A stretch of 64,000 bases of DNA from Burkholderia metallica. Lineage in GTDB: Bacteria > Pseudomonadota > Gammaproteobacteria > Burkholderiales > Burkholderiaceae. Within the stretch, counting starts at the first letter, position 1; each line of letters starts with the position of its first letter. The stretch spans positions 992,001-1,056,000 of the forward strand of contig NZ_CADFDB010000001.1 of the NCBI RefSeq assembly GCF_902832845.1, given 5' to 3'. The notes below the pieces were generated by a model that saw nothing but the letters and a program-made list of their open reading frames with translations, was not told where the DNA came from and ran no database searches. A program made the translations under genes and the position numbers. Positions 1 through 64,000 of the stretch are shown here, piece by piece.

Positions 1-918
1 GAGCAGCACCGGCACCTGTGCGAGATGCGCGACGCGGCGCGCAACGCTGCCGATCAGCCAGGCGGCGAGGCCGCGTCGGCCGTGCGTGCCGACCACCAGC
101 AGTTCGGCACGCCAGTGCACGGCGTCGCGCATCAGCGCGTGGGCAACGTCGTCGCTCGTCGGGCGGGTTTCGACGACACCGCGCTTGGTCGGGTTCCCGG
201 TCGCATGGAACATCGGGCCGATCTTCGCGAGCGCATCCTCGCCCTCCGCGCGATACGCATCCTCGAGCGCGCGCACCGGCACGATATCGGTCAGACGAAC
301 CGCACGGTCGATCACGTAGGCCGCATACAGCAACGTCGTCGGCGCCGCGAAGCCGAGCCCGACGCGCACCGCGTGCAGCGACGGCTCGCTGCCGTCGACC
401 GCGAACATCAGACGCTGCAGTGCGCCGTCCGACGGCCGCGCATAGGCGCCCGGCACGATCAGCAGCGCGCAGCGCGCACGCGCCGTCAGCGTGTCCGACA
501 TCGCGCCTTCGACGAGCCGCAACAGGCCGTGGTGCGGATTCGCGCCGACCACCAGCACGTCCGCGCGCCATGCCGACGTATCGCTCACCAGTGCATCGGC
601 CACCGAGCCGCCCGTCACCGACGTGTCGACGACGGCCTGCTCGACCTCGATGCCCGAATCGGCGAACAGCGCCGCGATCCGTTCGTTGATCGTTTGCGCT
701 TCGCGCATCAGCTCCTCCCGCGCGGAACTCAGCAACGCGTCGATGCGCGGGATGTCGGGCAACACGAGGCGCGGGTTGTCGATCGCGCAGACGATGCGCA
801 ATCGCATGCCGGGGCGCAGCAGCGAGCGCGCGTAGCGCGCGGCGGACAGCGATTCGGGCGTCGGATCGACGGCTAGCGCGATCCGCGCGAGCGTCGGGAT
901 GGGCTGGGCAGGCTGCAT
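1..918 (-). CDS. Universal stress protein, two UspA domains (3' end outside window)
   Basis: Translating the minus strand from an ATG at 918 gives an open frame running off the left edge (306 codons visible). It holds two UspA folds in tandem. The first starts with IALAVDPTPES and ends near VLVVGANPHHGLLRLVEGAM; the second starts with LMFAVDGSEPS and contains LLVVGTHGRRGLAAWLIGSV. In the second half, the G-x2-G-x(9)-G type ATP-binding signature of the UspA family is recognisable. Tandem Usp proteins are typical of microaerobic and stress regulons in beta-proteobacteria. The role is inferred: a nucleotide-binding cytoplasmic stress protein. An ANR-like box at 1086-1099 lies upstream, suggesting oxygen-responsive control. 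The C-terminus is missing only because of the window edge. Confidence 0.85.
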   Translation of the reverse strand, partial: MQPAQPIPTLARIALAVDPTPESLSAARYARSLLRPGMRLRIVCAIDNPRLVLPDIPRIDALLSSAREELMREAQTINERIAALFADSGIEVEQAVVDTSVTGGSVADALVSDTSAWRADVLVVGANPHHGLLRLVEGAMSDTLTARARCALLIVPGAYARPSDGALQRLMFAVDGSEPSLHAVRVGLGFAAPTTLLYAAYVIDRAVRLTDIVPVRALEDAYRAEGEDALAKIGPMFHATGNPTKRGVVETRPTSDDVAHALMRDAVHWRAELLVVGTHGRRGLAAWLIGSVARRVAHLAQVPVLL

Positions 919-1085
919 GGCGGAGGCCTCCGTGCGTGCGCGTCGTCGCGGAACGACGACGGGAGCTTCGCGCGGCTGCGGCGTGCGGCGGCCGCGCGGC
1001 CGCCGCGGTCGCGAGGATCGGCGGGATGTCACGCGAAGCGCGGACAATCGATGCGTTCAGCATAGGACGTCCGGCCCGCGTGCGC

Positions 1086-1099
1086 ATGATCGCGATCAA
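1086..1099 (-). promoter_or_regulatory. Candidate FNR/ANR box upstream of the tandem Usp gene
   Basis: On the minus strand the site reads TTGAT-CGCG-ATCAT, one base from the TTGAT-N4-ATCAA consensus of FNR/ANR. It lies about 170 nt upstream of the Usp start at 918. It is a sequence match only; no start site is known. An FNR-type regulator is encoded at 18510-19289. Confidence 0.4.
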
Positions 1100-1126
1100 C
1101 GGTCGTGCGGGCCCGGCCCGTGCCGC

Positions 1127-2509
1127 TTACGACTTCGTCGGCACCGATGCCGCCGGACGGTTCGCGTAGAACAGCGCATACGCGATGCCGAGCAGCACGA
1201 TCCACACCGGCCCGATCACGAGCGCGACGCGCGTGTCGGGCGTGAACGCCATCAGCACGACGACCAGCGCGAGGAACGCGAGCGCGACGAACGAACCGAG
1301 CGGATAGAACGGCACGCGGATCGGCAGGCGCGCGATCCGTTCGGCCGACAGCGTGCGCCGAAAGCGCATCTGCGCGATCAGGATCACGCACCACGTCCAG
1401 ATCGCACCGAACGTCGACACCGACGTGAGCCACGTGAACACGTGCTGCGGCGCGAGATAGTTGAGCAGCACGCCGATCAACAGCAGCGCGACCGACACGA
1501 TCACGCCATACACCGGCACGCCGTTGCGGTTGACCTTGCCGAGCGTGCTCGGCGCCTGGCCCTGCTGCGCGAGGTTGTAGAGCATCCGCGCGGTGCTGAA
1601 CAGGCCGCTGTTGCACGACGACAGCGCCGCGGTCAGCACGACGAAGTTGATGATGCCGGCGGCGGCCGGGATGCCGAGCCGCGAGAACGTCATCACGAAC
1701 GGGCTGCCCTGCGTGCCGATCTGATCCCACGGATAGAGCGACATGATCACGAACAGCGCGCCGATGTAGAAAATCAGCACGCGCCAGAACACCGAGTTCA
1801 CGGCCTTCGTCAGCGACTTCTCGGGATTGCGCGCCTCGCCGGCGGTGAGGCCGAGCATTTCGACGCCGAGATACGCGAACATCACGATCGGCAGCGCGGC
1901 GACCACGCCGTGGATGCCGTTCGGCATGAACCCGCCGTGCGCCCACAGGTTCGAGATGCCGATCGCGATCCCGCCGTTGCCGATCCCGAACGCGATCATC
2001 AATCCGCCGCCGATGATCATCAGCACGATCGTGACGATCTTGATCAGCGCGAACCAGAACTCGAATTCACCGTACAGCTTGACCGCGATGAAGTTCACCG
2101 AGCCCATCGCCATGAGCGCCGCGAGCGCCCAGATCCAGTTCGGCACGCCGGGGAACCACATGTGCATGTAGACGCCGACCGCCGTGATTTCCGCCATGCA
2201 GGTGACGATCCACACGAACCAGTAGGTCCAGCCGGTCAGATAGCCGGCGAGCGGGCCGAGGTAGTCGCGCGCGTAGCGGCTGAACGCACCGGCGACCGGA
2301 TTGGCGATCGCCATCTCGCCGAGGGCGCGCATGATCAGGAAAATCGCGATGCCGCCCAGCAGGTAGGTCAGCAGGATGGCCGGGCCGGCGACGCGGATCG
2401 CGGTGGCCGAGCCGAGGAACAGGCCGACGCCGATCGTCGCGCCCAGCGCCATCAGGTTGATGTGCCGCTCCTCCAGCCCGCGGTGCAACTGGTCTTCTGG
2501 TTGTTTCAA
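1127..2509 (-). CDS. APC-family amino acid permease (AAT/ProY-GabP type)
   Basis: Inner-membrane amino acid-proton symporter of the amino acid transporter (AAT) family, about 460 residues, the usual size, with roughly 12 hydrophobic segments. The N-terminus HRGLEERHINLMALGATIGV and the following GLFLGSATAIRVAGP are the family's first-helix signature. Later segments carry the conserved EMLGLTAGEARNPEKS loop. I chose the TTG at 2509-2507 as start because AGGAG sits six bases before it; a longer frame to 2584 lacks a ribosome site. Substrate is uncertain: the closest family members carry proline, GABA or histidine. The upstream region 2510-2950 holds two inverted repeats that may be its operators. 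It stands alone, not in an operon. Confidence 0.85.
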   Translation of the reverse strand: MKQPEDQLHRGLEERHINLMALGATIGVGLFLGSATAIRVAGPAILLTYLLGGIAIFLIMRALGEMAIANPVAGAFSRYARDYLGPLAGYLTGWTYWFVWIVTCMAEITAVGVYMHMWFPGVPNWIWALAALMAMGSVNFIAVKLYGEFEFWFALIKIVTIVLMIIGGGLMIAFGIGNGGIAIGISNLWAHGGFMPNGIHGVVAALPIVMFAYLGVEMLGLTAGEARNPEKSLTKAVNSVFWRVLIFYIGALFVIMSLYPWDQIGTQGSPFVMTFSRLGIPAAAGIINFVVLTAALSSCNSGLFSTARMLYNLAQQGQAPSTLGKVNRNGVPVYGVIVSVALLLIGVLLNYLAPQHVFTWLTSVSTFGAIWTWCVILIAQMRFRRTLSAERIARLPIRVPFYPLGSFVALAFLALVVVLMAFTPDTRVALVIGPVWIVLLGIAYALFYANRPAASVPTKS

Positions 2510-2608
2510 GTCCGTCTCCTGGCAGCCGTGAACGGCCGCCGTCATTGTCGATGCAATGCGCGACCGTTCATGCCGATCCGGCATGCCGAAAACGAAATAA
2601 TCACCGCC

Positions 2609-2632
2609 GTCATTCTCAAAATAAGAAATGAC
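2609..2632. promoter_or_regulatory. Inverted repeat, candidate operator of the permease
   Basis: GTCATT (2609-2614) and AATGAC (2627-2632) are exact reverse complements around an AT-rich 12-base centre. It lies about 100-125 nt upstream of the permease start. The cognate regulator is unknown. Confidence 0.35.
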
Positions 2633-2677
2633 ACGAATGCAGCGTCAATCCGACTGGAATTGCCGCGGATTAACGGT

Positions 2678-2701
2678 ATTTTCCGTAACAATCCGGAAAA
2701 T
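2678..2701. promoter_or_regulatory. Perfect 8-bp inverted repeat, candidate operator
   Basis: ATTTTCCG (2678-2685) and CGGAAAAT (2694-2701) are exact reverse complements separated by 8 bases, in the promoter region of the amino acid permease. Length and A/T-rich arms are compatible with Lrp/AsnC-type operators, which often control amino acid permeases; that assignment is inference. Confidence 0.4.
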
Positions 2702-2950
2702 GGATTGGGCGTTTCACGGAATACGCCCGTGCGGCCCGTGTGACGCGGCTGTGCGCATGACGGACGGCGACGGGACCCATCGTTTTCGGCGTGAACGAAC
2801 ACGCGTCGAATGTGCGCAATCAGGCGCACTCAATATGCAGGCGGGATTATATGAAGAATCGGCGGTTTCACGCCAGCCGATTTTCGTAAAAATCGCGGAG
2901 GCGTGAAAACGGTGGTGGAATTCGGATCGGCGTGTTTCGGGGGCGCTGAT

Positions 2951-3976
2951 TTATTTCGACAACGTCGCGCGCACCGTATATTCGCCTTCGAGCGCGCCGT
3001 GATCCGGGCGCACGAAATAACGCGACGCATCGAGATCGGCCGGCAGCGGCTCGACCGGGTACCCGTGCTTTTCCCACGCATCGAGCCCGCCCTTCAGCGC
3101 GCGGATGTTGTGGATCATCTTCTTGCGCTGCATCTTCGCGATCAGGCGCTTCGCGGTCGCTTCGTTCGGGCACACGCAATAGACGACGATCGGCCGTTTC
3201 AGCACTTCCGGGTCGAGCAGGTCCGGCGAATCGAGATCGACCGGCACCGCGCCGGCGATCCGGTACGGTTCGCGCTCGCGAATCGCCTTCGGCCGCGCGT
3301 CGAAGATCAGCGGCGGCTCGTCCGACGTCATCATCTCGACGAGCTGCGGCGGCGAGATGCGAACCTGCGCGAGATAGCGGCGGAACTGCACGCGACGCAC
3401 CCAGCGGTACAGCAGGAACGTGACGAAGATCGCGAGGAACGCATCGAGGATCGTGCCGCCGCTCGCGCGCACCCAGAGCACGAACTGGACGATCTGGTCA
3501 TGAATGGCCGCGCCGCCGATCAGCCAGAACGCCGCCCACAGCGACGCGCCGGCCAGATCCCAGAACAGGAACACGCCGACGCCAATGGCGGTCGTGCCGA
3601 GCAGCGGCGCCGACACGAGGCCGAGGCCCGGCAGGAACTTGGACAGCACGAGCAGCGGCGCACCGTACCTTTCGAATACGTTACGCGCGAAGCGCAGCGT
3701 CGTGTCGAGCGACAGCGAGAAGCGCACGAGGCCGTTCAGCAGGCGCCGGCCGCGCGTGCGGCCCATGAAGAACCACAACGAATCGGCCAGCATCGTCGCG
3801 CCGATCGCCGCCGCGAACATGCTGACCCAGGACGCCTGCCCCATGGCCGCCATCGTGCCGCCGAGAATCAGCATCGGCACGGCCGGCACCGGCACGCCGA
3901 GCTGCGTGATCAACACGCTCGCGAACACGGCCCACGGGCCGAGCGACGATGGAATAGCGATGGGAAAGTGCCACAC
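2951..3976 (-). CDS. DedA-family membrane protein fused to a rhodanese domain
   Basis: Two-part protein of 341 residues. Residues about 1-200 form a DedA/VTT (SNARE-associated) membrane domain: LITQLGVPVPAVPMLILGG, then the family hallmark of a Gly/Arg-rich stretch (FFMGRTRGRRLLNG), and FLPGLGLVSAPLLG. After a further membrane helix comes a cytoplasmic rhodanese domain from about residue 225 (PPQLVEMMTSDEPPLIFDAR ... IVVYCVCPNEATAKRLIAK). The active-site loop holds a cysteine, VYCVCPNEAT, so sulfur transfer is possible. DedA proteins flip polyprenyl or phospholipids and affect envelope stress and polymyxin resistance; the rhodanese part would act on the inner face. The GTG at 3976 is chosen for its AGGAG at 7-base spacing and because membrane homology starts there; the ATG frame to 4081 adds an arginine-rich stretch with no homology. 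Confidence 0.85.
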   Translation of the reverse strand: MWHFPIAIPSSLGPWAVFASVLITQLGVPVPAVPMLILGGTMAAMGQASWVSMFAAAIGATMLADSLWFFMGRTRGRRLLNGLVRFSLSLDTTLRFARNVFERYGAPLLVLSKFLPGLGLVSAPLLGTTAIGVGVFLFWDLAGASLWAAFWLIGGAAIHDQIVQFVLWVRASGGTILDAFLAIFVTFLLYRWVRRVQFRRYLAQVRISPPQLVEMMTSDEPPLIFDARPKAIREREPYRIAGAVPVDLDSPDLLDPEVLKRPIVVYCVCPNEATAKRLIAKMQRKKMIHNIRALKGGLDAWEKHGYPVEPLPADLDASRYFVRPDHGALEGEYTVRATLSK

Positions 3977-4162
3977 GGCGGCGCTCCTGGAAGAGATGCG
4001 GCCGCGCGACGGGAGGTGTCGGTACGGCTTGTGCAACGGCCGCTGCGGCACGTCCGCAGCCGACCTGTGCATGACGGGCATTCTAAACGGGTTTGGCTGC
4101 GCTCGCGCGGAACACGCCCCGTCGCCACGCGCGTCGCGCCGACGGTTGCCCCGCCGTGACCG

Positions 4163-4669
4163 TCAGGTGTCCGTGCGCGGCGCGAGCTGCGCGACGTGTT
4201 CCGCGTAGTCGGGAAACGTGGCGGCCAGCGCTGCCGCGTCGGCCAGCTCGAATTCCGCGAATTCGAAGCCCGGCGCCACCGTGCAGCCGACGAGCGCGAC
4301 GTGCTCCGGCGCCGCGCAGCGCGCGCCGAACCAGCTGCCGGAGCGCACGACCGCCTGGAATACGGTGCCCGGATGCGTGAGCGGGTTGCCGAGCCGGTGG
4401 ATCGTCAGCCCGTCGCGCTCGTCGAGCACCCACACTTCGATCGGATCGCCCGCGTAGAAATGCCAGACTTCGTCGGAACGGATCCGGTGCCACGACGAAT
4501 ACGCGCCGTCGCACAACAGGTAGTAGATCGCGGTCGACGCGGCGCGCGGCGCGCCGTCGGCCGGACGCACGACCGAATCGGTCGCACGGTAGGTTTCGCG
4601 GAAATAGCCGCCTTCGGGATGCGGCTGCAGGTCGAACTGGCGAATCAGGTCGGTCGCGGAAATCGGCAT
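4163..4669 (-). CDS. Cupin, DUF985 family
   Basis: A 168-residue single-domain cupin of the DUF985 family. The signature runs from the start: LIRQFDLQPHPEGGYFRETY, then IYYLLCDGAYSSWHRIRSDE VWHFYAGDP (split across the beta-barrel), then GSWFGARCA and VGCTVAPGFEFAEFEL. The HRxxSDE...H residues are the putative metal or ligand-binding set. The biochemical role of the family is not established; sugar or nucleotide-sugar binding has been suggested from structures. A longer upstream frame (to 4912) is low-complexity arginine/alanine and lacks homology, so the ATG at 4669 is used, although its ribosome site is weak. Confidence 0.85.
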   Translation of the reverse strand: MPISATDLIRQFDLQPHPEGGYFRETYRATDSVVRPADGAPRAASTAIYYLLCDGAYSSWHRIRSDEVWHFYAGDPIEVWVLDERDGLTIHRLGNPLTHPGTVFQAVVRSGSWFGARCAAPEHVALVGCTVAPGFEFAEFELADAAALAATFPDYAEHVAQLAPRTDT

Positions 4670-5035
4670 GGCGGATGACGTCGGCAAGGGAGGGAACCGG
4701 GCATCCGGCGCGCAGCGTCGCTTCGCTCGTCGCGAATGCCGCCGCGTACCGCCGGATGCCGCTGTATCGATCGCCGCGGCCATGCGCACGGCGAACAGGC
4801 GAACACCGGTCGATGCTGCCAGAACTGCGTGTCCGGATGCAACCACGCGCGCGATTGCGCGCATCGGGTGCTGCCCGAGTTCAGCCGGCCATGCGAGGGA
4901 AGCGGACGGCAACGACGCCCGCGCTCACGCGCGCCGTGCGTCGCGCGTTGCCGCGTCATCAAACGTGTGGTCAGTCGAATCCGCGCGACAGTCACCGCCC
5001 ACGGCCGCTCGCGCGTCGGCGCCCTGCCGTGTGCG
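4670..5035. other. Intergenic region, nothing recognised
   Basis: GC-rich stretch between the DUF985 cupin and the small Usp gene, both on the minus strand. Open frames here are arginine/alanine-rich shadow frames. I see no convincing terminator, repeat or RNA gene. Confidence 0.5.
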
Positions 5036-5506
5036 TCACGCCGCCGCCGTCGCGCCGGGCTCGGCGTGCCGCACCAGCAGCACGGGCCGGTCGGCCGCGC
5101 GCAGCAGCGATTCGGCGACGCTGCCGAGCAGCAGCCGGCGCAGGCCGTGCCGCCCGCTCGTGCCCATCACGATCAGGTCGGCGTCGGCTTCGGCCGCCGT
5201 GCGCATCAGCACCGCGGCGACATCCTCGCCGTAGGCGTCGAGCGCACGCACGGTGCCGCGCACATGCTGCTGCGCGAGCGCCGCCTTCGCGTCGTCGAGC
5301 ACCGGCGTCGCGGCTTCGGTCGCGGCCGCATCGCCGTCGCGCTCGGCCGCGAAGCCGGCATCGACGTCGACGAGCTGCGGCCGGTGTTCGACGACATACG
5401 CGCAGGTGACTTCACCGCCGGACGCAGCCGCGATCCGGATCGCCTCGTTCAGCGCGAGACGCGCGCTCGGGCTGCCGTCGAGCCCGACGAAAATCCGCTT
5501 GTACAT
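5036..5506 (-). CDS. Universal stress protein, single UspA domain
   Basis: A 156-residue UspA protein. It begins MYKRIFVGLDGSPSARLAL and ends with the nucleotide-binding segment LIVMGTSGRHGLRRLLLGSV followed by ADRPVLLVR, which fits the G-x2-G-x(9)-G-S ATP-binding loop. The ATG at 5506 has GGAGGG seven bases upstream; the frame extends to 5533 but without a better start. It probably acts as a cytoplasmic ATP-binding stress protein. An ANR-like box at 5624-5637 about 120 nt upstream suggests induction at low oxygen. It shares no operon with the divergent sensor kinase gene, but they share the upstream region. Confidence 0.9.
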   Translation of the reverse strand: MYKRIFVGLDGSPSARLALNEAIRIAAASGGEVTCAYVVEHRPQLVDVDAGFAAERDGDAAATEAATPVLDDAKAALAQQHVRGTVRALDAYGEDVAAVLMRTAAEADADLIVMGTSGRHGLRRLLLGSVAESLLRAADRPVLLVRHAEPGATAAA

Positions 5507-5828
5507 GGTCCGTCCCTCCGACCGGGCATCCATCGCGCGTTGCGCGACGGCGGCCCGTCATCGCCTCCCAGCCCGGTGCCGGAAGGCTTGCCGAACAGTC
5601 TGCCTCACACGCCGACGCGCCCGTTGATGCGCGTCAAGCGCGACCGGCGCGCCCGCTGCTTCACGCCGGTTGCCGCAATTTCTGCTGCCCCCATTACATA
5701 AAGCGTGTAAATCGCGCACAATTTCATCTTGAAAATAGACGTTGCATGCAGCCGGTGCGAATTTGACCCGGTTCTGCCGCGCTGTCCCCGGTGCCAGGGG
5801 GCGGCCCCGACAACAGAATGGCCATCGA
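5507..5828. other. Divergent intergenic region between Usp and sensor kinase
   Basis: Promoter region for the Usp gene on the minus strand and the kinase on the plus strand. The AT-rich stretch 5693-5745 is the likeliest core promoter for the kinase. It contains the ANR-like box at 5624-5637. Confidence 0.5.
5624..5637. promoter_or_regulatory. Candidate FNR/ANR box
   Basis: TTGAT-GCGC-GTCAA, one mismatch to TTGAT-N4-ATCAA, about 120 nt upstream of the Usp start at 5506. Universal stress genes are common FNR/ANR targets, and an FNR-type protein with an iron-sulfur cysteine set is encoded in this window. Confidence 0.45.
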
Positions 5829-7940
5829 ATGACCGCCACGGGAACCCCGACGCGTGACGCCCGAGGGCCCGCGCGAATCCAGATCATGTTACGCCAGCCC
5901 TTCGCCGCCGGCATCGTTACCCTGTGCGCCGGCGCGGCACTGTCGCTCGGCGTCGCGCTGCTCGTGCGCGAGCAGTGGCAAGGCGCCGTCCACACGCGTT
6001 TCGAACGCCGCACCACGCACGTGAGCGCGATGCTGCGCCACGAGCTGCAATCCGGCGCGGCCGTGCTCGAAGGCGCGCGCGGCGCGTTCAGCCTCGTCCC
6101 GGACATGACGCCCGAGCAATGGCGCCGGTATGCGGATACGCTCGATCTCGACAGCGGCCGCTCGCCGGTCCGCCAGATCGGCTACGCGCCGTTGCCGCCC
6201 GCCACGCGCACCGCCCTCGCCGGCGCTAAGCCGCTCCCGCCCGGCACGCTCGCGACCGCCGCACTCAGCGCGCCGGCGTCGAATGCGCCCGTCGTGCGCT
6301 TCGGCGCGTCCGACGCGGCGCCGCTCGCGCGTGCGCTGCGGGCCGGCGACATCGCGCTCGGCGTCCACCCGGACGACGACGACACGTCGCGCGACGCCCG
6401 CACCTTCACGCTGTTCCTGCCGGTGGCCGCGACGCCGCATGCGGCCGCCACGCCGTCCGGCGTGCGCGACGCCGGCGCCGACGGGGTGCTGTTCGCCGCG
6501 TTGAGCCCGCGGCGCCTGATCGAGCGTGCGCTCGACGCCGAACGCGGCATCGACGTACGGATGAGCGCCGGCGGCGATCGGCGCACGATCGCCAGCGTCG
6601 AAACGACGACCGACGAGGCATCGGCATCGCCCGACCTGATGCGCCGCACCGACGAGTTCAGTTTCGGCGGCACCGTGCTGACGCTCGCCTATTCCGCGGA
6701 CGGCCGCCCGAGCGCGACCGGCGCGCAACGCGCGGCCGGCACCGTGCTCGCCGCAGGGTTGATCGCGTCGATCGCGTTCGCGGTGCTCGTCCATGCGCTG
6801 CTGCGCGGCCGCGCCGGCCACGCCGATTCCGGCGCGAGCAGCCGCGGCATCCTCAACGAAGCGCGGATGATGGGCATCATCCGCTCGTCGATGGAAGCGA
6901 TCATCACGATCGACGAAAAACAGACGGTCGTGATCTTCAATCCGATGGCCGAGCAGGTGTTCGGCGTATCCGCGATGGAGGCGATCGGTGCGCCGCTGTC
7001 GCGCTTCATCCCGGAACGGTTCCGCGCCGCGCATGCGAAGCACGTCGACCAGTTCGGCGTGACGGGCGTGTCCGAGCGGCAGATGGGCCGCCAGCGGGTG
7101 CTGTTCGGGCTGCGCGCCAACGGCGAGGAGTTCCCGATCGAGGCGTCGATCTCGCAGATCCGCGATGCGTCGGGCAAGCTCTACACGGTGATGCTGCGCG
7201 ACATCACCGAGCGGCAGCGCGCGGAAAACGCGCTGAAGCTGTCGCGCGAGGAACTGCGCGAACTGTCGGCGAACCTGCAGAACGTGCGCGAAGCGGAAAA
7301 GACCCGCATTGCACGCGAACTGCACGACGACCTCGGCCAGCAGCTCACCGCGCTGAAGATGGATCTGTCGGTGGTCGAGCAGCAGTTGCGCGTGCCCGGC
7401 CGCACGCAGCCCGACGCGGGCCTGCTGTCGCACCTGCAGGGCATGCGGCGGCTGATCGACGCGACGGTCGCGTCGGTGCGGCGCATCGCGGCCGACCTGC
7501 GGCCGGTGATGCTCGACGATCTCGGCCTCGTGCCCGCGATCGAATGGCTCGCGAACGATTTCACGAACCGCTACGGGATCGACGTCGAGCGGCACATCGA
7601 GACCGGCGGCCTCACGTTCACCAGCGCGGGCGCGACCACGTTGTTCCGGATCGTCCAGGAAGCGCTGACGAACGTCGCGCGCCATGCGAATGCGACGCGC
7701 GTCGCGCTGCGGCTCGACGTCGAGGAAGGCGTCTGCGTGTTGCGCGTCGCGGACAACGGCCGCGGCTCCGCGCCCGGCGGCCCGGCGCATGAAGACAAAT
7801 CGTTCGGCCTGATCGGCATTCGCGAACGCGCCCACATGCTGGGCGGCACCGTGACGATCGACACCGCGCTCGCGCGCGGCTTCTCGATCACCGTCGCGTT
7901 CCCGCTCGGTTCCGTCCAACAGGAAACGCTCATCACATGA
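5829..7940 (+). CDS. Sensor histidine kinase, CHASE-PAS-HisKA_3
   Basis: Membrane sensor kinase of 703 residues. A first helix (about 20-45, QPFAAGIVTLCAGAALSLGV) leads into a periplasmic CHASE-like domain to about 300, with the EGARGAFSLVPDMTPEQWRR stretch. A second helix follows (AAGTVLAAGLIASIAFAVLV), then a PAS domain (about 350-460, SSMEAIITIDEKQTVVIFNP). A HisKA_3 dimerisation domain contains ARELHDDLGQQLTALKMDLS with the phospho-acceptor His near residue 499, and a NarL/DegS-type ATPase with DNGRGS ends the protein. The stop overlaps the start of the response regulator by four bases (ATGA), so the pair is translationally coupled. The ligand is unknown; CHASE domains sense small extracellular molecules. 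The ATG at 5829 is chosen over 5742 because the first codons of the longer frame resemble leader DNA. Confidence 0.88.
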   Translation: MTATGTPTRDARGPARIQIMLRQPFAAGIVTLCAGAALSLGVALLVREQWQGAVHTRFERRTTHVSAMLRHELQSGAAVLEGARGAFSLVPDMTPEQWRRYADTLDLDSGRSPVRQIGYAPLPPATRTALAGAKPLPPGTLATAALSAPASNAPVVRFGASDAAPLARALRAGDIALGVHPDDDDTSRDARTFTLFLPVAATPHAAATPSGVRDAGADGVLFAALSPRRLIERALDAERGIDVRMSAGGDRRTIASVETTTDEASASPDLMRRTDEFSFGGTVLTLAYSADGRPSATGAQRAAGTVLAAGLIASIAFAVLVHALLRGRAGHADSGASSRGILNEARMMGIIRSSMEAIITIDEKQTVVIFNPMAEQVFGVSAMEAIGAPLSRFIPERFRAAHAKHVDQFGVTGVSERQMGRQRVLFGLRANGEEFPIEASISQIRDASGKLYTVMLRDITERQRAENALKLSREELRELSANLQNVREAEKTRIARELHDDLGQQLTALKMDLSVVEQQLRVPGRTQPDAGLLSHLQGMRRLIDATVASVRRIAADLRPVMLDDLGLVPAIEWLANDFTNRYGIDVERHIETGGLTFTSAGATTLFRIVQEALTNVARHANATRVALRLDVEEGVCVLRVADNGRGSAPGGPAHEDKSFGLIGIRERAHMLGGTVTIDTALARGFSITVAFPLGSVQQETLIT

Positions 7941-8584
7941 TCAAGGTGCTCATCGCCGACGACCATACGCTCGTACGCGACGGTCTGCGGCACATCCTCC
8001 AGAACGCCACCGGATTCGAGGTGGCCGGCGAAGCCTGCGACGGGCCGTCGACGATCGCGCTCGTGCGCGCCACGCCCGCGCAGGTGCTCGTGCTCGACCT
8101 GTCGATGCCGGGCCGCAACGGCGTCGAGCTGATCAAGCAGATCAAGGACGAGAAGCCCGCGCTGCGCGTGCTCGTGCTGACCATGCATGCGGAGCAGCAA
8201 TACGCGGTGCGCGCGTTCCGCGCCGGCGCATCGGGCTATCTGACGAAGGAAAGCGCGAGCGCCGAGCTGGTCGGCGCGGTCACGAAGGTGGCGTCGGGCG
8301 GCGTCTACGTGAGCCTCGCGATGGCCGAGCAGTTCGCGCAGAGCCTGAACGAGCCGGCCGAGACGCTGCCGCACCAGCGGCTGTCCGACCGCGAATTCGA
8401 CGTGTTCCGGCGGATCGCCGTCGGCCAGACGCTGACCGAGATCGCCCAGGCGCTGTGCGTGAGCGCGAAGACGGTCAGCACGTACAAGACGCGCATTCTC
8501 GAAAAGATGCAGATGCCGCACGAAGCGGCGCTGGTGCGTTACGCGATGCGGCACAAGCTGCTCGACGAAACGGACGACGTGTAA
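7937..8584 (+). CDS. NarL/FixJ-family response regulator
   Basis: Partner of the preceding kinase, 215 residues. The receiver starts MIKVLIADDHTLVRDGLRHI with the acidic pair D8/D9. The phospho-acceptor is D54 in LVLDLSMPGRNG, and the conserved Lys follows in GYLTKESASAEL. A LuxR-type helix-turn-helix (about 146-205) contains LSDREFDVFRRIAVGQTLTE and VSAKTVSTYKTRILEKM. Phosphorylation should drive dimerisation and DNA binding. Targets are not known; the palindrome at 17993-18016 is one candidate type of site. Confidence 0.92.
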   Translation: MIKVLIADDHTLVRDGLRHILQNATGFEVAGEACDGPSTIALVRATPAQVLVLDLSMPGRNGVELIKQIKDEKPALRVLVLTMHAEQQYAVRAFRAGASGYLTKESASAELVGAVTKVASGGVYVSLAMAEQFAQSLNEPAETLPHQRLSDREFDVFRRIAVGQTLTEIAQALCVSAKTVSTYKTRILEKMQMPHEAALVRYAMRHKLLDETDDV

Positions 8585-8659
8585 CGGACGACGTCCGGCA
8601 GCGGATGGCGTGTGTCGCCCGGCCGCGCGGCACGCGTTGGACCGGGCGGCGCACGACGC

Positions 8660-9064
8660 TTACTTGGCCGGCACCGGGCACGCGAGATCGCCTTCCTCGC
8701 ACGACAGATAACCCTTCAGCGTTTCGGTGCGCGCTTTCGTCAGATCGTCCAGGCAGGTCGACACGACCATCGGGTACGCACTGCCGCCCTCGGCGTTCGC
8801 GCTGGAGAAGTTGCATTCGGCATCGCGGTACGCGATCCAGGCACGCTGCGCATTCACGAGTTTGTCGGCCAACGGCCGCGCATCGCGCAGGCGCGCGGTG
8901 ACGGCCTGGTAGGTCCGGTTCAGTTCCCCGTCGGATTTCCTGTACGCGCGATCGGCGCATGCCGTCATCGCCGCCTGATCCGTCGCGTCGGCACAATTCG
9001 CCTGCGCATGGGCGAGGTTCGCCGCCAGCGCCAGCGAGCACAGCAGACCGGTCGAGACACGCAT
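8660..9064 (-). CDS. LprI-like secreted protein (DUF1311)
   Basis: A 134-residue exported protein. It has a clean signal peptide (MRVSTGLLCSLALAANLAHA, then Q) and a DUF1311/LprI domain with the family's cysteines and the pattern ELNRTYQAV ... LVNAQRAWIAYRDAECNFSS ... TEARTETLKGY-like ending. LprI of Mycobacterium inhibits lysozyme; many proteobacterial members are uncharacterised, so the function here is inferred. The start at 9064 has AAGGAG six bases upstream; the longer frame to 9133 would bury the signal peptide. It is a single gene. Confidence 0.85.
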   Translation of the reverse strand: MRVSTGLLCSLALAANLAHAQANCADATDQAAMTACADRAYRKSDGELNRTYQAVTARLRDARPLADKLVNAQRAWIAYRDAECNFSSANAEGGSAYPMVVSTCLDDLTKARTETLKGYLSCEEGDLACPVPAK

Positions 9065-9369
9065 GGATGCTCCTTGTTGTTCGTTGATGTTCTGGAAGCC
9101 GGTGCGTTGCTGCGCCCCGTTCGCATCGGTCACCGTGCGGCGGTGACATCGACCGCGATGCTAGCGCACGCGCGGCGGATTGTCAGCGGGCGCCGCGCGT
9201 CCGGCGCTCCACCGGTGCGCCGCGACGATCCGGCGTCACGCGATCCCACGCGCCGCCCCTCGCTTCCAGAACGTTTCGGCGCAAAAAAGCCCGCACTCGA
9301 ACGATCCGAGTGCGGGCTTTTCGATACGCCTGACGCGGCGGCCCCGAAGGCCGCCGTCCGGCAACGGGC
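9065..9369. other. Intergenic region with terminator
   Basis: Separates the LprI-like gene from the DUF4148 gene, both on the minus strand. The only clear element is the terminator at 9285-9321. Confidence 0.6.
9285..9321 (-). terminator. Rho-independent terminator after the DUF4148 gene
   Basis: Perfect 15-bp arms: AAAAGCCCGCACTCG (9285-9299) and its complement (9307-9321), loop of 7. On the minus strand it ends in six T (9288-9283), so it terminates the DUF4148 transcript; the other strand has a shorter T run, so it may also work in both directions. Confidence 0.9.
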
Positions 9370-9699
9370 TTAGTGGCCGAAGAACACCGACGAACGGTCG
9401 GTTGAGGCCGGCACGACCACGCGCTGGCCCGACTGCGACGCTGCCGCAGGGTTCGAACCGTAGCCCGTCGCATCGGCTTGCGCGCCGGTGTTCTGCGCGG
9501 CGGCGATCTTGGCCTGCGCGGCCTGGATGTTTTCCGGGTAGTTAATCCAGTCGTTCGGGTTGTAGCCGGCCTTTTCGAGCTGGACCAGTTCGGCGCGCAC
9601 TTGCGCCCGCGTCAGCGGCTGCTGGTTCGATTGGGCGAACGAGACGACCGGTGCGGCCACCAGCGCGGCCAGTGCAACTGCCTTGATCAGCGATTTCAT
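9370..9699 (-). CDS. DUF4148 secreted protein
   Basis: A 109-residue exported protein. The signal peptide is MKSLIKAVALAALVAAPVVS with cleavage after FAQ. The DUF4148 motif follows: LTRAQVRAELVQLEKAGYNP, then an N-rich stretch with YPENIQAAQAKIAA. The family is abundant in Burkholderia and has no known biochemical role; members are strongly induced in some stress and biofilm conditions. A terminator sits immediately downstream. A paralogue lies at 43317-43619 with the same layout. Confidence 0.9.
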   Translation of the reverse strand: MKSLIKAVALAALVAAPVVSFAQSNQQPLTRAQVRAELVQLEKAGYNPNDWINYPENIQAAQAKIAAAQNTGAQADATGYGSNPAAASQSGQRVVVPASTDRSSVFFGH

Positions 9700-9920
9700 G
9701 ATGCGTTACCTCCAGGATTGTTTTGTCAGGCGCTTCGGACTCGCGGTCGTTGCGCATGAGTAGAAGTCTAGGAGCCGACGCTATCAGGGTAAATACTTAA
9801 ATCGCGAATTCACTGTTGACGGAAGAACATACAATCGCCACGGAATCGGCTGAATCATCAGACGATTATCGCATCCACGCACCGAATACCTCGATGCGGC
9901 GCCCGCGCTGCGCCCACGCA

Positions 9921-10817
9921 TCAGCGCCGCCGGTCGATCTCCGACGACGATGCCATCAACCGGTCGAACAGCAGCGCCTTGAGGCGAATCAGGTCGTCGG
10001 CACCCATCTCGCCGAACGCCGCGTGATGCAGCGTCAGCACGGGCGCCGCCGGGTCGGCATGGACGGCCCGCACCGTGCCGTCGAGCGCCAGTTGCTCGAC
10101 CCGGCTGCCCGTCGCGTACGGAAGCAGCACGCGCAACGGTTCGCCGACCGCGGCGAGCGGCCGGTCGGCAGCAATCGACAGCCCGCTCACGCTGATGTCG
10201 TGCACCATTCCGATCCCTTCCACGCCTTCGGCGCCGCCCGTGCAGCATGCGGCGATCCGCGCCGGCACGCGCGGCTCCGCGCGCGTGCGCAGCCGGTCGA
10301 CGAAACCGGGCGGCGACAGCACCAGGTACCGCGCGACGCCCGCCGCCTGCGCCGATTCGACCGTCGCGCCGAAACGCAGCACCGCGGCACGGCCGATCGC
10401 CACCGCCTCGATGTCGTCGCCACGTGCGAAGTCGAACGCGGCCGCCGACTGCGGCTCGACGAACAGCGCGCCCGATGCGGCGATGCCGATCAGCCGGCAG
10501 CGCTGCAGCCCGCGTGTCGTGCCGACGCGTCGGCGGATGCCGATCGACGCCCCGGCCGACAACCCCATCCGCGTCGCGTCGGGCACCGAAGCGGACACCG
10601 CGTCGGGCACGCGCGGCCCGGCTGCGGCCTCGGCGGGGTCGCGCCGGCGCAACGGCCGGAAATGCTCGAACAGGAACGCATGCTGCGCGGCATCGCGCAA
10701 TGTCGTGCCGGCCGGCAGCAGCGCGGCGCCGTCGGCATCGTAGAGATCGAAGCCGAACGGGACGCCGGCCGCGAGATCGTCGCGCGCGAGCGGGACGTAG
10801 TCGGTAGTTAGCCGCAT
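9921..10817 (-). CDS. PilZ-domain protein, YcgR-like, probable c-di-GMP receptor
   Basis: Protein of 298 residues. The N-terminal 120 residues resemble the YcgR-N fold (LAAGVPFGFDLYDADGAALL). The C-terminal PilZ domain holds the two c-di-GMP signatures: an arginine-rich RTRAEPRVPARIAAC segment (RxxxR type) and VHDISVSGLSI, which fits (D/N)xSxxG. Proteins of this layout bind c-di-GMP and act on flagella or exopolysaccharide export. Start at 10817 taken because the domain begins there; the longer frame adds six residues. Not in an obvious operon: the neighbouring PBP gene has its own start. Confidence 0.75.
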   Translation of the reverse strand: MRLTTDYVPLARDDLAAGVPFGFDLYDADGAALLPAGTTLRDAAQHAFLFEHFRPLRRRDPAEAAAGPRVPDAVSASVPDATRMGLSAGASIGIRRRVGTTRGLQRCRLIGIAASGALFVEPQSAAAFDFARGDDIEAVAIGRAAVLRFGATVESAQAAGVARYLVLSPPGFVDRLRTRAEPRVPARIAACCTGGAEGVEGIGMVHDISVSGLSIAADRPLAAVGEPLRVLLPYATGSRVEQLALDGTVRAVHADPAAPVLTLHHAAFGEMGADDLIRLKALLFDRLMASSSEIDRRR

Positions 10818-10896
10818 CGGGAAGGCGCGGCGCAACCGCGCGAGCTGTCATCACGACATGATTACGGCAGCCTCGCGCGAAATCTGAACGGTTGCG

Positions 10897-13494
10897 TTAC
10901 TGCGAAGCGCCGGTCGCATCGGGCGCGGCCGGCACCGGCGGCTGAGCCGGTGCGCCCGAAGGCGCGGCGCTCGGTGCGGCGCCGAGGCCCGCGCTGCTTC
11001 CTCCCGGCATGCTCGCGCCCGCCGTCGGCTGTGCGGGCTGCGATTGCGACGCCCCCGCCGACAGCGCGGCGGCCGACGCGGCCACTTCGGACGCCGGCAC
11101 CCATTCCTCGACGATACCGCCCGATGCCGCGTCGGGCGCCGAAGCCTCCAACGCCGCCGATGCCGCCGATGCCGCGCCCGCATCGGCCTCGGGCGCCCGC
11201 TCGATGCGCTGCGTCCTGACCGGCGGGGGCGCCTTCGTCGGCTCGGCCGGAAACCACGTGCGGAACAGGTCCGTCGCGCGCTCGCGCAGCGTCGCGAACC
11301 AGCCCGGCGACGGCTCGGTATCGAATTTCGCCTTCGTGTCGACGATCCGGGCCCGCTGCGCGCGCTGAAAGAAATCGCCGACGATCGGCAGCGCACTGTG
11401 CGCGCCCTGCCCCCAGTAATCGCTGCGCAGCGTCACGCGGCCGTCGTCGAAACCGACCCACGCGCCGGCGACGAGGCCGGGCTGCATCAGGATGAACCAG
11501 CCGTCCGCGTTGTCCTGCGTCGTGCCGGTCTTGCCGGCCACGTCGCCGCGGATCCCGAAGCGCGTGCGGATGCTGCTGCCCGTCCCGCGCGTCACGACGT
11601 CGCGCATCACGCTCAGCAGCGTCTTGTCGGCTTCGGCGTCGAGCGCGCGCTCGGGCGGCGCCGGCGCGTATTCGGCGAGCACGTCGCCCTGGCGGTTCTC
11701 GATGCGCGTCACCATCTGCGGCTCGACATATAGCCCGCCGTTCGCGATCGTCGCGTACGACGCGACCATCTCCTTCAGCGTGACCGGGCTCGTGCCGAGC
11801 GCGAGCGACGGCACGCGCTCGAGCGGGCTTTCGCGCACGCCCATGTCGCGGGCGAGCCGCGCGACGGCGCCGGGCCCGACCTTCTCCATCACCTGCGCGG
11901 TGATCCGGTTGCGCGACAGCGCGACGGCGTCGCGCAGCGTCATCGGCTTGCCGGTCGGCGGCACGTCGTCGTTCGGCCGCCAGATCTCGCCGCCCTTCAG
12001 CGGGATCTCGACCGGCTGGTCGATGAACGTGTCGTCCGCCTTCATCCCGTTCGCGAACGCGACCCCATAGACGAACGGCTTGAACGTCGAGCCCGGCTGG
12101 CGCCGCGCCTGCGCGACGTGGTCGAACGGCTCGTTCGTGAAGTCGCGGCTGCCGACCCACGCGCGGATCTGCCCGTCGCGCGGATCGATCGCGACGAAGC
12201 CGGCCTGCACGTCGGTCTTCGTCCTGCACAGCGCGCGCATGAAGCCGCGGTCGGCCGCGAGCAGCTTCATCGCGGCCGCGTCGTCCTTGCCGGCGTCCTG
12301 CGCGGCCTTGTACTCGGGCGACTCGCGCATGAACGTACGGAACACCTCGTTGTCGGTGCCGCAGCCGTCGCGCCCGCTCCATGCGTTGTTCGCGATGCCC
12401 TGCAACTGGTTGCCCTGCAGGATGAGCGCCTGGGTCGCCATCTGCTGCAGCCGCGAGTCGATCGTCGTGCGCACGATCAGCCCGTCGGAATAGATGTTGT
12501 AGTCGTTGCGGTCGGCCCACGCGATCAGCCATTTGCGCAGTTGCTGCGCGAAATGCGGCGCCGGCCCCGGCGGCTCCTTCTGGCGCTCGAAGTCGATGCG
12601 CAGCGGCCGGCGCTGCAACTGCGCGAACTGCGCCGGCGACAGCTTGCCGTACTTCACCATCTGGCCGAGCACCGTGTTGCGACGCTGCAGCGCGCGTTCG
12701 GGGTTCAGCACCGGGTTGTAGTAGCTGTTGCCCTTCAGCATCCCGACGAGCGTCGCGCTGTCGAGTACGTCGAGCTGGTCGGCCGACTTGTCGAAATAGG
12801 TGCGCGCGGCCATCTCGACGCCGTACGCGTTGTACAGGAACGGCACCGTGTTCAGGTAGGTCTCGAGAATCTGGTCCTTGCTGTAGACGGCCTCGATCTT
12901 CAGCGCGGTGATCGCCTCCTTCACCTTGCGCGTGAGCGTCGGCGCGCGGCCGATCTCGTCCGGATACAGGTTGCGCGCGAGCTGCTGCGTGATCGTCGAG
13001 CCGCCCTGGCGACTGCCCGAGAACGTATGGAGCGCGGCCGACGCCGTGCGCTTCCAGTCGAGGCCGTGGTGCTGGTAGAAGCGGTGATCCTCGGTCGCGA
13101 TCAGCGCGTCGACCATGTGCGGCGAGATCTGCGCGAGCGGCACCCACTCGCGGTTCGACGGCTTGAATTCGGCCAGCAGCTTGCCGTCGGCGGACAGCAC
13201 CTGGGCGGGCTGATCGACGCGCGCCTTGCGGATGTCGCCGATCCCCGGCGTGAACGGGATCAGCACGACCACGTACACCACGAACAGCGCCGGCACGGCG
13301 GCGCCCGCGAGCAGCACGCCGCGGCGCGTCGGATGGCGAACATGGTGCCACGCGGTGGCGGCGAGAGGCTTGACTCGCGCGACGGCGGCCGCCGCGACGG
13401 GTTGGGCGCGCGCGGCCCATCGGGCAAAGAAGTCACGCACTGACGACACGTTTCGGCGATTCACGCGGGTGGAGCTCGGCTGAAAAGGGTGCAT
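10897..13494 (-). CDS. Bifunctional penicillin-binding protein, class A (PBP1 type)
   Basis: Peptidoglycan polymerase and cross-linker of 865 residues, anchored by one N-terminal helix (GVLLAGAAVPALFVVYVVVL). The GT51 transglycosylase domain shows its motifs in order: ATEDHRFYQHHGLDWKRT, GGSTITQQLARNLYPDE, and KDQILETYLNTVPFLYNAYG. The transpeptidase domain has the Ser-x-x-Lys nucleophile in QPGSTFKPFVYGVAF, SRN in LSRNRITAQVM and KTG in AGKTGTTQDNADGW. A long Ala/Pro/Ser-rich tail of about 120 residues follows, including repeats of AASAASAALEASA, which is unusual in length. Start ATG at 13494 opens a leader of about 80 residues before the helix. Confidence 0.9.
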   Translation of the reverse strand: MHPFQPSSTRVNRRNVSSVRDFFARWAARAQPVAAAAVARVKPLAATAWHHVRHPTRRGVLLAGAAVPALFVVYVVVLIPFTPGIGDIRKARVDQPAQVLSADGKLLAEFKPSNREWVPLAQISPHMVDALIATEDHRFYQHHGLDWKRTASAALHTFSGSRQGGSTITQQLARNLYPDEIGRAPTLTRKVKEAITALKIEAVYSKDQILETYLNTVPFLYNAYGVEMAARTYFDKSADQLDVLDSATLVGMLKGNSYYNPVLNPERALQRRNTVLGQMVKYGKLSPAQFAQLQRRPLRIDFERQKEPPGPAPHFAQQLRKWLIAWADRNDYNIYSDGLIVRTTIDSRLQQMATQALILQGNQLQGIANNAWSGRDGCGTDNEVFRTFMRESPEYKAAQDAGKDDAAAMKLLAADRGFMRALCRTKTDVQAGFVAIDPRDGQIRAWVGSRDFTNEPFDHVAQARRQPGSTFKPFVYGVAFANGMKADDTFIDQPVEIPLKGGEIWRPNDDVPPTGKPMTLRDAVALSRNRITAQVMEKVGPGAVARLARDMGVRESPLERVPSLALGTSPVTLKEMVASYATIANGGLYVEPQMVTRIENRQGDVLAEYAPAPPERALDAEADKTLLSVMRDVVTRGTGSSIRTRFGIRGDVAGKTGTTQDNADGWFILMQPGLVAGAWVGFDDGRVTLRSDYWGQGAHSALPIVGDFFQRAQRARIVDTKAKFDTEPSPGWFATLRERATDLFRTWFPAEPTKAPPPVRTQRIERAPEADAGAASAASAALEASAPDAASGGIVEEWVPASEVAASAAALSAGASQSQPAQPTAGASMPGGSSAGLGAAPSAAPSGAPAQPPVPAAPDATGASQ

Positions 13495-13575
13495 CGTACC
13501 AAACTCGCGCGGCCCGCCGGACTGCAATGGCATGGTGGCGGCATACACGGCGCGGCTGTGCGGCGGTTCACACGC

Positions 13576-13612
13576 AAAAAAGGCGCGCGCCCCGCAACGG
13601 GAGCGACGCGCC
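13576..13612 (-). terminator. Terminator of the hydroxyproline dehydratase transcript
   Basis: On the minus strand a GGCGCG...CGCGCC hairpin (13582-13612) is followed by six T (13581-13576). It lies 57 bases downstream of the dehydratase stop. Confidence 0.75.
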
Positions 13613-13668
13613 AGGCCTGGTACGACAAACAGGCGACCGTGCGACGCGCGGCCGATCGATGCGCCGAA

Positions 13669-14676
13669 TCAGCGCACGAGAAAACCGTAGGTCAGCGGAT
13701 CGCGTTCGTCGACGATCCAGTTCGCGAACCCGCAGATATGCGCGCTGCCCTCCACTTCCGGAATCACGGCCGGGAACTCGCCGACCGTCGTTTCGCGCAG
13801 CACGCGCCCCTTGAAGACCGTGCCGACGATCGATTCGTTGACGAGCGTGTCGCCGGCCGCGAGCAACCCGCGCTGATAGAGCTGCGCGACGCGCCCGCCG
13901 GTGCCCGAACCCGTCGGCGAGCGGTCGACCTCGCGATCCGCGAACACGCAGCAGTTCGCCTGCGTCGAGCCCGGGTGGCGCGGCGCGTTCGCGATGATCG
14001 TGCCGTAGATGTGGTTGATTTCCGGAATCTCCGGATGCACGACCGGGTACTTCGCATTCGCGGCGGCCTTCACTTCCGCGCCGAAGCGAATCAGCTTCTC
14101 GACGGCCGCTTCGCGCACCGGCAGGTCGAACGGCGCGCCGTCGACGTAGAAATAGAACGCGCCGCCGTACGCGATGTCGCCGGTCACGGTGCCGAACGAC
14201 GGCGTGTCGACCGACACGTCGCGCTGCCAGATGAACGACGGCACGTTGACGAAGCGCACGGGCCCCGCATGATCGCCGTCCCACTTGACGAACGCCTCGA
14301 TGAAACCGCACGGCGCGTCGATGCCGACCCGCGTTTCCGGCACCGTGCGCGACACCCAGCCGAGTTCGACCGCCGCGGTCGACAGCGCGATCACGCCGTG
14401 TCCGCAATGGTCGCTGTAGCCTTCGTTGTGCACGAAGATCACGCCGAAATCGGCATGCGGCGAAACCGGCTCGGTCAGGTAGCCGCCGTACATGTCGGCG
14501 TGGCCGCGCGGTTCGAACATCAGCGCGCGGCGAATCTCGTCGGCGTGCGCATTGAGCCACGCGCGGCGCTGGACGATCGTGTCGCCGGGCATGCGCGGCA
14601 GCCCGCTCGTGACGATGCGGAACGCTTCGCCGCCGGTATGGACTTCGACGGTGGAAAGGGATCGGGAAATTTTCAT
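13669..14676 (-). CDS. trans-3-hydroxy-L-proline dehydratase (proline racemase family)
   Basis: Proline racemase superfamily, 335 residues. The first catalytic residue is present, C91 in NEGYSDHCGHGVIAL. The second catalytic position is Thr, T255 in DREVDRSPTGSGTGG, where racemases and 4-hydroxyproline epimerases have Cys. The Cys/Thr pair is the established mark of trans-3-hydroxy-L-proline dehydratases (human L3HYPDH and bacterial homologues), which remove water to give delta1-pyrroline-2-carboxylate. The reductase for that product is encoded at 16986-17921, so the two steps are complete in this locus. It lies downstream of the binding-protein gene, separated by a 10-bp hairpin. Confidence 0.85.
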   Translation of the reverse strand: MKISRSLSTVEVHTGGEAFRIVTSGLPRMPGDTIVQRRAWLNAHADEIRRALMFEPRGHADMYGGYLTEPVSPHADFGVIFVHNEGYSDHCGHGVIALSTAAVELGWVSRTVPETRVGIDAPCGFIEAFVKWDGDHAGPVRFVNVPSFIWQRDVSVDTPSFGTVTGDIAYGGAFYFYVDGAPFDLPVREAAVEKLIRFGAEVKAAANAKYPVVHPEIPEINHIYGTIIANAPRHPGSTQANCCVFADREVDRSPTGSGTGGRVAQLYQRGLLAAGDTLVNESIVGTVFKGRVLRETTVGEFPAVIPEVEGSAHICGFANWIVDERDPLTYGFLVR

Positions 14677-14701
14677 GACGGATCGGATGCGTTGAAACGA
14701 A

Positions 14702-14724
14702 GAACGGCGGCCGCGCCGCCGTTC
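14702..14724 (-). promoter_or_regulatory. Intercistronic hairpin between binding protein and dehydratase genes
   Basis: GAACGGCGGC (14702-14711) and GCCGCCGTTC (14715-14724) are exact reverse complements with a 3-base loop. There is no T run, so it looks like an mRNA-stabilising or attenuating hairpin rather than a full terminator. It would favour higher expression of the upstream binding protein. Confidence 0.55.
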
Positions 14725-14741
14725 GAGCGCAGGTTGGCCGC

Positions 14742-15863
14742 TTACTTCGCGTACGGTTCCGGCAGGCCGTTGCGGATCACGTAGACGGTGGTCGGCGCGC
14801 CCTTCAGGTCGCCGTTCGCGTCGAACGAATAGGTGCCCGCGACGCCCTTGTAGTCCGACTTCGCGAGCTGCGCGGTCAGCTTCGCCTTGTCGGTGGTCGT
14901 GCCGGCCTTGACCATCGCGTCGGCGAGCAGCTTCATCCCGTCGTAGTAGTTCACGCCGTAGACCTGCGTGTCGGTGTGGTACGTGTCGTGGTACTTCTTC
15001 AGGAATTCGCGGCCGGCCGCCGTCTTCTCGAGCGCGACGCCGCCCTGCGCGCAGTAGACGATCGACGCCGCGTCGCCCGCGACCTTGCCCATGTCGGCCG
15101 AACAGATGCCGTCGCCGCCGAGCAGCTTCGCGCGCAGGCCGCGCTGCTTCATCTGCTTGGCCATCGGCGCGCCCTGCGCCGCATAGCCGCCGAAGAAGAT
15201 CACGTCGGGGTTGCCGGCCTTGATCTTGGTGAGAATGCCGAGGAAGTCGGTGGCCGACGAATTCGTGTATTCCTGGTCGACGATCCGGATCCCGTTCGCC
15301 TTCGCGACGTTCATGAACTGCTCGGCGACGCCCTGCCCGTAAGCGGTGCGATCGTCGATCACGGCGGCGGTCTTCGCGTTCAGCGTCTTCGCGGCGAAGG
15401 TGGCCATCGTGCCGCCGAGCTGTTCGTCGCTCGCGCCAATCCGGAAGATGTTCCTGAAGCCCTGCCGGGTGAGCGCAGGGTTCGATGCGACCGGCAGGAT
15501 CGGCACGCCGGCCGTCGAGTACACGCGCGATGCGGGGATCGCGACACCCGAGTTGTACGGCCCGAGCACCGCGACGACGCCCTTGTCGACGAGATTCTGC
15601 GCGACCTGCACGCCGGCCTTCGGGTCGGCCTGGTCGTCCTCGGAAACCAGTTTGAACGTGACGGCCTTGCCGGCGACCTTCACGCCGGCCCGGTTGAGTT
15701 CATCGACGGCCAGGCGTGCACCGTTCTCGTTGTCCTTGCCGTTCGCGGCCTGCGGGCCGGTCAGCGGCGCCGAATGGCCGATCATCACGACTTCCTGCGC
15801 GTGCGCGGAAGTCAGCGCGCCGGCGGCGACGGCCACCGAGAGCGCGATAACGAGGTGTCGCAT
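14742..15863 (-). CDS. Periplasmic amino-acid-binding protein (LivJ/peripla-BP_6 type)
   Basis: Solute-binding protein of 373 residues. The signal peptide is MRHLVIALSVAVAAGALTSA followed by HAQ, and the mature domain is the Leu/Ile/Val-binding type (VVMIGHSAPLTGPQAANGKD, then ILPVASNPALTRQG). The start at 15863 has AGGAG with a 6-base spacer; the longer frame to 15905 would add a non-signal leader. No permease or ATPase genes are adjacent, so it must either share a Liv transporter elsewhere or be an orphan. Its place in the locus suggests hydroxyproline or proline as ligand; that is inference. Confidence 0.85.
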   Translation of the reverse strand: MRHLVIALSVAVAAGALTSAHAQEVVMIGHSAPLTGPQAANGKDNENGARLAVDELNRAGVKVAGKAVTFKLVSEDDQADPKAGVQVAQNLVDKGVVAVLGPYNSGVAIPASRVYSTAGVPILPVASNPALTRQGFRNIFRIGASDEQLGGTMATFAAKTLNAKTAAVIDDRTAYGQGVAEQFMNVAKANGIRIVDQEYTNSSATDFLGILTKIKAGNPDVIFFGGYAAQGAPMAKQMKQRGLRAKLLGGDGICSADMGKVAGDAASIVYCAQGGVALEKTAAGREFLKKYHDTYHTDTQVYGVNYYDGMKLLADAMVKAGTTTDKAKLTAQLAKSDYKGVAGTYSFDANGDLKGAPTTVYVIRNGLPEPYAK

Positions 15864-15929
15864 GATGTCTCCTGATTGGTTTTGTGTGAAACCAATGTAG
15901 GACACGCGTGGTCACCGCGCAAGCAATTT

Positions 15930-15951
15930 CAAAATAAAATCTTCTATTTTG
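15930..15951. promoter_or_regulatory. Candidate GntR operator, 7-bp inverted repeat
   Basis: CAAAATA (15930-15936) and TATTTTG (15945-15951) are exact complements with an 8-base spacer, between the binding-protein promoter and the GntR regulator. It fits autoregulation and control of the divergent hydroxyproline genes, but is untested. Confidence 0.4.
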
Positions 15952-15984
15952 GTCAATTTTCAGACCAGAACGACGTGAGTGCGA

Positions 15985-16722
15985 TCACTTCGGCGCAATG
16001 TCGCGCCGCACACGGCGGATGTGCTGTTCGACATAGAACGCCGCCGCATCGGCATCGCCCGACACGATCGCCTCGTAGATCAGCCGGTGCTCGGACACGT
16101 AGAGCCGGATCCGGCCCGCGTCGTAGATGCCGTCGTCTTTCAGCCGCTTCCACAGCGGCTGGTCCATCGTCTTCGCGACTTCGTCCGCGATCTTCACGAT
16201 CAGCGCATCGCCGGTCATCAGCGCGAGCTGCCGGTGAAACAGCCGGTCGCTCTCGTTCCACAGCGCGCGCTGATGCGGATCGTCGACGTCGGTAATGGTT
16301 TCCATCTGCGCGAGATAGCGTTCCGCACCGGGGTCCGCACGGCCGTGCGCGGCCGCAAGGCGCGCGATCGCGGGCTCCAGGATCAGCCGCACGTCGAGCG
16401 TCGAGGTCGGGCTGAAGTCCGGTTCGGATGCCGCGTGCGCGTCGCCGCGCTGCGCGAGCACGTCGAGCGGCGCCGCGACGACGTAGGTGCCCGAATTGCG
16501 CTTCGTGAACACGAGCCCTTCGTTCTGCAGCGCGCCGAGCGCCTCGCGCACGGCCGGCCGGCCGACCTGGAACAGCGCCGCGAGTTCGCGCTCGGACGGC
16601 AGCCGCGACTCGGCGGCATAGCGCCCCGCGCGGATCTCGTCGCGGATCTTCTCGGCCACCTGCTCGTAGATCTGCAGCGGCCTGAAACCGCCTTCGAGTG
16701 AGTCGGGACGCGCGGACATCAT
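15985..16722 (-). CDS. GntR-family regulator, FCD (FadR) subfamily
   Basis: A 245-residue regulator. The winged helix-turn-helix has QIYEQVAEKIRDEIRAGRYA and the recognition region SERELAALFQVGRPAVREAL. The C-terminal FCD domain has the family's metal- and ligand-binding helices (DSRLFHRQLALMTGD-like and SEHRLIYEAIVSGDADAAAF). It probably represses the flanking trans-3-hydroxyproline genes until the substrate or product binds. It is transcribed in the same direction as the binding protein, and divergent from the reductase at 16986. Confidence 0.88.
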   Translation of the reverse strand: MMSARPDSLEGGFRPLQIYEQVAEKIRDEIRAGRYAAESRLPSERELAALFQVGRPAVREALGALQNEGLVFTKRNSGTYVVAAPLDVLAQRGDAHAASEPDFSPTSTLDVRLILEPAIARLAAAHGRADPGAERYLAQMETITDVDDPHQRALWNESDRLFHRQLALMTGDALIVKIADEVAKTMDQPLWKRLKDDGIYDAGRIRLYVSEHRLIYEAIVSGDADAAAFYVEQHIRRVRRDIAPK

Positions 16723-16985
16723 CGTAGGGCTCCTGCCCGGTCGCGGGCGTGAATCTGGAATGGGTTCGCACTATACCGGAGCGCGCCGGCATTGCGGTTA
16801 CGGCGGCCCTTCTGGATAGATATTAGAACCAAAACCGGCGAACCGCTTTATTTTCTGGGTTGCGGCCCGCCCAGCAAGTGGTATAGATTCGATCCACACT
16901 GCCCTGTGTCGCGGTATCCGGCAGCCCTGTGACGGGCACTGCATGCGCCCGTCGTCCACGCTCACCGACGCATACGACGTACACG

Positions 16986-17921
16986 ATGACCGCTCTTTCC
17001 CCGACTCCCGTTTTCGATGCGGCCGACACGGCCGCGCTGCTCGACTACCCGGCGCTGCTCGCCACGCTCAGGCAGGCCGTCGCCGACTATGCGGCGGGCG
17101 AGATCGTCAGCCCCGAACGCCTGGTCGTGCCGCTGCAGGCCGGCGGCGTGATGCTGTCGATGCCGTCGAGCGCGCGCGACCTCGCGACCCACAAGCTCGT
17201 GAACGTGTGCCCGGGCAACGGCGCGCGCGGCCTGCCGACGATTCTCGGCCAGGTGAGCGCATACGACGCGACCACCGGCGAGATGCGCTTCGCGCTCGAC
17301 GGCCCGACGGTCACCGGGCGCCGCACGGCGGCCATCACCGCGCTCGGCATCCAGGCGCTGCACGCCGCGGCGCCGCGCGACATTCTGCTGATCGGCACCG
17401 GCAAGCAGGCGGCCAATCACGCGGAGGCCCTTGCGGCGATCTTTCCGGACGCCCGCCTCCACGTGCGCGGCACGAGCGCCGATAGCGCGACGGCATTCTG
17501 CGCCGCGCACCGCGCGCACGCCCCGCGTCTCGTGCCGCTCGACGGCGACGCGATTCCCGATGCGATCGACGTCGTCGTCACGCTGACGACGAGCCGCACG
17601 CCCGTCTATCGCGAAGCCGCGCGCGAAGGCCGGCTCGTGGTCGGCGTCGGCGCGTTTACCGCGGACGCCGCCGAGATCGACGCGAACACGGTGCGCGGCA
17701 GCCGGCTGGTGGTCGACGATCCGGCCGGCGCGCGCCATGAAGCCGGCGACCTGATCGTCGCGCAGGTCGACTGGCGGCAGGTCGCGTCGCTCGCCGACGT
17801 GCTCGGCGGCGCGTTCGAGCGCAACGGGCCGCTGCTGTTCAAGAGCGTCGGCTGTGCCGCGTGGGATCTGGCCGCATGCCGCACCGCGCGCGATGCGCTG
17901 GCCGCGCGCGGGGCCGGCTGA
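16986..17921 (+). CDS. delta1-pyrroline-2-carboxylate reductase (ornithine cyclodeaminase family)
   Basis: Ornithine cyclodeaminase/mu-crystallin family, 311 residues. It has LVVPLQAGGVMLSMPS, the substrate-side CPGNGARGLPTILG, the Rossmann dinucleotide motif LLIGTGKQAANHAEAL, and VVTLTTSRTPV. In the trans-3-hydroxy-L-proline pathway this family reduces delta1-pyrroline-2-carboxylate to L-proline (the LhpI type); a cyclodeaminase role is less likely given the neighbours. Start ATG at 16986 is the one at the homology boundary; the longer frame to 16929 reads through leader-like sequence. It is divergent from the GntR regulator. Confidence 0.8.
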   Translation: MTALSPTPVFDAADTAALLDYPALLATLRQAVADYAAGEIVSPERLVVPLQAGGVMLSMPSSARDLATHKLVNVCPGNGARGLPTILGQVSAYDATTGEMRFALDGPTVTGRRTAAITALGIQALHAAAPRDILLIGTGKQAANHAEALAAIFPDARLHVRGTSADSATAFCAAHRAHAPRLVPLDGDAIPDAIDVVVTLTTSRTPVYREAAREGRLVVGVGAFTADAAEIDANTVRGSRLVVDDPAGARHEAGDLIVAQVDWRQVASLADVLGGAFERNGPLLFKSVGCAAWDLAACRTARDALAARGAG

Positions 17922-17992
17922 CCCGGCAACGTTCCCCTCCGGCCGCATTCGCGGCAACGCCTTCCCGCGGCCGCTTCGGCGGTTTCCGCACG

Positions 17993-18016
17993 CGCTGTAG
18001 GAATCGCCCTACAGCG
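17993..18016. promoter_or_regulatory. Perfect 9-bp inverted repeat upstream of the receiver gene
   Basis: CGCTGTAGG (17993-18001) and CCTACAGCG (18008-18016), spacer 6. It lies about 75 nt before the receiver start. The symmetry and length fit a NarL/FixJ-type response-regulator site; it might also be part of a terminator for the upstream reductase, but there is no T run. Confidence 0.4.
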
Positions 18017-18088
18017 CGGCGCGGCGGCCTACATCAACTTCCAATTCGGCCGATTTCATTTTCGGCGGCGCAACACGATACTGCCGGC

Positions 18089-18493
18089 ATGAATGCCAGC
18101 CAGTTCCCCGCCGCGCTCCGCGTATTTCTCGTCGATCACGCCGTCGCCGTCCGACAACGGATCGCGCTGCTCGTCGGCGCGATCCGCGGCGTCGCCGTCG
18201 TGGGCGAGGCGGAGGACGGCCAGGACGCGTGGACGCACATCCGCAGCAGCCAGGCAGACGTGGTAATCGTCGACCTGCGGCTGGCGGACGGCAGCGGCCT
18301 CGACCTGATCGGGACGCTGTCGAAGGCCGCGCCGCGCATCGTCACGATCGTGCTGACGAATCATTCGGCGCCGGCGTTCAGAGCGGCATGCGCGTCGGCC
18401 GGCGCCGACTACTTCTTCGACAAGACCGCCGAGTTCGACGCCGCATGCCGCGTCATCGAATCCCTGGTGCACGCTCGCGCGCACCGCCCCTGA
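18089..18493 (+). CDS. Single-domain response regulator (lone receiver)
   Basis: A 134-residue protein that is a receiver only. It has VFLVDHAVAVRQRIA at the start, the phospho-acceptor Asp in VVIVDLRLADGSGLDLIG and a later Lys in DYFFDKTAEFDAACRV. There is no output domain. Such lone receivers shuttle phosphate or modulate other proteins. The FNR-type gene starts 17 bases downstream, so the two are probably co-transcribed. Start at 18089 is chosen because the longer frame overlaps the reductase. Confidence 0.8.
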   Translation: MNASQFPAALRVFLVDHAVAVRQRIALLVGAIRGVAVVGEAEDGQDAWTHIRSSQADVVIVDLRLADGSGLDLIGTLSKAAPRIVTIVLTNHSAPAFRAACASAGADYFFDKTAEFDAACRVIESLVHARAHRP

Positions 18494-18509
18494 CGAGCCG
18501 GAGCGACTC

Positions 18510-19289
18510 ATGTCCACAGCCACCGCCTGCGCCGCCGACGTATCCATCGCGCCCCGTCCGACGATTCCGCTTCGCGCGGTCGCGCGCGCCGACGCCACCA
18601 AACACCCCGCCGCACGCTGTTCGGTGTGCGCGATGCGCTCGATGTGCCTGCCGCCGCACCTGACCGCGGCCGAATACGATCGCCTCGACGCGATCATCTG
18701 CACGACCCGGCAGGTGCGTCAGGGCGACGCGCTGTTCCGCACCGACGATCCGTTCCAGAGCATCTACGCGGTGCGCGCGGGTTCGTTCAAGACCGTGATG
18801 ATGCATCGCGACGGCCGCGAGCACGTGACGGGTTTCCAGATCGCCGGTGAAACGCTCGGGATGGACGGGATCGGCGGCGGCCAGCACTGCTGCGACGCGA
18901 TCGCGCTCGAGGACAGCGTCGTGTGCATCATTCCGTTCGGCGCACTCGAAGCCGCGTGCCGCGAGATCAAGCCGATGCAGCATTTCCTCTACCAGATGCT
19001 GAGCAGCGAAATCGTCCGCGAATCGAGCCAGATGCTGCTGCTCGGCACGATGTCGGCCGAGCAGCGCGTCGCGCATTTCCTGCTGAACCTGTCGTCGCGC
19101 TTCGAGGCGCGCGGCTATTCGGCGACGGAATTCAACCTGCGGATGACGCGCGAGGAAATCGGCTGCTATCTCGGGATGAAGCTCGAAACCGTGAGCCGGA
19201 TGTTTTCGCGGTTCCATCGCGAAGCGCTGGTCGAAACGCGCGGCAAGCGCGTGCGCATCATCGACACGCAAGCGCTCGCGCGGGTCTGA
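18510..19289 (+). CDS. FNR/ANR-type oxygen-sensing transcription factor
   Basis: Crp/Fnr family, 259 residues. The N-terminal cysteines C37, C40 and C46 (CSVCAMRSMC) plus C127/C128 (GGGQHCCDAIALE) match the four-cysteine ligand set of the oxygen-labile 4Fe-4S cluster in FNR and ANR. The effector domain has YAVRAGSFKTVMMHRDGREH. The helix-turn-helix is EEIGCYLGMKLETVSRMFSR, whose E-x-x-S-R recognition pattern is that of FNR binding TTGAT half-sites. It should activate microaerobic genes. ANR-like boxes occur at 1086, 5624 and 20424 in this window. Confidence 0.9.
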   Translation: MSTATACAADVSIAPRPTIPLRAVARADATKHPAARCSVCAMRSMCLPPHLTAAEYDRLDAIICTTRQVRQGDALFRTDDPFQSIYAVRAGSFKTVMMHRDGREHVTGFQIAGETLGMDGIGGGQHCCDAIALEDSVVCIIPFGALEAACREIKPMQHFLYQMLSSEIVRESSQMLLLGTMSAEQRVAHFLLNLSSRFEARGYSATEFNLRMTREEIGCYLGMKLETVSRMFSRFHREALVETRGKRVRIIDTQALARV

Positions 19290-19325
19290 CAAGGCAGGAC
19301 TACACGGGGCCGCTCGCGCCGTGCT

Positions 19326-19673
19326 TCATCGCACCGCGCCGCCGGCCGCCGCGTCGCGCAGCGCCGCCGCACCGCCCGCCTGACACGCGATCAACGCCTG
19401 CTCGGCCTGCATGAACGCACGGTGCAGCGCATCGTTCAGGTCGTCGCAGACACACGGCGGCAGCGGCCGGCGCGCGCCGTCGTGCATCACGAGGTCGAGT
19501 CGCACGGCGTACCGGCATGCGCGGTCGCCGGCCAGTTGCGATTCGATCGCGAGGTGGCAGCCGTCGATCAGCGCGCGAAACCGTTCAAGCCGCACCAGTT
19601 GCGCGCCGGCTTCGGCTTCAACCGCGGCGGAACCCGCGAATCCGAGGCAGGCGATCTGCATGCCCACGCCCAT
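19326..19673 (-). CDS. Small conserved protein, possibly HPF/RaiA-like
   Basis: A 115-residue protein beginning MGVGMQIACLGFAG. I chose the ATG at 19673 because AGGAG lies 8 bases upstream; the frame goes back to 19868 but that part is arginine-rich. The pattern of an amphipathic strand (YAVRLDLVMHDGARR), then a long helix (DDLNDALHRAFMQAEQALIA), is reminiscent of ribosome-hibernation (HPF/RaiA) folds, but the match is weak. It lies at the 3' end of a minus-strand cluster of small proteins next to the FNR gene. The function is not known to me. Confidence 0.55.
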   Translation of the reverse strand: MGVGMQIACLGFAGSAAVEAEAGAQLVRLERFRALIDGCHLAIESQLAGDRACRYAVRLDLVMHDGARRPLPPCVCDDLNDALHRAFMQAEQALIACQAGGAAALRDAAAGGAVR

Positions 19674-19828
19674 GTCGTCTCTCCTGACGGCGCCGCCCGC
19701 TCGTCGACCGCCTTGCATGCGCCGCCCGCACCGAAAGGTGGCGGCACGCGTTTCCCGTGGCGGGGTGCGCCTGCTTCCAGCGCTGCCCGGCCGATAGTTT
19801 GCCCGCGCGTTCGCCGGCGCGGGGTCGT

Positions 19829-20068
19829 TCATACGTTGAAGGTCTGTGACGCCTTCATCTCGATCCACGTCATCCCGGCCCGTAACCCTTCGATCATCGC
19901 TTCACGCTCGGTCGGGTAGGCATGGCTGTGCTCGAACGTATGATGAAAACGCGCGGCGCCGGCGCCGTGCTCGACCGACACCCGGCAGCGGAATTCGCCC
20001 GATTCGCACGGGCGCGTCTCGACTTCGACGGACCAGTCGCGTTCGTGAATGTTGCCCTGCAGTGTCAT
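19829..20068 (-). CDS. Small conserved hypothetical protein, 79 aa
   Basis: A 79-residue soluble protein (MTLQGNIHERDWSVEVETRP ... HAYPTEREAMIEGLRAGMTW). It has a strong ribosome site, AGGAGG 5 bases before the ATG. No family is recognised. It is the second gene in the DUF1488-led group and 16 bases separate it from the upstream gene, so they are co-transcribed. Its context suggests a microaerobic or stress function. Confidence 0.7.
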   Translation of the reverse strand: MTLQGNIHERDWSVEVETRPCESGEFRCRVSVEHGAGAARFHHTFEHSHAYPTEREAMIEGLRAGMTWIEMKASQTFNV

Positions 20069-20084
20069 GCGCCCTCCTGCGGTA

Positions 20085-20375
20085 TCAGTCGCCGAGCCGG
20101 AAGTGGCCGCTGTGCAGCAGCACCGGCCGACCGCCGATTTCCTCGAGCATCCGTCGTGCCATCGCCTCGATCGCCGACCGGTGCCCGTCGAACGCCGCCA
20201 GCAGGTCGCGTTCGAGCAGCGACGGCGCGCCGAAATGGTCTTCCAGCGCTTCGGCCGTTATCGCGCACTGCACGCAACGTCCGTCGACCAGCGCCGAAAA
20301 CGCTACGACCAGGTCGCGTGCGCAATATTCGGGGGACTCCGGCGGGAAGACGATCTGCATCTGTCGGCCTGTCAT
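20085..20375 (-). CDS. DUF1488 protein
   Basis: A 96-residue protein of the DUF1488 family: MQIVFPPESPEYCARDLVVA, then FSALVDGRCVQCAITAEALE and LLAAFDGHRSAIEAMARRML, all matching the family's FPxx..VxFxaxVdGrxvxCxIsxEAL..hFga pattern. Function is unknown. I take the ATG at 20375, which has GGAG nine bases upstream, over an ATG at 20390. The ANR-like box at 20424-20437 lies about 50 nt upstream. Confidence 0.75.
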   Translation of the reverse strand: MTGRQMQIVFPPESPEYCARDLVVAFSALVDGRCVQCAITAEALEDHFGAPSLLERDLLAAFDGHRSAIEAMARRMLEEIGGRPVLLHSGHFRLGD

Positions 20376-20423
20376 CGTGTGACGCTCCATGGCAAGAGCA
20401 TAGTGGCGCGCGCACCCGCACGC

Positions 20424-20437
20424 TTGACCCACGTCAA
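20424..20437. promoter_or_regulatory. Symmetric FNR-like box upstream of DUF1488 operon
   Basis: TTGAC-CCAC-GTCAA, a perfect 5-bp inverted repeat with the 4-base spacer of FNR sites; both half-sites have C/G where the FNR consensus has T/A. It is centred about 55 nt upstream of the DUF1488 start. Confidence 0.35.
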
Positions 20438-20500
20438 CCGGTTCGCTGCGTCGCACGATGACGGCGCGGCTGCGCAGCGCCGGTCCGCCCGCGCCCGTTT

Positions 20501-20899
20501 TCAGCCGGAGCCGGGCTCGATGGCCGCGCCGCGTTCCGCGAGCAGCTCGCGCAGCACGCTACGGTGGCAATGGCGTTCGTCGCCGCAATAGCAGCCGATC
20601 GAGAACGCGGTGGTCGCCGACAGCGCCGCCAGCACGTCCAGCACCTTCGCCGCATCGCCGTGCGCCATCTCGGCGCGAAAGCGCCGCCGGAACGCGTTCC
20701 ATTCGGCATCGGTTTCGGCGGCCTGCGCCTGCGCGACGAGTTCCGGGCTCGGCGACAGCGTCGGTAGCCATACATCATAGTAGTTCCGCGACGCGAATTC
20801 CGCCTTCGGCACACCGCGCGGCGGCCGCCGCACCGTGCCGATCCGCAGGCCCTCGCCGGCCGCGCGCGGCGTGCCGAGCTGGATGATCCGGATGCCCAT
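20501..20899 (-). CDS. DUF488 protein (YeaO-like)
   Basis: A 132-residue DUF488 protein. It begins MGIIR-type (MGIRIIQLGTPRAAGEGLRI), and holds the signatures RIGTVRRPPRGVPKAEFASR, YYDVWLPTLSPSPELVAQA and FSIGCYCGDERHCHRSVLRE. The CxCxDxxxCHR pattern looks like a metal or nucleotide site typical of the family; the enzymatic role is unknown. Start at 20899 has AAGGAG with a 4-base spacer. Confidence 0.8.
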   Translation of the reverse strand: MGIRIIQLGTPRAAGEGLRIGTVRRPPRGVPKAEFASRNYYDVWLPTLSPSPELVAQAQAAETDAEWNAFRRRFRAEMAHGDAAKVLDVLAALSATTAFSIGCYCGDERHCHRSVLRELLAERGAAIEPGSG

Positions 20900-20994
20900 G
20901 TCGCTCCTTGTATGTCGAATGCGATCCCGTGATCGTACCGCCGCGCCTGCGCCCGCGTCAGCCGGGCGGCGCACCCTGCGGCCGCGCAACAAAA

Positions 20995-21027
20995 AACCGG
21001 CTGCTCCGTGGCGGGAGACAGCCGGTT
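20995..21027 (-). terminator. Rho-independent terminator of the aromatic aminotransferase transcript
   Basis: On the minus strand AACCGGCTG ... CAGCCGGTT (21027-20995) with an inner CTCC/GGAG-like extension, followed by a T run (20996-20991). It lies 35 bases after the tyrB stop. Confidence 0.85.
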
Positions 21028-21062
21028 CGGCCTGCGACGTCGCGCGCCGGGGCGCGCCGCGC

Positions 21063-22265
21063 TCAGACGCCGCTCTTCAGCACCTTGCCGATCGCATCGG
21101 CGACGATCGCGACGTTCGAGTCGTTCAGGCCCGCCACGCACATCCGGCCCGAGCGCAGGATGTACACGCCGTGCACTTCGCGCAGTGCGTCGACCTGCGA
21201 TTCGGTCAGGCCCGTGTACGTGAACATCCCGCGCTGCTTCACGTAGCGCGTGAGCGCCTCGCCGCTGACGTGGTCGCGCAGGCCGTCATGGATCGACTGG
21301 CGCATCCGTGCGATGCGGCGGCACATCGCCGCCAGTTCCTCTTCCCACTGCTTGCGCAGCGCCGGCGTGCCGAGCACCGCCGCGACGACCTTCGCGCCGT
21401 AGGTCTGCGGGTTGCTGTAGTTCGAGCGCACGGCGCCGGCCAGCTGGCCGAGCACGCGCTCGGCCGCGGCGGCATCCTCGCAGACGACGCTCAGGCCGCC
21501 GACGCGCTCGCCGTACAGCGAGAAGTTCTTCGAGAACGAGTTCGCGACCAGCGTCGGCACGCCGCGGCGGGCCAGCTCGCGCACCGCGAACGCGTCCGCG
21601 TCGAGGCCCGCGCCGAAGCCCTGGTACGCCATGTCGACGAACGGCAGCAGCCCGCGCGCCTCGATCACGTCGATCAGCTTCTCCCACTGGCCTTCGTCGA
21701 GGTCGACGCCGGTCGGGTTATGGCAGCACGCGTGCAGCAGCACGATGCTGCGCGCCGGCAGCGCGTCGATCGCCGCGAGCATCGCGTCGAACCTCAGGCC
21801 GCCGGTCGCCTCGTCGTAGTACGGGTACGTGTTCACCGTGAAGCCGGCGCGCTCGAAGATGAAGCGGTGGTTTTCCCAGCTCGGATCGCTGAGCCACACC
21901 TGCGAATCCGGGAAGTAGCGCTTCAGGAAATCGGCGCCCACCTTCAGCGCGCCGGAGCCGCCGAGCGTCTGCAGCGTCGCGATGCGGCCGGCCGCGCGGG
22001 CCGGGTGATCGGCGCCGAACACGAGCGACTGCACGGCGTCGCGATACGCGGCCAAGCCGACCATCGGCAGGTACGGCTTCGGGCCGCTCTCGCGCTGCAG
22101 CGCGGTTTCGGCTTCGCGCACGGCGCCCATCACCGGAATCCGGCCTTCGGCATCGAAATAGATGCCGATGCTCAGGTTGACCTTCTGGTCGCGCGGATCT
22201 TTCTGGAAGTTCTCGTTGAGCGTGAGGATCGGATCGCCCGGGTACGCGTCGATGTGTTCGAACAT
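21063..22265 (-). CDS. tyrB: Aromatic amino acid aminotransferase
   Basis: PLP-dependent class I aminotransferase of the AspC/TyrB subfamily, 400 residues, close to TyrB of E. coli (397). It starts MFEHIDAYPGDPILTLNENF, carries the family's GGSGALKVGADFL, the CHNPTGVDLDEGQW loop and the PLP lysine in ANSFSKNFSLYGERVGGLSV. It transfers amino groups between aromatic or dicarboxylic amino acids and 2-oxoglutarate in the cytoplasm. It lies 44 bases after an aromatic-type permease and opposite an Lrp regulator, suggesting uptake and use of phenylalanine/tyrosine. AspC activity on aspartate is also possible. Confidence 0.87.
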   Translation of the reverse strand: MFEHIDAYPGDPILTLNENFQKDPRDQKVNLSIGIYFDAEGRIPVMGAVREAETALQRESGPKPYLPMVGLAAYRDAVQSLVFGADHPARAAGRIATLQTLGGSGALKVGADFLKRYFPDSQVWLSDPSWENHRFIFERAGFTVNTYPYYDEATGGLRFDAMLAAIDALPARSIVLLHACCHNPTGVDLDEGQWEKLIDVIEARGLLPFVDMAYQGFGAGLDADAFAVRELARRGVPTLVANSFSKNFSLYGERVGGLSVVCEDAAAAERVLGQLAGAVRSNYSNPQTYGAKVVAAVLGTPALRKQWEEELAAMCRRIARMRQSIHDGLRDHVSGEALTRYVKQRGMFTYTGLTESQVDALREVHGVYILRSGRMCVAGLNDSNVAIVADAIGKVLKSGV

Positions 22266-22309
22266 GGCTAAGTCGGTCTCGTCTGGAAGAATATGGGTGG
22301 TGGCCTGCG

Positions 22310-23695
22310 TCAGCGTGCGGATGCGCCGTCGTGCACCGCGTAGCCTGCATTCTTCTGACGGAAGCGATACCCGACCGCGAGCACCGCGAGCCATACCGGG
22401 ATCAGGTACACCGACAGGCGGAGATCCGGCGTCAGGTACATCACGACGAGAATGCCGGCCATGAATGCCAGGCACAGGTAATTCGTGAAAGGATAGCCCA
22501 GACTGCGGAAGGAAGTCTGCTCCCCGGCTGCACGCTTGGCCTGGCGGAACTTCAGGTGAATCAGCGTGATCATCGCCCAGTTGATGATCAGCGCCGACAC
22601 GACGAGGCCCATCAGCACCTCGAACGCCTTGCCCGGCATGAAGTAGTTGACCAGCACGCACACGCCGGTCGCGAGCGCCGACGCACCGAGCGCGGCGAGC
22701 GGAATGCCGCGCCGGTTCACCGAGCACAGCACCTTCGGCGCGTTGCCCTGCTTCGCGAGGCCGAACAGCATCCGGCTGTTGCTGTACACGCCGCTGTTGT
22801 ACACCGACAGCGCGGCCGTCAGCACGACCACGTTCAGTACGTTGGCGACCACGTTGCTGCTCAGCGCATGGAAGATCAGCACGAACGGGCTGCCGCCGGT
22901 GACGACCTTTTCCCACGGATACAGCGACAGCAGCACGGCCAGCGCGCCGATGTAGAAAATCAGGATGCGGTAGATCACCTGGTTGGTCGCGCGCGGAATG
23001 CTGCGCTTCGGATCGTCGGCCTCGGCCGCGGTGATGCCGATCAGCTCCAGCCCGCCGAACGAGAACATGATCGCGGCCATCGACATCACGAGCCCCGACA
23101 CGCCGTTCGGGAAGAAGCCGCCGTGCTGCCACAGGTTGCGCACGGTGGCCTCCGGCCCCGCGTGGCCGCTCGCGAGCAGCCAGCCGCCGAAGCCGATCAT
23201 CCCGACGATCGCGGCGACCTTGATGATCGAGAACCAGAACTCCGTCTCGCCGTACGACTTCACGCTGGCCAGGTTGAGCAGGTTGATCGCGACGAAGAAC
23301 ACCAGCGCGGACACCCAGGTCGGCACGCCCGGCCACCAGTACTGCACGTAGATCCCGACGGCCGACAGTTCGGCCATGCTGACGAGGATGTACAGCACCC
23401 AGTAGTTCCAGCCCGACAGGAAGCCGGTGAAGTGGCCGACGTACTTGTCGGCGAAGTAGCTGAACGAGCCGGCGACGGGCTCGTCGACGACCATCTCGCC
23501 GAGCTGGCGCATGATGAAGAACGCGACGATGCCGGCCACAGCGTAGCCGAGCAGCACGGACGGGCCCGCCATCTTGATCGTCTGCGCGATGCCGAGGAAC
23601 AGCCCCGTGCCGAGCGCGCCGCCGAGCGCAATCAGCTGGATGTGCCGGTTCTTCAGCCCGCGCTTCAGGCCGTCGCTCTCGTTTCCAGAAACCAT
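22310..23695 (-). CDS. Amino acid permease, aromatic type (AroP/PheP)
   Basis: AAT-family proton symporter of 461 residues with about 12 membrane segments. It has LKRGLKNRHIQLIALGGALG, GTGLFLGIAQTIKMAGPSVL, and the hallmark EPVAGSFSYFADKYVG. It best resembles the AroP/PheP/LysP group; the adjacent tyrB makes an aromatic substrate likely. The start at 23695 has GGAG four to five bases upstream. It is followed after 44 bases by tyrB and is probably in one operon under the divergent Lrp-type regulator. Confidence 0.85.
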   Translation of the reverse strand: MVSGNESDGLKRGLKNRHIQLIALGGALGTGLFLGIAQTIKMAGPSVLLGYAVAGIVAFFIMRQLGEMVVDEPVAGSFSYFADKYVGHFTGFLSGWNYWVLYILVSMAELSAVGIYVQYWWPGVPTWVSALVFFVAINLLNLASVKSYGETEFWFSIIKVAAIVGMIGFGGWLLASGHAGPEATVRNLWQHGGFFPNGVSGLVMSMAAIMFSFGGLELIGITAAEADDPKRSIPRATNQVIYRILIFYIGALAVLLSLYPWEKVVTGGSPFVLIFHALSSNVVANVLNVVVLTAALSVYNSGVYSNSRMLFGLAKQGNAPKVLCSVNRRGIPLAALGASALATGVCVLVNYFMPGKAFEVLMGLVVSALIINWAMITLIHLKFRQAKRAAGEQTSFRSLGYPFTNYLCLAFMAGILVVMYLTPDLRLSVYLIPVWLAVLAVGYRFRQKNAGYAVHDGASAR

Positions 23696-23937
23696 GTCTT
23701 CTCCACTCTGTCCGCTTCCGCCTGCAGCGGTGCGGCGCGCCTCGGTGTGCCGGGCGCTGTTTTTGCTGTGCCGGGGCGGTTCGTGGCGCCGCCGGGTTGG
23801 GGACCTGCAATCTTCGCGTGGCGGCGCCCGATTCGCGTCGGCGTGCCCGCCAGACCGGCCGCCGACCGTCGCCGCGCCCGCCTTGCTGCGTTCGCACACG
23901 AAAATCCGGCGTCAGTTTAGCGTCGCGACGGCGAAAT

Positions 23938-23953
23938 CGGGTTTCGTAACCCG
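23938..23953. promoter_or_regulatory. Inverted repeat between permease operon and Lrp gene
   Basis: CGGGTT (23938-23943) and AACCCG (23948-23953), 4-base spacer, in the divergent promoter region. It is a plausible Lrp/AsnC operator by position. Confidence 0.35.
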
Positions 23954-24014
23954 TTCATGCAAACCCTACATTATGAGATAAGATTGCATCCAGGAGACAA
24001 ACGAGGAAACAAAA

Positions 24015-24488
24015 ATGCATGAACCGGTTCTGGATCGCCTCGATCGCCACTTGCTCGCGATCCTCCAGGAGAACGGCCGCGCGTCGAACCTCGATCTGGC
24101 GAAGGCGGTCGGCCTGTCGCCGGCCCAGACGCTGCGCCGCCACCGGCGGCTGGAGGAAATCGGCGCGATCCGCCGCTATGAAACCCGGCTGTGCCCCGAC
24201 ACGCTCGGGTTCGGCGTCACCGCGTTCGTGCACGTGACGATGGAGCGCGGGCATATCCGCGACCTGTCGAAATTCCAGAAGCTGGTATCGGATCTCGCGC
24301 AGATTCAGGAGTGCTTTTCGGTGACGGGCGACATCGACTACGTGCTGAAGGTGGTCGCGCACGATCTGAAAGGCTTGTCACGGTTCCTGCTGGAGACGCT
24401 GATGCGGATTCCCGGCGTGAGCGGCGTGCATTCGAGCGTGTGTCTCGACGAGATCAAGTGCACGAGTGCGATGCCGGTGGACGCTTAA
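24015..24488 (+). CDS. Lrp/AsnC-family transcriptional regulator
   Basis: A 157-residue Lrp/AsnC regulator. It has the N-terminal helix-turn-helix (LDRHLLAILQENGRASNLDL and VGLSPAQTLRRHRRLEEIGA) and the C-terminal RAM ligand-binding domain (ECFSVTGDIDYVLKVVAHDL). It is divergent from the permease-tyrB pair, which it most likely controls in response to an aromatic amino acid. Confidence 0.9.
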   Translation: MHEPVLDRLDRHLLAILQENGRASNLDLAKAVGLSPAQTLRRHRRLEEIGAIRRYETRLCPDTLGFGVTAFVHVTMERGHIRDLSKFQKLVSDLAQIQECFSVTGDIDYVLKVVAHDLKGLSRFLLETLMRIPGVSGVHSSVCLDEIKCTSAMPVDA

Positions 24489-24511
24489 CGCCCGACGCTT
24501 CAAATCTGTTC

Positions 24512-24592
24512 CGGCAATACCGATTACGAAATCGGGCGATTGGATAAGGTCGGACGCCGATGTCGTCGCCCATTTCGCGTCCGGTATTGCCG
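24512..24592. repeat. 11-bp perfect inverted repeat flanking 59 bases
   Basis: CGGCAATACCG (24512-24522) and CGGTATTGCCG (24582-24592). It lies at the junction where GC-rich core sequence gives way to the AT-richer PAAR/Tae4 patch. It could be a fold-back structure or a relic of a small mobile element; no duplication was seen. Confidence 0.5.
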
Positions 24593-24708
24593 ATTGGTGC
24601 CGCCCCGCCACTTCGTCGCGAATTCCGCAAAAATTCGTACCCATCCAATAGTCAACTTGCGTACTGTCGGCGAACCTCTTCGCTTCCTGAACGTACCGGG
24701 AATCGACC

Positions 24709-25230
24709 ATGCGCCGAGCGGCGGTAAGAGACAGCGATAGGACTACAACGAGCGGACTCGTCATTGCAGTCACGTCCACGATATTCGACAACGGCAAGCA
24801 TGTCGCCATAGACGGAGACAAAGCGACATGCGGTAATTGCAAAGGCGCGTTCAGGATTCTCAGCAGCGCCAGGCGTATGAGTTGCCATGGCCGCAGGGTC
24901 GTTCTAGATGGTGACCCGGTTCTTTGCCCGTGTGGACAGATCAAAGTCGTTGCCGGTGCCGACAGCAAGATTTTCCATGAGGAAGGCAACGCATCCCGGA
25001 ACGTACAGACGACGGGCGCAGTACCGCCCGTTGCATCGACCTTGCCGTCAGCCTCACTGGCCCGATACGACGAGAAGGTCAAGTGCATTTCGCGTACGTC
25101 TGCGCTCGCCGGATATCCCTACTACATTGAGACGGCGGACGGCCGTACGTATTCGGGGCGCTTTGACTACCGTGACGATCTTCCTCGGGTTGACACCATG
25201 GCAGCCGCCGACAATTACGTCGTCCATTAG
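24709..25230 (+). CDS. PAAR-domain protein, T6SS spike tip adaptor (probable premature stop)
   Basis: A 173-residue PAAR protein. It begins MRRAAVRDSDRTTTSGLVIA and contains the repeats typical of Burkholderia PAAR tips: STIFDNGKHVAIDGDKATCG (with a CGNC), and RRVVLDGDPVLCPCGQIKVV. A C-terminal cargo-linker segment follows (YYIETADGRTYSGRFDYRDD). PAAR proteins cap the VgrG spike and carry effectors. The frame ends in TAG at 25228-25230, but the next 11 codons stay open (GDDAIAKQYGA) and end in TAA at 25264, three bases before the amidase ATG. The residue before the tail is normally Trp in this family, so TGG to TAG is the likely change. Confidence 0.8.
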   Translation: MRRAAVRDSDRTTTSGLVIAVTSTIFDNGKHVAIDGDKATCGNCKGAFRILSSARRMSCHGRRVVLDGDPVLCPCGQIKVVAGADSKIFHEEGNASRNVQTTGAVPPVASTLPSASLARYDEKVKCISRTSALAGYPYYIETADGRTYSGRFDYRDDLPRVDTMAAADNYVVH

Positions 25231-25269
25231 GGTGACGATGCAATTGCAAAACAGTACGGGGCGTAACCG

Positions 25270-25901
25270 ATGCCGAATCCGCCCACGAAAGTCCGCACTA
25301 ACGGCACGCCGCTCTCCGAAAAAACGTACAGCTCAAAGCACTGACATTTCAGCAGCTCTGGCACGCCTACCCGGGGAATGATCCGTACGACGACCCAACT
25401 GGCGAGTACGAAAATCAATGTGCGATCCGGATGAGCGTGACGTTTCATGCGGCCGGGAGCGACATGAAGTCGTTTTCGCAAAAAGTCCTGAAGCCGATGC
25501 CAGGAAAACGAACGTTGGGACGCTTGCTTCTTGGTGGTAAAGCAACTGCGACTCGCGCTTATGAACTGGCCGAATGGTTGAAGCTCCGCCCATTCCTCGG
25601 CCTCGGAAATCCGGAACGTATCACTGGCCCGGATTGGCAGGACAAGATAAAAGGGCGAACCGGTATCGTCTATTTTTTCGGCTACTGGCGACAGGAAGGA
25701 GGTTCGGCTGACGCATTGAGCGGCGGACATATCGACCTGTGGAACAAGGACACGCTCACGCCCTCTGCCGTATCATTCTGGCGGTTTCGCATCGGCGTGC
25801 GATCCATGATCAACCCGTTCGATTATCTTCGGGGCCGACGCGGAAATTGGTACTCGGACCTGGCCGATTCGAAAGAAATCCTGTTCTGGGAAGTTGAATG
25901 A
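25270..25901 (+). pseudogene. T6SS peptidoglycan amidase, Tae4 family, frameshifted
   Basis: Two frames together make a Tae4-type amidase of about 210 residues. The first, from ATG 25270, reads MPNPPTKVRTNGTPLSEK. The second, from 25323, reads NVQLKALTFQQLWHAYPGND, then the catalytic segment EYENQCAIRMSV, with Cys codon 25419-25421. The catalytic His is in SGGHIDLWNKDT (codon 25728-25730). The A6 run 25319-25324 would join the frames if it had seven A. No ATG, GTG or TTG exists in the second frame before the cysteine; the first ATG (25431) is 12 bases after it, so a simple 156-residue product would lack the nucleophile. Family: Tae4 cleaves D-Glu-mDAP bonds in the periplasm. It could be a pseudogene, a sequencing error or a slippage-rescued gene. 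Confidence 0.75.
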
Positions 25902-26233
25902 AACGACTGGCTGCCACCCTCGGCGGATTCATATGGGGTTTGCTGGTTACCTGGGCATCCCTTTACACGTTCAGCCGGATTCACTGGCCCGCTACGCCGT
26001 CACATTCGACCGGCTGTAACGACATGGAACACTGCAGCCCTCATGGGATATTCATCGTCGGTCTGCTGGCGCTCACCTTGTGGCCGTCGATCCTCTTTGC
26101 CGTCATTAACGCGTTCGCTTATCGGCGCTGGTCGGCGCGTAAATGGAAAGTCATGTTCGCTGCCACGACACTATTTGTCGTCTTGTTTCATCTCGCGAGC
26201 TACGCGGCACCCGCGCTAGGCCTAGTCAGCTAG
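25898..26233 (+). CDS. Small membrane protein coupled to the Tae4-type gene
   Basis: A 111-residue protein with about three hydrophobic helices (LGGFIWGLLVTWASLYTF, IFIVGLLALTLWPSILFAV, MFAATTLFVVLFHLASYA). Its ATG overlaps the amidase TGA (ATGA), so it is translationally coupled and belongs to the same transcript. No family is recognised. The position is where immunity genes usually sit, but known Tai4 proteins are periplasmic and soluble, so this is a candidate accessory or immunity protein only. Its base composition is AT-richer than flanking genes, like the amidase. Confidence 0.65.
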   Translation: MKRLAATLGGFIWGLLVTWASLYTFSRIHWPATPSHSTGCNDMEHCSPHGIFIVGLLALTLWPSILFAVINAFAYRRWSARKWKVMFAATTLFVVLFHLASYAAPALGLVS

Positions 26234-26287
26234 GCAAGACACCGGGGCGGCGCAAGGCTGCGTGAAACCAGCAAGCTTCACCCATAC

Positions 26288-27199
26288 TCACCGCACCACC
26301 TCGAACGCACTGATCAACAACGCCCCCGCCGCGATCACCACGCAACCGGCCGCCCGGCGCGGCGTCAACCGCTCGCCGAGATACACGCGTGCAATCAGCG
26401 CCGCGAACACCACACTCGTTTCCCGCAGCGCCGACACCGGCCCCATCGGCGCGCGATCCATCGCCCAGATCACGATGCCGTACGCGAGCGCCGCGAACAC
26501 GCCGCCACCCGCGGCCTTCGCCGTCTCGCCGGGCTCCTGCGTCAGCCGCAGCGGCCCCGCGCGCAGCCGGTAATACGCGGCCATCATCGCGCCCGTCAGC
26601 ACGAACATCCACGCGGTATAGCCGACCGTGCTGCCGCTTTCCCGCACGCCGATCCCGTCGACCACGCTGTAGGCCGCGATCGACACGCCGGTCGCGAACG
26701 CGGTCGGCAGCACCTGCATCATCCGGTGCTTCGCGCCGCGCCCGCGTTCCAGCCCGATCGCCATGATGCCCGCGCAGATCAGCACGAGCCCGCCTTGCGC
26801 ACCGGCACTCAGGTGCTCGCCCGCGAACGCCGCCGCGCCGAGCGTGACCAGCAGCGGCGCGGTGCCGCGCGCGACCGGATACGCGACGCTCAGGTCGCCG
26901 TGCTCGTACGCACGCACCAGCAGCAGCGTATAGACGACGTGCAGCACGGCCGATGCGACGACATAGAGCCAGCTCGCGGGCGTGATCGGCGCCGCGGCCG
27001 GCAGGAACAGCAACGCGAACAGCCCGATCGCGATCTGCAGCACCGTGGCCGAGCGCAGCCGGTCGCCACTGCTGCGCACAAGCGCGTTCCATGACGCATG
27101 GAGGAACGCCGCACACAGCACGGCAAACAGAACGGGAATCGGCACGCTGAATACTCGCTGACGGGCGGCCACGCGAAATCGTCGCCGCAGGGCGTTCAT
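26288..27199 (-). CDS. EamA/DMT-family transporter
   Basis: Drug/metabolite transporter with two EamA repeats and about ten helices, 303 residues. Recognisable segments are LCAAFLHASWNALVRSSGDR in the first half and GPVSALRETSVVFAALIARV ... FLGERL-like in the second (YLGERLTPRRAAGCVVIAAG). The substrate is unknown; this family often exports amino acids or metabolites. The ATG at 27199 lacks a good ribosome site; a GTG about 50 bases downstream is a possible alternative. It converges on the small membrane gene at 26233. Confidence 0.75.
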   Translation of the reverse strand: MNALRRRFRVAARQRVFSVPIPVLFAVLCAAFLHASWNALVRSSGDRLRSATVLQIAIGLFALLFLPAAAPITPASWLYVVASAVLHVVYTLLLVRAYEHGDLSVAYPVARGTAPLLVTLGAAAFAGEHLSAGAQGGLVLICAGIMAIGLERGRGAKHRMMQVLPTAFATGVSIAAYSVVDGIGVRESGSTVGYTAWMFVLTGAMMAAYYRLRAGPLRLTQEPGETAKAAGGGVFAALAYGIVIWAMDRAPMGPVSALRETSVVFAALIARVYLGERLTPRRAAGCVVIAAGALLISAFEVVR

Positions 27200-27547
27200 C
27201 GTATGAATCCGTCATCCGCTTGTCAAAAAACCTTCCCCGCACCGCCCGGGATCCGGACGGGTCGATAACGCCCTATCGCCCGCCCGGCGCGGCATTCGCG
27301 GCAACGCCCCCACGCACCGCGGCATGTGACGCGAAAGCGCCATGCGATCCGCCCCTTTCCGTTCTCTTTCGGGGCGCATGCCGTCGTAATGAAATCGATA
27401 CCGCAGCGCAACCGTTGCGAAACCACTCCGTCCCCATATCTTCATACGCGACTGTTTCAATGCGCGTGCTCTTTCACGAGCTTCGCGCCGAACCGACACG
27501 GCGACGGGGCCGTTCTCCACCATCGAAGACCTTACTGGAGTTTCCCG
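27200..27547. other. Intergenic region upstream of the phosphatase gene
   Basis: Divergent promoter region between the EamA transporter and the AcpA-type phosphatase. No Pho-box like pair of direct repeats was recognised by eye. The AT-richer stretch 27385-27475 is the likeliest promoter area. Confidence 0.4.
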
Positions 27548-29221
27548 ATGTTCCGTCAAGCCTTGCTCGTCACCGCCTGCGCAGCCGCAGCGCTGGCGCT
27601 GTTCGCCTGCGGCGGCAGCGACGACCCCACGTCGACGCCCGCCGTGTCGTCGCAGGATGCGCTGCAGACCGCCACGCCGATCAAGCACGTCGTCGTGATC
27701 TATGGCGAAAACGTGTCGTTCGACCACTACTTCGGCACCTACCCGAACGCGGCGAACCCGTCGGGCGAGCCGGCCTTCAACGCAAAGTCCGGCACGCCGA
27801 CGCCGAACGGGCTGACGGGCACGCTGCTCACCGCGAACCCGAACTTCACGAATACGGCCAACGGCACCGACGCGGCGAACCCGTTCCGCCTCGACCGCAC
27901 GCAGGCCGCGACGGCCGACCAGAACCACGCGTACACGGCCGAACAACAGGCCGAGGACAACGGCCTCGCCGACCTGTTCCCGAAATACACCGGCAAGGGC
28001 TCGTCCGGCGGCGCCGGCGCGTTCGGCACGAAGGGCCAGGTAATGGGCTACTTCGACGGCAACACCGTGACGGCGCTGTGGAACTACGCGCAGCGCTTCG
28101 CGATGAGCGACAACACGTACACGACGTCGTACGGCCCGTCGACGCCGGGCGCGCTGAACGTCGTGTCCGGCCAGACCAACGGGATGCAGATCGTCAAGAC
28201 GTCCGCGAAGCCGTCGACGCTCGCGAAGAGCTCGTACTACATCAATGACGGACAGGGCGGCTTCACGATGATCAACGACGTCGACCCGGGCTACGACGTG
28301 TGCTCGAGCACGACCGACCAGGCGATGATGACGGGCAAGAACATCGGCGACCTGCTGAACGCCGCGAAGATCACGTGGGGTGGCTTCATGGGCGGCTTCA
28401 ACCTGTCGACGACGAACGGCAACGGCACGACGGGCTGCGCGCGCAGCACGGTCGCCACTGCCGTGAACGCCGCGACGGCCGACTACATCCCGCACCACAA
28501 CTGGTTCCAGTACTACGCGTCGACGGCTAACCCGCAGCACACGCGCCCGAGCTCGGTCGCGGCGATCGGTTCGAGCTTCCAGACCGACGGCAAGACGGCC
28601 GAGCCCGCGAACCACCAGTACGACTCGGACGACTTCTTCGCCGCCGTGAAGGCCGGCAACTTCCCGTCGGTCAGCTACCTGAAGGCCCCGGCCGCCCAGG
28701 ATGCGCACGCGGGCTATTCGGATCCGCTCGACGAACAGGCGTTCGTGACGAAGGTCGTCAACTTCCTGCAGCAGCAGCCCGACTGGCAGAACACGGCCGT
28801 GATCGTCACCTATGACGATTCGGACGGCTGGTACGACCACGTGTACACGCCGCCGACGCGCGCATCGTCGGACCCGGTCGACCAGGTCAACGGCGCCGGC
28901 AAATGCGGCACGGGCGGCACCACCGGCGTGAACGGCGCGACCGTGAACGGCCGCTGCGGCCCGGGCGTGCGCATTCCGCTGGTCGTGATCTCGCCGTACG
29001 CAAAGCAGAACTACGTCGACCACACGATGCTCGACCAGGCGTCCGTCGTGCGCTTCATCGAGGACAACTGGCTCGGCGGCCAGCGCATCGGCGGCGGTTC
29101 GTTCGATGCGACCGCGGGCGACCTGCGCAACCTGTTCGACTTCACGTCGAAGCCGAACACGACGCCGCTGTACCTCGACCCGACGCTCGGCACCGCGTTG
29201 AGCGCGGCACCGGCGATCTGA
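27548..29221 (+). CDS. AcpA-type acid phosphatase (phosphoesterase family), lipoprotein
   Basis: A 557-residue exported phosphoesterase of the phospholipase C/AcpA family. The signal peptide MFRQALLVTACAAAALALFA ends at a lipobox-like cysteine (ALFACGGSDD), so it is probably a lipoprotein. Metal and catalytic residues of the family are visible: HVVVIYGENVSFDHYFGTYP at the start (Glu and Ser nucleophile region), FMGGF, and TYDDSDGWYDHVYTPPTRAS near the end. It releases phosphate from organic esters outside the inner membrane. The cytochrome c peroxidase follows 94 bases later. Confidence 0.87.
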   Translation: MFRQALLVTACAAAALALFACGGSDDPTSTPAVSSQDALQTATPIKHVVVIYGENVSFDHYFGTYPNAANPSGEPAFNAKSGTPTPNGLTGTLLTANPNFTNTANGTDAANPFRLDRTQAATADQNHAYTAEQQAEDNGLADLFPKYTGKGSSGGAGAFGTKGQVMGYFDGNTVTALWNYAQRFAMSDNTYTTSYGPSTPGALNVVSGQTNGMQIVKTSAKPSTLAKSSYYINDGQGGFTMINDVDPGYDVCSSTTDQAMMTGKNIGDLLNAAKITWGGFMGGFNLSTTNGNGTTGCARSTVATAVNAATADYIPHHNWFQYYASTANPQHTRPSSVAAIGSSFQTDGKTAEPANHQYDSDDFFAAVKAGNFPSVSYLKAPAAQDAHAGYSDPLDEQAFVTKVVNFLQQQPDWQNTAVIVTYDDSDGWYDHVYTPPTRASSDPVDQVNGAGKCGTGGTTGVNGATVNGRCGPGVRIPLVVISPYAKQNYVDHTMLDQASVVRFIEDNWLGGQRIGGGSFDATAGDLRNLFDFTSKPNTTPLYLDPTLGTALSAAPAI

Positions 29222-29315
29222 CCGGGACGTCGCAACCGCATGGCCGGCGCATCACGCGCCGGCCGTTTCCATTTAACGCGCCGCTGCGTGCGGCGCACGA
29301 TTTCCGATCGACAGC

Positions 29316-30737
29316 ATGACAGCTCGCCCTGCGCTCCCGTCTCCCGACGCCTCCGGCGCCCGCGCCTCGCGCACGCCTTCCCGCCTCCTGCGCCGCGCGG
29401 CGTTCGTGATCGGCGCCGCCGTGCTCGGCTACGGCGCGTTCGCGATCGTGTTCCCCGCGCAGGTGCCCGCGGCGATCGGCACCGTCGTCGCCGACTGGAC
29501 GGGCGCGAATCCGCATCCGATCGTGCTGCGGCGGCCCGCCGTACAGCCGCTGTCGGCGGTCGCGCAACTCGGGCGCGCGCTGTTCCACGATCCGTCACTG
29601 TCCGCGTCGGGCAAGCAGTCGTGCGCGTCGTGCCACAGCCCCGATCACGCATACGGGCCGCCGAACGCGCTCGACGTGCAGCCGGGCGGCCTCGCGATGA
29701 CGCAGCAGGGCTATCGCCCGCCGCCGTCGCTGATGTACCTGTACCGCCAGCCGAATTTCAGCATCGGCCCCGACGCAGGCGAAAACGACGACGCACCGAG
29801 CGTCGCGCAACAGGCCGCGTCTGCGGCCGGCGTCGTCAAGGCGCAGAAGGTGGCCGGCACGTCGGCCGCGCCGCAACTCGTGCCGCAGGGCGGGATGTTC
29901 TGGGACGGCCGCGCCGATACGCTGCAGCAGCAGGCGTTCGGCCCGCTGCTGAATCCGGTCGAGATGGCGAATGCGAGCATCGACGACGTCGCACGCAAGC
30001 TCGCGCAGTCGCCGCACCGCGCGCAACTGGAAAAACTGTTCGGCGCGCGCGTGTTCGACAGCCCGCAGCTCGCGGTGTCGGAGGCGATGTTCGCGATCGC
30101 GCGCTATCAGGTGGAGGATCCGTCGTTCCATCCGTACGACAGCAAGTACGACCGCTGGCTCGAAGGCCGCGCGCGGCTCACGCAGGCCGAGTTGCGCGGG
30201 CTGCGCCTGTTCAACGATCCGGACAAGGCGAATTGCGCGGGCTGCCACCTGTCGAAACCCGGCAAGGACGGGTTGCCGCCGATGTTTACCGATTACCAGT
30301 ACGAAGCGCTTGGCGCGCCGCGCAACCGTGCGCTCGCGCAGAACCGCAACCCGGCGTTCTACGATCTCGGCGTGTGCGGGCCGTTCCGCGACGACCTGAA
30401 GGACCAGACGCAGTATTGCGGGATGTTCCTGACGCCGACGCTGCGCAACGCGGCGACACGCCACGTGTTCTTCCACAACGGCGTGTTCCACACGCTCGAC
30501 CAGGTGATGGCGTTCTACAACGAGCGCAGCATCGCGCCGCAGAAGTTCTATTCGCGCGGCGCGGACGGCAAGGTCGACGAATACGACGATATTCCGCCGA
30601 AGTATCGCGCGAACGTCGACGTGACCGATGCGCCGTTCGATCGCAAGCCGGGCGACAAACCCGCGATGACCGCGCAGGACATCAAGGATATCGAAGCGTT
30701 TCTCGGCACGCTGACCGACGAGCCGGCGCAGCACTGA
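29316..30737 (+). CDS. Di-haem cytochrome c peroxidase family protein
   Basis: A 473-residue exported protein with an N-terminal membrane anchor (AAFVIGAAVLGYGAFAIVFP). It has two haem-binding motifs: CASCH in KQSCASCHSPDHAYGP and CAGCH in KANCAGCHLSKPGKDG. Between them are MFWDGRADTLQQQAFGPLLN and NPVEMANAS, which match MauG/CCP proteins. Such enzymes reduce hydrogen peroxide using electrons from cytochrome c in the periplasm, or oxidise a partner. The phosphatase gene upstream is in the same direction, so they may be one transcript; a related function is not obvious. Confidence 0.85.
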   Translation: MTARPALPSPDASGARASRTPSRLLRRAAFVIGAAVLGYGAFAIVFPAQVPAAIGTVVADWTGANPHPIVLRRPAVQPLSAVAQLGRALFHDPSLSASGKQSCASCHSPDHAYGPPNALDVQPGGLAMTQQGYRPPPSLMYLYRQPNFSIGPDAGENDDAPSVAQQAASAAGVVKAQKVAGTSAAPQLVPQGGMFWDGRADTLQQQAFGPLLNPVEMANASIDDVARKLAQSPHRAQLEKLFGARVFDSPQLAVSEAMFAIARYQVEDPSFHPYDSKYDRWLEGRARLTQAELRGLRLFNDPDKANCAGCHLSKPGKDGLPPMFTDYQYEALGAPRNRALAQNRNPAFYDLGVCGPFRDDLKDQTQYCGMFLTPTLRNAATRHVFFHNGVFHTLDQVMAFYNERSIAPQKFYSRGADGKVDEYDDIPPKYRANVDVTDAPFDRKPGDKPAMTAQDIKDIEAFLGTLTDEPAQH

Positions 30738-30765
30738 GCGCCGGCCGGGCGCATGTCGCGCCGCG

Positions 30766-31524
30766 TCAGCAACGCGCGCGGATGCACAGGAAGGCCGGCG
30801 CCAGCGACAGTTCCGCATGGAGCCGTTCCGATACGGCCTTCATCTCCGGCAGCGGTGTCGGTTCGACGAACCGGTCGAGCCGCCAGCCGCCGTCGGCCAT
30901 CGCGTTCAGGATATCGGCCAGTGGCCGCCGCCATGCCTCGACATAGGGCCGCGGTTCGCCGAACCCCGACCAATGGAAGCCGAAGCGCGACGTGTCGAAG
31001 TACGTGCCGTCGCCACGCGTGCGTTCGTCCATCCAGTCGCGCATCGGGTGCGCCATCGAGAACACGAGCGCGGCGCCCGGCCGTGCGACGCGCCGGAACT
31101 CGCGCAGCGTCGGCGCGAGATCGCGCACGTAGTCGAGCGCGAGCGAGCACAGCACCTTGTCGACCGACGCGTCGGGCAGCCACGCGAGCGGCGCCTCCAG
31201 GTCGCCTTCCACGATATCGACGGCAAGCCCCGCGCAGCGCGTTCGCGCGAGCGCGACCATCTCCGGCGTCACATCGAACGCATGCACGGTCGCGCCAAGG
31301 CGGGCGAGATGCTCGCTGCAAATGCCCGGCCCGCAGCCTGCGTCGAGCACCGTCAGCCCGGCCAAGTCGCCGAGCAGCCCCAGCGTCGCGGGACGCTCGT
31401 AGAGCGCGTTGTGCGCCTTCGTCGGCGCGATGTCCGCATAGCGTTGCGCGAAGCTCGCGTAAGCGCGGTGGCCGGGTGGGTCGTTCGGATCGTTTGGATC
31501 GTTTGGATCGTTCGGTTCGGTCAT
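30766..31524 (-). CDS. SAM-dependent methyltransferase
   Basis: Class I methyltransferase of 252 residues. Motif I is LTVLDAGCGPGICSEHLARL, followed by VHAFDVTPEMVALAR and a post-II motif VDKVLCSLALDYVRD. The substrate is unknown. The start at 31524 is taken because the longer frame runs into the neighbouring remnant. The N-terminus carries an NDP tripeptide tandem repeat coded by 9-bp units (see the finding). Confidence 0.8.
   Translation of the reverse strand: MTEPNDPNDPNDPNDPPGHRAYASFAQRYADIAPTKAHNALYERPATLGLLGDLAGLTVLDAGCGPGICSEHLARLGATVHAFDVTPEMVALARTRCAGLAVDIVEGDLEAPLAWLPDASVDKVLCSLALDYVRDLAPTLREFRRVARPGAALVFSMAHPMRDWMDERTRGDGTYFDTSRFGFHWSGFGEPRPYVEAWRRPLADILNAMADGGWRLDRFVEPTPLPEMKAVSERLHAELSLAPAFLCIRARC
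31478..31514 (-). repeat. 9-bp tandem repeat coding Asn-Asp-Pro units
   Basis: About four copies of a 9-base unit (ATCGTTTGG type on the plus strand) coding NDPNDPNDPND at the methyltransferase N-terminus. Copies keep the frame, so length change would lengthen or shorten the tail without disrupting the gene. Confidence 0.7.
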
Positions 31525-31603
31525 GTGGCATCCGTCGGCAGAAATCGGGCGTGTCGATTCTGCCCGATCGGACGACCGATCGCGACCGGCCCGCGCGCAG
31601 GCT

Positions 31604-31858
31604 TCAGGACAGGCTGTCGAGCAACCGATACCATGCCACCCCGGCCGCGATACGGAAGCGTTGCAGCCCGCGAAACGGAATCTGGCGAATCGGCGTGACT
31701 TGGAACGGCAACGGCAATGGCGCATCGCCGGACCGGTGCGCGGCCAGATGCTTGCCGAGTGTCGTCGCCATCGCGATGCCGCGTCCGTTGCAGCCGAGCG
31801 CGATCGTCACGCCCGGCGCTATTCGAACCGGATGCTCGAATAGCGCCGGCGAAATGAC
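31604..31858 (-). pseudogene. C-terminal remnant of a DAO-type FAD oxidoreductase
   Basis: An open stretch of about 85 codons reading LFEHPVRIAPGVTIALGCNG, then RGIAMATTLGKHLAAHRSGD and PFQVTPIRQIPFRGLQRFRI ending in AWYRLLDSLS and a stop. These are the last residues of the D-amino-acid dehydrogenase/DAO-like family (FAD-binding tail GxxNGRGxAxATxLGKxLA and the final PIPFHGLQ-type motif). The N-terminal FAD-binding part is missing from this window. The stretch is in frame with the end of the Tai4 gene next to it, so the Tai4 stop at 31898 appears to have replaced the rest of the gene. It is a truncated pseudogene. Confidence 0.75.
31813..31849. repeat. Perfect 14-bp inverted repeat inside the FAD oxidoreductase remnant
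   Basis: CCGGCGCTATTCGA (31813-31826) and its exact complement (31836-31849), loop of nine. A second hairpin CCGTTGCA/TGCAACGG lies at 31869-31887. They sit directly after the Tai4-type stop on the minus strand. Neither is followed by a T run. They may form a transcript end or mark a recombination boundary. Confidence 0.6.
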
Positions 31859-31868
31859 GCTCGGCGCA

Positions 31869-31887
31869 CCGTTGCATTGTGCAACGG
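31869..31887 (-). terminator. Hairpin after the Tai4-type gene, no T run
   Basis: CCGTTGCA (31869-31876) and TGCAACGG (31880-31887), loop TTG, 11 bases after the immunity gene stop on the minus strand. A possible transcript end for that gene, together with the longer hairpin at 31813-31849. Confidence 0.35.
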
Positions 31888-31897
31888 CGTTTGCCCG

Positions 31898-32350
31898 CTA
31901 CCGCGGCTTCGGCGAAGACTCGGCCCGATAGATAACCTTCGGGCGCAATACGAGTTGCTTCGCTGCGGCGTCCAGTTCCTTGCCGTGATACAGATCGAGG
32001 CATTTCAGGAAGTCGAACTTCACATCCCTCACTTCCGATTCGACAACCGGATTCCGGTAGTCGCGGGCCAGATACTTCGCGACCAGCGCCTGAATGACGT
32101 CCGGTGCACGCTCCAAGTCGTAGTAGGTCCAGTCGCGCAACGCGCTGGTGCTGCTGCCGATGTCCTTGTTCACGCCGGGCGCTTGCTTGTAAGCGGTCGC
32201 CAGGCAATCCGCCAGCACCATGTCCTTGAAGTTCTGGAGGTGAGTTCGTGAACCGGCCTCCGGCCACGCCTGCGCGGCGTCCTTCGCCACGACCATCGTC
32301 GGTTGAAACACGATGCACGCCAACGCGGCAGCGATCCAGACTCCCCTCAT
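31898..32350 (-). CDS. T6SS amidase immunity protein, Tai4 family (orphan)
   Basis: A 150-residue exported protein matching the Tai4 family. The signal peptide is MRGVWIAAALACIVFQPTMV followed by VAKD. The mature part has LQNFKDMVLADCLATAYKQA, LRDWTYYDLERAPDVIQALV, LARDYRNPVVESEVRDVKFD and FLKCLDLYHGKELDAAAKQL, which follow the Tai4 pattern (DxVLAxCLAxAY ... WTYYD ... YLxRDYxNP ... KFDxLKCxDxYHxKEL). Tai4 proteins bind and block Tae4 amidases in the periplasm. The ATG overlaps the TGA of the upstream small frame (ATGA), so it was translated with something upstream. The nearest Tae4-type gene is about 6 kb away and is broken. Confidence 0.8.
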   Translation of the reverse strand: MRGVWIAAALACIVFQPTMVVAKDAAQAWPEAGSRTHLQNFKDMVLADCLATAYKQAPGVNKDIGSSTSALRDWTYYDLERAPDVIQALVAKYLARDYRNPVVESEVRDVKFDFLKCLDLYHGKELDAAAKQLVLRPKVIYRAESSPKPR

Positions 32351-32505
32351 GACAGGCTCCAAAAATTGGCGCGATCGGTACGATATCGCGCACCCGGCTC
32401 GTTGAAGTAACAATGGTCGTAACACGTCCGCTCGTCGAACTGTGCGGCGCGGCCCATCATGCACGAATTGAAAGGTTTTGGTAAGAATGACACCCAGATC
32501 GGCAT
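32347..32505 (-). CDS. Short frame (52 aa) coupled to the Tai4 gene
   Basis: Reads MPIWVSFLPKPFNSCMMGRA, then TCYDHCYFNEPGARYRTDRA and FWSLS. Two cysteine pairs are present and no family is recognised. Its TGA overlaps the ATG of the Tai4-type gene. It may be a small gene or the C-terminal remnant of a longer lost gene; the upstream sequence to 32604 is open but unusual. Given as low confidence. Confidence 0.4.
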   Translation of the reverse strand: MPIWVSFLPKPFNSCMMGRAAQFDERTCYDHCYFNEPGARYRTDRANFWSLS

Positions 32506-32586
32506 CGGCCCGCCAGTTGCCTCATGCGCCCCGCCCCCTCGTTTTCCCCGATCCCGTCCGACTTGACTCTCCTTCTTCGATCGACA

Positions 32587-32608
32587 ACACTTCGCACATC
32601 GCAAGTGT
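32587..32608. promoter_or_regulatory. Candidate GntR operator, 6-bp inverted repeat
   Basis: ACACTT (32587-32592) and AAGTGT (32603-32608), 10-base spacer, about 40 nt before the GntR start. A 10-bp palindrome TGTGATCACA overlaps its 3' arm (32606-32615). Fits autoregulation of the GntR protein. Confidence 0.4.
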
Positions 32609-32647
32609 GATCACAGATCGCAGATCAAACCCAGGAGAACCCCGAAC

Positions 32648-33358
32648 TTGGCGCCTCGTATCGTTCCGCCCGCACTGAAAGCCATCGAACAGGAAACGAT
32701 GGCCGACAAGGTCTACCAGCAACTGCGCGAAGCGCTGATGAGCGGCCGTTTCGCGCCCGGCCAGGCGTTGAGCCTGCGCAGCGTCGCAGAGGCCGTCGGC
32801 TCGTCGACGATGCCGGTGCGCGCCGCGCTCACCCGGCTGCGCGCCGAGCGCGCGCTGGTCGACGGCCCGAACCGTGCGCTCGTCGTGCCGCCGATGACGC
32901 TCGACATGCTCGACGAGCTGCGCGACGTGCGCATCGCGCTCGAAGGCTGCATCGCGGAGCGCGCATGCGCACGGATGACCGGCGCGCAGATCACGGCCGT
33001 GCGCAAGACCTGCGAAACGATGCAGGCCCACGCCGAAGCCGGCCGCTCGCGCGCTTACCTGCAAAGCAATTTCGCGTTCCACAGCGCGATCTACGCGCAC
33101 GGCGCCAGTGAGAACACGCTCGCGATCGTCGAGAACCTGTGGATGCGCGTCGGGCCGTTCCTGAACATGGTCGCGCTCGACATCCCGCACATGCGGCGCT
33201 CGATGGATGCGCACCGCGCGATCGTCGACGCGCTCGAACGGCGCGACGGCGCGGGCGTACGGGCCGGCATCGCGCTCGACATCGGCGGCGCCGCGCACGA
33301 TCTCGCCGAGACGCTGCGAGCCGAACAGACCCCGCGCGCCGTGAACGCAAAGCCGTAG
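32648..33358 (+). CDS. GntR-family regulator (FCD subfamily) of the BKACE locus
   Basis: A 236-residue GntR/FCD regulator starting with a TTG; AGGAG lies 11 bases upstream. The winged helix has TMADKVYQQLREALMSGRFA and SLRSVAEAVGSSTMPVRAAL. The C-terminal FCD domain has RIALEGCIAERACARMTGAQ, FHSAIYAHGASENTLAIVE and the metal-ligand helices. It precedes the SDR, BKACE and MFS genes on the same strand and probably controls them. Confidence 0.85.
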   Translation: MAPRIVPPALKAIEQETMADKVYQQLREALMSGRFAPGQALSLRSVAEAVGSSTMPVRAALTRLRAERALVDGPNRALVVPPMTLDMLDELRDVRIALEGCIAERACARMTGAQITAVRKTCETMQAHAEAGRSRAYLQSNFAFHSAIYAHGASENTLAIVENLWMRVGPFLNMVALDIPHMRRSMDAHRAIVDALERRDGAGVRAGIALDIGGAAHDLAETLRAEQTPRAVNAKP

Positions 33359-33430
33359 CGGCCGCGTGCCGCCGTCACGCGATCGCGAGCGAACGCGGTC
33401 CCACAACATCAACGATGGAGACAACCCGGT

Positions 33431-34249
33431 ATGACAGCTTCCGACCTGCTGAAACCCTATGACGGCCTGCGCGTCCTCGTGACGGGCGGCGCATCGGGCA
33501 TCGGTCTCGAAATCGCCGACGCGTTCGCCGAGTGCGGCGCGCGCGTGCATGTGTGCGACGCGTCGCAAGCCGCGCTTGCGGCGCTCGCCGACCGGCCGCC
33601 GCGCGCCGGGGCCGGGGCCGGAGCCGGTGCGATCAGCGCGACGCTGGCCGACGTATCCGATCCGGCCGCCGTCGAGCGCGTGTTCGCCGACGTATCGGCC
33701 ACACTCGGCGGCCTCGACGTGCTGGTCAACAACGCCGGCATCGCCGGCCCGACCGGCGGCATCGACGAAATCGACCCCGTGCAGTGGGAGCAGACCGTCG
33801 CGATCAACCTGAACGCGCAATTCCTGTTCGCCCGCCGCGCGGTGCCGCTGCTGCGCGACTCGAAACACGGCGGCGCGATCATCGCGCTGTCGTCGGTCGC
33901 CGGCCGGCTCGGCTACGCATTCCGCACGCCGTATGCGGCCACCAAATGGGCCGTGGTCGGCCTCGTGAAAAGCCTCGCGATCGAACTCGGGCCGCTCGGC
34001 ATCCGCGTGAACGCGATTCAGCCCGGCATCGTGCGCGGCCCGCGGATGCGCCGCGTGATCGACGCGCGGGCGCAGCAGCTCGGCATCGGCTACGACGAGA
34101 TGGAGCAGCGCTATCTGGAGAAGATCTCGCTGCGGCGAATGACCGACCCGGCCGAGATCGCCGCGACCGCGCTGTTCCTGTGCTCGCCGGGCGGGCACGG
34201 GATCACCGGGCAGGCGATCTCCGTCTGCGGCAACGTCGAAGTGCTCTGA
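33431..34249 (+). CDS. SDR-family oxidoreductase
   Basis: Classical short-chain dehydrogenase, 272 residues. It has the NAD(P) motif VLVTGGASGIGLEIAD, LDVLVNNAGIAGP, the catalytic Ser in ALSSVAGRLGY and YAATKWAVVGLVKSLAIEL. The C-terminal segment has VRVNAIQPGIVRGPRMRRVI-like sequence (IRVNAIQPGIVRG). In this operon it likely oxidises a hydroxy acid that feeds the BKACE enzyme, a common pairing; the exact substrate is not known. Confidence 0.85.
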   Translation: MTASDLLKPYDGLRVLVTGGASGIGLEIADAFAECGARVHVCDASQAALAALADRPPRAGAGAGAGAISATLADVSDPAAVERVFADVSATLGGLDVLVNNAGIAGPTGGIDEIDPVQWEQTVAINLNAQFLFARRAVPLLRDSKHGGAIIALSSVAGRLGYAFRTPYAATKWAVVGLVKSLAIELGPLGIRVNAIQPGIVRGPRMRRVIDARAQQLGIGYDEMEQRYLEKISLRRMTDPAEIAATALFLCSPGGHGITGQAISVCGNVEVL

Positions 34250-34284
34250 CGCCTCCTGCATCGTTCACCGAAAGGAATTCATCC

Positions 34285-35217
34285 GTGGCAAACGCTCGCA
34301 AAGTCATCATCACCTGTGCGCCCACCGGCGCGATCCACACGCCGTCGATGTCGCCGTACCTGCCCGTGACGCCGCACGAGATCGAGACCGCCGCGGTCGC
34401 GGCCGCGCAGGCCGGCGCGGCCATCCTGCACCTGCACGCACGCAACCCGTCCGACGGCAAGCCGACGCAGGATCCGGCCGTGTTCGCCGAATTCCTGCCG
34501 CGCATCAAGGCGCAAACCGACGCCGTCATCAACCTCACGTCGGGCGGCAGCCCGCACATGACGGTCGACGAACGGTTGCAGCCCGCGCTGCATTTCCAGC
34601 CGGAAGTCGCGTCGTTGAACATGGGCTCGATGAACTTCGGGCTGTACCCGATGCTCGAGCGCTTTCGCGACCTGAAGCATCCGTGGGAACGCGAACATCT
34701 CGAGAAGAGCCGCGATCTCGTGTTCAAGAACACGTTCGCCGATATCGAGACGATCCTCACGCGCTGCGGCGCGAACGGCACGCGTTTCGAATTCGAGTGC
34801 TACGACATCTCGCATCTGTACAACCTCGCGCATTTCGTCGACCGGGGGCTCGCGAAGCCGCCGTTCTTCGTGCAAAGCGTGTTCGGCCTGCTCGGCGGAA
34901 TCGGTGCGCACCCGGAAGACCTGATGCACATGCGCCGCACGGCCGATCGCCTGTTCGGCAGCGATTACGTGTGGTCGATCCTGGGCGCGGGACGCAATCA
35001 GATTCCGCTCGCGACGATCGGCGCCGCGCAGGGCGCGAACGTGCGCGTCGGGCTCGAGGATTCGCTGTGGATCGCGCCGGGCAAGCTCGCCGAATCGAGC
35101 GCCGCGCAGGTCCTGAAGATGCGCCAGGTGCTCGAAGGCCTGTCGCTGGAGATCGCGACGCCGGCCGACGCGCGCGCGATGCTCGCGCTCAAGGGCGGCG
35201 ACGCGGTGAATTTCTGA
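34285..35217 (+). CDS. BKACE-family enzyme (beta-keto acid cleavage, Kce type)
   Basis: A 310-residue DUF849/BKACE protein: IITCAPTGAIHTPSMSPYLP, then the metal site AAILHLHARNPSDGKPTQDP (H49 and H51), and INLTSGGSPHMTVDERLQP. The Glu ligand region GLEDSLWIAPGK is near the end. BKACE enzymes use Zn to cleave beta-keto acids with acetyl-CoA; Kce acts on 3-keto-5-aminohexanoate and other members on many substrates. The specificity here is open. GTG at 34285 has AAAGGA with an 8-base spacer. It is immediately downstream of the SDR. Confidence 0.87.
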   Translation: MANARKVIITCAPTGAIHTPSMSPYLPVTPHEIETAAVAAAQAGAAILHLHARNPSDGKPTQDPAVFAEFLPRIKAQTDAVINLTSGGSPHMTVDERLQPALHFQPEVASLNMGSMNFGLYPMLERFRDLKHPWEREHLEKSRDLVFKNTFADIETILTRCGANGTRFEFECYDISHLYNLAHFVDRGLAKPPFFVQSVFGLLGGIGAHPEDLMHMRRTADRLFGSDYVWSILGAGRNQIPLATIGAAQGANVRVGLEDSLWIAPGKLAESSAAQVLKMRQVLEGLSLEIATPADARAMLALKGGDAVNF

Positions 35218-35437
35218 TCGCCGGGCAGCCCGCAACACCCGATCCGCAAGCGCAGTGACAAGGCGCCGGCCCGAGCCGGCCGGCGCCAGGACGCCCTTCA
35301 TCGCCCCGCTCGGTTCGAGCGCCGCCGGCGCGGCTCCGTCGTCTGCCCATCCGCTGCCCGCACCGCAGCGGCATTTGCCGAACGCGGCGCGCCGTGCTTG
35401 CCGTGCGCGCCGGTTCGCCCTTACCGGAGTCGTCCGC

Positions 35438-36766
35438 ATGTCCACTCAACACGCCCAGGCATTGTCTTCCGCCGCCGGCGACGCGAGCGCGTCGCTGAAC
35501 CGGCTGCTGTTTCGCAAACTCATGCCGCTGCTGATCGCCGCGTATGTGATCAGCTTTCTCGACCGCACCAACATCGCGTTCGCCAAACATTCGATGGGGG
35601 TCGACCTCGGCATCTCGTCGGCCGCGTACGGGCTCGGCGCCGGGTTGTTCTTCCTGACCTATGCGCTCTTCGAGATCCCGAGCAATCTCGTGATGCACCG
35701 CGTCGGCGCGCGCTTCTGGATCACGCGGATCATGGTCACGTGGGGCGCGCTGTCGGTCGCGATGGCGTTCGTCAGCGGCGAGACGTCGTTCTACGTGATG
35801 CGTCTGCTGCTCGGCGCGGCCGAAGCCGGCCTGTTTCCCGGCGTGATGCTGTACCTGACGTATTGGTTCGGCCGCGAGCAACGGGCGCGCGCAACCGGCT
35901 ATTTCCTGCTCGGCGTGTGCATCGCGAACATCGTGGGCGGCCCATTGGCCGGCGCGCTGATCGAGCTCGACGGCACGCTCGGCTTCCACGGCTGGCAATG
36001 GCTGTTCGTCGTCGAAGGCATTCCGGCGATCCTGCTGGCGTTCGTCGTGTGGCTCCGGTTGCCGGATCGTCCGAGCGCCGCACCGTGGCTTTCGCCGGAA
36101 ACGGGCCGCGCGCTCGAACGTTCGCTGGCTGCCGAACAGGATGCGGGCAGCGCCGCGCACGGCAGCCATGCGTTCGGCGCCGCACTGCGCGATCCGCAGA
36201 TCTGGCTCGCGATCTTCGTGTACTTCTGCCACCAGTTGACGATCTACACGGTGATTTTCTTCCTGCCGGGCATCATCGGCGCATCCGGACGCTTCTCGCC
36301 GTTCGCGGTCGGGTTGCTGACCGCGCTGCCGTGGCTCGCCGCCGCGGTCGGGGCCGGGACGCTGCCGCGCTTCGCGCGCGAATCGCATCATTCACGGCGG
36401 ATGCTGTGCGCGGGGCTCGTCGTGATGGCGGCCGGGATGATCGGCGCCGCGCATGCGTCGCCGGTCGCGGGGCTGCTGTGCGTGTGCGTGGCCGCGTCCA
36501 TGTTCTTCGTCGTGCAGTCGATCGTCTTCACGTTTCCGGCGTCGCGGCTCGCCGGCAGCGCACTGGCCGGCGGCCTCGGGCTCGTGAATACCTGCGGGTT
36601 GCTCGGCGGCTTCGTCGGGCCGACCGTCGTCGGCGCGATCGAACAGGCGACCGGCAATGCAAGGAACGGGCTGACGCTGCTGGCGGGCGCACTCGTCGTC
36701 GCGGCGTTCGCGAGCCTCGCCCTGCGTCACGGGCACGAGCGGCCCGCTGCGCGGCAGCGCGCCTGA
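35438..36766 (+). CDS. MFS transporter, anion:cation symporter family
   Basis: A 442-residue MFS protein with 12 helices. It has the first-helix signature VISFLDRTNIAFAKHSMGVD and WGALSVAMAFVSGETSFYVM, the ACS family's ALFEIPSNLVMHRVGARFWI, and the RLPDRPSAAPWL loop. This subfamily carries carboxylates such as phthalate, tartrate or hydroxyphenylacetate. Last gene of the GntR/SDR/BKACE cluster, so it likely imports the substrate. Start at 35438 chosen at the homology boundary; the longer frame to 35255 is low-complexity. Confidence 0.85.
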   Translation: MSTQHAQALSSAAGDASASLNRLLFRKLMPLLIAAYVISFLDRTNIAFAKHSMGVDLGISSAAYGLGAGLFFLTYALFEIPSNLVMHRVGARFWITRIMVTWGALSVAMAFVSGETSFYVMRLLLGAAEAGLFPGVMLYLTYWFGREQRARATGYFLLGVCIANIVGGPLAGALIELDGTLGFHGWQWLFVVEGIPAILLAFVVWLRLPDRPSAAPWLSPETGRALERSLAAEQDAGSAAHGSHAFGAALRDPQIWLAIFVYFCHQLTIYTVIFFLPGIIGASGRFSPFAVGLLTALPWLAAAVGAGTLPRFARESHHSRRMLCAGLVVMAAGMIGAAHASPVAGLLCVCVAASMFFVVQSIVFTFPASRLAGSALAGGLGLVNTCGLLGGFVGPTVVGAIEQATGNARNGLTLLAGALVVAAFASLALRHGHERPAARQRA

Positions 36767-36783
36767 TAGCCGAAGGCCCGCCG

Positions 36784-36818
36784 GCGCGATGCGGGGCTCG
36801 CACCCGCCCGCATCGCGC
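36784..36818. terminator. Convergent hairpin terminator
   Basis: GCGCGATGCGGG (36784-36795) and CCCGCATCGCGC (36807-36818), perfect 12-bp arms, between two converging genes (MFS and the fatty-acid transporter). It has no strong T run on either side. Confidence 0.6.
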
Positions 36819-36827
36819 ATCGCTGGG

Positions 36828-38150
36828 TCAGAACAGATACATCCCCGCGACGAACACGACACCCGAGAACAGCAGCGTCGTCACGCAATACCCCATGATG
36901 TCGCGCACGCCGAGGCCGGCGATCGCGAGCGCGGGCAGCGCCCAGAACGGCTGCGCCATGTTGGTCCACGCCTCGCCGTACGCGATCGCCATCGCGGCCT
37001 TGCCGAGATCGGCGCCGAGCGCCTGCGCGGCCGGCATCACGAACGGGCCCTGCACGACCCAATGGCCGCCGCCGGACGGCACCGCGAAATTGATCACCGC
37101 CGAGCTCAGGAACGCGAGCAGCGGGAACGTGTGCACGTTCGCGATATCGACGAACCACTTCGTGATCACGCCCGCGAGCCCCGAGTGATCCATCAGTGCC
37201 TGGATGCCCGCGTAAAACGGAAACTGGATCATGATCCCCGACGCGCCACGCGCCGCGCCGGCCACCGCGCGTGCATAGGCCATCGGCGTCCGGTGCAGCA
37301 GGATGCCGGCCGCGAGAAACGCGAGGTTCACGGTGTCGATGTCGAGCGCGAAGCCCTTCTGCACGAACTTCAGCACGAGGAACGCCGCGCACAATGCGGC
37401 GACGAGGACCGACAGCGCGCGGCTCTCCTCCAGCCGCTCCGCGAACGTCGCGTCGGGGCCGAGCTGGCGCTCGACGCTCGGCGGTTCGGCAAGCAGCGCC
37501 GGATCGACGCTGACCACGTCGCCGGGCTTCGGCATCATCATCCGCGCGAGAAACGGCAGCATCACGATCAGGCCGATCGTGATGAACGCGTTGTAGCCGG
37601 TGAAGATCGTGTCCGACACCGGAATCAGCCCGATGGTCTTCTCCATCGGATTGCCCTTCGTGGCCGCGACGAGCGGCACCGAACCCGACAGCCCGCCGTG
37701 CCAGCTCAGGAAGCCCATGTACGCGGATGCGACGAGCAGCCGGTAGTCGCTGCCGGCCACGCGGCGCGCCACTTCGCGCGCGAGCATCGCGCCGAGCACG
37801 AGGCCGAAGCCCCAGTTGATCGCGCACGCGAGTGCGCCGACGAACGCGACGAGCATCACGCCCTGCCCCGGCGTGCGCGCGGTGCTCGCAAGCGCGACGA
37901 GCATGCGTTTCACGGGCGGCGAGCTCGCGAGCGCATGGCCGGTGACGAGAATCATCACCATCTGCATCGAGAACGCGAGCAGGTTCCAGAAGCCCGATCC
38001 CCACATCGTCGTGAGTTGCACGGGCGTATTCGGCGTGAGACCGAACGCGAGCGCGAACGTGACGATCGTCAGCAGGATCGCGAAAATCAACGGGTCGGGT
38101 AGCACGCGGTGGACCACCTGCGTGAAAAAGCGGGAAATGCGCTGAATCAA
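36828..38150 (-). CDS. Short-chain fatty acid transporter (AtoE family)
   Basis: AtoE/TIGR00366 family, 440 residues, with many helices: LPDPLIFAILLTIVTFALAF, then WGSGFWNLLAFSMQMVMILV and AINWGFGLVLGAMLAREVAR, SWHGGLSGSVPLVAATKGNP, and AVPSGGGHWVVQGPFVMPAA, which is the family signature. It imports short-chain fatty acids such as butyrate or acetoacetate. TTG at 38150 is used because GAGGAG lies 6 bases upstream. It converges on the BKACE operon; BKACE reactions give acetoacetate or a related acyl-CoA, so a metabolic link is plausible. Confidence 0.85.
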   Translation of the reverse strand: MIQRISRFFTQVVHRVLPDPLIFAILLTIVTFALAFGLTPNTPVQLTTMWGSGFWNLLAFSMQMVMILVTGHALASSPPVKRMLVALASTARTPGQGVMLVAFVGALACAINWGFGLVLGAMLAREVARRVAGSDYRLLVASAYMGFLSWHGGLSGSVPLVAATKGNPMEKTIGLIPVSDTIFTGYNAFITIGLIVMLPFLARMMMPKPGDVVSVDPALLAEPPSVERQLGPDATFAERLEESRALSVLVAALCAAFLVLKFVQKGFALDIDTVNLAFLAAGILLHRTPMAYARAVAGAARGASGIMIQFPFYAGIQALMDHSGLAGVITKWFVDIANVHTFPLLAFLSSAVINFAVPSGGGHWVVQGPFVMPAAQALGADLGKAAMAIAYGEAWTNMAQPFWALPALAIAGLGVRDIMGYCVTTLLFSGVVFVAGMYLF

Positions 38151-38364
38151 CTTGAGCTCCTCGTTTCCTGATTCCTGATAGGGACGTCCGCGCGTGTCGT
38201 TGTGGGTAGGTGCGCGGAAACGCGCGGATTCTTGCACAGAACCGCCGGACGCGCTTTGGCGCGCGCGGCTGCGATCGCGTGCGGGCGCGAACGGGAAACG
38301 GAGCGAAAAACCACGACCGGCGGCCCGAGCGGCGCCGCCGGTGAAAAGGACGGAGGCGCGTGCG

Positions 38365-39699
38365 TCAGCGCACGGACGTGGCCGGGGTGGTCACGGTTGA
38401 GACCGGATTCGCGCGCCGCTCGGCCAGCCGCTGCGCGAACCGGTACGCGACCAGCGAGCCGGCCACGGCCAGCAGCATCGGCACGAGGCTGTCGTGATTC
38501 GCGCGCGTGAATTCGAGCAGCAGCACGACAGCCGTGATCGGCATCTGCATCGACGCGGCCAGAAACGCGGTCGCGCCGATCAGCGCGCATCCGCCGATCG
38601 ACGCGCCCGGCCACGCGAGGCTCCACAGCCCGCCGAGCACGACGCCCAGAAGCGCGCCGTTCGCGAGGCCCGGCGTCAGCAGCCCGCCTTCCGCGCCGGC
38701 CCGCAGGCTGCCGGCCTCGATCAGCACTTTCAGCACGAGCAGCGCGGCGGCCAGGCCGATCGTCAGCGTGCCGTCGAAACCCAGCGACGCAGGGCCCTTG
38801 CCGTTGCCGAGCAACTGCGGAAACCGCATCGCGAGCACGCCGATCACCGCGAAATTGACCAGCGCGAGCACGGGCAGCCGCCCGTCCTTCGGCGCATTCG
38901 CGCGAGCGCGCGTCGTGAGCCGCACGAAGCCGTACGCGGCAAAACCGAACAGCGGCCCGCAGACGATCGACCATGCCACCAGCGGCGTGCTCAGCACGAA
39001 CGGCGGCACCGTGTACTGGTGTTCGTTGCCGAGGCCGATCCACGCAACGGCCGCCGCGATCGCGGAGGTCGCCAGCGCCACGATCAGCGCGCGCAGCTCG
39101 AACGTGCCGAGCAGCACTTCGAGCACGAAGATCGCGCCGCCGAGCGGCACGTTGTAGACGGCCGCAAGCCCCGCGCCGGCGCCGCACGCGACCATCAGCC
39201 GGCAATCGTTCGGGGTGAGCCCCGCCGCATGCGCCAGCCGCCCGGCCAGCAGCGAACCGATCTCGCGCGGTGCGACTTCACGGCCGAGCGGCGAGCCGAG
39301 CGCGACGGTGACGATCTGCAGCAGCGCGTGAACCGTCGTGCTGACGAACGGCATCCTCGGATCGGCCGCGCGCACCGCGCGGCGGATGCTGACGAGCGGC
39401 CGGCCGTACCGGTACAGCGCCCACCAGCCGCCGCCCGCGACGATCCCGCAGACGATCAGCGCCACGAGCCGGCGCAGCGGATCGGCCGCGGTGACGCCGC
39501 TGAGGAAACTCTCGGTGCCGATCACGTGCGCGACGCTGTAGCCGTACGCGACGTGCTGGATCGCATGCAGCAGCAGCGCGAGCAGCATGCCGCCGAGGCC
39601 CGCACCGACGCCGGTCAGGATCGTGACGACAGCCACGCGCGCGAACGGGCTGGCGGACGGCGAGGAAGTGGCGGGAGCGGACGGGAGATCGAGGCGCAT
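38365..39699 (-). CDS. ClC-family chloride channel/transporter
   Basis: A 444-residue ClC protein with about ten helices. It holds the GRExAP motif (SPLGREVAPREIGSLLAGRL; Glu of the gate present), GAGAGLAAVYNVPLGGAIFV, and SLRAGAEGGLLTPGLANGAL. The gating Glu suggests proton-coupled exchange. It may be part of acid or osmotic response; no neighbour gives a clearer role. Confidence 0.87.
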   Translation of the reverse strand: MRLDLPSAPATSSPSASPFARVAVVTILTGVGAGLGGMLLALLLHAIQHVAYGYSVAHVIGTESFLSGVTAADPLRRLVALIVCGIVAGGGWWALYRYGRPLVSIRRAVRAADPRMPFVSTTVHALLQIVTVALGSPLGREVAPREIGSLLAGRLAHAAGLTPNDCRLMVACGAGAGLAAVYNVPLGGAIFVLEVLLGTFELRALIVALATSAIAAAVAWIGLGNEHQYTVPPFVLSTPLVAWSIVCGPLFGFAAYGFVRLTTRARANAPKDGRLPVLALVNFAVIGVLAMRFPQLLGNGKGPASLGFDGTLTIGLAAALLVLKVLIEAGSLRAGAEGGLLTPGLANGALLGVVLGGLWSLAWPGASIGGCALIGATAFLAASMQMPITAVVLLLEFTRANHDSLVPMLLAVAGSLVAYRFAQRLAERRANPVSTVTTPATSVR

Positions 39700-39724
39700 G
39701 GAGTCGGTGAACGGGGATCGAAAA

Positions 39725-39749
39725 GACGGCGCGCAACCCGCGCGCCGTC
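39725..39749 (-). terminator. Terminator of the cytosine deaminase gene
   Basis: GACGGCGCGC (39725-39734) and GCGCGCCGTC (39740-39749), loop of five, and on the minus strand a T run (39724-39721). It lies downstream of codA and upstream of the ClC gene start. Confidence 0.75.
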
Positions 39750-39864
39750 GTCAGGACCGCATCGTAGGCCGGCGCCGATCATGAGACAAACGTATTTTTC
39801 GAATCGACTCATGCATTCGGAGAATGAACGAAGACGAGCGGCCCGCGACCGCCCGCCGCCCGCG

Positions 39865-41106
39865 TCATGCCGGATACGTGACGCGCTCCGGTTCGCGCCG
39901 CATGATGATCTTCCCGTGGCGGATCGACAGCGTGGCCTTCGCCTGCCGGCGCACGGCTTCGTAGTCGCCGTCCGCATCGAGCACGACGAGATTCGCCGGG
40001 CGCCCGGCCGCGATCCCGTAGCCGTCGCCGAGATGCATCGTCGTTGCGCTGTGGTCGGTCACGAAGTCGAGGCAGCGCTGCAGGTCCTGGTAGCCCATCA
40101 TGTGGCAGATATGGAGGCCCGCGTCGAGCACGCGCAGGATGTTGCCGTTGCCGAGCGGATACCACGGGTCCTTGATCGAATCCTGCCCGAAGCACACGTT
40201 GATGCCCGCGCGATCGAGTTCCGCGACGCGCGTGACGCCGCGCCGCTTCGGAAACGTGTCGAAGCGCCCCTGCAGGTGGATGCTCTCGGTGGGGCACGAG
40301 ATGAAGTTCAGGCCCGCGCGCTTCAGCAGCCTGAACAGCTTCGAGCAGTACGCGTTGTCGTACGAGCCCATCGCGGTGGTATGGCTCGCCGTGACGCGCG
40401 CGCCCATCCCGCGCACGCGCGCTTCTTCCGCGAGCACTTCGAGAAAACGCGAATGCGGATCGTCGGTTTCGTCGCAATGCACGTCGACGAGGCAGCCGGT
40501 GCGCTCCGCGAGATCCATCAGGAAACGGATCGAGCTGACGCCCTGCTCACGGGTGTTCTCGAAATGCGGAATCCCGCCGACGACGTCCGCGCCCAGCTCG
40601 ATCGCCTGCTCCATCAGCGCGCGACCGCCGTCGAACGATTCGATGCCCTCTTGCGGAAACGCGACGATCTGCAGGTCGATCAGCCCGCGCGCCTCGTCCT
40701 TCACCTCCAGCATTGCCTTCAGCGCGGCCAGCGTCGAATCGGTGACGTCGACGTGTGTCCGCACATGCTGGATCCCGTGATCGCGCAGCATGCCGATCGC
40801 CGCATGGGCGCGCGTCTTCGTGTCCTCGTGCGTGATCGTCGCCTTGCGTTCGGCCCAGCGCTCGATGCCCTCGAACAGCGTGCCGCTCATGTTCCAGGCG
40901 GGCTCGCCGGCCGTCAGCACCGCGTCGAGGTGGATATGCGGCTCGACGAGCGGCGGGATCGCGAGACGCCCGCCCGCGTCGACATCGTCGGCATGCGCCG
41001 GCGCGAGCGGCGCCGGCTGGGCGTCGACGTGCGCGATCGTGCCGCCGTCGATGCCGATCGTGAACAGGCCGTCGCGGCCGCGCAAGCGTACGTTGAACAG
41101 ATTCAT
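39865..41106 (-). CDS. codA: Cytosine deaminase
   Basis: Amidohydrolase of 413 residues, length near E. coli CodA (427). It has the metal-binding PLVEPHIHLDAVLTAGEPAW (H57 and H59), DVHCDETDDPHSRFLEVLAE, SHTTAMGSYDNAYCSKLFRL and the C-terminal CFGQDSIKDPWYPLGNGNIL, all recognisable in CodA. It hydrolyses cytosine to uracil and ammonia, and some relatives act on isocytosine or creatinine. It is alone; no codB permease is adjacent in this window. Confidence 0.88.
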   Translation of the reverse strand: MNLFNVRLRGRDGLFTIGIDGGTIAHVDAQPAPLAPAHADDVDAGGRLAIPPLVEPHIHLDAVLTAGEPAWNMSGTLFEGIERWAERKATITHEDTKTRAHAAIGMLRDHGIQHVRTHVDVTDSTLAALKAMLEVKDEARGLIDLQIVAFPQEGIESFDGGRALMEQAIELGADVVGGIPHFENTREQGVSSIRFLMDLAERTGCLVDVHCDETDDPHSRFLEVLAEEARVRGMGARVTASHTTAMGSYDNAYCSKLFRLLKRAGLNFISCPTESIHLQGRFDTFPKRRGVTRVAELDRAGINVCFGQDSIKDPWYPLGNGNILRVLDAGLHICHMMGYQDLQRCLDFVTDHSATTMHLGDGYGIAAGRPANLVVLDADGDYEAVRRQAKATLSIRHGKIIMRREPERVTYPA

Positions 41107-41181
41107 GGGGGTCCGGGTATAGGGCGGCCGTGTCAGGGCCGCGTGGTCGGGAAAAGGAATACGGACGACGCGCTCGGCGCG

Positions 41182-41646
41182 CTAGCGGAAATCGTCGATC
41201 GTCAGGCCGGTCGCGGCGGTCATCTCGTCGTTGGTCACGTCGCGCACGTGCTTGCCGAACGTCCATACGTGCCGGCCGGGATCGCGCGCGCGATACACGC
41301 GCTCGCCGTAGAACTGGTCGGCCGGCGCCTGCAGGATCTCGGCGCCGGCGGCTCGCGCGCGTTGGCAATGCGCATCGATGTCCGCGTCGTCGGGCAGGTG
41401 CACGTGGACGCTCTGCGTATTGCGATCGCCGGCTTCTTCCGGCGACGCGATGAAATCGGCCCACGCGCCGCCGATCATCACGATGCCGTCGCCGAACTTC
41501 ATCTCGGCATGCGCGATGTCGCCTTCCGGCGTCGTGACGACGATGTGGCGCTCGAAGCCGAATGCGCGTTCGAGCCAGTCGAGCGCGGCTTTCGGATCGC
41601 GATAGCACAGCGCGGCACTGAAGGACGGACGGCGGGGCGTGGTCAT
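41182..41646 (-). CDS. Glyoxalase/bleomycin-resistance (VOC) family protein
   Basis: A 154-residue VOC-fold protein: MTTPRRPSFSAALCYRDPKA, then ALDWLERAFGFERHIVVTTP, GDIAHAEMKFGDGIVMIGGA and a C-terminal half with ADQFYGERVYRARDPGRHVW. It resembles YcgR/PhnB-like proteins. The substrate is unknown. Start at 41646 lies at the homology boundary. Confidence 0.8.
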   Translation of the reverse strand: MTTPRRPSFSAALCYRDPKAALDWLERAFGFERHIVVTTPEGDIAHAEMKFGDGIVMIGGAWADFIASPEEAGDRNTQSVHVHLPDDADIDAHCQRARAAGAEILQAPADQFYGERVYRARDPGRHVWTFGKHVRDVTNDEMTAATGLTIDDFR

Positions 41647-41957
41647 GGGCTGTCTCCGGATGGCGTCGTCGGAACGCCCATTCTCCGCGCCCCCGCGCCG
41701 GCAATCAACTCCCGCGCCCGGTGGCGCGCGTGTTGTCGATGCGCGACACGCGCGGCGCGGCGGCCCCGCGCGACGCATCGGGCCGCCGGCGCGAATGCCC
41801 CGCACGCGGCCCTCGCGCGCTTTGTGAACGCGATGTGACGGACTCTTGCGCGACGCGCAAAGGAGCGCTCGCGCGATCGCGGCCCGGCGCCGGGCGACGG
41901 CGCCCCTACACTTGCGCCGAACTTTTCGTTCCCAGTCCCACACGCAGGAGCCCTGAC
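41647..41957. other. Intergenic region upstream of the porin
   Basis: Porin promoter region. It contains a small symmetrical element TTGCGC-GAC-GCGCAA (41846-41860), which may be an operator. No other gene is evident. Confidence 0.4.
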
Positions 41958-43100
41958 TTGAAAAAAACCCTCATCGCCGGCGCATGTGCCGCCGCACTGT
42001 TCGCCCCGCTCGCTTACGCGCAAAGCTCGGTCACGCTGTACGGGCTGATCGACGCCGGCATCGCCTACACCAACAACGCCAACGGCGCGTCGCTGTGGCG
42101 CCTGAACAGCGGCACCGTCAACGGCAGCCGCGTCGGGTTTCGCGGCACCGAGGATCTCGGCGGCGGCCTGAAGGCGCTGTTCGTTCTCGAGAACGGCTTC
42201 AACGTGAACAACGGCGGGCTCGGGCAGGACGGCAAGCTGTTCGGCCGCCACGCATACGTCGGCCTGAGCCGGAGCGGCTACGGCACGCTCACGCTCGGCC
42301 GCCAGTACGACACGATGGTCGACTTCGTCGCGCCGCTGTCGGCCACGGCCGGCGACTTCGGCGATGCGGGCTTCGCGCATCCGTTCGACAACGACAACCT
42401 GAACCACTCGCTGCGCATCAACAACGCGGTCAAGTACACGAGCGACACCTATGCGGGCTTCAAGGTCGGCGCGATGTACGCGTTCTCGAACGCGACCAGC
42501 TTCGGCGCGAACCGCGCGTACAGCGTCGCGGCGAGCTACACGAACGGCCCGCTGAAGCTGGCCGGCGCGTACCTGCAGATGAACGGCACGAAGGGCTCGA
42601 CGAGCGCGAGCCCCGGCGCGACCGATGCGGCCGAAGCGAAGAGCGTGAACCAGGGCGGCTGGTCGATCGGCTCGGATCGCATGCGTTCGTACGGCGGCGG
42701 CATCAGCTACGGATTCGGCCCGGCCACCGTCGGCTTCGTCTATACGCGCTCGCAATACGACAACACGGGGTCGTTCGGCTCGACCGGCCAGGTCGCGTTC
42801 AACAATTACGACGTGAACGTGCGCTATGCGGTGACGCCGGCCGTCAGCGTCGGCGCGGCCTACGTGTACACGGACGCCAGCGTGTCGAATCCCGACAGCC
42901 GGCACGGCACCGATCCGAAGTGGCACCAGGTCGACCTGCAAGCCGTCTACAAGCTGTCGCGCCGCACGGACGTCTACGCGGAAGCGATGTATCAGCATGC
43001 ATCGGGCCGCGGCTACCAGGCGTTCATCAACGGCTCGGGCGGCGCATCGAGCACCGCGAATCAGATCGTCGGCACGATCGGCATGCGCACGCGCTTCTGA
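41958..43100 (+). CDS. Outer-membrane porin, Burkholderia general porin type
   Basis: A 380-residue Gram-negative porin (16-strand barrel family). The signal peptide is KKTLIAGACAAALFAPLAYA followed by Q, then SSVTLYGLIDAGIAYTNNAN, NGSRVGFRGTEDLGGGLKAL, LGRQYDTMVDFVAPL and the C-terminal Phe (GTIGMRTRF) needed for outer-membrane assembly. The TTG start at 41958 has AGGAG with a 7-base spacer; an upstream frame to 41721 would have no such site. It forms a general diffusion channel for hydrophilic solutes. Confidence 0.9.
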   Translation: MKKTLIAGACAAALFAPLAYAQSSVTLYGLIDAGIAYTNNANGASLWRLNSGTVNGSRVGFRGTEDLGGGLKALFVLENGFNVNNGGLGQDGKLFGRHAYVGLSRSGYGTLTLGRQYDTMVDFVAPLSATAGDFGDAGFAHPFDNDNLNHSLRINNAVKYTSDTYAGFKVGAMYAFSNATSFGANRAYSVAASYTNGPLKLAGAYLQMNGTKGSTSASPGATDAAEAKSVNQGGWSIGSDRMRSYGGGISYGFGPATVGFVYTRSQYDNTGSFGSTGQVAFNNYDVNVRYAVTPAVSVGAAYVYTDASVSNPDSRHGTDPKWHQVDLQAVYKLSRRTDVYAEAMYQHASGRGYQAFINGSGGASSTANQIVGTIGMRTRF

Positions 43101-43316
43101 CCGGCGTCACCTCGCGTCGCCCGACGGCCGCGAACCTGCGTTCGCATGCGGGTTCGGCCGCCGCGGGCAGTTCGCTCGAATGTTGTTCCATCTGGAAGGC
43201 AGCGTGCCTGGAATCGGGGTTTTTGCGCGCGCGGGCGCTGCGTAGACTGCCAGCGAAGGTCGGGGTCACGCATCGCGCGTCGCACCGGCCACCTTTCCCG
43301 TCTCCAGGAGAACCTC

Positions 43317-43619
43317 GTGAAATCGCTCGTCGTTACCGCCGCCGCTGCCGTTCTGCTTGCCGCACCGGCCCTGTCGTTCGCCCAGTCGGCACAGTCGCCC
43401 GTCACGCGCGCGCAAGTGCTGCAGGAGCTGATCGATCTCGAGTCGGTCGGCTACAACCCGGCGCGCGGCGAACTCAACAACTATCCGGACGACATCATGG
43501 CGGCGCAGGAACGACTCCGCGAAAAGCGTCTCGCGCAACGCAAGGCCGCGCAGGCCGCATACGGGCCGGCCGGCGAACCCGCAACGGAATCGGGCGCGGC
43601 AGCCAGGCCCGCGCTGTAA
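43317..43619 (+). CDS. DUF4148 secreted protein (second copy)
   Basis: A 100-residue exported protein starting with GTG, with AGGAG 6 bases upstream. The signal peptide is MKSLVVTAAAAVLLAAPALS with cleavage after FAQ. The motif is VTRAQVLQELIDLESVGYNP and an RGELNNYPDDIMAAQERLRE segment as in the other copy at 9370-9699. Function unknown. It follows the porin gene on the same strand. Confidence 0.85.
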   Translation: MKSLVVTAAAAVLLAAPALSFAQSAQSPVTRAQVLQELIDLESVGYNPARGELNNYPDDIMAAQERLREKRLAQRKAAQAAYGPAGEPATESGAAARPAL

Positions 43620-43737
43620 CGCGATGACGCAGCACCGCGCCCGCGTGAACGATGTCTTGCGGGCGCGGCGTGGGTTGTGTTTGCGTGGTTTGCGTGGTTT
43701 GCGTAAAGCACGCGGCAATGCGCCGGTGCTCCGCCGC

Positions 43738-44685
43738 TCACGCGGCCTGCGGTTCGCGATCGATCGCGTTCAGCATCTCGACGTCGCGCGCGATCATCGC
43801 CGGCACCTGCGCACGCAGCATCTCGACCCAGGTCCGCACCTTCGCGTCGACGAAACGGCGCGACGGATACAGCGCATGGACGTTCATCTTCTGCAGGATA
43901 TGCGCGGGCAGCACGCGCACGAGCGTACCGTCGCGCAGCGCGTCGATCGCCGAGTACAGCGGCAGCATGCCGATCCCGATGCCGTCGCGAATCGCGAGCG
44001 CGAGCGATTCGGCCGTATTGGTCTGCACCGGCCCCGCGACGTGGATCTGCTCGACGCCGTCGGGCCCTTCGAGCACCCATTCGTGGGTCGGGAATGCGGG
44101 CGTGCACAGCGTCAGGCACGCATGCGCGGCGAGATCCTGCGGGCGGCCCGGCACGCCGTGGCGTTTCACGTAGTCGGGCGACGCGCACAGAATGCTGAAG
44201 GTCGAGCCGAGCAGGTGCGACACGAGTTCCGAATCGGGCAGCGACGACGCGGTCACGACGGCCATGTCGCTCGTCCCGTCGAACAGGTCGGGCATGCGCT
44301 GCGACAGCGACAGCTCGATCGACACGTCCGGGAACTGCGCGTGATAGCGCGTCAGCGCGGGCAGCACGTAGTGATGGCCGACGCTCGCGAAGCTGTGCAT
44401 GCGCAGCACGCCGGCCGGCCGTTCGTGCGCGCAGCTCGCCTCTTCTTCCGCGCGGTCGACGTCGGCGAGAATCTGGCGGCAGCGCCGCAGATAGCTTTCG
44501 CCGGCCGACGTGAGCGCGAGACGGCGCGTCGAACGGTTCATCAGGCGGGTGCGCAGGCGCGCCTCGAGTTCCGACACCGCGCGCGACATCGCGCCGGTCG
44601 TCGAATTCAGCGATTGCGCGGCGGCGGTGAAACTGCCCGTCTCGACGACGCGCGAAAACACCCGCATGTTTTGTAGGGTATCCAT
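43738..44685 (-). CDS. LysR-family transcriptional regulator
   Basis: A 315-residue LysR regulator. The helix-turn-helix has MRVFSRVVETGSFTAAAQSL and SRAVSELEARLRTRLMNRST, then the effector domain VLRMHSFASVGHHYVLPALT. It is divergent from the FUSC exporter gene, which it probably controls, like AaeR and aaeB of E. coli. The ATG at 44685 is chosen because it starts the family's standard N-terminus. Confidence 0.88.
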   Translation of the reverse strand: MDTLQNMRVFSRVVETGSFTAAAQSLNSTTGAMSRAVSELEARLRTRLMNRSTRRLALTSAGESYLRRCRQILADVDRAEEEASCAHERPAGVLRMHSFASVGHHYVLPALTRYHAQFPDVSIELSLSQRMPDLFDGTSDMAVVTASSLPDSELVSHLLGSTFSILCASPDYVKRHGVPGRPQDLAAHACLTLCTPAFPTHEWVLEGPDGVEQIHVAGPVQTNTAESLALAIRDGIGIGMLPLYSAIDALRDGTLVRVLPAHILQKMNVHALYPSRRFVDAKVRTWVEMLRAQVPAMIARDVEMLNAIDREPQAA

Positions 44686-44883
44686 TCCTGTGAGCAACCT
44701 GTAGCGGAGCCGCTATTTTCCTCCACCCGATGCGGCAGATTGTTACTCCGGCTGCAACTATCGTTTCCCCGCAACTGCGTTAATGCGCGGGCGCCGCCCT
44801 CCTACAATCGGCGCCTCACCCGTCGAACGGACCCGTTCGGACGCGCCGCGCATGTCGCCCGGCCCCGTACCGGCCCCCTACTC

Positions 44884-47067
44884 ATGAAGCCACAACCTGC
44901 GATCGAGCGCCCCACCATCGAACCGGCACGATGGAGAACATGGCTCGATCCACTCGGCGACGCCGCGCGCGACTGGGCCGCGAGCGACGGGCTGATCTGG
45001 CTGCACCTCGCTAAAACCGTGTTCGCGGCGCTCCTGGCGATGGGCATCGCGATGCGCCTGGAGATGTCGCAGCCGCGCACGGCGATGACGACCGTGTTCG
45101 TGCTGATGCAGCCGCTGTCGGGGATGGTGTTCGCGAAGAGCTTCTACCGTGTGCTCGGCACGGCGGCCGGCCTCGTCGCCGCGCTCGCGCTCGGCGGGCT
45201 GTTCGCGCAGCAGCCCGAGCTGTACATGACCGGCATCACGCTGTGGGTCGGCACCTGCATCGCGCTCGCGGTGCGCAACCGCCACTTCCGCTGGTACGGC
45301 TTCGTGCTCGCCGGCTACACGGCCGCGCTGATCGGCCTGCCGGCGGTGATGACGCCGCAGACGCTGTTCCAGTCCGCGCTCACGCGCGCCGCGGAAGTCG
45401 CGCTCGGCATCGCGTGCTCGGGCGCGGTCAGCGCGCTGATCCTGCCGCTCAGTTCCGCGAAGGCGCTGATGCGCTCGCTGGGCACCCGCCATGCGACGTT
45501 CGCGGCGTTCACGGCCGGCGCGCTCGCGGGCGACGTCGCGCGCGGCGATTTCGAGCGGCGCTTCGCCGATTTCGTCGACGACATCGTCGGCTTCGAGGCC
45601 AACCGTGCATTCGCGTCGTTCGAGGATCCGCACATTCGTGCGCGCAGCCGGCGCCTCGCGCGGCTGAACAGCGAATTCATGAACGCGTGCACGCGGCTGC
45701 ATGCGCTGCACCAGTTGGTCAAGCGCCTGCGCGCGAACGGTTCGGACGCGGTCCTCGATGCGCTGGCGCCGCACGTCGACGCACTCGCGCAACGCTTCGC
45801 CGCCCTGCGCGACGAGCGGCAGCGTGGCGTCCCGTTCGCCACCGGCGCGTTGCTGGACCTGCGCCGCTTTCACGGCGCGTTGCCGAAGGCCGCACGCGCA
45901 TCGCGGCGGGACATCGAGGCGCATGCGGCCGGCGGCCTGCTCGATTTCGATACCGCGATCGAGCTGCTTTACCGCTTCATCGGCGAATACCTCGGCTACG
46001 CCGATACGTACGCGTCGCTCGACCAGGACGATCACGCGTTCGAGCGCTCGGTCACGCATTACGCGGTGAAGACCAATACGTTCTTCGTCGGCTTCGCGTT
46101 CCTGCGCACGATCGTCGCCGTGGGCGCGATGAGCGCGTTCTGGCTCGCGTCCGAATGGCCGAGCGGCTCGCTTGCCGTGATCGCCACCGCGATCGCGTGC
46201 GCGCTCAGCTCGACGTCGCCGCGCGCGCCGAAGTTCGTTGCGCAGATGAGTGTGGGCGCGGCGTTCGCGACCGCCGTCGGCTACCTGTTCCTGTGCTACG
46301 TGTATCCGAACATCGACGGCTTCCCGCTGTTGTGCGCGGCGCTCGCGCCGGTGCTCGGCCTCGGCGCGTTTCTCGCGATGCGACCGGGATTGTCCGGCTA
46401 CGGAATCGGCTTCGCGGTGTTTTTCTGCCTGCTCGCGGGGCCGGACAACGTGATCGCGTATACGCCCGAGGTGCTGATCAACAACGGGCTGGCGATCGTC
46501 GTCGCGATGCTCGCGTGCGCGCTCGTGTTCGCGGTCGTGTTCCCCACCCACATGCCGTGGCTCACCGGCCGCATCGCGCACGACCTGCGCTGCCAGGTCA
46601 CGCTCGCGTGCGAAGGCGCACCGGCGGGCCTCGCGCAGCGCTTCCAGTCGAGCACGCACGACCTGATGGCACAACTGCGCACATTGCTCGTGCGGCGCAC
46701 GCGACAGCATCGCGATGCGCTGCGCTGGATGCTGTCGACGCTCGAGGTCGGCCACGCGGTGATCGACCTGCGCGACGAACTGAGCGCGTTCCGCGAATCG
46801 AAACCGCCGCAGATGCTGCGCTGGACCGGTTCGATCGACGCGGTGCTGCACGCGCTGCCGCGCTTCTTCGACGATCCGACGCCCGGCCACCACGCACGCA
46901 CGCTGAAATCGGTGAATCTCGCGATCCGTGCGTCGCAGCACGCGCTGCAGGCGTGGTATGCGGTGCCCGACGAGCGGCACCGGATGCAGCGCATCGTCGG
47001 CTGCCTGCACTTCATGCGCAGCGCGCTGCTGGACAAGGATGCGCCGTTCAACCGGCGCCGCGATTGA
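44884..47067 (+). CDS. FUSC-family exporter (AaeB-like)
   Basis: A 727-residue membrane protein with two sets of helices around a large cytoplasmic loop, as in the FUSC/AaeB family. It has FAALLAMGIAMRLEMSQPRT and MTTVFVLMQPLSGMVFAKSF in the first, RTIVAVGAMSAFWLASEWPS and VYPNIDGFPLLCAALAPVLG in the second. AaeB exports p-hydroxybenzoate and related aromatic acids. The AaeX and AaeA partners are not next to it. It is divergent from the LysR gene. Confidence 0.85.
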   Translation: MKPQPAIERPTIEPARWRTWLDPLGDAARDWAASDGLIWLHLAKTVFAALLAMGIAMRLEMSQPRTAMTTVFVLMQPLSGMVFAKSFYRVLGTAAGLVAALALGGLFAQQPELYMTGITLWVGTCIALAVRNRHFRWYGFVLAGYTAALIGLPAVMTPQTLFQSALTRAAEVALGIACSGAVSALILPLSSAKALMRSLGTRHATFAAFTAGALAGDVARGDFERRFADFVDDIVGFEANRAFASFEDPHIRARSRRLARLNSEFMNACTRLHALHQLVKRLRANGSDAVLDALAPHVDALAQRFAALRDERQRGVPFATGALLDLRRFHGALPKAARASRRDIEAHAAGGLLDFDTAIELLYRFIGEYLGYADTYASLDQDDHAFERSVTHYAVKTNTFFVGFAFLRTIVAVGAMSAFWLASEWPSGSLAVIATAIACALSSTSPRAPKFVAQMSVGAAFATAVGYLFLCYVYPNIDGFPLLCAALAPVLGLGAFLAMRPGLSGYGIGFAVFFCLLAGPDNVIAYTPEVLINNGLAIVVAMLACALVFAVVFPTHMPWLTGRIAHDLRCQVTLACEGAPAGLAQRFQSSTHDLMAQLRTLLVRRTRQHRDALRWMLSTLEVGHAVIDLRDELSAFRESKPPQMLRWTGSIDAVLHALPRFFDDPTPGHHARTLKSVNLAIRASQHALQAWYAVPDERHRMQRIVGCLHFMRSALLDKDAPFNRRRD

Positions 47068-47167
47068 CGATCGGTGCGTGCGCAACGGGATCCTTGTGCC
47101 GGATGGAAATAAGCTCTACAGCCACGGTGATTAATCTTTAAGCAGTGCGAGCCTATAGTTTCCTCAC

Positions 47168-47184
47168 TGCCAGCGAGACTGGCA
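47168..47184 (+). promoter_or_regulatory. Small hairpin before the secreted protein's ribosome site
   Basis: TGCCAG (47168-47173) and CTGGCA (47179-47184), loop of five, just before CAGGAGAACC and the ATG at 47205. It could affect translation of the small secreted protein. Confidence 0.4.
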
Positions 47185-47204
47185 CTCACCCAGGAGAACC
47201 CAAA

Positions 47205-47417
47205 ATGAAGCCGCTGCACCTCGCCCTCGTTGCCCTGTCGCTCACCGCTGCCGTCGCTCATGCACAGCCGGCGCCGGCAGACGTCGCACAGCAACCGGCG
47301 AACCGCGCCGAAGCCGTCGCCACCGCCGGCCGCGTCGATCGTGCGCAATCGAAGCAGGAAGACCCGAACGCCTGTGTCGGCCCCGTCAGCTTCTGCAACA
47401 TCTACTTCGGCAGCTGA
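47205..47417 (+). CDS. Small secreted protein, 70 aa
   Basis: A 70-residue exported protein: signal peptide MKPLHLALVALSLTAAVAHA then Q, followed by a short mature part with two cysteines (DPNACVGPVSFCNIYFGS). AGGAG lies 8 bases upstream. No family is recognised. Two cysteines near the C-terminus suggest a disulfide. Confidence 0.7.
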   Translation: MKPLHLALVALSLTAAVAHAQPAPADVAQQPANRAEAVATAGRVDRAQSKQEDPNACVGPVSFCNIYFGS

Positions 47418-47525
47418 GCATGACGCCGCGTCGTCACGGCCACGCCAACATCGCCCGCGTCGCACACATCGCACGCGCGGGCGCGCGGCGGGCCGGCCGG
47501 GCGCCGCATCGCCGCGCCGCCTCGT

Positions 47526-47545
47526 GCCGCTTCGATTGAAGCGGC
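47526..47545. terminator. Hairpin between converging genes
   Basis: GCCGCTTC (47526-47533) and GAAGCGGC (47538-47545), loop GATT. It lies between the small secreted protein and the DmpA-type gene, which converge, so it may end both transcripts; T runs are weak. Confidence 0.5.
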
Positions 47546-47555
47546 GCTTGCCGTT

Positions 47556-48665
47556 TCAGGCGCCGCGTCCCGGCCGCCAGCCTACCTCTCGCAACGCATC
47601 GAGCAAGCGCGCCTGACCCAGCCCTTCGACCCGCGCCCCGCGCGACTCGACGTCGCCGCCCGCGACGAGCGCATTCACGATCGCTTCCTCCACCGCTTCC
47701 GCCGCCGCGACGAACAGCGCGGAAATATGGTCGTTGTTGACCATCTGCACGCCGGTGGTCGGCGCGCCCTTGCTGCCGTAGTTCGCTGTCGGCAGGCCGT
47801 CGTTGCCCGTGGCGAACGCGAGGAAGATGTCACCGCTCGAATCCTCGGTGCCGCCGCCGACCCGCGCGAGCCCGACGCTCGCGCGCTGCGCGAGACGCGT
47901 GCATTGATGCGGCAGCAGCGGCGCGTCGGTCGCGATCGTCACGACGATCGAGCCCATCCCGGCCTCGCCTTGCGCGTTCGGCGCGCGGAACGGGGAAGGC
48001 ACGTGCCGCAGCACCTCGCCGACCGGGTAGCCGGCCACGCGCAGCATCTCGCGCACGCCGTAGTTCGCCTGCACGAGCGCGCCGACGGTCCAGCCGCCCG
48101 CATCGGCCGCGAGCACGCGCGACGCGGTGCCGATGCCGCCCTTGAACTCGTGGCAGATCATCCCCGTGCCGCCGCCCACGCCGCCTTCGGCGACCGGGCC
48201 GGAGTGCGCGGCCGCCAGCGCGCGCTGTACGTGCGCGGCGCTCACGTGCTGCCCCCAGATATCGTTGAGCAACCCGTCGTAGGTTTCCATCACGACCGGC
48301 ATGCACCAGTACACGCGGCCGGCCACCGCTTCGCGCTCGTTCGCGACGAGCGCGTCGCGCACCGCGCCGACGCTGTGCGTGTTCGTATAGGCGATCGGCG
48401 TGGTCAGCAGGCCGGCCTCGCGAATCCATTCGAGCCCCGTCGCATCGCCGTTGCCGTTCAGCACGTGCACGCCCGCGAAGCACGGCGAATCGTGCGCGGC
48501 GCCCGCGCGCGGCTCGATAACGGTGACGCCGGTGCGGACCGATGCATCGCCGTTCTCGACGTTCAGCGTGCAATGTCCGACCCGCACGCCGGCAACGTCC
48601 GTGATCGCGTTGAAGCGGCCCGGCGTGCCGAGTCCGATGCGGATGCCGAGATCCCTCGTGCGCAT
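47556..48665 (-). CDS. DmpA/S58-family aminopeptidase (L-aminopeptidase/D-esterase)
   Basis: P1/S58 family, 369 residues: RTRDLGIRIGLGTPGRFNAI, then ITDVAGVRVGHCTLNVENGD, GVGGGTGMICHEFKGGIGTA. The autoprocessing nucleophile is the Ser in GGTEDSSGDIFLAFATGNDG, where the family cleaves before Ser to make two subunits. The enzyme removes N-terminal amino acids from peptides or amides and can act on D-amino acid amides. ATG at 48665 has GGAGG 8 bases upstream. An APC-type permease follows upstream in the same direction. Confidence 0.87.
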   Translation of the reverse strand: MRTRDLGIRIGLGTPGRFNAITDVAGVRVGHCTLNVENGDASVRTGVTVIEPRAGAAHDSPCFAGVHVLNGNGDATGLEWIREAGLLTTPIAYTNTHSVGAVRDALVANEREAVAGRVYWCMPVVMETYDGLLNDIWGQHVSAAHVQRALAAAHSGPVAEGGVGGGTGMICHEFKGGIGTASRVLAADAGGWTVGALVQANYGVREMLRVAGYPVGEVLRHVPSPFRAPNAQGEAGMGSIVVTIATDAPLLPHQCTRLAQRASVGLARVGGGTEDSSGDIFLAFATGNDGLPTANYGSKGAPTTGVQMVNNDHISALFVAAAEAVEEAIVNALVAGGDVESRGARVEGLGQARLLDALREVGWRPGRGA

Positions 48666-48727
48666 GATGTGATTCCTCCAGTCTTTCGATATGGTTCGGT
48701 GTTTCAGTGCTTCGGCAGGCCCGGCGC

Positions 48728-50134
48728 TCAGAGCGCGCGGAACGCTTCGCTGTGGCGCGCCCACACCGCATACATCGCGAGCGCGGCGACCAGCAGCGCG
48801 CCGATGATGATCAGGTCGGTCGGTTTCGTCGCGGTGGCCAGCGTCGTGTACAGCGTATAGGCGGCGCCGACCACCGCGACGAGCGGCGTGACGGGCCACA
48901 ATGGCATCCGGTAATGATGCTCGACGTCGCGGCGCACGAACCGGCTCGCGAGTGCGGCCAGCCCGACGACCAGGTAGATCATCAGCAGCAGGTCGACCGT
49001 GAACGCGGTCAGCTCGTCGAGGCTCGACACGAACACGAGCCCGGCCGACGGCACCGCTAGCGCGATCGTGGCGAGCCACGGCGATTCGAAGCGCGGATGA
49101 ATCGTCGAGAATGCCCGGTTGCACGCGCGCGACCAGAGCGCGTGCCGGCCGCTGCTGTACAGCAGGCGCCCCATCGTGATCACGATCGCGATGATGGCAT
49201 TGAACACTGACAGGAAGATTCCGCCGCTCACCACCCGCGACACGGCCGGGTTGCTGAGCGAACGCACGACATAGCCGATCGGGTCGGCGCTCTTCGTCAG
49301 TTCCGTCAGCGACGGCGCGCCGAGCACGATGGCGGTAAGCGGCACCAGTTCGACGACGAGGATCACGAGCAGCGAATAGATCACCGCCTTCGCGACGTTG
49401 CGGTTGCCGCCGCGCAGGTCTTCCGCGAGATACGCGGCCGAGCCGAAGCCGTTGTAGCAGAAGATCGCGGTGCCGATCGCCGGCACGATGGCCGCGAGCG
49501 TCGCCGGCACGAGCGCGTTGCCGCTCGCGACGACCGGCGCGATCAGCGCGTCGGCGCCGCGATGCGGCGAACCGAAGCCGAGGCCTGCGATCAGCATCAG
49601 CACGCCGATCTCGACGACGAGGAACGCACCGGTGATCCACGCGTTCGTCTTGATGTTCAGCATGCCGAGCAGGTAGCTGAGCAGCACGATCGTCAGCGCG
49701 ACCGACTGGTTGCCGAAGTGCGTGCCGAGCGCGTTGTTCAGGTATGGCGCGGCGCCGCTCGCGAGCACGGCCGGGATGAACACGCTGACGGACAGCACCG
49801 TGATGAAGGTCAGGTAGCCGGGCAGCGTGCCGAACACGCGCTTGGCCATGACGTATTCGCCGCCTGCACTGCGGTGCGCGGCGCTGAGCTCCGCGTAACA
49901 GAGCGCGAACGCCAGCGCGAGCACGCCGCCGAGCAGGAACGACAGCACCGCGCCGCTGCCGGCCTGCTGGATCGCGAACGGCGCGATCACGAAGATCGAG
50001 CTTGCGGGCGTCACGCCCGATACGGTGATCATCACGGCATCGCGCACGCTGAGCGTCTGCGACAGCGCGTGCGGCGCGTCTTGCGTGGCAGGCGCCGCTT
50101 GCAGCGGGCCCGTCGATTCCGACATCATCGCCAT
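48728..50134 (-). CDS. APC-superfamily amino acid permease
   Basis: A 468-residue APC permease with about 12 helices: SLSVRDAVMITVSGVTPASS-type entry (LSVRDAVMITVSGVTPASS), FAIQQAGSGAVLSFLLGGVL, then the family's RSAGGEYVMAKRVFGTLPGY. Start at 50134 has AGGAG 7 bases upstream. It is 62 bases upstream of the DmpA-type gene and probably in its operon, so it may import the peptidase products or D-amino acids. A LuxR regulator is divergent from it. Confidence 0.85.
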   Translation of the reverse strand: MAMMSESTGPLQAAPATQDAPHALSQTLSVRDAVMITVSGVTPASSIFVIAPFAIQQAGSGAVLSFLLGGVLALAFALCYAELSAAHRSAGGEYVMAKRVFGTLPGYLTFITVLSVSVFIPAVLASGAAPYLNNALGTHFGNQSVALTIVLLSYLLGMLNIKTNAWITGAFLVVEIGVLMLIAGLGFGSPHRGADALIAPVVASGNALVPATLAAIVPAIGTAIFCYNGFGSAAYLAEDLRGGNRNVAKAVIYSLLVILVVELVPLTAIVLGAPSLTELTKSADPIGYVVRSLSNPAVSRVVSGGIFLSVFNAIIAIVITMGRLLYSSGRHALWSRACNRAFSTIHPRFESPWLATIALAVPSAGLVFVSSLDELTAFTVDLLLMIYLVVGLAALASRFVRRDVEHHYRMPLWPVTPLVAVVGAAYTLYTTLATATKPTDLIIIGALLVAALAMYAVWARHSEAFRAL

Positions 50135-50266
50135 TTCGTTCTCCTGTGCTCCTATGCTGCTCATTTTTGAACGCCCATACTCGGGCCCGGTTGATTGCGT
50201 GGCAGTCTAGGAAGCCAATTTCAGGACCGCTATTCCCCCTTCGTGTTACGCCCTTCCGGTGGTGGT

Positions 50267-51067
50267 ATGGATCGTCTCTTTTCCGAAATCGCGATGCACC
50301 AGGCGCTCGGCCGCGCAATCGATCATCTCGGCCAACCGCGCTTCTGGCGGTTCCTGGTGCTGCTTCTCAATGAAATGGCGCCGTTCGACAACGCGCTCGC
50401 GACCGCGATCGGCCCCGACGGCGTACCGCTCGTGCTCGACGAATACGACACGGGCGGCACCGACAGCGCATCGCCCGTGCCGCTGTACCTGAACGGCCTG
50501 TATCTGCTCGACCCGTTCCTGCAGGCCGCGCACGACGGGCTCGCCGACGGCTGCTACCGGCTCGAGGAAGTCGCGCCCGACCTGTTCCGCCAGAGCGAAT
50601 ATTTCCTGAGCTACTTTCGCGATGCGGTGGGCGACGACGAGATCCAGATCCTCGTACGGCCCGACGCCGACACGCTGCTGTCGCTGTCGCTCGGCGCAAG
50701 CACGCGGTTCGACGTCGAGCCGCTCGGCAAGCTGACGGCCGCGATGCCGTGGGTGCTCGCAGCGATCCGCCAGCACTGGCGGCTGGTCGGCGACGCGGCG
50801 CGCACGACGCCCGACGCAGATCTCGGCGCGCGCGTCGAGCAGGCGCTCGCGCGCTTCGGCGCGGGCGTGCTGACCGAACGCGAAATGTCGATCGCGCGCA
50901 TGGTGCTGCGCGGCAATTCGTCGAAGGCGATTGCCGAACGGCTCGCGATATCACCCGAAACGGTTAAGGTGCACCGGCGGCATCTTTACGCGAAGCTCGG
51001 CATCTCGTCGCAGCCCGAGCTGTTTTCGCGCTTCATCCAGGCGTTGGGGGAAGGTGCGTCCGGCTGA
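50267..51067 (+). CDS. LuxR-family transcriptional regulator
   Basis: A 266-residue regulator with a C-terminal LuxR helix-turn-helix: LTEREMSIARMVLRGNSSKA and ISPETVKVHRRHLYAKLGIS. The N-terminal part has no recognised ligand domain. It is divergent from the APC permease-DmpA operon, which it probably controls. Confidence 0.82.
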   Translation: MDRLFSEIAMHQALGRAIDHLGQPRFWRFLVLLLNEMAPFDNALATAIGPDGVPLVLDEYDTGGTDSASPVPLYLNGLYLLDPFLQAAHDGLADGCYRLEEVAPDLFRQSEYFLSYFRDAVGDDEIQILVRPDADTLLSLSLGASTRFDVEPLGKLTAAMPWVLAAIRQHWRLVGDAARTTPDADLGARVEQALARFGAGVLTEREMSIARMVLRGNSSKAIAERLAISPETVKVHRRHLYAKLGISSQPELFSRFIQALGEGASG

Positions 51068-51217
51068 GCGCATCGATGCGCATCGGCGCCGGCGGATGGC
51101 AGGCGGCACGGAATCGGGCACACTCCGTGAAGCGCCGCGCATGCCACGGTCATCCGGTGACGCGGATACCGATGTGCAATTAAAAACAGGATCGCTCGAA
51201 AACAGGAATCCCGATTC

Positions 51218-51601
51218 ATGTCACTCATTCCGCTCGTGGGAATCGGCTGGCTGCTGCTATGCGCGATCAGCGCCGCGTCGCTCGTGCTCGTGCCGCCGGT
51301 GGTGCTCGTCGCGTGGCTGGCCGGCAAGGACATCTGGTCGATCCTGACCCGCGGCCGGCTGCGGTGCGCATTCTTCGCCTACCTCGGCTCCGCGCCGGTG
51401 CCGGCGGTCTTCACGTTCTTGCTGGAAGCCGGCAGCACGGCCGGGACGCAAGGCGGCGTGGCGCCCGATGGGCTGTATCAATGGAACGAACGGTTCTTCG
51501 TCGTGTTGGTCGCCGCGGCGGCACTGAGCGGCCTGCTGTTGATGCTGCGGCCGAAAGGCGCGCAAGCGGCGAACGTCGAGCCGTCGCAGCCGGCTCCGTA
51601 G
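51218..51601 (+). CDS. Small membrane protein, 127 aa
   Basis: Three likely helices: MSLIPLVGIGWLLLCAISAA, then a second around CAFFAYLGSAPVPAVFTFLL and a third in RFFVVLVAAAALSGLLLML. No family is recognised. It follows the LuxR gene on the same strand with a gap of 150 bases. Confidence 0.6.
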   Translation: MSLIPLVGIGWLLLCAISAASLVLVPPVVLVAWLAGKDIWSILTRGRLRCAFFAYLGSAPVPAVFTFLLEAGSTAGTQGGVAPDGLYQWNERFFVVLVAAAALSGLLLMLRPKGAQAANVEPSQPAP

Positions 51602-51697
51602 TCGGCCCGGTAGTCGCTCGATAGTCGGCACGCAGGTGCCGCGCCCTGCCGCCCGCCCGGTTTCCGGGCAGGCGCACGGTCATGCGCAAGCGTCCGG

Positions 51698-52003
51698 CTA
51701 TTTCCACTTCGCACCGAGTTGCGCGAGCCCGGCGTTGCGGAGATCGTCCGGCAACATCGCCACGCGGAACTCGCAGTCCGCATTCAGCATCAGGAACCAC
51801 GGCTCCGCGAGCGCCGGGATCTGCGATGGGTCGTCGATGGCGACGATCATGACCGCGCCGCGCCCGCCATGCTGCTCGGTGAAATACACGGCTTCCGGCT
51901 TGGCCGATTCGAGTATTCGCGCGATCACGTCGCCGACGCTGCCGTCGCGCACCAGCGTGTTGAACGGCTCGTGAGGGATTCGTATGTTGAGAAGCATGCG
52001 CAT
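51698..52003 (-). CDS. Small conserved protein, 101 aa, alpha/beta fold
   Basis: MRMLLNIRIPHEPFNTLVRD with GSVGDVIARILESAKPEAVY and a later FTEQHGGRGAVMIVAIDDPS. The pattern resembles small ferredoxin-fold proteins seen in Burkholderia, but the family is unassigned. ATG at 52003 has GGAGG upstream. Function unknown. Confidence 0.65.
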   Translation of the reverse strand: MRMLLNIRIPHEPFNTLVRDGSVGDVIARILESAKPEAVYFTEQHGGRGAVMIVAIDDPSQIPALAEPWFLMLNADCEFRVAMLPDDLRNAGLAQLGAKWK

Positions 52004-52555
52004 GATCCGCCTCCATAGGCTCCGCCCGGTCCGGGCCTTTCAAGCATAGGCGTCCGGGCGGACGACGCTGCGTTTCCGTGCAGGCCGGCCGCCCGATTCG
52101 AGACGCGCGGGCATGATGTCGCGAACCCTGGCGGGCGACCCTGCGAGCCGTTTCGCCGATCGAGCCGCCACCGCGCCAAAGTCGCCATTCGCTTCGCTCG
52201 CGCGGCGATGCCGCTCGGGCTGCTTCGGCCGCGCCGGTCGCACGGGTCGCGCGTGAAGGCGCCGACGCACAGGCGTACGCGGCGCGCCCTTCGGGGACAG
52301 ATGTTTTGGCACGGCGCACGGCGGCGATCGCCCTGCCGTTGCGCGACGCCTACGCCCGGCCGATATGCCCCCGATCTTCTCGCAGCCCCGCCAAAAACCG
52401 CCTATCGTGAATGGAGCGCCCCGTTCGCCGCCATTCGACCCTGCGTCGCTCGCACCGGCGGCGACGGCATCGTGCTCCGGCACCATTCATCGCGATCCTG
52501 GCGCACGCTCGCCCGTGTACGATCGCGGCCGCCCACCGGATTACAGGAGGCCCTC
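52004..52555. other. Intergenic region, nothing recognised
   Basis: Large gap before the COG4315 gene. Open frames here are arginine/proline-rich shadows and lack ribosome sites. No terminator or operator was seen by eye. Confidence 0.5.
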
Positions 52556-52930
52556 ATGAAAGCCGCGCTGCTCGTCAGCTCCACCCTGCTCGCCATTGCA
52601 TCCGCTTCGGCGTCGGCTCAAGGCTCGATCACGAAAGTCGAAAACGGTTCGCTCGTCGCCGCGAACGGGATGACCGTCTACACGTTCGACAAGGACAAGC
52701 CCAACGCCGGCACCAGCGCGTGCACGGGCCAGTGCGAATCCTTCTGGCCGCCGTACAAGGCCAGCGCGACCGACGTTCCGGTCGGCCCCTACACGATCGT
52801 CAAGCGCGACGACGGCAGCCCGCAATGGGCGTACAAGGGCAAGCCGCTGTACTTCTTCTCGAAGGACATGAAACAGGGCGACCGCAACGGCGACAACTTC
52901 AAGGACATGTGGCACGTGGTCGCGCCGTAA
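52556..52930 (+). CDS. Secreted repeat protein, COG4315 type
   Basis: A 124-residue exported protein. The signal peptide is MKAALLVSSTLLAIASASAS ending AQ; the mature part matches the short 'secreted repeat' family: VYTFDKDKPNAGTSACTGQC, then ESFWPPYKASATDVPVGPYT and QWAYKGKPLYFFSKDMKQGD. The paired Cys suggests a disulfide. It is often annotated as lipoprotein; here no lipobox is seen. Function not known. Confidence 0.85.
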   Translation: MKAALLVSSTLLAIASASASAQGSITKVENGSLVAANGMTVYTFDKDKPNAGTSACTGQCESFWPPYKASATDVPVGPYTIVKRDDGSPQWAYKGKPLYFFSKDMKQGDRNGDNFKDMWHVVAP

Positions 52931-52975
52931 GCGTCGATCCGCCGCGTTGCGCGCCCATCGCGCGGACGCAGAAAA

Positions 52976-53004
52976 GCCCGCGCGGATCGTCGATCCGGGC
53001 GGGC
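52976..53004 (-). terminator. Terminator of the mmsA transcript
   Basis: GCCCGC-G-CGGATC and GATCCG-G-GCGGGC (52976-53004) around a 3-base loop, followed on the minus strand by TTTT (52975-52972). It also sits just after the COG4315 gene on the other strand. Confidence 0.75.
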
Positions 53005-53080
53005 CTGTTCGCGATTGCGCCGACTGCGGTGCACCGTCCGCCGCCACGCGGGCGGACGACACAGGCAGTCAGGTGGCGCG

Positions 53081-54598
53081 TCAGCGGTTCGACGGGAAGC
53101 TGAACACCGTCCCTTCGCGCACGCCGGCCGACGGCCAGCGCTGCGTGATCGTCTTGCGCTTCGTATAGAAACGCACGGCGTCCGGGCCGTATGCGTGCAG
53201 ATCGCCGAACAGCGAACGCTTCCAGCCGCCGAACGAGTGGTACGCGACCGGCACCGGCAGCGGCACGTTGATGCCGACCATGCCGATCTGGATGTTGTCG
53301 CTGAAGTAGCGCGCGGCCTCGCCGTCGCGCGTGAACAGGCACGTGCCGTTGCCGTACTCGTGCGCGTCGATCAGCGCCATCGCCTCGTCGAGCGACTTCA
53401 GCCGGATCACGCCGAGCACCGGCCCGAAGATCTCGTGCTGGTAGATCGGCATCCCGGGCTTCACGTTGTCGAACAGGCACGGGCCGAGGTAGTAGCCGCC
53501 GTCGTGACCGTCGACCTTCACGCTGCGGCCGTCGACGACGAGCGTCGCACCGGCTTGCACGCCCGCATCGACGAAGCCCGTCACCTTCTCGAAATGCTGC
53601 TGCGTGACGAGCGGGCCCATGTCGACGCCCGCGCCATTGCCCGGGCCGACCTTCATCTTCTCGATCTCGGCCTTCAGGCCGGCAACGACCTGGTCGCCCG
53701 TCTCGTCGCCGATCGCGACGACGAGCGGAATCGCCATGCAGCGCTCGCCGCACGAGCCGTACGCGGCGCCCATCAGCGCGTTCACCGCGTTGCCGATGTC
53801 GGCGTCGGGCATCACGACCGCGAAGTTCTTCGCGCCGCCGAGCGCCTGCACGCGCTTGCCGTGCGCGCAGCCGGTCGAGTAGATGTATTCGGCGATCGGC
53901 GTCGAGCCGACGAAGCTCACGGCCTTCACGCGCGGATCGGTCAGCAGCGTGTCGACCGCTTCCTTGTCGCCGTTCACGACGTTCAGCACGCCCGGCGGCA
54001 GGCCGGCTTCGAGCGCGAGCTCGGCCATGCGCAGCGTCGACGACGGCGTGCGCTCCGACGGCTTCAGCACGAACGTGTTGCCGCACGCGACGGCCATCGG
54101 CCACATCCACAGCGGCACCATCACCGGGAAGTTGAACGGCGTGATGCCGGCCGCGACGCCGAGCGCCTGGAACTCGCTCCACGAATCGATCGCGGGGCCG
54201 ACGTTCTTGCTGTGCTCGCCCTTCAGCAGCTCGGGTACATAGGTTGCGTATTCGACGTTCTCGATCCCGCGCTGCAGTTCGCCCATCGCGTCGGCGAGCA
54301 CCTTGCCGTGCTCGGCCGTGATCAGTGCGCAAAGCTCGTCGGCGTGCTCTTCGAGCAGCGTCTTGAAGCGGCTCATCACGCGGGCGCGCTTCAGCGGCGG
54401 TGTGTTGCGCCACGCCGGGAACGCGGCCTGCGCGGACGCGATCGCGGCTTCGACGGTCAGCTTGTCGGCGAGCGCGACGCTCTTGTGCGATTCACCGGTG
54501 GCCGGGTCGAATACCGGCTGGACGCGGCTGCCGCCGTCGACGCGCTTGCCGTCGATCAGGTGGCCGACGGTGGAGGTCACATTGCTGTCGTGTTTCAT
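53081..54598 (-). CDS. mmsA: Methylmalonate-semialdehyde dehydrogenase (acylating)
   Basis: Aldehyde dehydrogenase of 505 residues, the usual MmsA length. It has GITPFNFPVMVPLWMWPMAV, FVLKPSERTPSSTLRMAELA, FVGSTPIAEYIYSTGCAHGK, and the catalytic Cys in GSCGERCMAIPLVVAIG. MmsA converts methylmalonate or malonate semialdehyde with CoA and NAD+ to propionyl-CoA or acetyl-CoA. Next to the omega-aminotransferase upstream it completes beta-alanine degradation. The start at 54598 lies 50 bases after the aminotransferase stop. Confidence 0.92.
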   Translation of the reverse strand: MKHDSNVTSTVGHLIDGKRVDGGSRVQPVFDPATGESHKSVALADKLTVEAAIASAQAAFPAWRNTPPLKRARVMSRFKTLLEEHADELCALITAEHGKVLADAMGELQRGIENVEYATYVPELLKGEHSKNVGPAIDSWSEFQALGVAAGITPFNFPVMVPLWMWPMAVACGNTFVLKPSERTPSSTLRMAELALEAGLPPGVLNVVNGDKEAVDTLLTDPRVKAVSFVGSTPIAEYIYSTGCAHGKRVQALGGAKNFAVVMPDADIGNAVNALMGAAYGSCGERCMAIPLVVAIGDETGDQVVAGLKAEIEKMKVGPGNGAGVDMGPLVTQQHFEKVTGFVDAGVQAGATLVVDGRSVKVDGHDGGYYLGPCLFDNVKPGMPIYQHEIFGPVLGVIRLKSLDEAMALIDAHEYGNGTCLFTRDGEAARYFSDNIQIGMVGINVPLPVPVAYHSFGGWKRSLFGDLHAYGPDAVRFYTKRKTITQRWPSAGVREGTVFSFPSNR

Positions 54599-54647
54599 CG
54601 TTCAGACTCTTTCTTGAATTCGGTTGTCGCCCAGGGCCGGCCGCGGC

Positions 54648-56003
54648 TCAGTCCACTTCGTTCAGGGCGTCGGACAGCGCATTGACCAGGTTGTCGATCT
54701 CGCGCTTTTCCGAGATGAACGGCGGCGCCAGCTGGATCGTGTCGCCGCCGTAGCGCACGTAGAAGCCCTTCGCCCAGCATCGCATCGCGATTTCGTACGG
54801 GCGCCGTGCCGGTTCGCCCGGCAGCGCCGCGATCGTCAGGCCGGCAGCCAGCCCGTAGTTGCGGATGTCTGCGATGTGGCGCTGGCCCTTCAGCCCATGC
54901 ACCGCGGCCTCGAAATGCGGCGCGAGATCGCGCACGCGCGCCACCGCGTCTTCCTTCACGAGCAGGTCGAGCGCCGCGACGCCGGCCGCGCACGCGACCG
55001 GATGCGCGGAATACGTGTAGCCGTGCGGGAACTCGAGCATGTACTCGGGGCCGCCCGCGGCCATGAACGTGTCGTAGATTTCCTTCGTCGCGATCACGCC
55101 GCCGAGCGGCTGCGTGCCGTTCGTCACCTGCTTCGCGAAGTTCATGATGTCCGGCACCACGCCGAACGCGTCGGCGCCCGTCATCGCACCGGCACGGCCG
55201 AAGCCCGTGATGACTTCATCGAAAATCAGCAGGATGTCGTGCGCGGTACAGATGTCGCGCAGACGCTTCAGATAGCCCTTCGGCGGCACGACCACGCCCG
55301 CCGACCCGGAGAACGGCTCGACGATCACGGCCGCGATGTTCGACGCGTCGTGCAGCGCGATCAGCTCGAGCAGGCGGTCGGCCAGCTCGGCGCCGTGCTC
55401 GGGCATGCCGCGCGAGAACTTGTTCTCGGCGAGTTGCGTGTGCGGCAGGAAATCGGCGTCGAGGCCCTGGCCGAACAGCTTGCGGTTCGGCCCGATCCCG
55501 CCCACCGAAATTCCGCCGAAGTTCACGCCGTGATAGCCCTTCTCGCGGCCGATCAGGCGCGTCTTCGTGCCCTTGCCCTTCGCGCGCCAGTAGGCGCGGG
55601 CCAGCTTCAGCGAGGTGTCGGCCGCTTCCGAGCCCGAGCCCGTGAAAAACACGTAGTCGAGGCCGGCCGGCGTCAGTTCCTTGATCTTGTTCGCGAGTTC
55701 GAACGATTTCGGATGGCCGAACTGGAAGGCCGGTGCGTAGTCGAGCTGCGCGATCTGGCGGCTCACGGCTTCGACGATTTCCGTGCGGCCGTGACCGAGG
55801 CCCGTACACCAGAGGCCCGACAGGCCGTCGAAGATCTTGCGGCCTTCGGCATCGGTGTAATACGCGCCCTGGCCCGACACGATCATGCGCGGATCGGCCT
55901 TGAACTGGCGGTTGGCCGTGAACGGCATCCAGTGCGCGTCGAGCCATGCGGCGTCGGTGCGAAGGCCGGTTTCGTCGTGCTGGGCGGTGGTGATGTCGGT
56001 CAT
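54648..56003 (-). CDS. Omega-amino acid--pyruvate aminotransferase (beta-alanine type)
   Basis: Class III PLP aminotransferase of 451 residues: MPFTANRQFKADPRMIVSGQ, GAYYTDAEGRKIFDGLSGLW, FFTGSGSEAADTSLKLARAY, LIFDEVITGFGRAGAMTGAD and the PLP Lys in IMNFAKQVTNGTQPLGGVIA. It moves the amino group of beta-alanine to pyruvate, giving malonate semialdehyde for MmsA just downstream. It is divergent from a LysR regulator across an 11-bp inverted repeat. Confidence 0.9.
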   Translation of the reverse strand: MTDITTAQHDETGLRTDAAWLDAHWMPFTANRQFKADPRMIVSGQGAYYTDAEGRKIFDGLSGLWCTGLGHGRTEIVEAVSRQIAQLDYAPAFQFGHPKSFELANKIKELTPAGLDYVFFTGSGSEAADTSLKLARAYWRAKGKGTKTRLIGREKGYHGVNFGGISVGGIGPNRKLFGQGLDADFLPHTQLAENKFSRGMPEHGAELADRLLELIALHDASNIAAVIVEPFSGSAGVVVPPKGYLKRLRDICTAHDILLIFDEVITGFGRAGAMTGADAFGVVPDIMNFAKQVTNGTQPLGGVIATKEIYDTFMAAGGPEYMLEFPHGYTYSAHPVACAAGVAALDLLVKEDAVARVRDLAPHFEAAVHGLKGQRHIADIRNYGLAAGLTIAALPGEPARRPYEIAMRCWAKGFYVRYGGDTIQLAPPFISEKREIDNLVNALSDALNEVD

Positions 56004-56036
56004 GTCGGTCGGCGCGTCGCGCCCCTCCTCCTTATG

Positions 56037-56091
56037 TTGATATTGCGCATTGTCGGGAGGCCAATTAGTCTTTTGAATATCGCAATATCAA
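56037..56091. promoter_or_regulatory. Paired 11-bp inverted repeat between aminotransferase and LysR genes
   Basis: TTGATATTGCG (56037-56047) and CGCAATATCAA (56081-56091) are exact complements 33 bases apart, in the divergent promoter region. LysR regulators bind such spaced repeats and repress themselves; this is the strongest operator candidate in the window. Confidence 0.65.
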
Positions 56092-56108
56092 TGTTCACTT
56101 GCGCATCC

Positions 56109-57059
56109 ATGCAAGCAAAGAAACCGAAGAGTCGCGCGCTGCTCGGGCAGCTCAGCGACATGGATCTCCGCCTGCTGCGGGTCTTCAAGGGCGTCGTGCA
56201 GTGCGGCGGGATGGCGGCCGCCGAACTGGAACTGAATATCGGCATCTCGACGATCAGCCGGCACGTGAAGGATCTGGAAACGCGTCTCGGCCTCGTGCTG
56301 TGCCGGCGCGGTCGCGCGGGCTTCACGCTGACGCCCGAGGGCCAGACGGTGTACGAGGAGACGTTGCGGCTGCTCGCGTCGATGGAAGCATTTCGCAGCA
56401 GGATCGACGGCATTCACGACAGAATGGGCGGCGAACTGCACATCGCGGTGTTCGACAAGACGGCCACCAACGCGAACGCGCGGCTCGGCGACGCGATCCG
56501 CGCGTTCGCCGACGAAGCCCCCGACGTCGCGCTGAACCTGCACGTCGCGTCGATCAACGAGGTCGAACGCGGGATCATCGACGGCAGCTATCAGGTCGGG
56601 ATCATTCCCGCGCACCGCAATTCGGGCAGCCTCGTGTATTCGGAGCTGTTCGACGAACGGATGCTGCTCTACTGCGGCCGCCAGCATCCGCTCTTCGATG
56701 CGCCGCACGGCAAGCTCACGTGGACGACGATCCGCAACCATGCGTTCGCGGGCCTCGGCTTTCATTCGCCGAACATGGAGCTGAGCCACCGCGCGAAGCT
56801 CACCCGCAGCGCGACCGCGTCGGATCAGGAGTCGATCGCGACGCTGATCCTGTCCGGCCGCTATCTCGGCTTCCTGCCCGACCATTACGCGGAGAGTTTC
56901 GAAAACAAGGGGCTGATGCAGCCGATCGCGCCGCAACGGTTCAATTACCGGTGCCGGTTCGTGAGCCTGCTGCGGCGCTCGCCGCGGCCGTCGCGGGCCG
57001 CGCTGCTGTTTCAGTCGTGTCTCGAAGCTGCGCATGCGGCCGCGCGGCCGGGGGCTTGA
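56109..57059 (+). CDS. LysR-family regulator of the beta-alanine module
   Basis: A 316-residue LysR regulator: MDLRLLRVFKGVVQCGGMAA, then the recognition helix NIGISTISRHVKDLETRLGL and effector domain VFDKTATNANARLGDAIRAF. It is divergent from the aminotransferase-mmsA pair and most likely activates them in response to beta-alanine or a related amine. ATG at 56109 is preferred over 56091, because the first would put the operator arm into the coding sequence. Confidence 0.85.
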   Translation: MQAKKPKSRALLGQLSDMDLRLLRVFKGVVQCGGMAAAELELNIGISTISRHVKDLETRLGLVLCRRGRAGFTLTPEGQTVYEETLRLLASMEAFRSRIDGIHDRMGGELHIAVFDKTATNANARLGDAIRAFADEAPDVALNLHVASINEVERGIIDGSYQVGIIPAHRNSGSLVYSELFDERMLLYCGRQHPLFDAPHGKLTWTTIRNHAFAGLGFHSPNMELSHRAKLTRSATASDQESIATLILSGRYLGFLPDHYAESFENKGLMQPIAPQRFNYRCRFVSLLRRSPRPSRAALLFQSCLEAAHAAARPGA

Positions 57060-57153
57060 TGGTTAGGCGGCTGGGTGCTGAACGGCTGGGTGCTGACCGA
57101 CCGAGCGCTGTCCGGCCGAAAAACTGAACAACCTGCGCCCCTTTCACAGTCGC

Positions 57154-58392
57154 TCAAAAACCATCGCCCGCACCGCCCTGCGCACGCATGCGCTTCAGAA
57201 AATGCGTCGCGACGAGCGCCGCGGCAAACCCCGACATCGCGCCGACCCCGAGCGCCCAGCGAGGACCGAGGTGGTTCGCGACCCAGCCGGCCACCGGCGC
57301 ACCGATCGGCGTGCCGCCGAGCGCCACCGCGAGACGCAGCGCCATCACGCGCCCGCGCATCGCCGGCTCGGTCGACAGTTGCACGAGGCTATTGGTCGAG
57401 TTCATGAACGTGATCGCGGCGATCCCGGTCAGGACGAGCGCGGCGCCGAACAGCCAGTAGCCGGGCGCCAGCGCGGCCAGCGTGCAGCCGAGCCCGAACA
57501 GCGCCGCGCCGATCCACAGATGCCGGAAGCGCGGCCGGTCGCGGCGCGCGGCGAGCAACGCGCCGGTGATCGTGCCGACGGCCATCATCGACGACAGCAC
57601 GCCGAAGCCGCGCGCGTCGACGTGAAACACGCTGGCCGCCATCGTCGAGATGAACAGCTGGAAATTGAGCCCGAACGTGCCGATCAGGAACAGCATCACG
57701 AGAATCGCCTTCAGGTCCGGGCGCCGCCACACGTAACGGAACCCGTCGAGCAGACTCCCGCGCATGCGGTCGGCCCGCGCGTGCGCGCGCAGCTCGTCGG
57801 CGCGCAGCATCGACAGCGACGCCAGCACCGCGACGAAACTGAGCCCGTTGAGCAGGAACGCCCAGCCGGTGCCGACCGACGCGATGATGAAGCCGGCCGC
57901 CGCCGGGCCGATCATCCGCGCCGCGTTGAACGACGTCGAGTTGAGCGCGACGGCGTTCGCCAGCTCGCGATCGGCGACCAGTTCCGCGACGAACGTCTGC
58001 CGCACCGGCGCATCGAACGCCGACGCGCAGCCGAACAGGAACGCGAACAGATATACGTGCCACAGCTGCGCGACACCGGTCACCGTCAGCAGCCCCAGCA
58101 ACAGCGCGAGCCCGCCCATCAGCGCCTGCGTCGCCATCAGCAGCCTGCGCTGGTCGAAACGGTCGGCTGCGTAACCCGTCCACGGCAGCAGCAGAAGCTG
58201 CGGGCCGAACTGCAGCGCCATCACGATGCCGACGGCCGACGCGTCGTGATGCGTGAGCTGCGTGAGGACGAGCCAGTCCTGCGCGGTGCGCTGAATCCAC
58301 GTGCCGATGTTCGACACCAGCGAGCCGATCGCCCACACGCGATAGTTGAAGCTGCGAAGCGAGCGGAACACGCCCGCCGCCGGCACGCTCAT
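57154..58392 (-). CDS. MFS exporter, DHA3-like
   Basis: A 412-residue MFS protein with 12 helices: SLRSFNYRVWAIGSLVSNIG, then DWLVLTQLTHHDASAVGIVM, TGYAADRFDQRRLLMATQAL, the loop R-x-D-R-R type, and VRQTFVAELVADRELANAVA. It resembles drug/metabolite exporters of the EntS/TetV type (MFS_3). The ATG at 58392 overlaps the stop of the upstream small membrane gene (ATGA), so they are translationally coupled. Confidence 0.85.
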   Translation of the reverse strand: MSVPAAGVFRSLRSFNYRVWAIGSLVSNIGTWIQRTAQDWLVLTQLTHHDASAVGIVMALQFGPQLLLLPWTGYAADRFDQRRLLMATQALMGGLALLLGLLTVTGVAQLWHVYLFAFLFGCASAFDAPVRQTFVAELVADRELANAVALNSTSFNAARMIGPAAAGFIIASVGTGWAFLLNGLSFVAVLASLSMLRADELRAHARADRMRGSLLDGFRYVWRRPDLKAILVMLFLIGTFGLNFQLFISTMAASVFHVDARGFGVLSSMMAVGTITGALLAARRDRPRFRHLWIGAALFGLGCTLAALAPGYWLFGAALVLTGIAAITFMNSTNSLVQLSTEPAMRGRVMALRLAVALGGTPIGAPVAGWVANHLGPRWALGVGAMSGFAAALVATHFLKRMRAQGGAGDGF

Positions 58393-58724
58393 GGTCGGTC
58401 CCGATCGGGCTCGTTGCCGCCGTGCAGCGCGCCGAAGTGCCGCGCGACGAACAGGCCGAGCACGAGGATGCCGAGGCCGAGCGCCGCCGCGTCGGCGGTG
58501 ACCCGGAGGTCGAAATCGCCGACCCGGCACACCAGCACATAAGCGACCACGAGGTTCGCGACGCCCCACAGGACGTTCACCGTGGACGACGACCATCCGC
58601 GCCCGGGCGGATTCGCGAACGGCGTCTGGAACGGCTCGCCGCGCAGCCCGCTGACGAGATGCGGCACGACGTTCGCGAGAAACGCGCCGCCGAAGAAATA
58701 CGACACGAGATGCGGGAGGTTCAT
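58389..58724 (-). CDS. Small membrane protein coupled to the MFS exporter
   Basis: A 111-residue protein with about three helices (LVSYFFGGAFLANVVPHLVS, STVNVLWGVANLVVAYVLVC, ADAAALGLGILVLGLFVARH). Its TGA overlaps the MFS ATG. No family is recognised. It probably works with the exporter. The MarR gene lies 37 bases upstream in the same direction. Confidence 0.75.
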   Translation of the reverse strand: MNLPHLVSYFFGGAFLANVVPHLVSGLRGEPFQTPFANPPGRGWSSSTVNVLWGVANLVVAYVLVCRVGDFDLRVTADAAALGLGILVLGLFVARHFGALHGGNEPDRDRP

Positions 58725-58761
58725 GGTCGGGTTGTCCTTTCGGCCAGCGGATCGATGCAAT

Positions 58762-59232
58762 TCACGGGCGCGGCGGTTCCTGGAATTCCGCGAGTCGCTG
58801 CAACAGCTTCACGGCCGATGCAAGCTCGGCCCGCTCGGCCTCCGACAGTTGCGCGTGCAGCGCACGCAACAGCCAGTCGTCCTTGGCCGCGCGGTTGGCC
58901 TGCAGCACCTTGCGGAAACGGGGCGTGAGCGCGATCAGCGTCTGCCGGCCGTCGGCGGGATCGGGTTCGCCGCTGACGGCGCCCAGCGTCTCGAGCGTCG
59001 CGACCGTCACGCGCATCGACTGCGGACGCACGCTTTCGGCACGCGCGAGCGCCGATACGGTCGCGGGGCCGTCGCGATCGAGCCGCAACAGCACCGATTT
59101 CTGCGACGACGTCAGGTCGTTCGGGTGGATCTGCTCCCGCATCCGCCGCATCAGCTTGCCGACCGAGATGCGGAGTTCGCCGGCGAGACCGGCCACGGGG
59201 AGCGCTTCGGAGGGAGACGATCGCGTGTTCAT
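58762..59232 (-). CDS. MarR-family regulator
   Basis: A 156-residue MarR regulator: SVGKLMRRMREQIHPNDLTS, then QKSVLLRLDRDGPATVSALA, SVRPQSMRVTVATLETLGAV and the wing region EPDPADGRQTLIALTPRFRK. It likely represses the small membrane protein and MFS exporter downstream. Start at 59232 is next to the palindrome at 59259-59272. Confidence 0.87.
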   Translation of the reverse strand: MNTRSSPSEALPVAGLAGELRISVGKLMRRMREQIHPNDLTSSQKSVLLRLDRDGPATVSALARAESVRPQSMRVTVATLETLGAVSGEPDPADGRQTLIALTPRFRKVLQANRAAKDDWLLRALHAQLSEAERAELASAVKLLQRLAEFQEPPRP

Positions 59233-59258
59233 GAATTCAAGATAGCAGATATACAGGA

Positions 59259-59272
59259 AAACTGTACAGTTT
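59259..59272. promoter_or_regulatory. Perfect 14-bp palindrome, candidate MarR operator
   Basis: AAACTGTACAGTTT is a perfect palindrome in the promoter region, about 30 bases before the MarR start. Location and symmetry fit MarR autoregulation. A half-copy (ACAG) is repeated just before it. Confidence 0.6.
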
Positions 59273-59402
59273 AGCTGCATATTTCAGGATGTAAGGATCG
59301 CCGCTGCGCCGTTGCCCGACCCGACGCGAAACGTCCCGTTCGGCCGCGCGAGCCGGGTGCTCTGCGATAATGCGGGCTCTCCATTTCCGCTCCGCCTCCG
59401 CC

Positions 59403-59894
59403 ATGACGCAGCCGTCAGCCCCGCTCGCCACCGACCTGCCACCGATCTCGTGCCTGCCCGGCGATGCGTTGCCGTGGCTGCCGATGAGCGTCGACCTGCC
59501 GGGGCTGGCGATCAAGTACCTGCACATCAATGCGGCCGAGGACACGCTCACCGCGCTGCTGAAAATGCCGGCCGGCGGCAGGCTGCCGCGCCACCGTCAC
59601 GACGGCGACGTGTTCGTCCATACGTTGCAGGGGGCGTGGCGCTATCTCGAATACGACTGGGTGGCACATGCCGGCTCGACGGTGCTCGAACCGGCCGGCT
59701 CGGTGCATACGCCGCAAACGCTCGGCGCGCCGGGCGAGGACGTGATCACGCTGAACGTGATGCGCGGCGATCTCGTGCTGCTCGACGACGACGGCCGCGA
59801 AACCGCGCGCGAGAACTGCCGCGTCGCCCTGCTGCGCCAGCGCAAGCATGCGCGGACGGCCCCAGACGACGCCGCGCCGTTCGTCACCCGCTGA
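59403..59894 (+). CDS. Cupin, ChrR/dihydroxyacetophenone-dioxygenase-like
   Basis: A 163-residue single-domain cupin: LPGLAIKYLHINAAEDTLTA, then the metal site GGRLPRHRHDGDVFVHTLQG, AWRYLEYDWVAHAGSTVLEP. The two His of RHRH plus later residues bind metal. It resembles cupins related to 2,4'-dihydroxyacetophenone dioxygenase and ChrR. Substrate is not known. It is divergent from the MarR gene. Confidence 0.78.
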   Translation: MTQPSAPLATDLPPISCLPGDALPWLPMSVDLPGLAIKYLHINAAEDTLTALLKMPAGGRLPRHRHDGDVFVHTLQGAWRYLEYDWVAHAGSTVLEPAGSVHTPQTLGAPGEDVITLNVMRGDLVLLDDDGRETARENCRVALLRQRKHARTAPDDAAPFVTR

Positions 59895-59995
59895 AAGCCG
59901 CACGGCAGCTCAGTTCGAACGGGCCGCTCGTCGCCGTCATACAGCAACCGTCGGCAGAACGTGCAGAACCGGCCTATGCCTATGCCGGCAACGGT

Positions 59996-60955
59996 TCACC
60001 CCGTTTCCCTCTCGTCCGCCCGCGCGTCGCGCCGCATCGCCTGCGGCGGCACGCCGAACCCGCGCACGAACGCCTCGCGCATGTGTCGACGGTCGCGAAA
60101 GCCGTTTTCCTTCGCGATCACATCGAGCGGATGGCGGCTCTGCTCGATCATCAGCCGCGCCGATTCGAGCCGCAGCCGCTCGATCGCCTTCGCGGGCGAC
60201 TGCCCCGTTTCGAGCGTGAACACGCGGCTGAACTGACGCGGGCTCAGGTGTACGGCCGCGGCGAGATCCTCGACCGTCAGCGCGCGGTCGAGATGCTGCC
60301 GCGCGTAATTCAGCGCATTCTGGATCCGGTCGGATTTCGGCGCGAGATCGAGCATTTCCGAATGCTGCGACTGGCCGCCGGCGCGGCGCTGGTGCATCAC
60401 GAGCTTGTGCGCGACCGACCGGGCGGCATCGGCGCCCAGATCCTTTTCCACCATCGCGAGCGCGAGGTCGAGGCCGGCCGTCATCCCGGCCGACGTCCAG
60501 ATCGGGCCGTCGACGATGTAGATCCGGTCGTCCTCGACGCGAATCTCCGGGTAGTGCCGCTGCATGTCGCGGCCGAACGCCCAGTGCGTGGTCGCGCGGC
60601 GCTGCGCGAGCAGCCCGGCTTCGGCCAGCACGAACGCGCCCGTGCAGATGCCGGCGATCCGCCGGGCACGCGCGCTGGCGCGGCGCAGGTACGCGACGAC
60701 CCCGGCCGGCGCCGGCGACGCGAGCGGATCGTTGACGCCCGCGACGATCCACGTGTCGACGCCGATCCGCCCGCGCAGCGCGCGCGTCGCAACCGGCAGC
60801 CCGAGCGACGAACGCACGTCGCCGCCGTCGACCGAATAGTTGTCCATCACGTAGAACGGCTCGCTCATGCCGAGGTTCGCGTACTCGAACACCGACTGCG
60901 CGGCGAGCGCCATGATCTGGAAGCCGTCGCTGATCAAAAAGCCGATACGGTGCAT
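59996..60955 (-). CDS. GlxA-type AraC-family regulator
   Basis: A 319-residue regulator with an N-terminal DJ-1/PfpI (class I amidotransferase-like) domain: HRIGFLISDGFQIMALAAQS, then AGICTGAFVLAEAGLLAQRR with a Cys at the nucleophile elbow. The C-terminal AraC helix-turn-helix has LTVEDLAAAVHLSPRQFSRV and DVIAKENGFRDRRHMREAFV. It likely senses a small metabolite. It is divergent from the SDR at 61091, which it may control. Confidence 0.85.
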   Translation of the reverse strand: MHRIGFLISDGFQIMALAAQSVFEYANLGMSEPFYVMDNYSVDGGDVRSSLGLPVATRALRGRIGVDTWIVAGVNDPLASPAPAGVVAYLRRASARARRIAGICTGAFVLAEAGLLAQRRATTHWAFGRDMQRHYPEIRVEDDRIYIVDGPIWTSAGMTAGLDLALAMVEKDLGADAARSVAHKLVMHQRRAGGQSQHSEMLDLAPKSDRIQNALNYARQHLDRALTVEDLAAAVHLSPRQFSRVFTLETGQSPAKAIERLRLESARLMIEQSRHPLDVIAKENGFRDRRHMREAFVRGFGVPPQAMRRDARADERETG

Positions 60956-61090
60956 GTGCGTTCTCCCGTGCCGGGCACGCGAATCGGCCCGATGTCCTGA
61001 ATCATACCCATCTACGTCATTTGTGTCGCAGCGATTCGAGACCAGAATGGCTTCACGCCATCCGGCCCATCCCTCGAAACGGAGCACATC

Positions 61091-61891
61091 ATGACGCAAG
61101 CACATCGCGGTACCGCCCTCATCACCGGCGCCTCTTCGGGCATCGGCGCCGTCTACGCCGACCGCCTCGCGCGCCGCGGCTACGACCTGATCCTGGTCGC
61201 GCGCAGCCGCGAGCGGCTGGCCGCCCTCGCCGAGCGCATCACGAACGACACGCAGCGCGGCGTCGAGATCATCGACGCCGACCTCAACGACCGCGCCGCG
61301 CTCGCCACGGTCGAGGCGAAGCTGAAGCAGGATGCGAGCATCACGCTGCTCGTGAACAACGCGGGCATCGGCACGCATGCGCCGCTGCTCGACGCCGACG
61401 TCGACGCGATGACGCGGATGATCGACCTGAACGTGACCGCGCTCACGCGCCTCACCTATGCGGCCGTGCCCGGCTTCGTCGCGCGCGGCCGCGGCGCGGT
61501 GATCAACATTTCGTCGATCGTCGCGATCTCGCCGGAAACGCTGAACGGCGTGTACGGAGGCAGCAAGGCGTTCGTGCTCGCATTCAGCCAGTCGCTGCAT
61601 CACGAGCTCGCCGACAAGGGCGTGCAGGTGCAGGCCGTGCTGCCCGGCGCGACCGCCACCGATTTCTGGCAGACGGCTGGCCTGCCGCTCGAACATCTGC
61701 CGAAGGAAATCGTGATGCCGGCGGCCGACATGGTCGATGCGGCACTGGTCGGCTTCGATCGCGGCGAACTCGTGACGATCCCGTCGCTGCATGCCGGCGA
61801 CGAATGGGCCGCGTACGAGGCCGCGCGCCGCACGATGGCGCCGCATCTGTCGGCCGACACGCCCGCACCGCGCTACGCGCTTGCCCGCTGA
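61091..61891 (+). CDS. SDR-family oxidoreductase
   Basis: Classical SDR of 266 residues: TALITGASSGIGAVYADRLA, NNAGIGTHAPLLDADVDAMT, the Ser in INISSIVAISPETLNGVYGG, and YGGSKAFVLAFSQSLHHELA (Tyr and Lys in place). The substrate is unknown; similar proteins act on aldehydes or ketones. It is divergent from the GlxA-type regulator. Confidence 0.85.
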   Translation: MTQAHRGTALITGASSGIGAVYADRLARRGYDLILVARSRERLAALAERITNDTQRGVEIIDADLNDRAALATVEAKLKQDASITLLVNNAGIGTHAPLLDADVDAMTRMIDLNVTALTRLTYAAVPGFVARGRGAVINISSIVAISPETLNGVYGGSKAFVLAFSQSLHHELADKGVQVQAVLPGATATDFWQTAGLPLEHLPKEIVMPAADMVDAALVGFDRGELVTIPSLHAGDEWAAYEAARRTMAPHLSADTPAPRYALAR

Positions 61892-62217
61892 CCGGCGCAC
61901 GTCCCGCAGATCGAAAACGACACGCACGGCGGTCTCCGGGACGTGCCGCGAAACGCGGTGAAGGGCGGCGAATCGCCGGCCGTTACCCGATGGTTCGACG
62001 GCCGGTTTCGGACACGTGCCGCTCGCCGGATTCGTCTGCGGAAAACCTCGCCCGATTCGTTCGTCGTCGGAACAAGAATCGCATTCATACGACCGATTCC
62101 AACCCGCTTGCCACACAATTCGCGTATCAGTAAGCTCTGCGATTGCAGTCTTCAAGCGGCCTCGTTCGCCCGGTATTCGTCCGATCACGAGGCCATCTCC
62201 AGTTGCGGAATTCGACG
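61892..62217. other. Intergenic region before the cyclase
   Basis: Spacing between the SDR and the diguanylate cyclase on the same strand. No terminator or repeat was clear. The AT-richer stretch 62040-62150 is the likely promoter. Confidence 0.4.
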
Positions 62218-64000
62218 ATGCGGGTCCGTATGTTCATCACCGAGACCGGCGATGCGCCGGCCTGTGCGCACGGTTCGGCCGACCGCCAGCCCGCGCGCGC
62301 GCCGCTGCCGGAACTGGATGCCGTCTGCCGTGTCGCGCGTGCGCATTTCGGCGCCGCCGGCGCGTTCATTGCGCACACCGAAGCCGGTGCGCAACGCGTG
62401 CTGGCCGCCGACGGCGCCCTGCCCGATCCGCTTTGCGCCGATGGCCTGCCGTCCCGCGTCGAGCCGGCCCTCGCTGCCGATGCCCGCTTTGCTCCGCACG
62501 ACACGAATACCGACGCGCCGTGCGACGGCACCTCGCGTCGCTCGTTGCGGATCGTCGCAGCCAGCGACCTGAGCGCATCCGATGGCGCGACGCTCGGCAC
62601 GTTGTGCATCGTCGACGACCAGCCCTCCGCGCTCGACACCGCCAGACGCGCGCTGCTGCGCGACCTCGCAGCGCTGGCCGCAAGCGCGCTTGCCCGCGCG
62701 CTCGAAGCCGCCGCGCTGCGCGAACGTCTGCGCAGCGTCGAGGAGCACGGCACGCTGACCACGCTCGCGCTCACCGAGAGCGGCACCGGCGTGTGGGATC
62801 GCAACGTGGAAACCGGCGAGATCCATTACTCGCCGGCGTGGAAGGCGATCCTCGGCTACGCGCCGCACGAGCTCGGCACCCGGATCGAGGACGCGTACGA
62901 ACGGCTGCATCCGGACGACGTCGACGACGTGAAGGCCGCGATGCTCGCGCACTTCGAGCGCCGCACCGACTGCTACGCGGTCGAGCACCGCATCCGCTGC
63001 AAGGACGGCACGTACAAATGGATCGTCAGCCGCGGCAAGGTGATCGCGCGCGACCGCAACGGCCGCGCGCTGCGGATGGTCGGCACGACCACGGACATCA
63101 CCGCGCTGCGCGAGCTCGCCGCGCGGTTGCGCGATTCGGCCGCGCTCGTCGCGGATCTCACCGACCAGGTGCCCGGGCTCGTGTTCCAGCTGCGGCAGGC
63201 GGCCGACGGGCGCCGCTTCTTTTCCTATGCGAGCGCGGGTGTCCGCGACATCTACGAACTGACGCCCGAGCAGATCGCCCATAGCGCGCAGGCGGTCGAG
63301 ACGCGGATTCATCCGGCCGACCTCGCCGCGTATCGGCAGTCGCTGCACGACTCGTCGGTACGGCTCACGCCGTGGCGCCTCGAATATCGCGTGCTGCTGC
63401 CCGGCCAGGGGCTGCGCTGGCGCGAAGGCGATGCGCGTCCGCAGCGCACGGCCGACGGCGGCACCGTGTGGCACGGCTTCATCACCGACGCGACCGATCG
63501 CAAGCACATCGAAGCCGAACTGCACCGGATGGCGACGACCGACCACCTGACGCAACTGTCGAACCGCCACGCGTTCATGCGGCAAAGCGAAGCCGCGCTG
63601 CGCAACGTGCGCGCGACCGGCTTCGCCGCCGCGGTGCTGATGCTCGATCTCGATCACTTCAAGGCGCTGAACGACCGCTGGGGCCACCCGGTCGGCGACC
63701 GCGCGCTGCGGCATTTCGCGCGGCTATTGCTCGCGGAAACCGGGCCGGACGACGTCGTCGGCCGGGTCGGCGGCGAAGAATTCGCGGTCGTGCTGCCGAA
63801 GGCGGATCTCGACGCCGCGCTGGCATTCGCGCAGCGCGTGCAGCAACGCGCGATGCACGCGCGGCTCGTGCACGAGGACCAGCAGGTCGCGCTGACCGTC
63901 AGCATCGGCATCGACGCGATGCGGACGTCGGATTTCGGCGCCTACCAGCCGCTGTCGCGCGCCGACAAGGCGCTCTATCTCGCGAAGGCGCGCGGCCGCA
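62218..64000 (+). CDS. Diguanylate cyclase, GAF-PAS-PAS-GGDEF (3' end outside window)
   Basis: The frame opens with an ATG at 62218 (or 62230) and stays open to the edge (594 codons). The first 180 residues are GAF-like (FGAAGAFIAHTEAGAQRVLA and LGTLCIVDDQPSALDTARRA). Two PAS domains follow (ESGTGVWDRNVETGEIHYSP with YKWIVSRGKVIARDRNGRAL; and LVFQLRQAADGRRFFSYASA). The GGDEF domain has TTDHLTQLSNRHAFMRQSEA, LMLDLDHFKALNDRWGHPVG and GRVGGEEFAVVLPKADLDAA, with GGEEF intact, so it should make c-di-GMP. Start codon choice is uncertain; the track is cut at the window end. Confidence 0.88.
   Translation, partial: MRVRMFITETGDAPACAHGSADRQPARAPLPELDAVCRVARAHFGAAGAFIAHTEAGAQRVLAADGALPDPLCADGLPSRVEPALAADARFAPHDTNTDAPCDGTSRRSLRIVAASDLSASDGATLGTLCIVDDQPSALDTARRALLRDLAALAASALARALEAAALRERLRSVEEHGTLTTLALTESGTGVWDRNVETGEIHYSPAWKAILGYAPHELGTRIEDAYERLHPDDVDDVKAAMLAHFERRTDCYAVEHRIRCKDGTYKWIVSRGKVIARDRNGRALRMVGTTTDITALRELAARLRDSAALVADLTDQVPGLVFQLRQAADGRRFFSYASAGVRDIYELTPEQIAHSAQAVETRIHPADLAAYRQSLHDSSVRLTPWRLEYRVLLPGQGLRWREGDARPQRTADGGTVWHGFITDATDRKHIEAELHRMATTDHLTQLSNRHAFMRQSEAALRNVRATGFAAAVLMLDLDHFKALNDRWGHPVGDRALRHFARLLLAETGPDDVVGRVGGEEFAVVLPKADLDAALAFAQRVQQRAMHARLVHEDQQVALTVSIGIDAMRTSDFGAYQPLSRADKALYLAKARGR

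What the first reader, a model, noticed from the sequence alone, without database searches (positions are those of the whole stretch)
24709..25901. PAAR-Tae4 T6SS module carrying two apparent lesions
The PAAR gene ends at a TAG (25228-25230) where the family usually has Trp; eleven sense codons and a TAA follow, 3 bases before the amidase ATG. The amidase ATG (25270) frame and the catalytic frame differ by one base at A6 (25319-25324): seven A would join MPNPPTKVRTNGTPLSEK to NVQLKALTFQQLWHAYPGND. The catalytic Cys codon (25419) and His codon (25728) are intact downstream, so the enzyme looks otherwise undamaged. Either the toxin is being inactivated, or the assembly has a homopolymer error, or polymerase slippage on A6 makes some active protein.
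Basis: partly seen in the sequence, partly recalled or inferred. Interest (0 to 1): 0.85.

Follow-up and report, generated by a model that had tools for sequence, protein, structure and literature searches.

The report
Disarmed toxin beside intact immunity gene
In this Burkholderia-type genome a gene for a toxin injected into rival bacteria is broken in two places while the probable antidote gene next to it is intact, and related species show the same toxin worn away from its front end, sometimes down to a short stub that carries the antidote gene's translation signal.

Summary
The PAAR gene stops at a TAG where 46 of 46 other PAAR genes of this type have Trp. The Tae4 start-bearing frame and its catalytic frame are out of register after codon 18. 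Best explanation: real, fairly recent inactivation of a T6SS amidase effector, with its downstream immunity-type gene (25898-26233) kept. The same site holds the module in 7 genomes of different species: immunity ORF open in 7, toxin whole in 3, PAAR whole in 2. This genome's only other Tae4 copy has a nonsense codon before its Cys. dN/dS of the toxin's 3' part rises in broken lineages (0.06 to 0.15); that of the immunity gene does not. Genus-wide, 10 of 56 Tae4 copies are broken; no place found keeps the 5' part without the 3' part. Three more immunity genes keep only a toxin stub of about 40-100 nt with their Shine-Dalgarno sequence. Slippage on A6 and assembly error are unlikely. It is a clear new case of a known process: an orphan immunity gene arising by effector decay.

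The parts
24015..24488 (+). Lrp/AsnC-type regulator; left flank of the module's site (not part of the module)
   Evidence: Pfam PF01037 and PF13404; conserved neighbour in relatives
24709..25230 (+). PAAR-domain protein gene, ended early by TAG at 25228-25230
   Evidence: PF05488 1.1e-13; Trp at this column in 46 of 46 other genes
25231..25266 (+). residual 3' PAAR codons after the TAG (11 sense codons and TAA)
   Evidence: homologous to the PAAR tail of relatives
25270..25344 (+). start-bearing frame of the Tae4 gene, 24 codons, stops early
   Evidence: N-terminal match to the whole B. arboris copy
25319..25324 (+). A6 run at which the two frames part
25302..25901 (+). catalytic frame of the Tae4 amidase, open, no ATG/GTG/TTG before the Cys
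   Evidence: PF14113 5.9e-24
25419..25421 (+). Cys codon (catalytic role recalled, from no call)
   Evidence: NQC(A/T) context in relatives
25728..25730 (+). His codon (catalytic role recalled, from no call)
   Evidence: GH(I/V)(D/N) context in relatives
25431..25901 (+). 156-codon open frame from the first in-frame ATG, without the Cys
   Evidence: also open in G037 and G044
25888..25893 (+). GGGAAG, probable Shine-Dalgarno of the immunity gene, inside the toxin's last codons
   Evidence: position read; GGGA within 18 nt upstream in 28 of the 29 copies looked at
25898..26233 (+). immunity-type gene: 111 aa, three hydrophobic segments, Cys pair in the first loop; its ATG overlaps the toxin's TGA
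   Evidence: open in 7 of 7 copies at this site
26288..27199 (-). EamA-type transporter gene (name recalled, from no call); right flank of the module's site
   Evidence: conserved neighbour in relatives

Best explanation
This is a PAAR-Tae4 effector module of a type VI secretion system that has been inactivated in this lineage while its immunity-type gene is kept. Shown: PAAR loses an invariant C-terminal motif by a stop codon. The toxin's start-bearing frame is out of register with the frame holding Cys and His, so no common start codon reads the active site. The downstream 111-aa gene is intact, overlaps the toxin's stop codon and has a Shine-Dalgarno-like sequence in the toxin's last codons. 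Inferred: that protein is the Tae4 immunity protein; losing the PAAR carrier or the toxin is tolerated or favoured, while neighbours armed with Tae4 keep selecting for immunity; the cell is therefore disarmed but immune. Because the immunity gene's translation signal lies in the toxin's 3' end, decay runs from the PAAR side and stops there.
For: Same site in 7 genomes: immunity ORF open 7 of 7, toxin in one frame from its start 3 of 7, PAAR whole 2 of 7, with differing lesions. Trp at the TAG column in 46 of 46. Only other Tae4 in the genome also broken, with its immunity ORF open. Branch model: toxin 3' ORF dN/dS 0.060 background vs 0.151 on three broken tips (LRT 7.05, p 0.008; second topology 5.61, p 0.018); immunity gene 0.26 vs 0.22 (p 0.58). 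Genus: 10 of 56 Tae4 copies broken; 0 of 46 PAAR-tail rows and 0 of 51 toxin-5' rows lack a toxin 3' row within 700 bases. Three further immunity genes keep only a short toxin stub with TTTTGGGA. Three TssB/VipA matches suggest that T6SS clusters are present.
Against: dN/dS on broken tips is still well below 1, so the lesions are recent or the frame keeps some use. With the window alone, or G037 plus G044, as foreground the test is not significant (p 0.10-0.19), and I did not correct for the six tests. Immunity function is inferred from position only, and the family matches no Tai4 model in Pfam. Immunity genes decay too: G061's second copy is out of frame near its end and several tandem copies are partial. 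G050 lacks GGGA before its open immunity ORF. G043 lacks PAAR but has a whole toxin. No sister strain of the same species was available.
Confidence: 0.82

Rival explanations
1. Assembly or sequencing error at the A6 run (and perhaps at the TAG): the module is really intact.
For: A single-base register difference at a homopolymer is the classic error (recalled); reads were not available and the assembly has 37 contigs.
Against: The TAG is a substitution-type lesion at an invariant Trp. The second Tae4 copy has its own nonsense codon. The T6 run beginning at 25673 lies in the open catalytic frame. Other genomes carry different lesions at the same site. dN/dS is raised on broken tips.
Confidence: 0.1
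2. RNA polymerase or ribosome slippage on A6 makes some full-length active toxin, as for tssM of Citrobacter rodentium.
For: A T6SS gene rescued by transcriptional slippage exists (PMC4256274, passages). The catalytic frame is the -1 frame relative to the ATG frame (own reading).
Against: The run has 6 A against 11 in tssM and 9 in the bacterial cases named in a passage of PMC5009743. G043 has six A at the same place in one frame. dN/dS is raised, and PAAR is truncated as well.
Confidence: 0.05
3. The Cys-less 156-codon product from ATG 25431 is itself made and useful, for example by carrying ribosomes to the overlapped immunity gene or as a decoy.
For: The frame from this Met stays open in the window, G037 and G044, and dN/dS is 0.15, not 1. 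The stop/start overlap is kept.
Against: Recent lesions explain the open frame without any function. Elsewhere the toxin is worn down to about 20 codons (G058) or a stub while the immunity gene stays open.
Confidence: 0.06

Closest known systems
Orphan immunity genes left by effector displacement in Vibrio cholerae (PMC5361080; passages seen)
   Same: Effector lost, immunity gene often kept; the authors' model has an effector 3' end shifted back beside older immunity genes.
   Different: There, inserted effector-immunity modules replace old effectors; here the toxin decays in place by stop, frameshift and deletion, with no new module found beside it.
Salmonella Typhi immunity islet SAIDI-1 (PMC7400221; passages seen)
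   Same: Orphan immunity genes with degraded effector remnants in the same islet.
   Different: An islet of many immunity genes; here a single pair, seen at several stages of decay.
Tae4-Tai4 pair BCAM1464-BCAM1465 of Burkholderia cenocepacia (PMC6612558; passages seen)
   Same: Tae4 followed by a putative immunity gene, away from tssI/VgrG clusters.
   Different: No lesion is mentioned in the passages seen; I did not compare its sequence with the window pair.
Transcriptional frameshifting of Citrobacter rodentium tssM (PMC4256274; passages seen)
   Same: An interrupted T6SS gene with an A run near the break.
   Different: 11 A against 6; slippage was shown there, and I found nothing that supports it here.

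Membership tests
Tae4 amidase effectors (PF14113) | match to the family profile over its length | tested here: met
   5.9e-24, profile 1-125 of 125
Tae4 amidase effectors (PF14113) | Cys and His of the active site (catalytic role recalled) | tested here: met
   both codons in the catalytic frame, context found in relatives
Tae4 amidase effectors (PF14113) | one open frame from a start codon through Cys and His | tested here: not met
   first ATG/GTG/TTG of the catalytic frame is 25431, after the Cys; the ATG frame stops at 25344
Tae4 amidase effectors (PF14113) | peptidoglycan amidase activity | not testable with these tools
   none
PAAR proteins (PF05488) | match to the PAAR profile | tested here: met
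   1.1e-13
PAAR proteins of Tae4 modules | C-terminal WG(D/E)(D/E) motif | tested here: not met
   46 of 46 others have it; the window has TAG at the Trp
Orphan immunity gene after effector decay | immunity-type ORF intact beside a broken effector | tested here: met
Orphan immunity gene after effector decay | immunity gene under purifying selection where the toxin is broken | tested here: met
   dN/dS 0.22 on toxin-broken tips vs 0.26 background, p 0.58; the tips include time before the lesions
Orphan immunity gene after effector decay | protection against Tae4 | not testable with these tools
   none
Tai4 immunity proteins | sequence match to a Tai4 family (that Pfam holds one is recalled) or solved Tai4 structure | tested here: not met
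   no Tai4 family among the 12 listed for 18 members at E<=0.5; the best is MARVEL in 5 of 18, 2e-4; 4 PDB hits at E 0.38-0.71, none Tai4
Transcriptional slippage gene | long homopolymer (9-11 A in the cases seen) kept out of frame in relatives | tested here: not met
   six A; G043 reads six A in one frame

The most novel reading that the evidence does not exclude
The immunity gene's ribosome-binding site is written in the toxin's last codons, and this sets the floor of toxin decay. Tae4 genes in Burkholderia therefore erode from the PAAR side, 5' to 3', and can end as a stub of some 40-100 nt that lives on as the leader of the immunity gene: a general, predictable route by which in-place decay, rather than gene transfer, gives birth to orphan immunity genes.
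Probability: 0.5. Interest if true: 0.5.

Novelty: new member of a known kind. Interest (0 to 1): 0.42.

Why it matters
In the papers seen here, orphan immunity genes are explained by gene transfer or module replacement. One site in seven genomes shows what look like steps of another route: carrier lost, toxin broken, toxin deleted, immunity gene left. It makes testable the question of whether immunity outlives attack because neighbours still carry the weapon, and it predicts where the toxin remnant should end.

Tried and rejected
Slippage on A6 was checked against relatives and the literature and rejected as the main reading. A function for the Cys-less 156-codon frame was considered; recent decay suffices. 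Ascertainment bias (the first toxin query was the 3' three quarters) was tested by separate searches with the PAAR tail and the toxin 5' piece of the whole B. arboris copy: no row lacks a toxin 3' row nearby. NCBIfam gave nothing for the three proteins at E<=0.1. The promoter scan of 24450-26350 found one promoter-like site, inside the toxin gene, as many as shuffles give; it also found 5 terminator-like sites against 1.8 expected, not followed up. The permease values were computed in the wrong frame and are replaced. An alignment of the PAAR ends took the wrong stretch for G033 and was not used.

Full report
Observation. Every coordinate in the finding that I checked is right. The PAAR ORF ends at TAG 25228-25230, 11 sense codons and a TAA follow, and the amidase ATG is at 25270. 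The ATG frame stops after 24 codons (25342-25344). The frame with the Cys codon (25419) and His codon (25728) is open from 25302 to 25901 and has no ATG/GTG/TTG before 25431. The pieces, searched apart, match PAAR (PF05488, 1.1e-13) and Tae4 (PF14113, 5.9e-24). The genome looks like one of the Burkholderia cepacia complex: a 9.8-kb flank is 91.5% identical to a B. arboris and 91.7% to a B. cenocepacia record.

The overlooked neighbour. At 25898-26233 lies a 111-aa gene whose ATG overlaps the toxin's TGA. Its product has three hydrophobic segments and a Cys pair in the first loop. It has no Pfam match at E<=0.1. Of 18 members of its family none matches a Tai4 model; five match MARVEL weakly, best 2e-4. 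Of 54 loci (window included) with a Tae4 hit that reaches the toxin's end, 33 have a gene of this family starting within 9 nt of that end. In some of the other 21 I saw a different ORF there; the rest I did not resolve. I take the protein as the immunity protein of this Tae4 type; this is inference from position.

The site in relatives. The module lies between an Lrp gene and an EamA-type gene. All 65 genus genomes give a match to the Lrp DNA, 61 of them at 79% identity or more. Comparing places, six genomes, the window included, have the module or its remnant beside that gene; B. arboris NZ_CP101525 makes seven. Of seven fetched genomes without the module there, six have Lrp and EamA directly next to each other and one (L079) gave no EamA match. 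States: B. arboris and G033, all three genes whole; G043, PAAR almost wholly deleted, toxin whole; window, TAG in PAAR and toxin out of register; G037 (B. seminalis LMG 24067), PAAR almost wholly deleted and toxin out of frame near its start; G044, PAAR and toxin 5' part deleted; G058, only the last 21 or so toxin codons left. The immunity ORF is open in 7 of 7, although in G037 its stop is lost and it runs 35 codons longer. The broken copies have different boundaries, so I infer that the lesions are mostly independent.

Is the TAG a lesion? I read the C-terminus of 46 other PAAR genes with a hit (the genome's own second one included). All 46 have WG(D/E)(D/E) where the window has TAG followed by the rest of the motif.

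The second copy. The genome has two Tae4 matches. The other, on contig C4, has a TAA four codons before its Cys, and its immunity ORF is open. Both Tae4 toxins of this strain are thus broken and both immunity ORFs kept. Three TssB/VipA matches suggest the secretion machinery is present; I did not check whole clusters.

Selection. A codon model on the shared 156-codon toxin 3' ORF (6 sequences) gives dN/dS 0.060 on background and 0.151 on the three broken tips (LRT 7.05, p 0.008; other topology 0.063 vs 0.142, LRT 5.61, p 0.018). With the window alone, or G037 plus G044, the difference is not significant (p 0.10-0.19). That is three foreground sets on two topologies, uncorrected. The immunity gene (7 sequences) shows no change (0.26 vs 0.22, p 0.58). 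The values suggest relaxed constraint over only a late part of the branches.

History of the module. Synonymous divergence from the window is higher in the module (toxin 3' part 0.64-1.39 over 5 comparisons, immunity gene 0.38-0.84 over 6) than in flanks (permease 0.10-0.13 over 4, EamA 0.20-0.28 over 3; Lrp 0.27-0.46 over 5), the ranges for Lrp and the immunity gene overlapping. G+C of the module is 57% against 68% for the window. In a tree of flanking genes from the seven carriers and six empty-site genomes, carriers are interleaved with empty sites. I infer that the module has a history of its own, by transfer or exchange.

Genus-wide decay. I examined 56 Tae4 copies: 53 of the 54 places (the one in G060 was not confirmed) plus three found later (B. 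arboris, G023 C3:1344722, a second one in G061 C111). A script flagged frames with both motifs. I overruled it for G044, whose 5' part is deleted, and read G012 C2 and G024 (a few masked letters) as whole. Ten are broken: window, own second copy, G037, G044, G058, G048 (C19), G050, G049, G023 (C3:1344722) and the second one in G061 C111. Beside them, eight have this immunity family as an open ORF, G049 has another, hydrophobic-looking frame open for at least 126 codons from an ATG at the toxin's end, and in G061 the immunity gene is itself out of frame near its end. Three more immunity genes (G023 C2, G029 C2:4326114, G040 C63) have no toxin beyond a stub: similarity to whole toxins falls to background within about 40 nt in G029, 60 nt in G040 and 100 nt in G023; of four whole-toxin control pairs three stay alike over 180 nt and one only in part, the comparison being without gaps. 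Separate searches with the PAAR tail (46 rows) and the toxin 5' piece (51 rows) of B. arboris found none without a toxin 3' row within 700 bases, whereas the 3' side is found without the 5' side. So the toxin is lost from its 5' side.

PAAR and toxin. Seven of the confirmed toxin places have no PAAR tail nearby: G043, G037, G044, G048 C19, G050, G049 and G058. Six of these seven toxins are broken; G043 is the exception. Some of these are single deletions that took both.

Why the 3' end stays. In 28 of the 29 copies I looked at (of 42 loci with a hit at this gene's start), GGGA lies within 18 nt upstream of the immunity start, inside the toxin's codons for Trp-Glu (the exception is G050, whose immunity ORF is open all the same). 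All three stub loci and the G061 remnant keep TTTTGGGA. The simplest account is that the immunity gene's ribosome-binding site must be kept. In whole toxins these bases are also held by the protein sequence, so only the decayed copies test this, and deletions that removed the site and the immunity gene together would not be seen.

Rivals. Slippage: six A here, 11 in tssM of Citrobacter rodentium (PMC4256274, passages) and 9 in bacterial cases named in a review (PMC5009743, passages); G043 has six A in one frame. Assembly error: possible for the run alone, but not for the other lesions. A useful Cys-less product: not excluded, not needed.

Known context. Retained immunity after effector loss is known from Vibrio cholerae arrays (PMC5361080, passages) and tse4/tsi4 in Pseudomonas aeruginosa isolates (PMC12594252, passages); a Salmonella Typhi islet holds orphan immunity genes with effector remnants (PMC7400221, passages). 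Two further papers on orphan immunity (PMC12247911, PMC10539506) were seen only as listing and start of abstract. In six paper searches I saw no report of this decay at this locus or of the stub rule; apart from the six papers whose passages I saw, only listings and starts of abstracts were seen.

Noticed in passing
L002 / L034 (G000 contig C4:17464-18407): The genome's second Tae4 copy carries a TAA four codons before its Cys; its immunity ORF is open.
   Followed up: yes
window 25898-26233 and relatives: Family of proteins of about 102-117 aa with two or three hydrophobic segments (up to five overlapping calls by the simple scan) and a Cys pair, next to Tae4, with no Pfam Tai4 match: perhaps a membrane-bound immunity type for this amidase.
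   Followed up: partly
L022, L091, L096, L097, L099 downstream of Tae4: Some Tae4 copies have a different short (75-84 aa) hydrophobic-looking ORF directly downstream, so immunity types may be swapped.
   Followed up: no
L007, L008, L011, L098, L104: Extra whole or partial immunity-type genes downstream of Tae4, some of them decayed.
   Followed up: partly
L036:6535-6997 (G037, B. seminalis): The immunity ORF has lost its stop and runs 35 codons longer than in relatives.
   Followed up: no
window 24489-26287: Module has 57% G+C in a 68% G+C window and sits in a site that is empty in six relatives examined.
   Followed up: yes
window 24450-26350: Five terminator-like sites against 1.8 expected from shuffles, two of them inside the PAAR and toxin genes on the + strand.
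   Followed up: no
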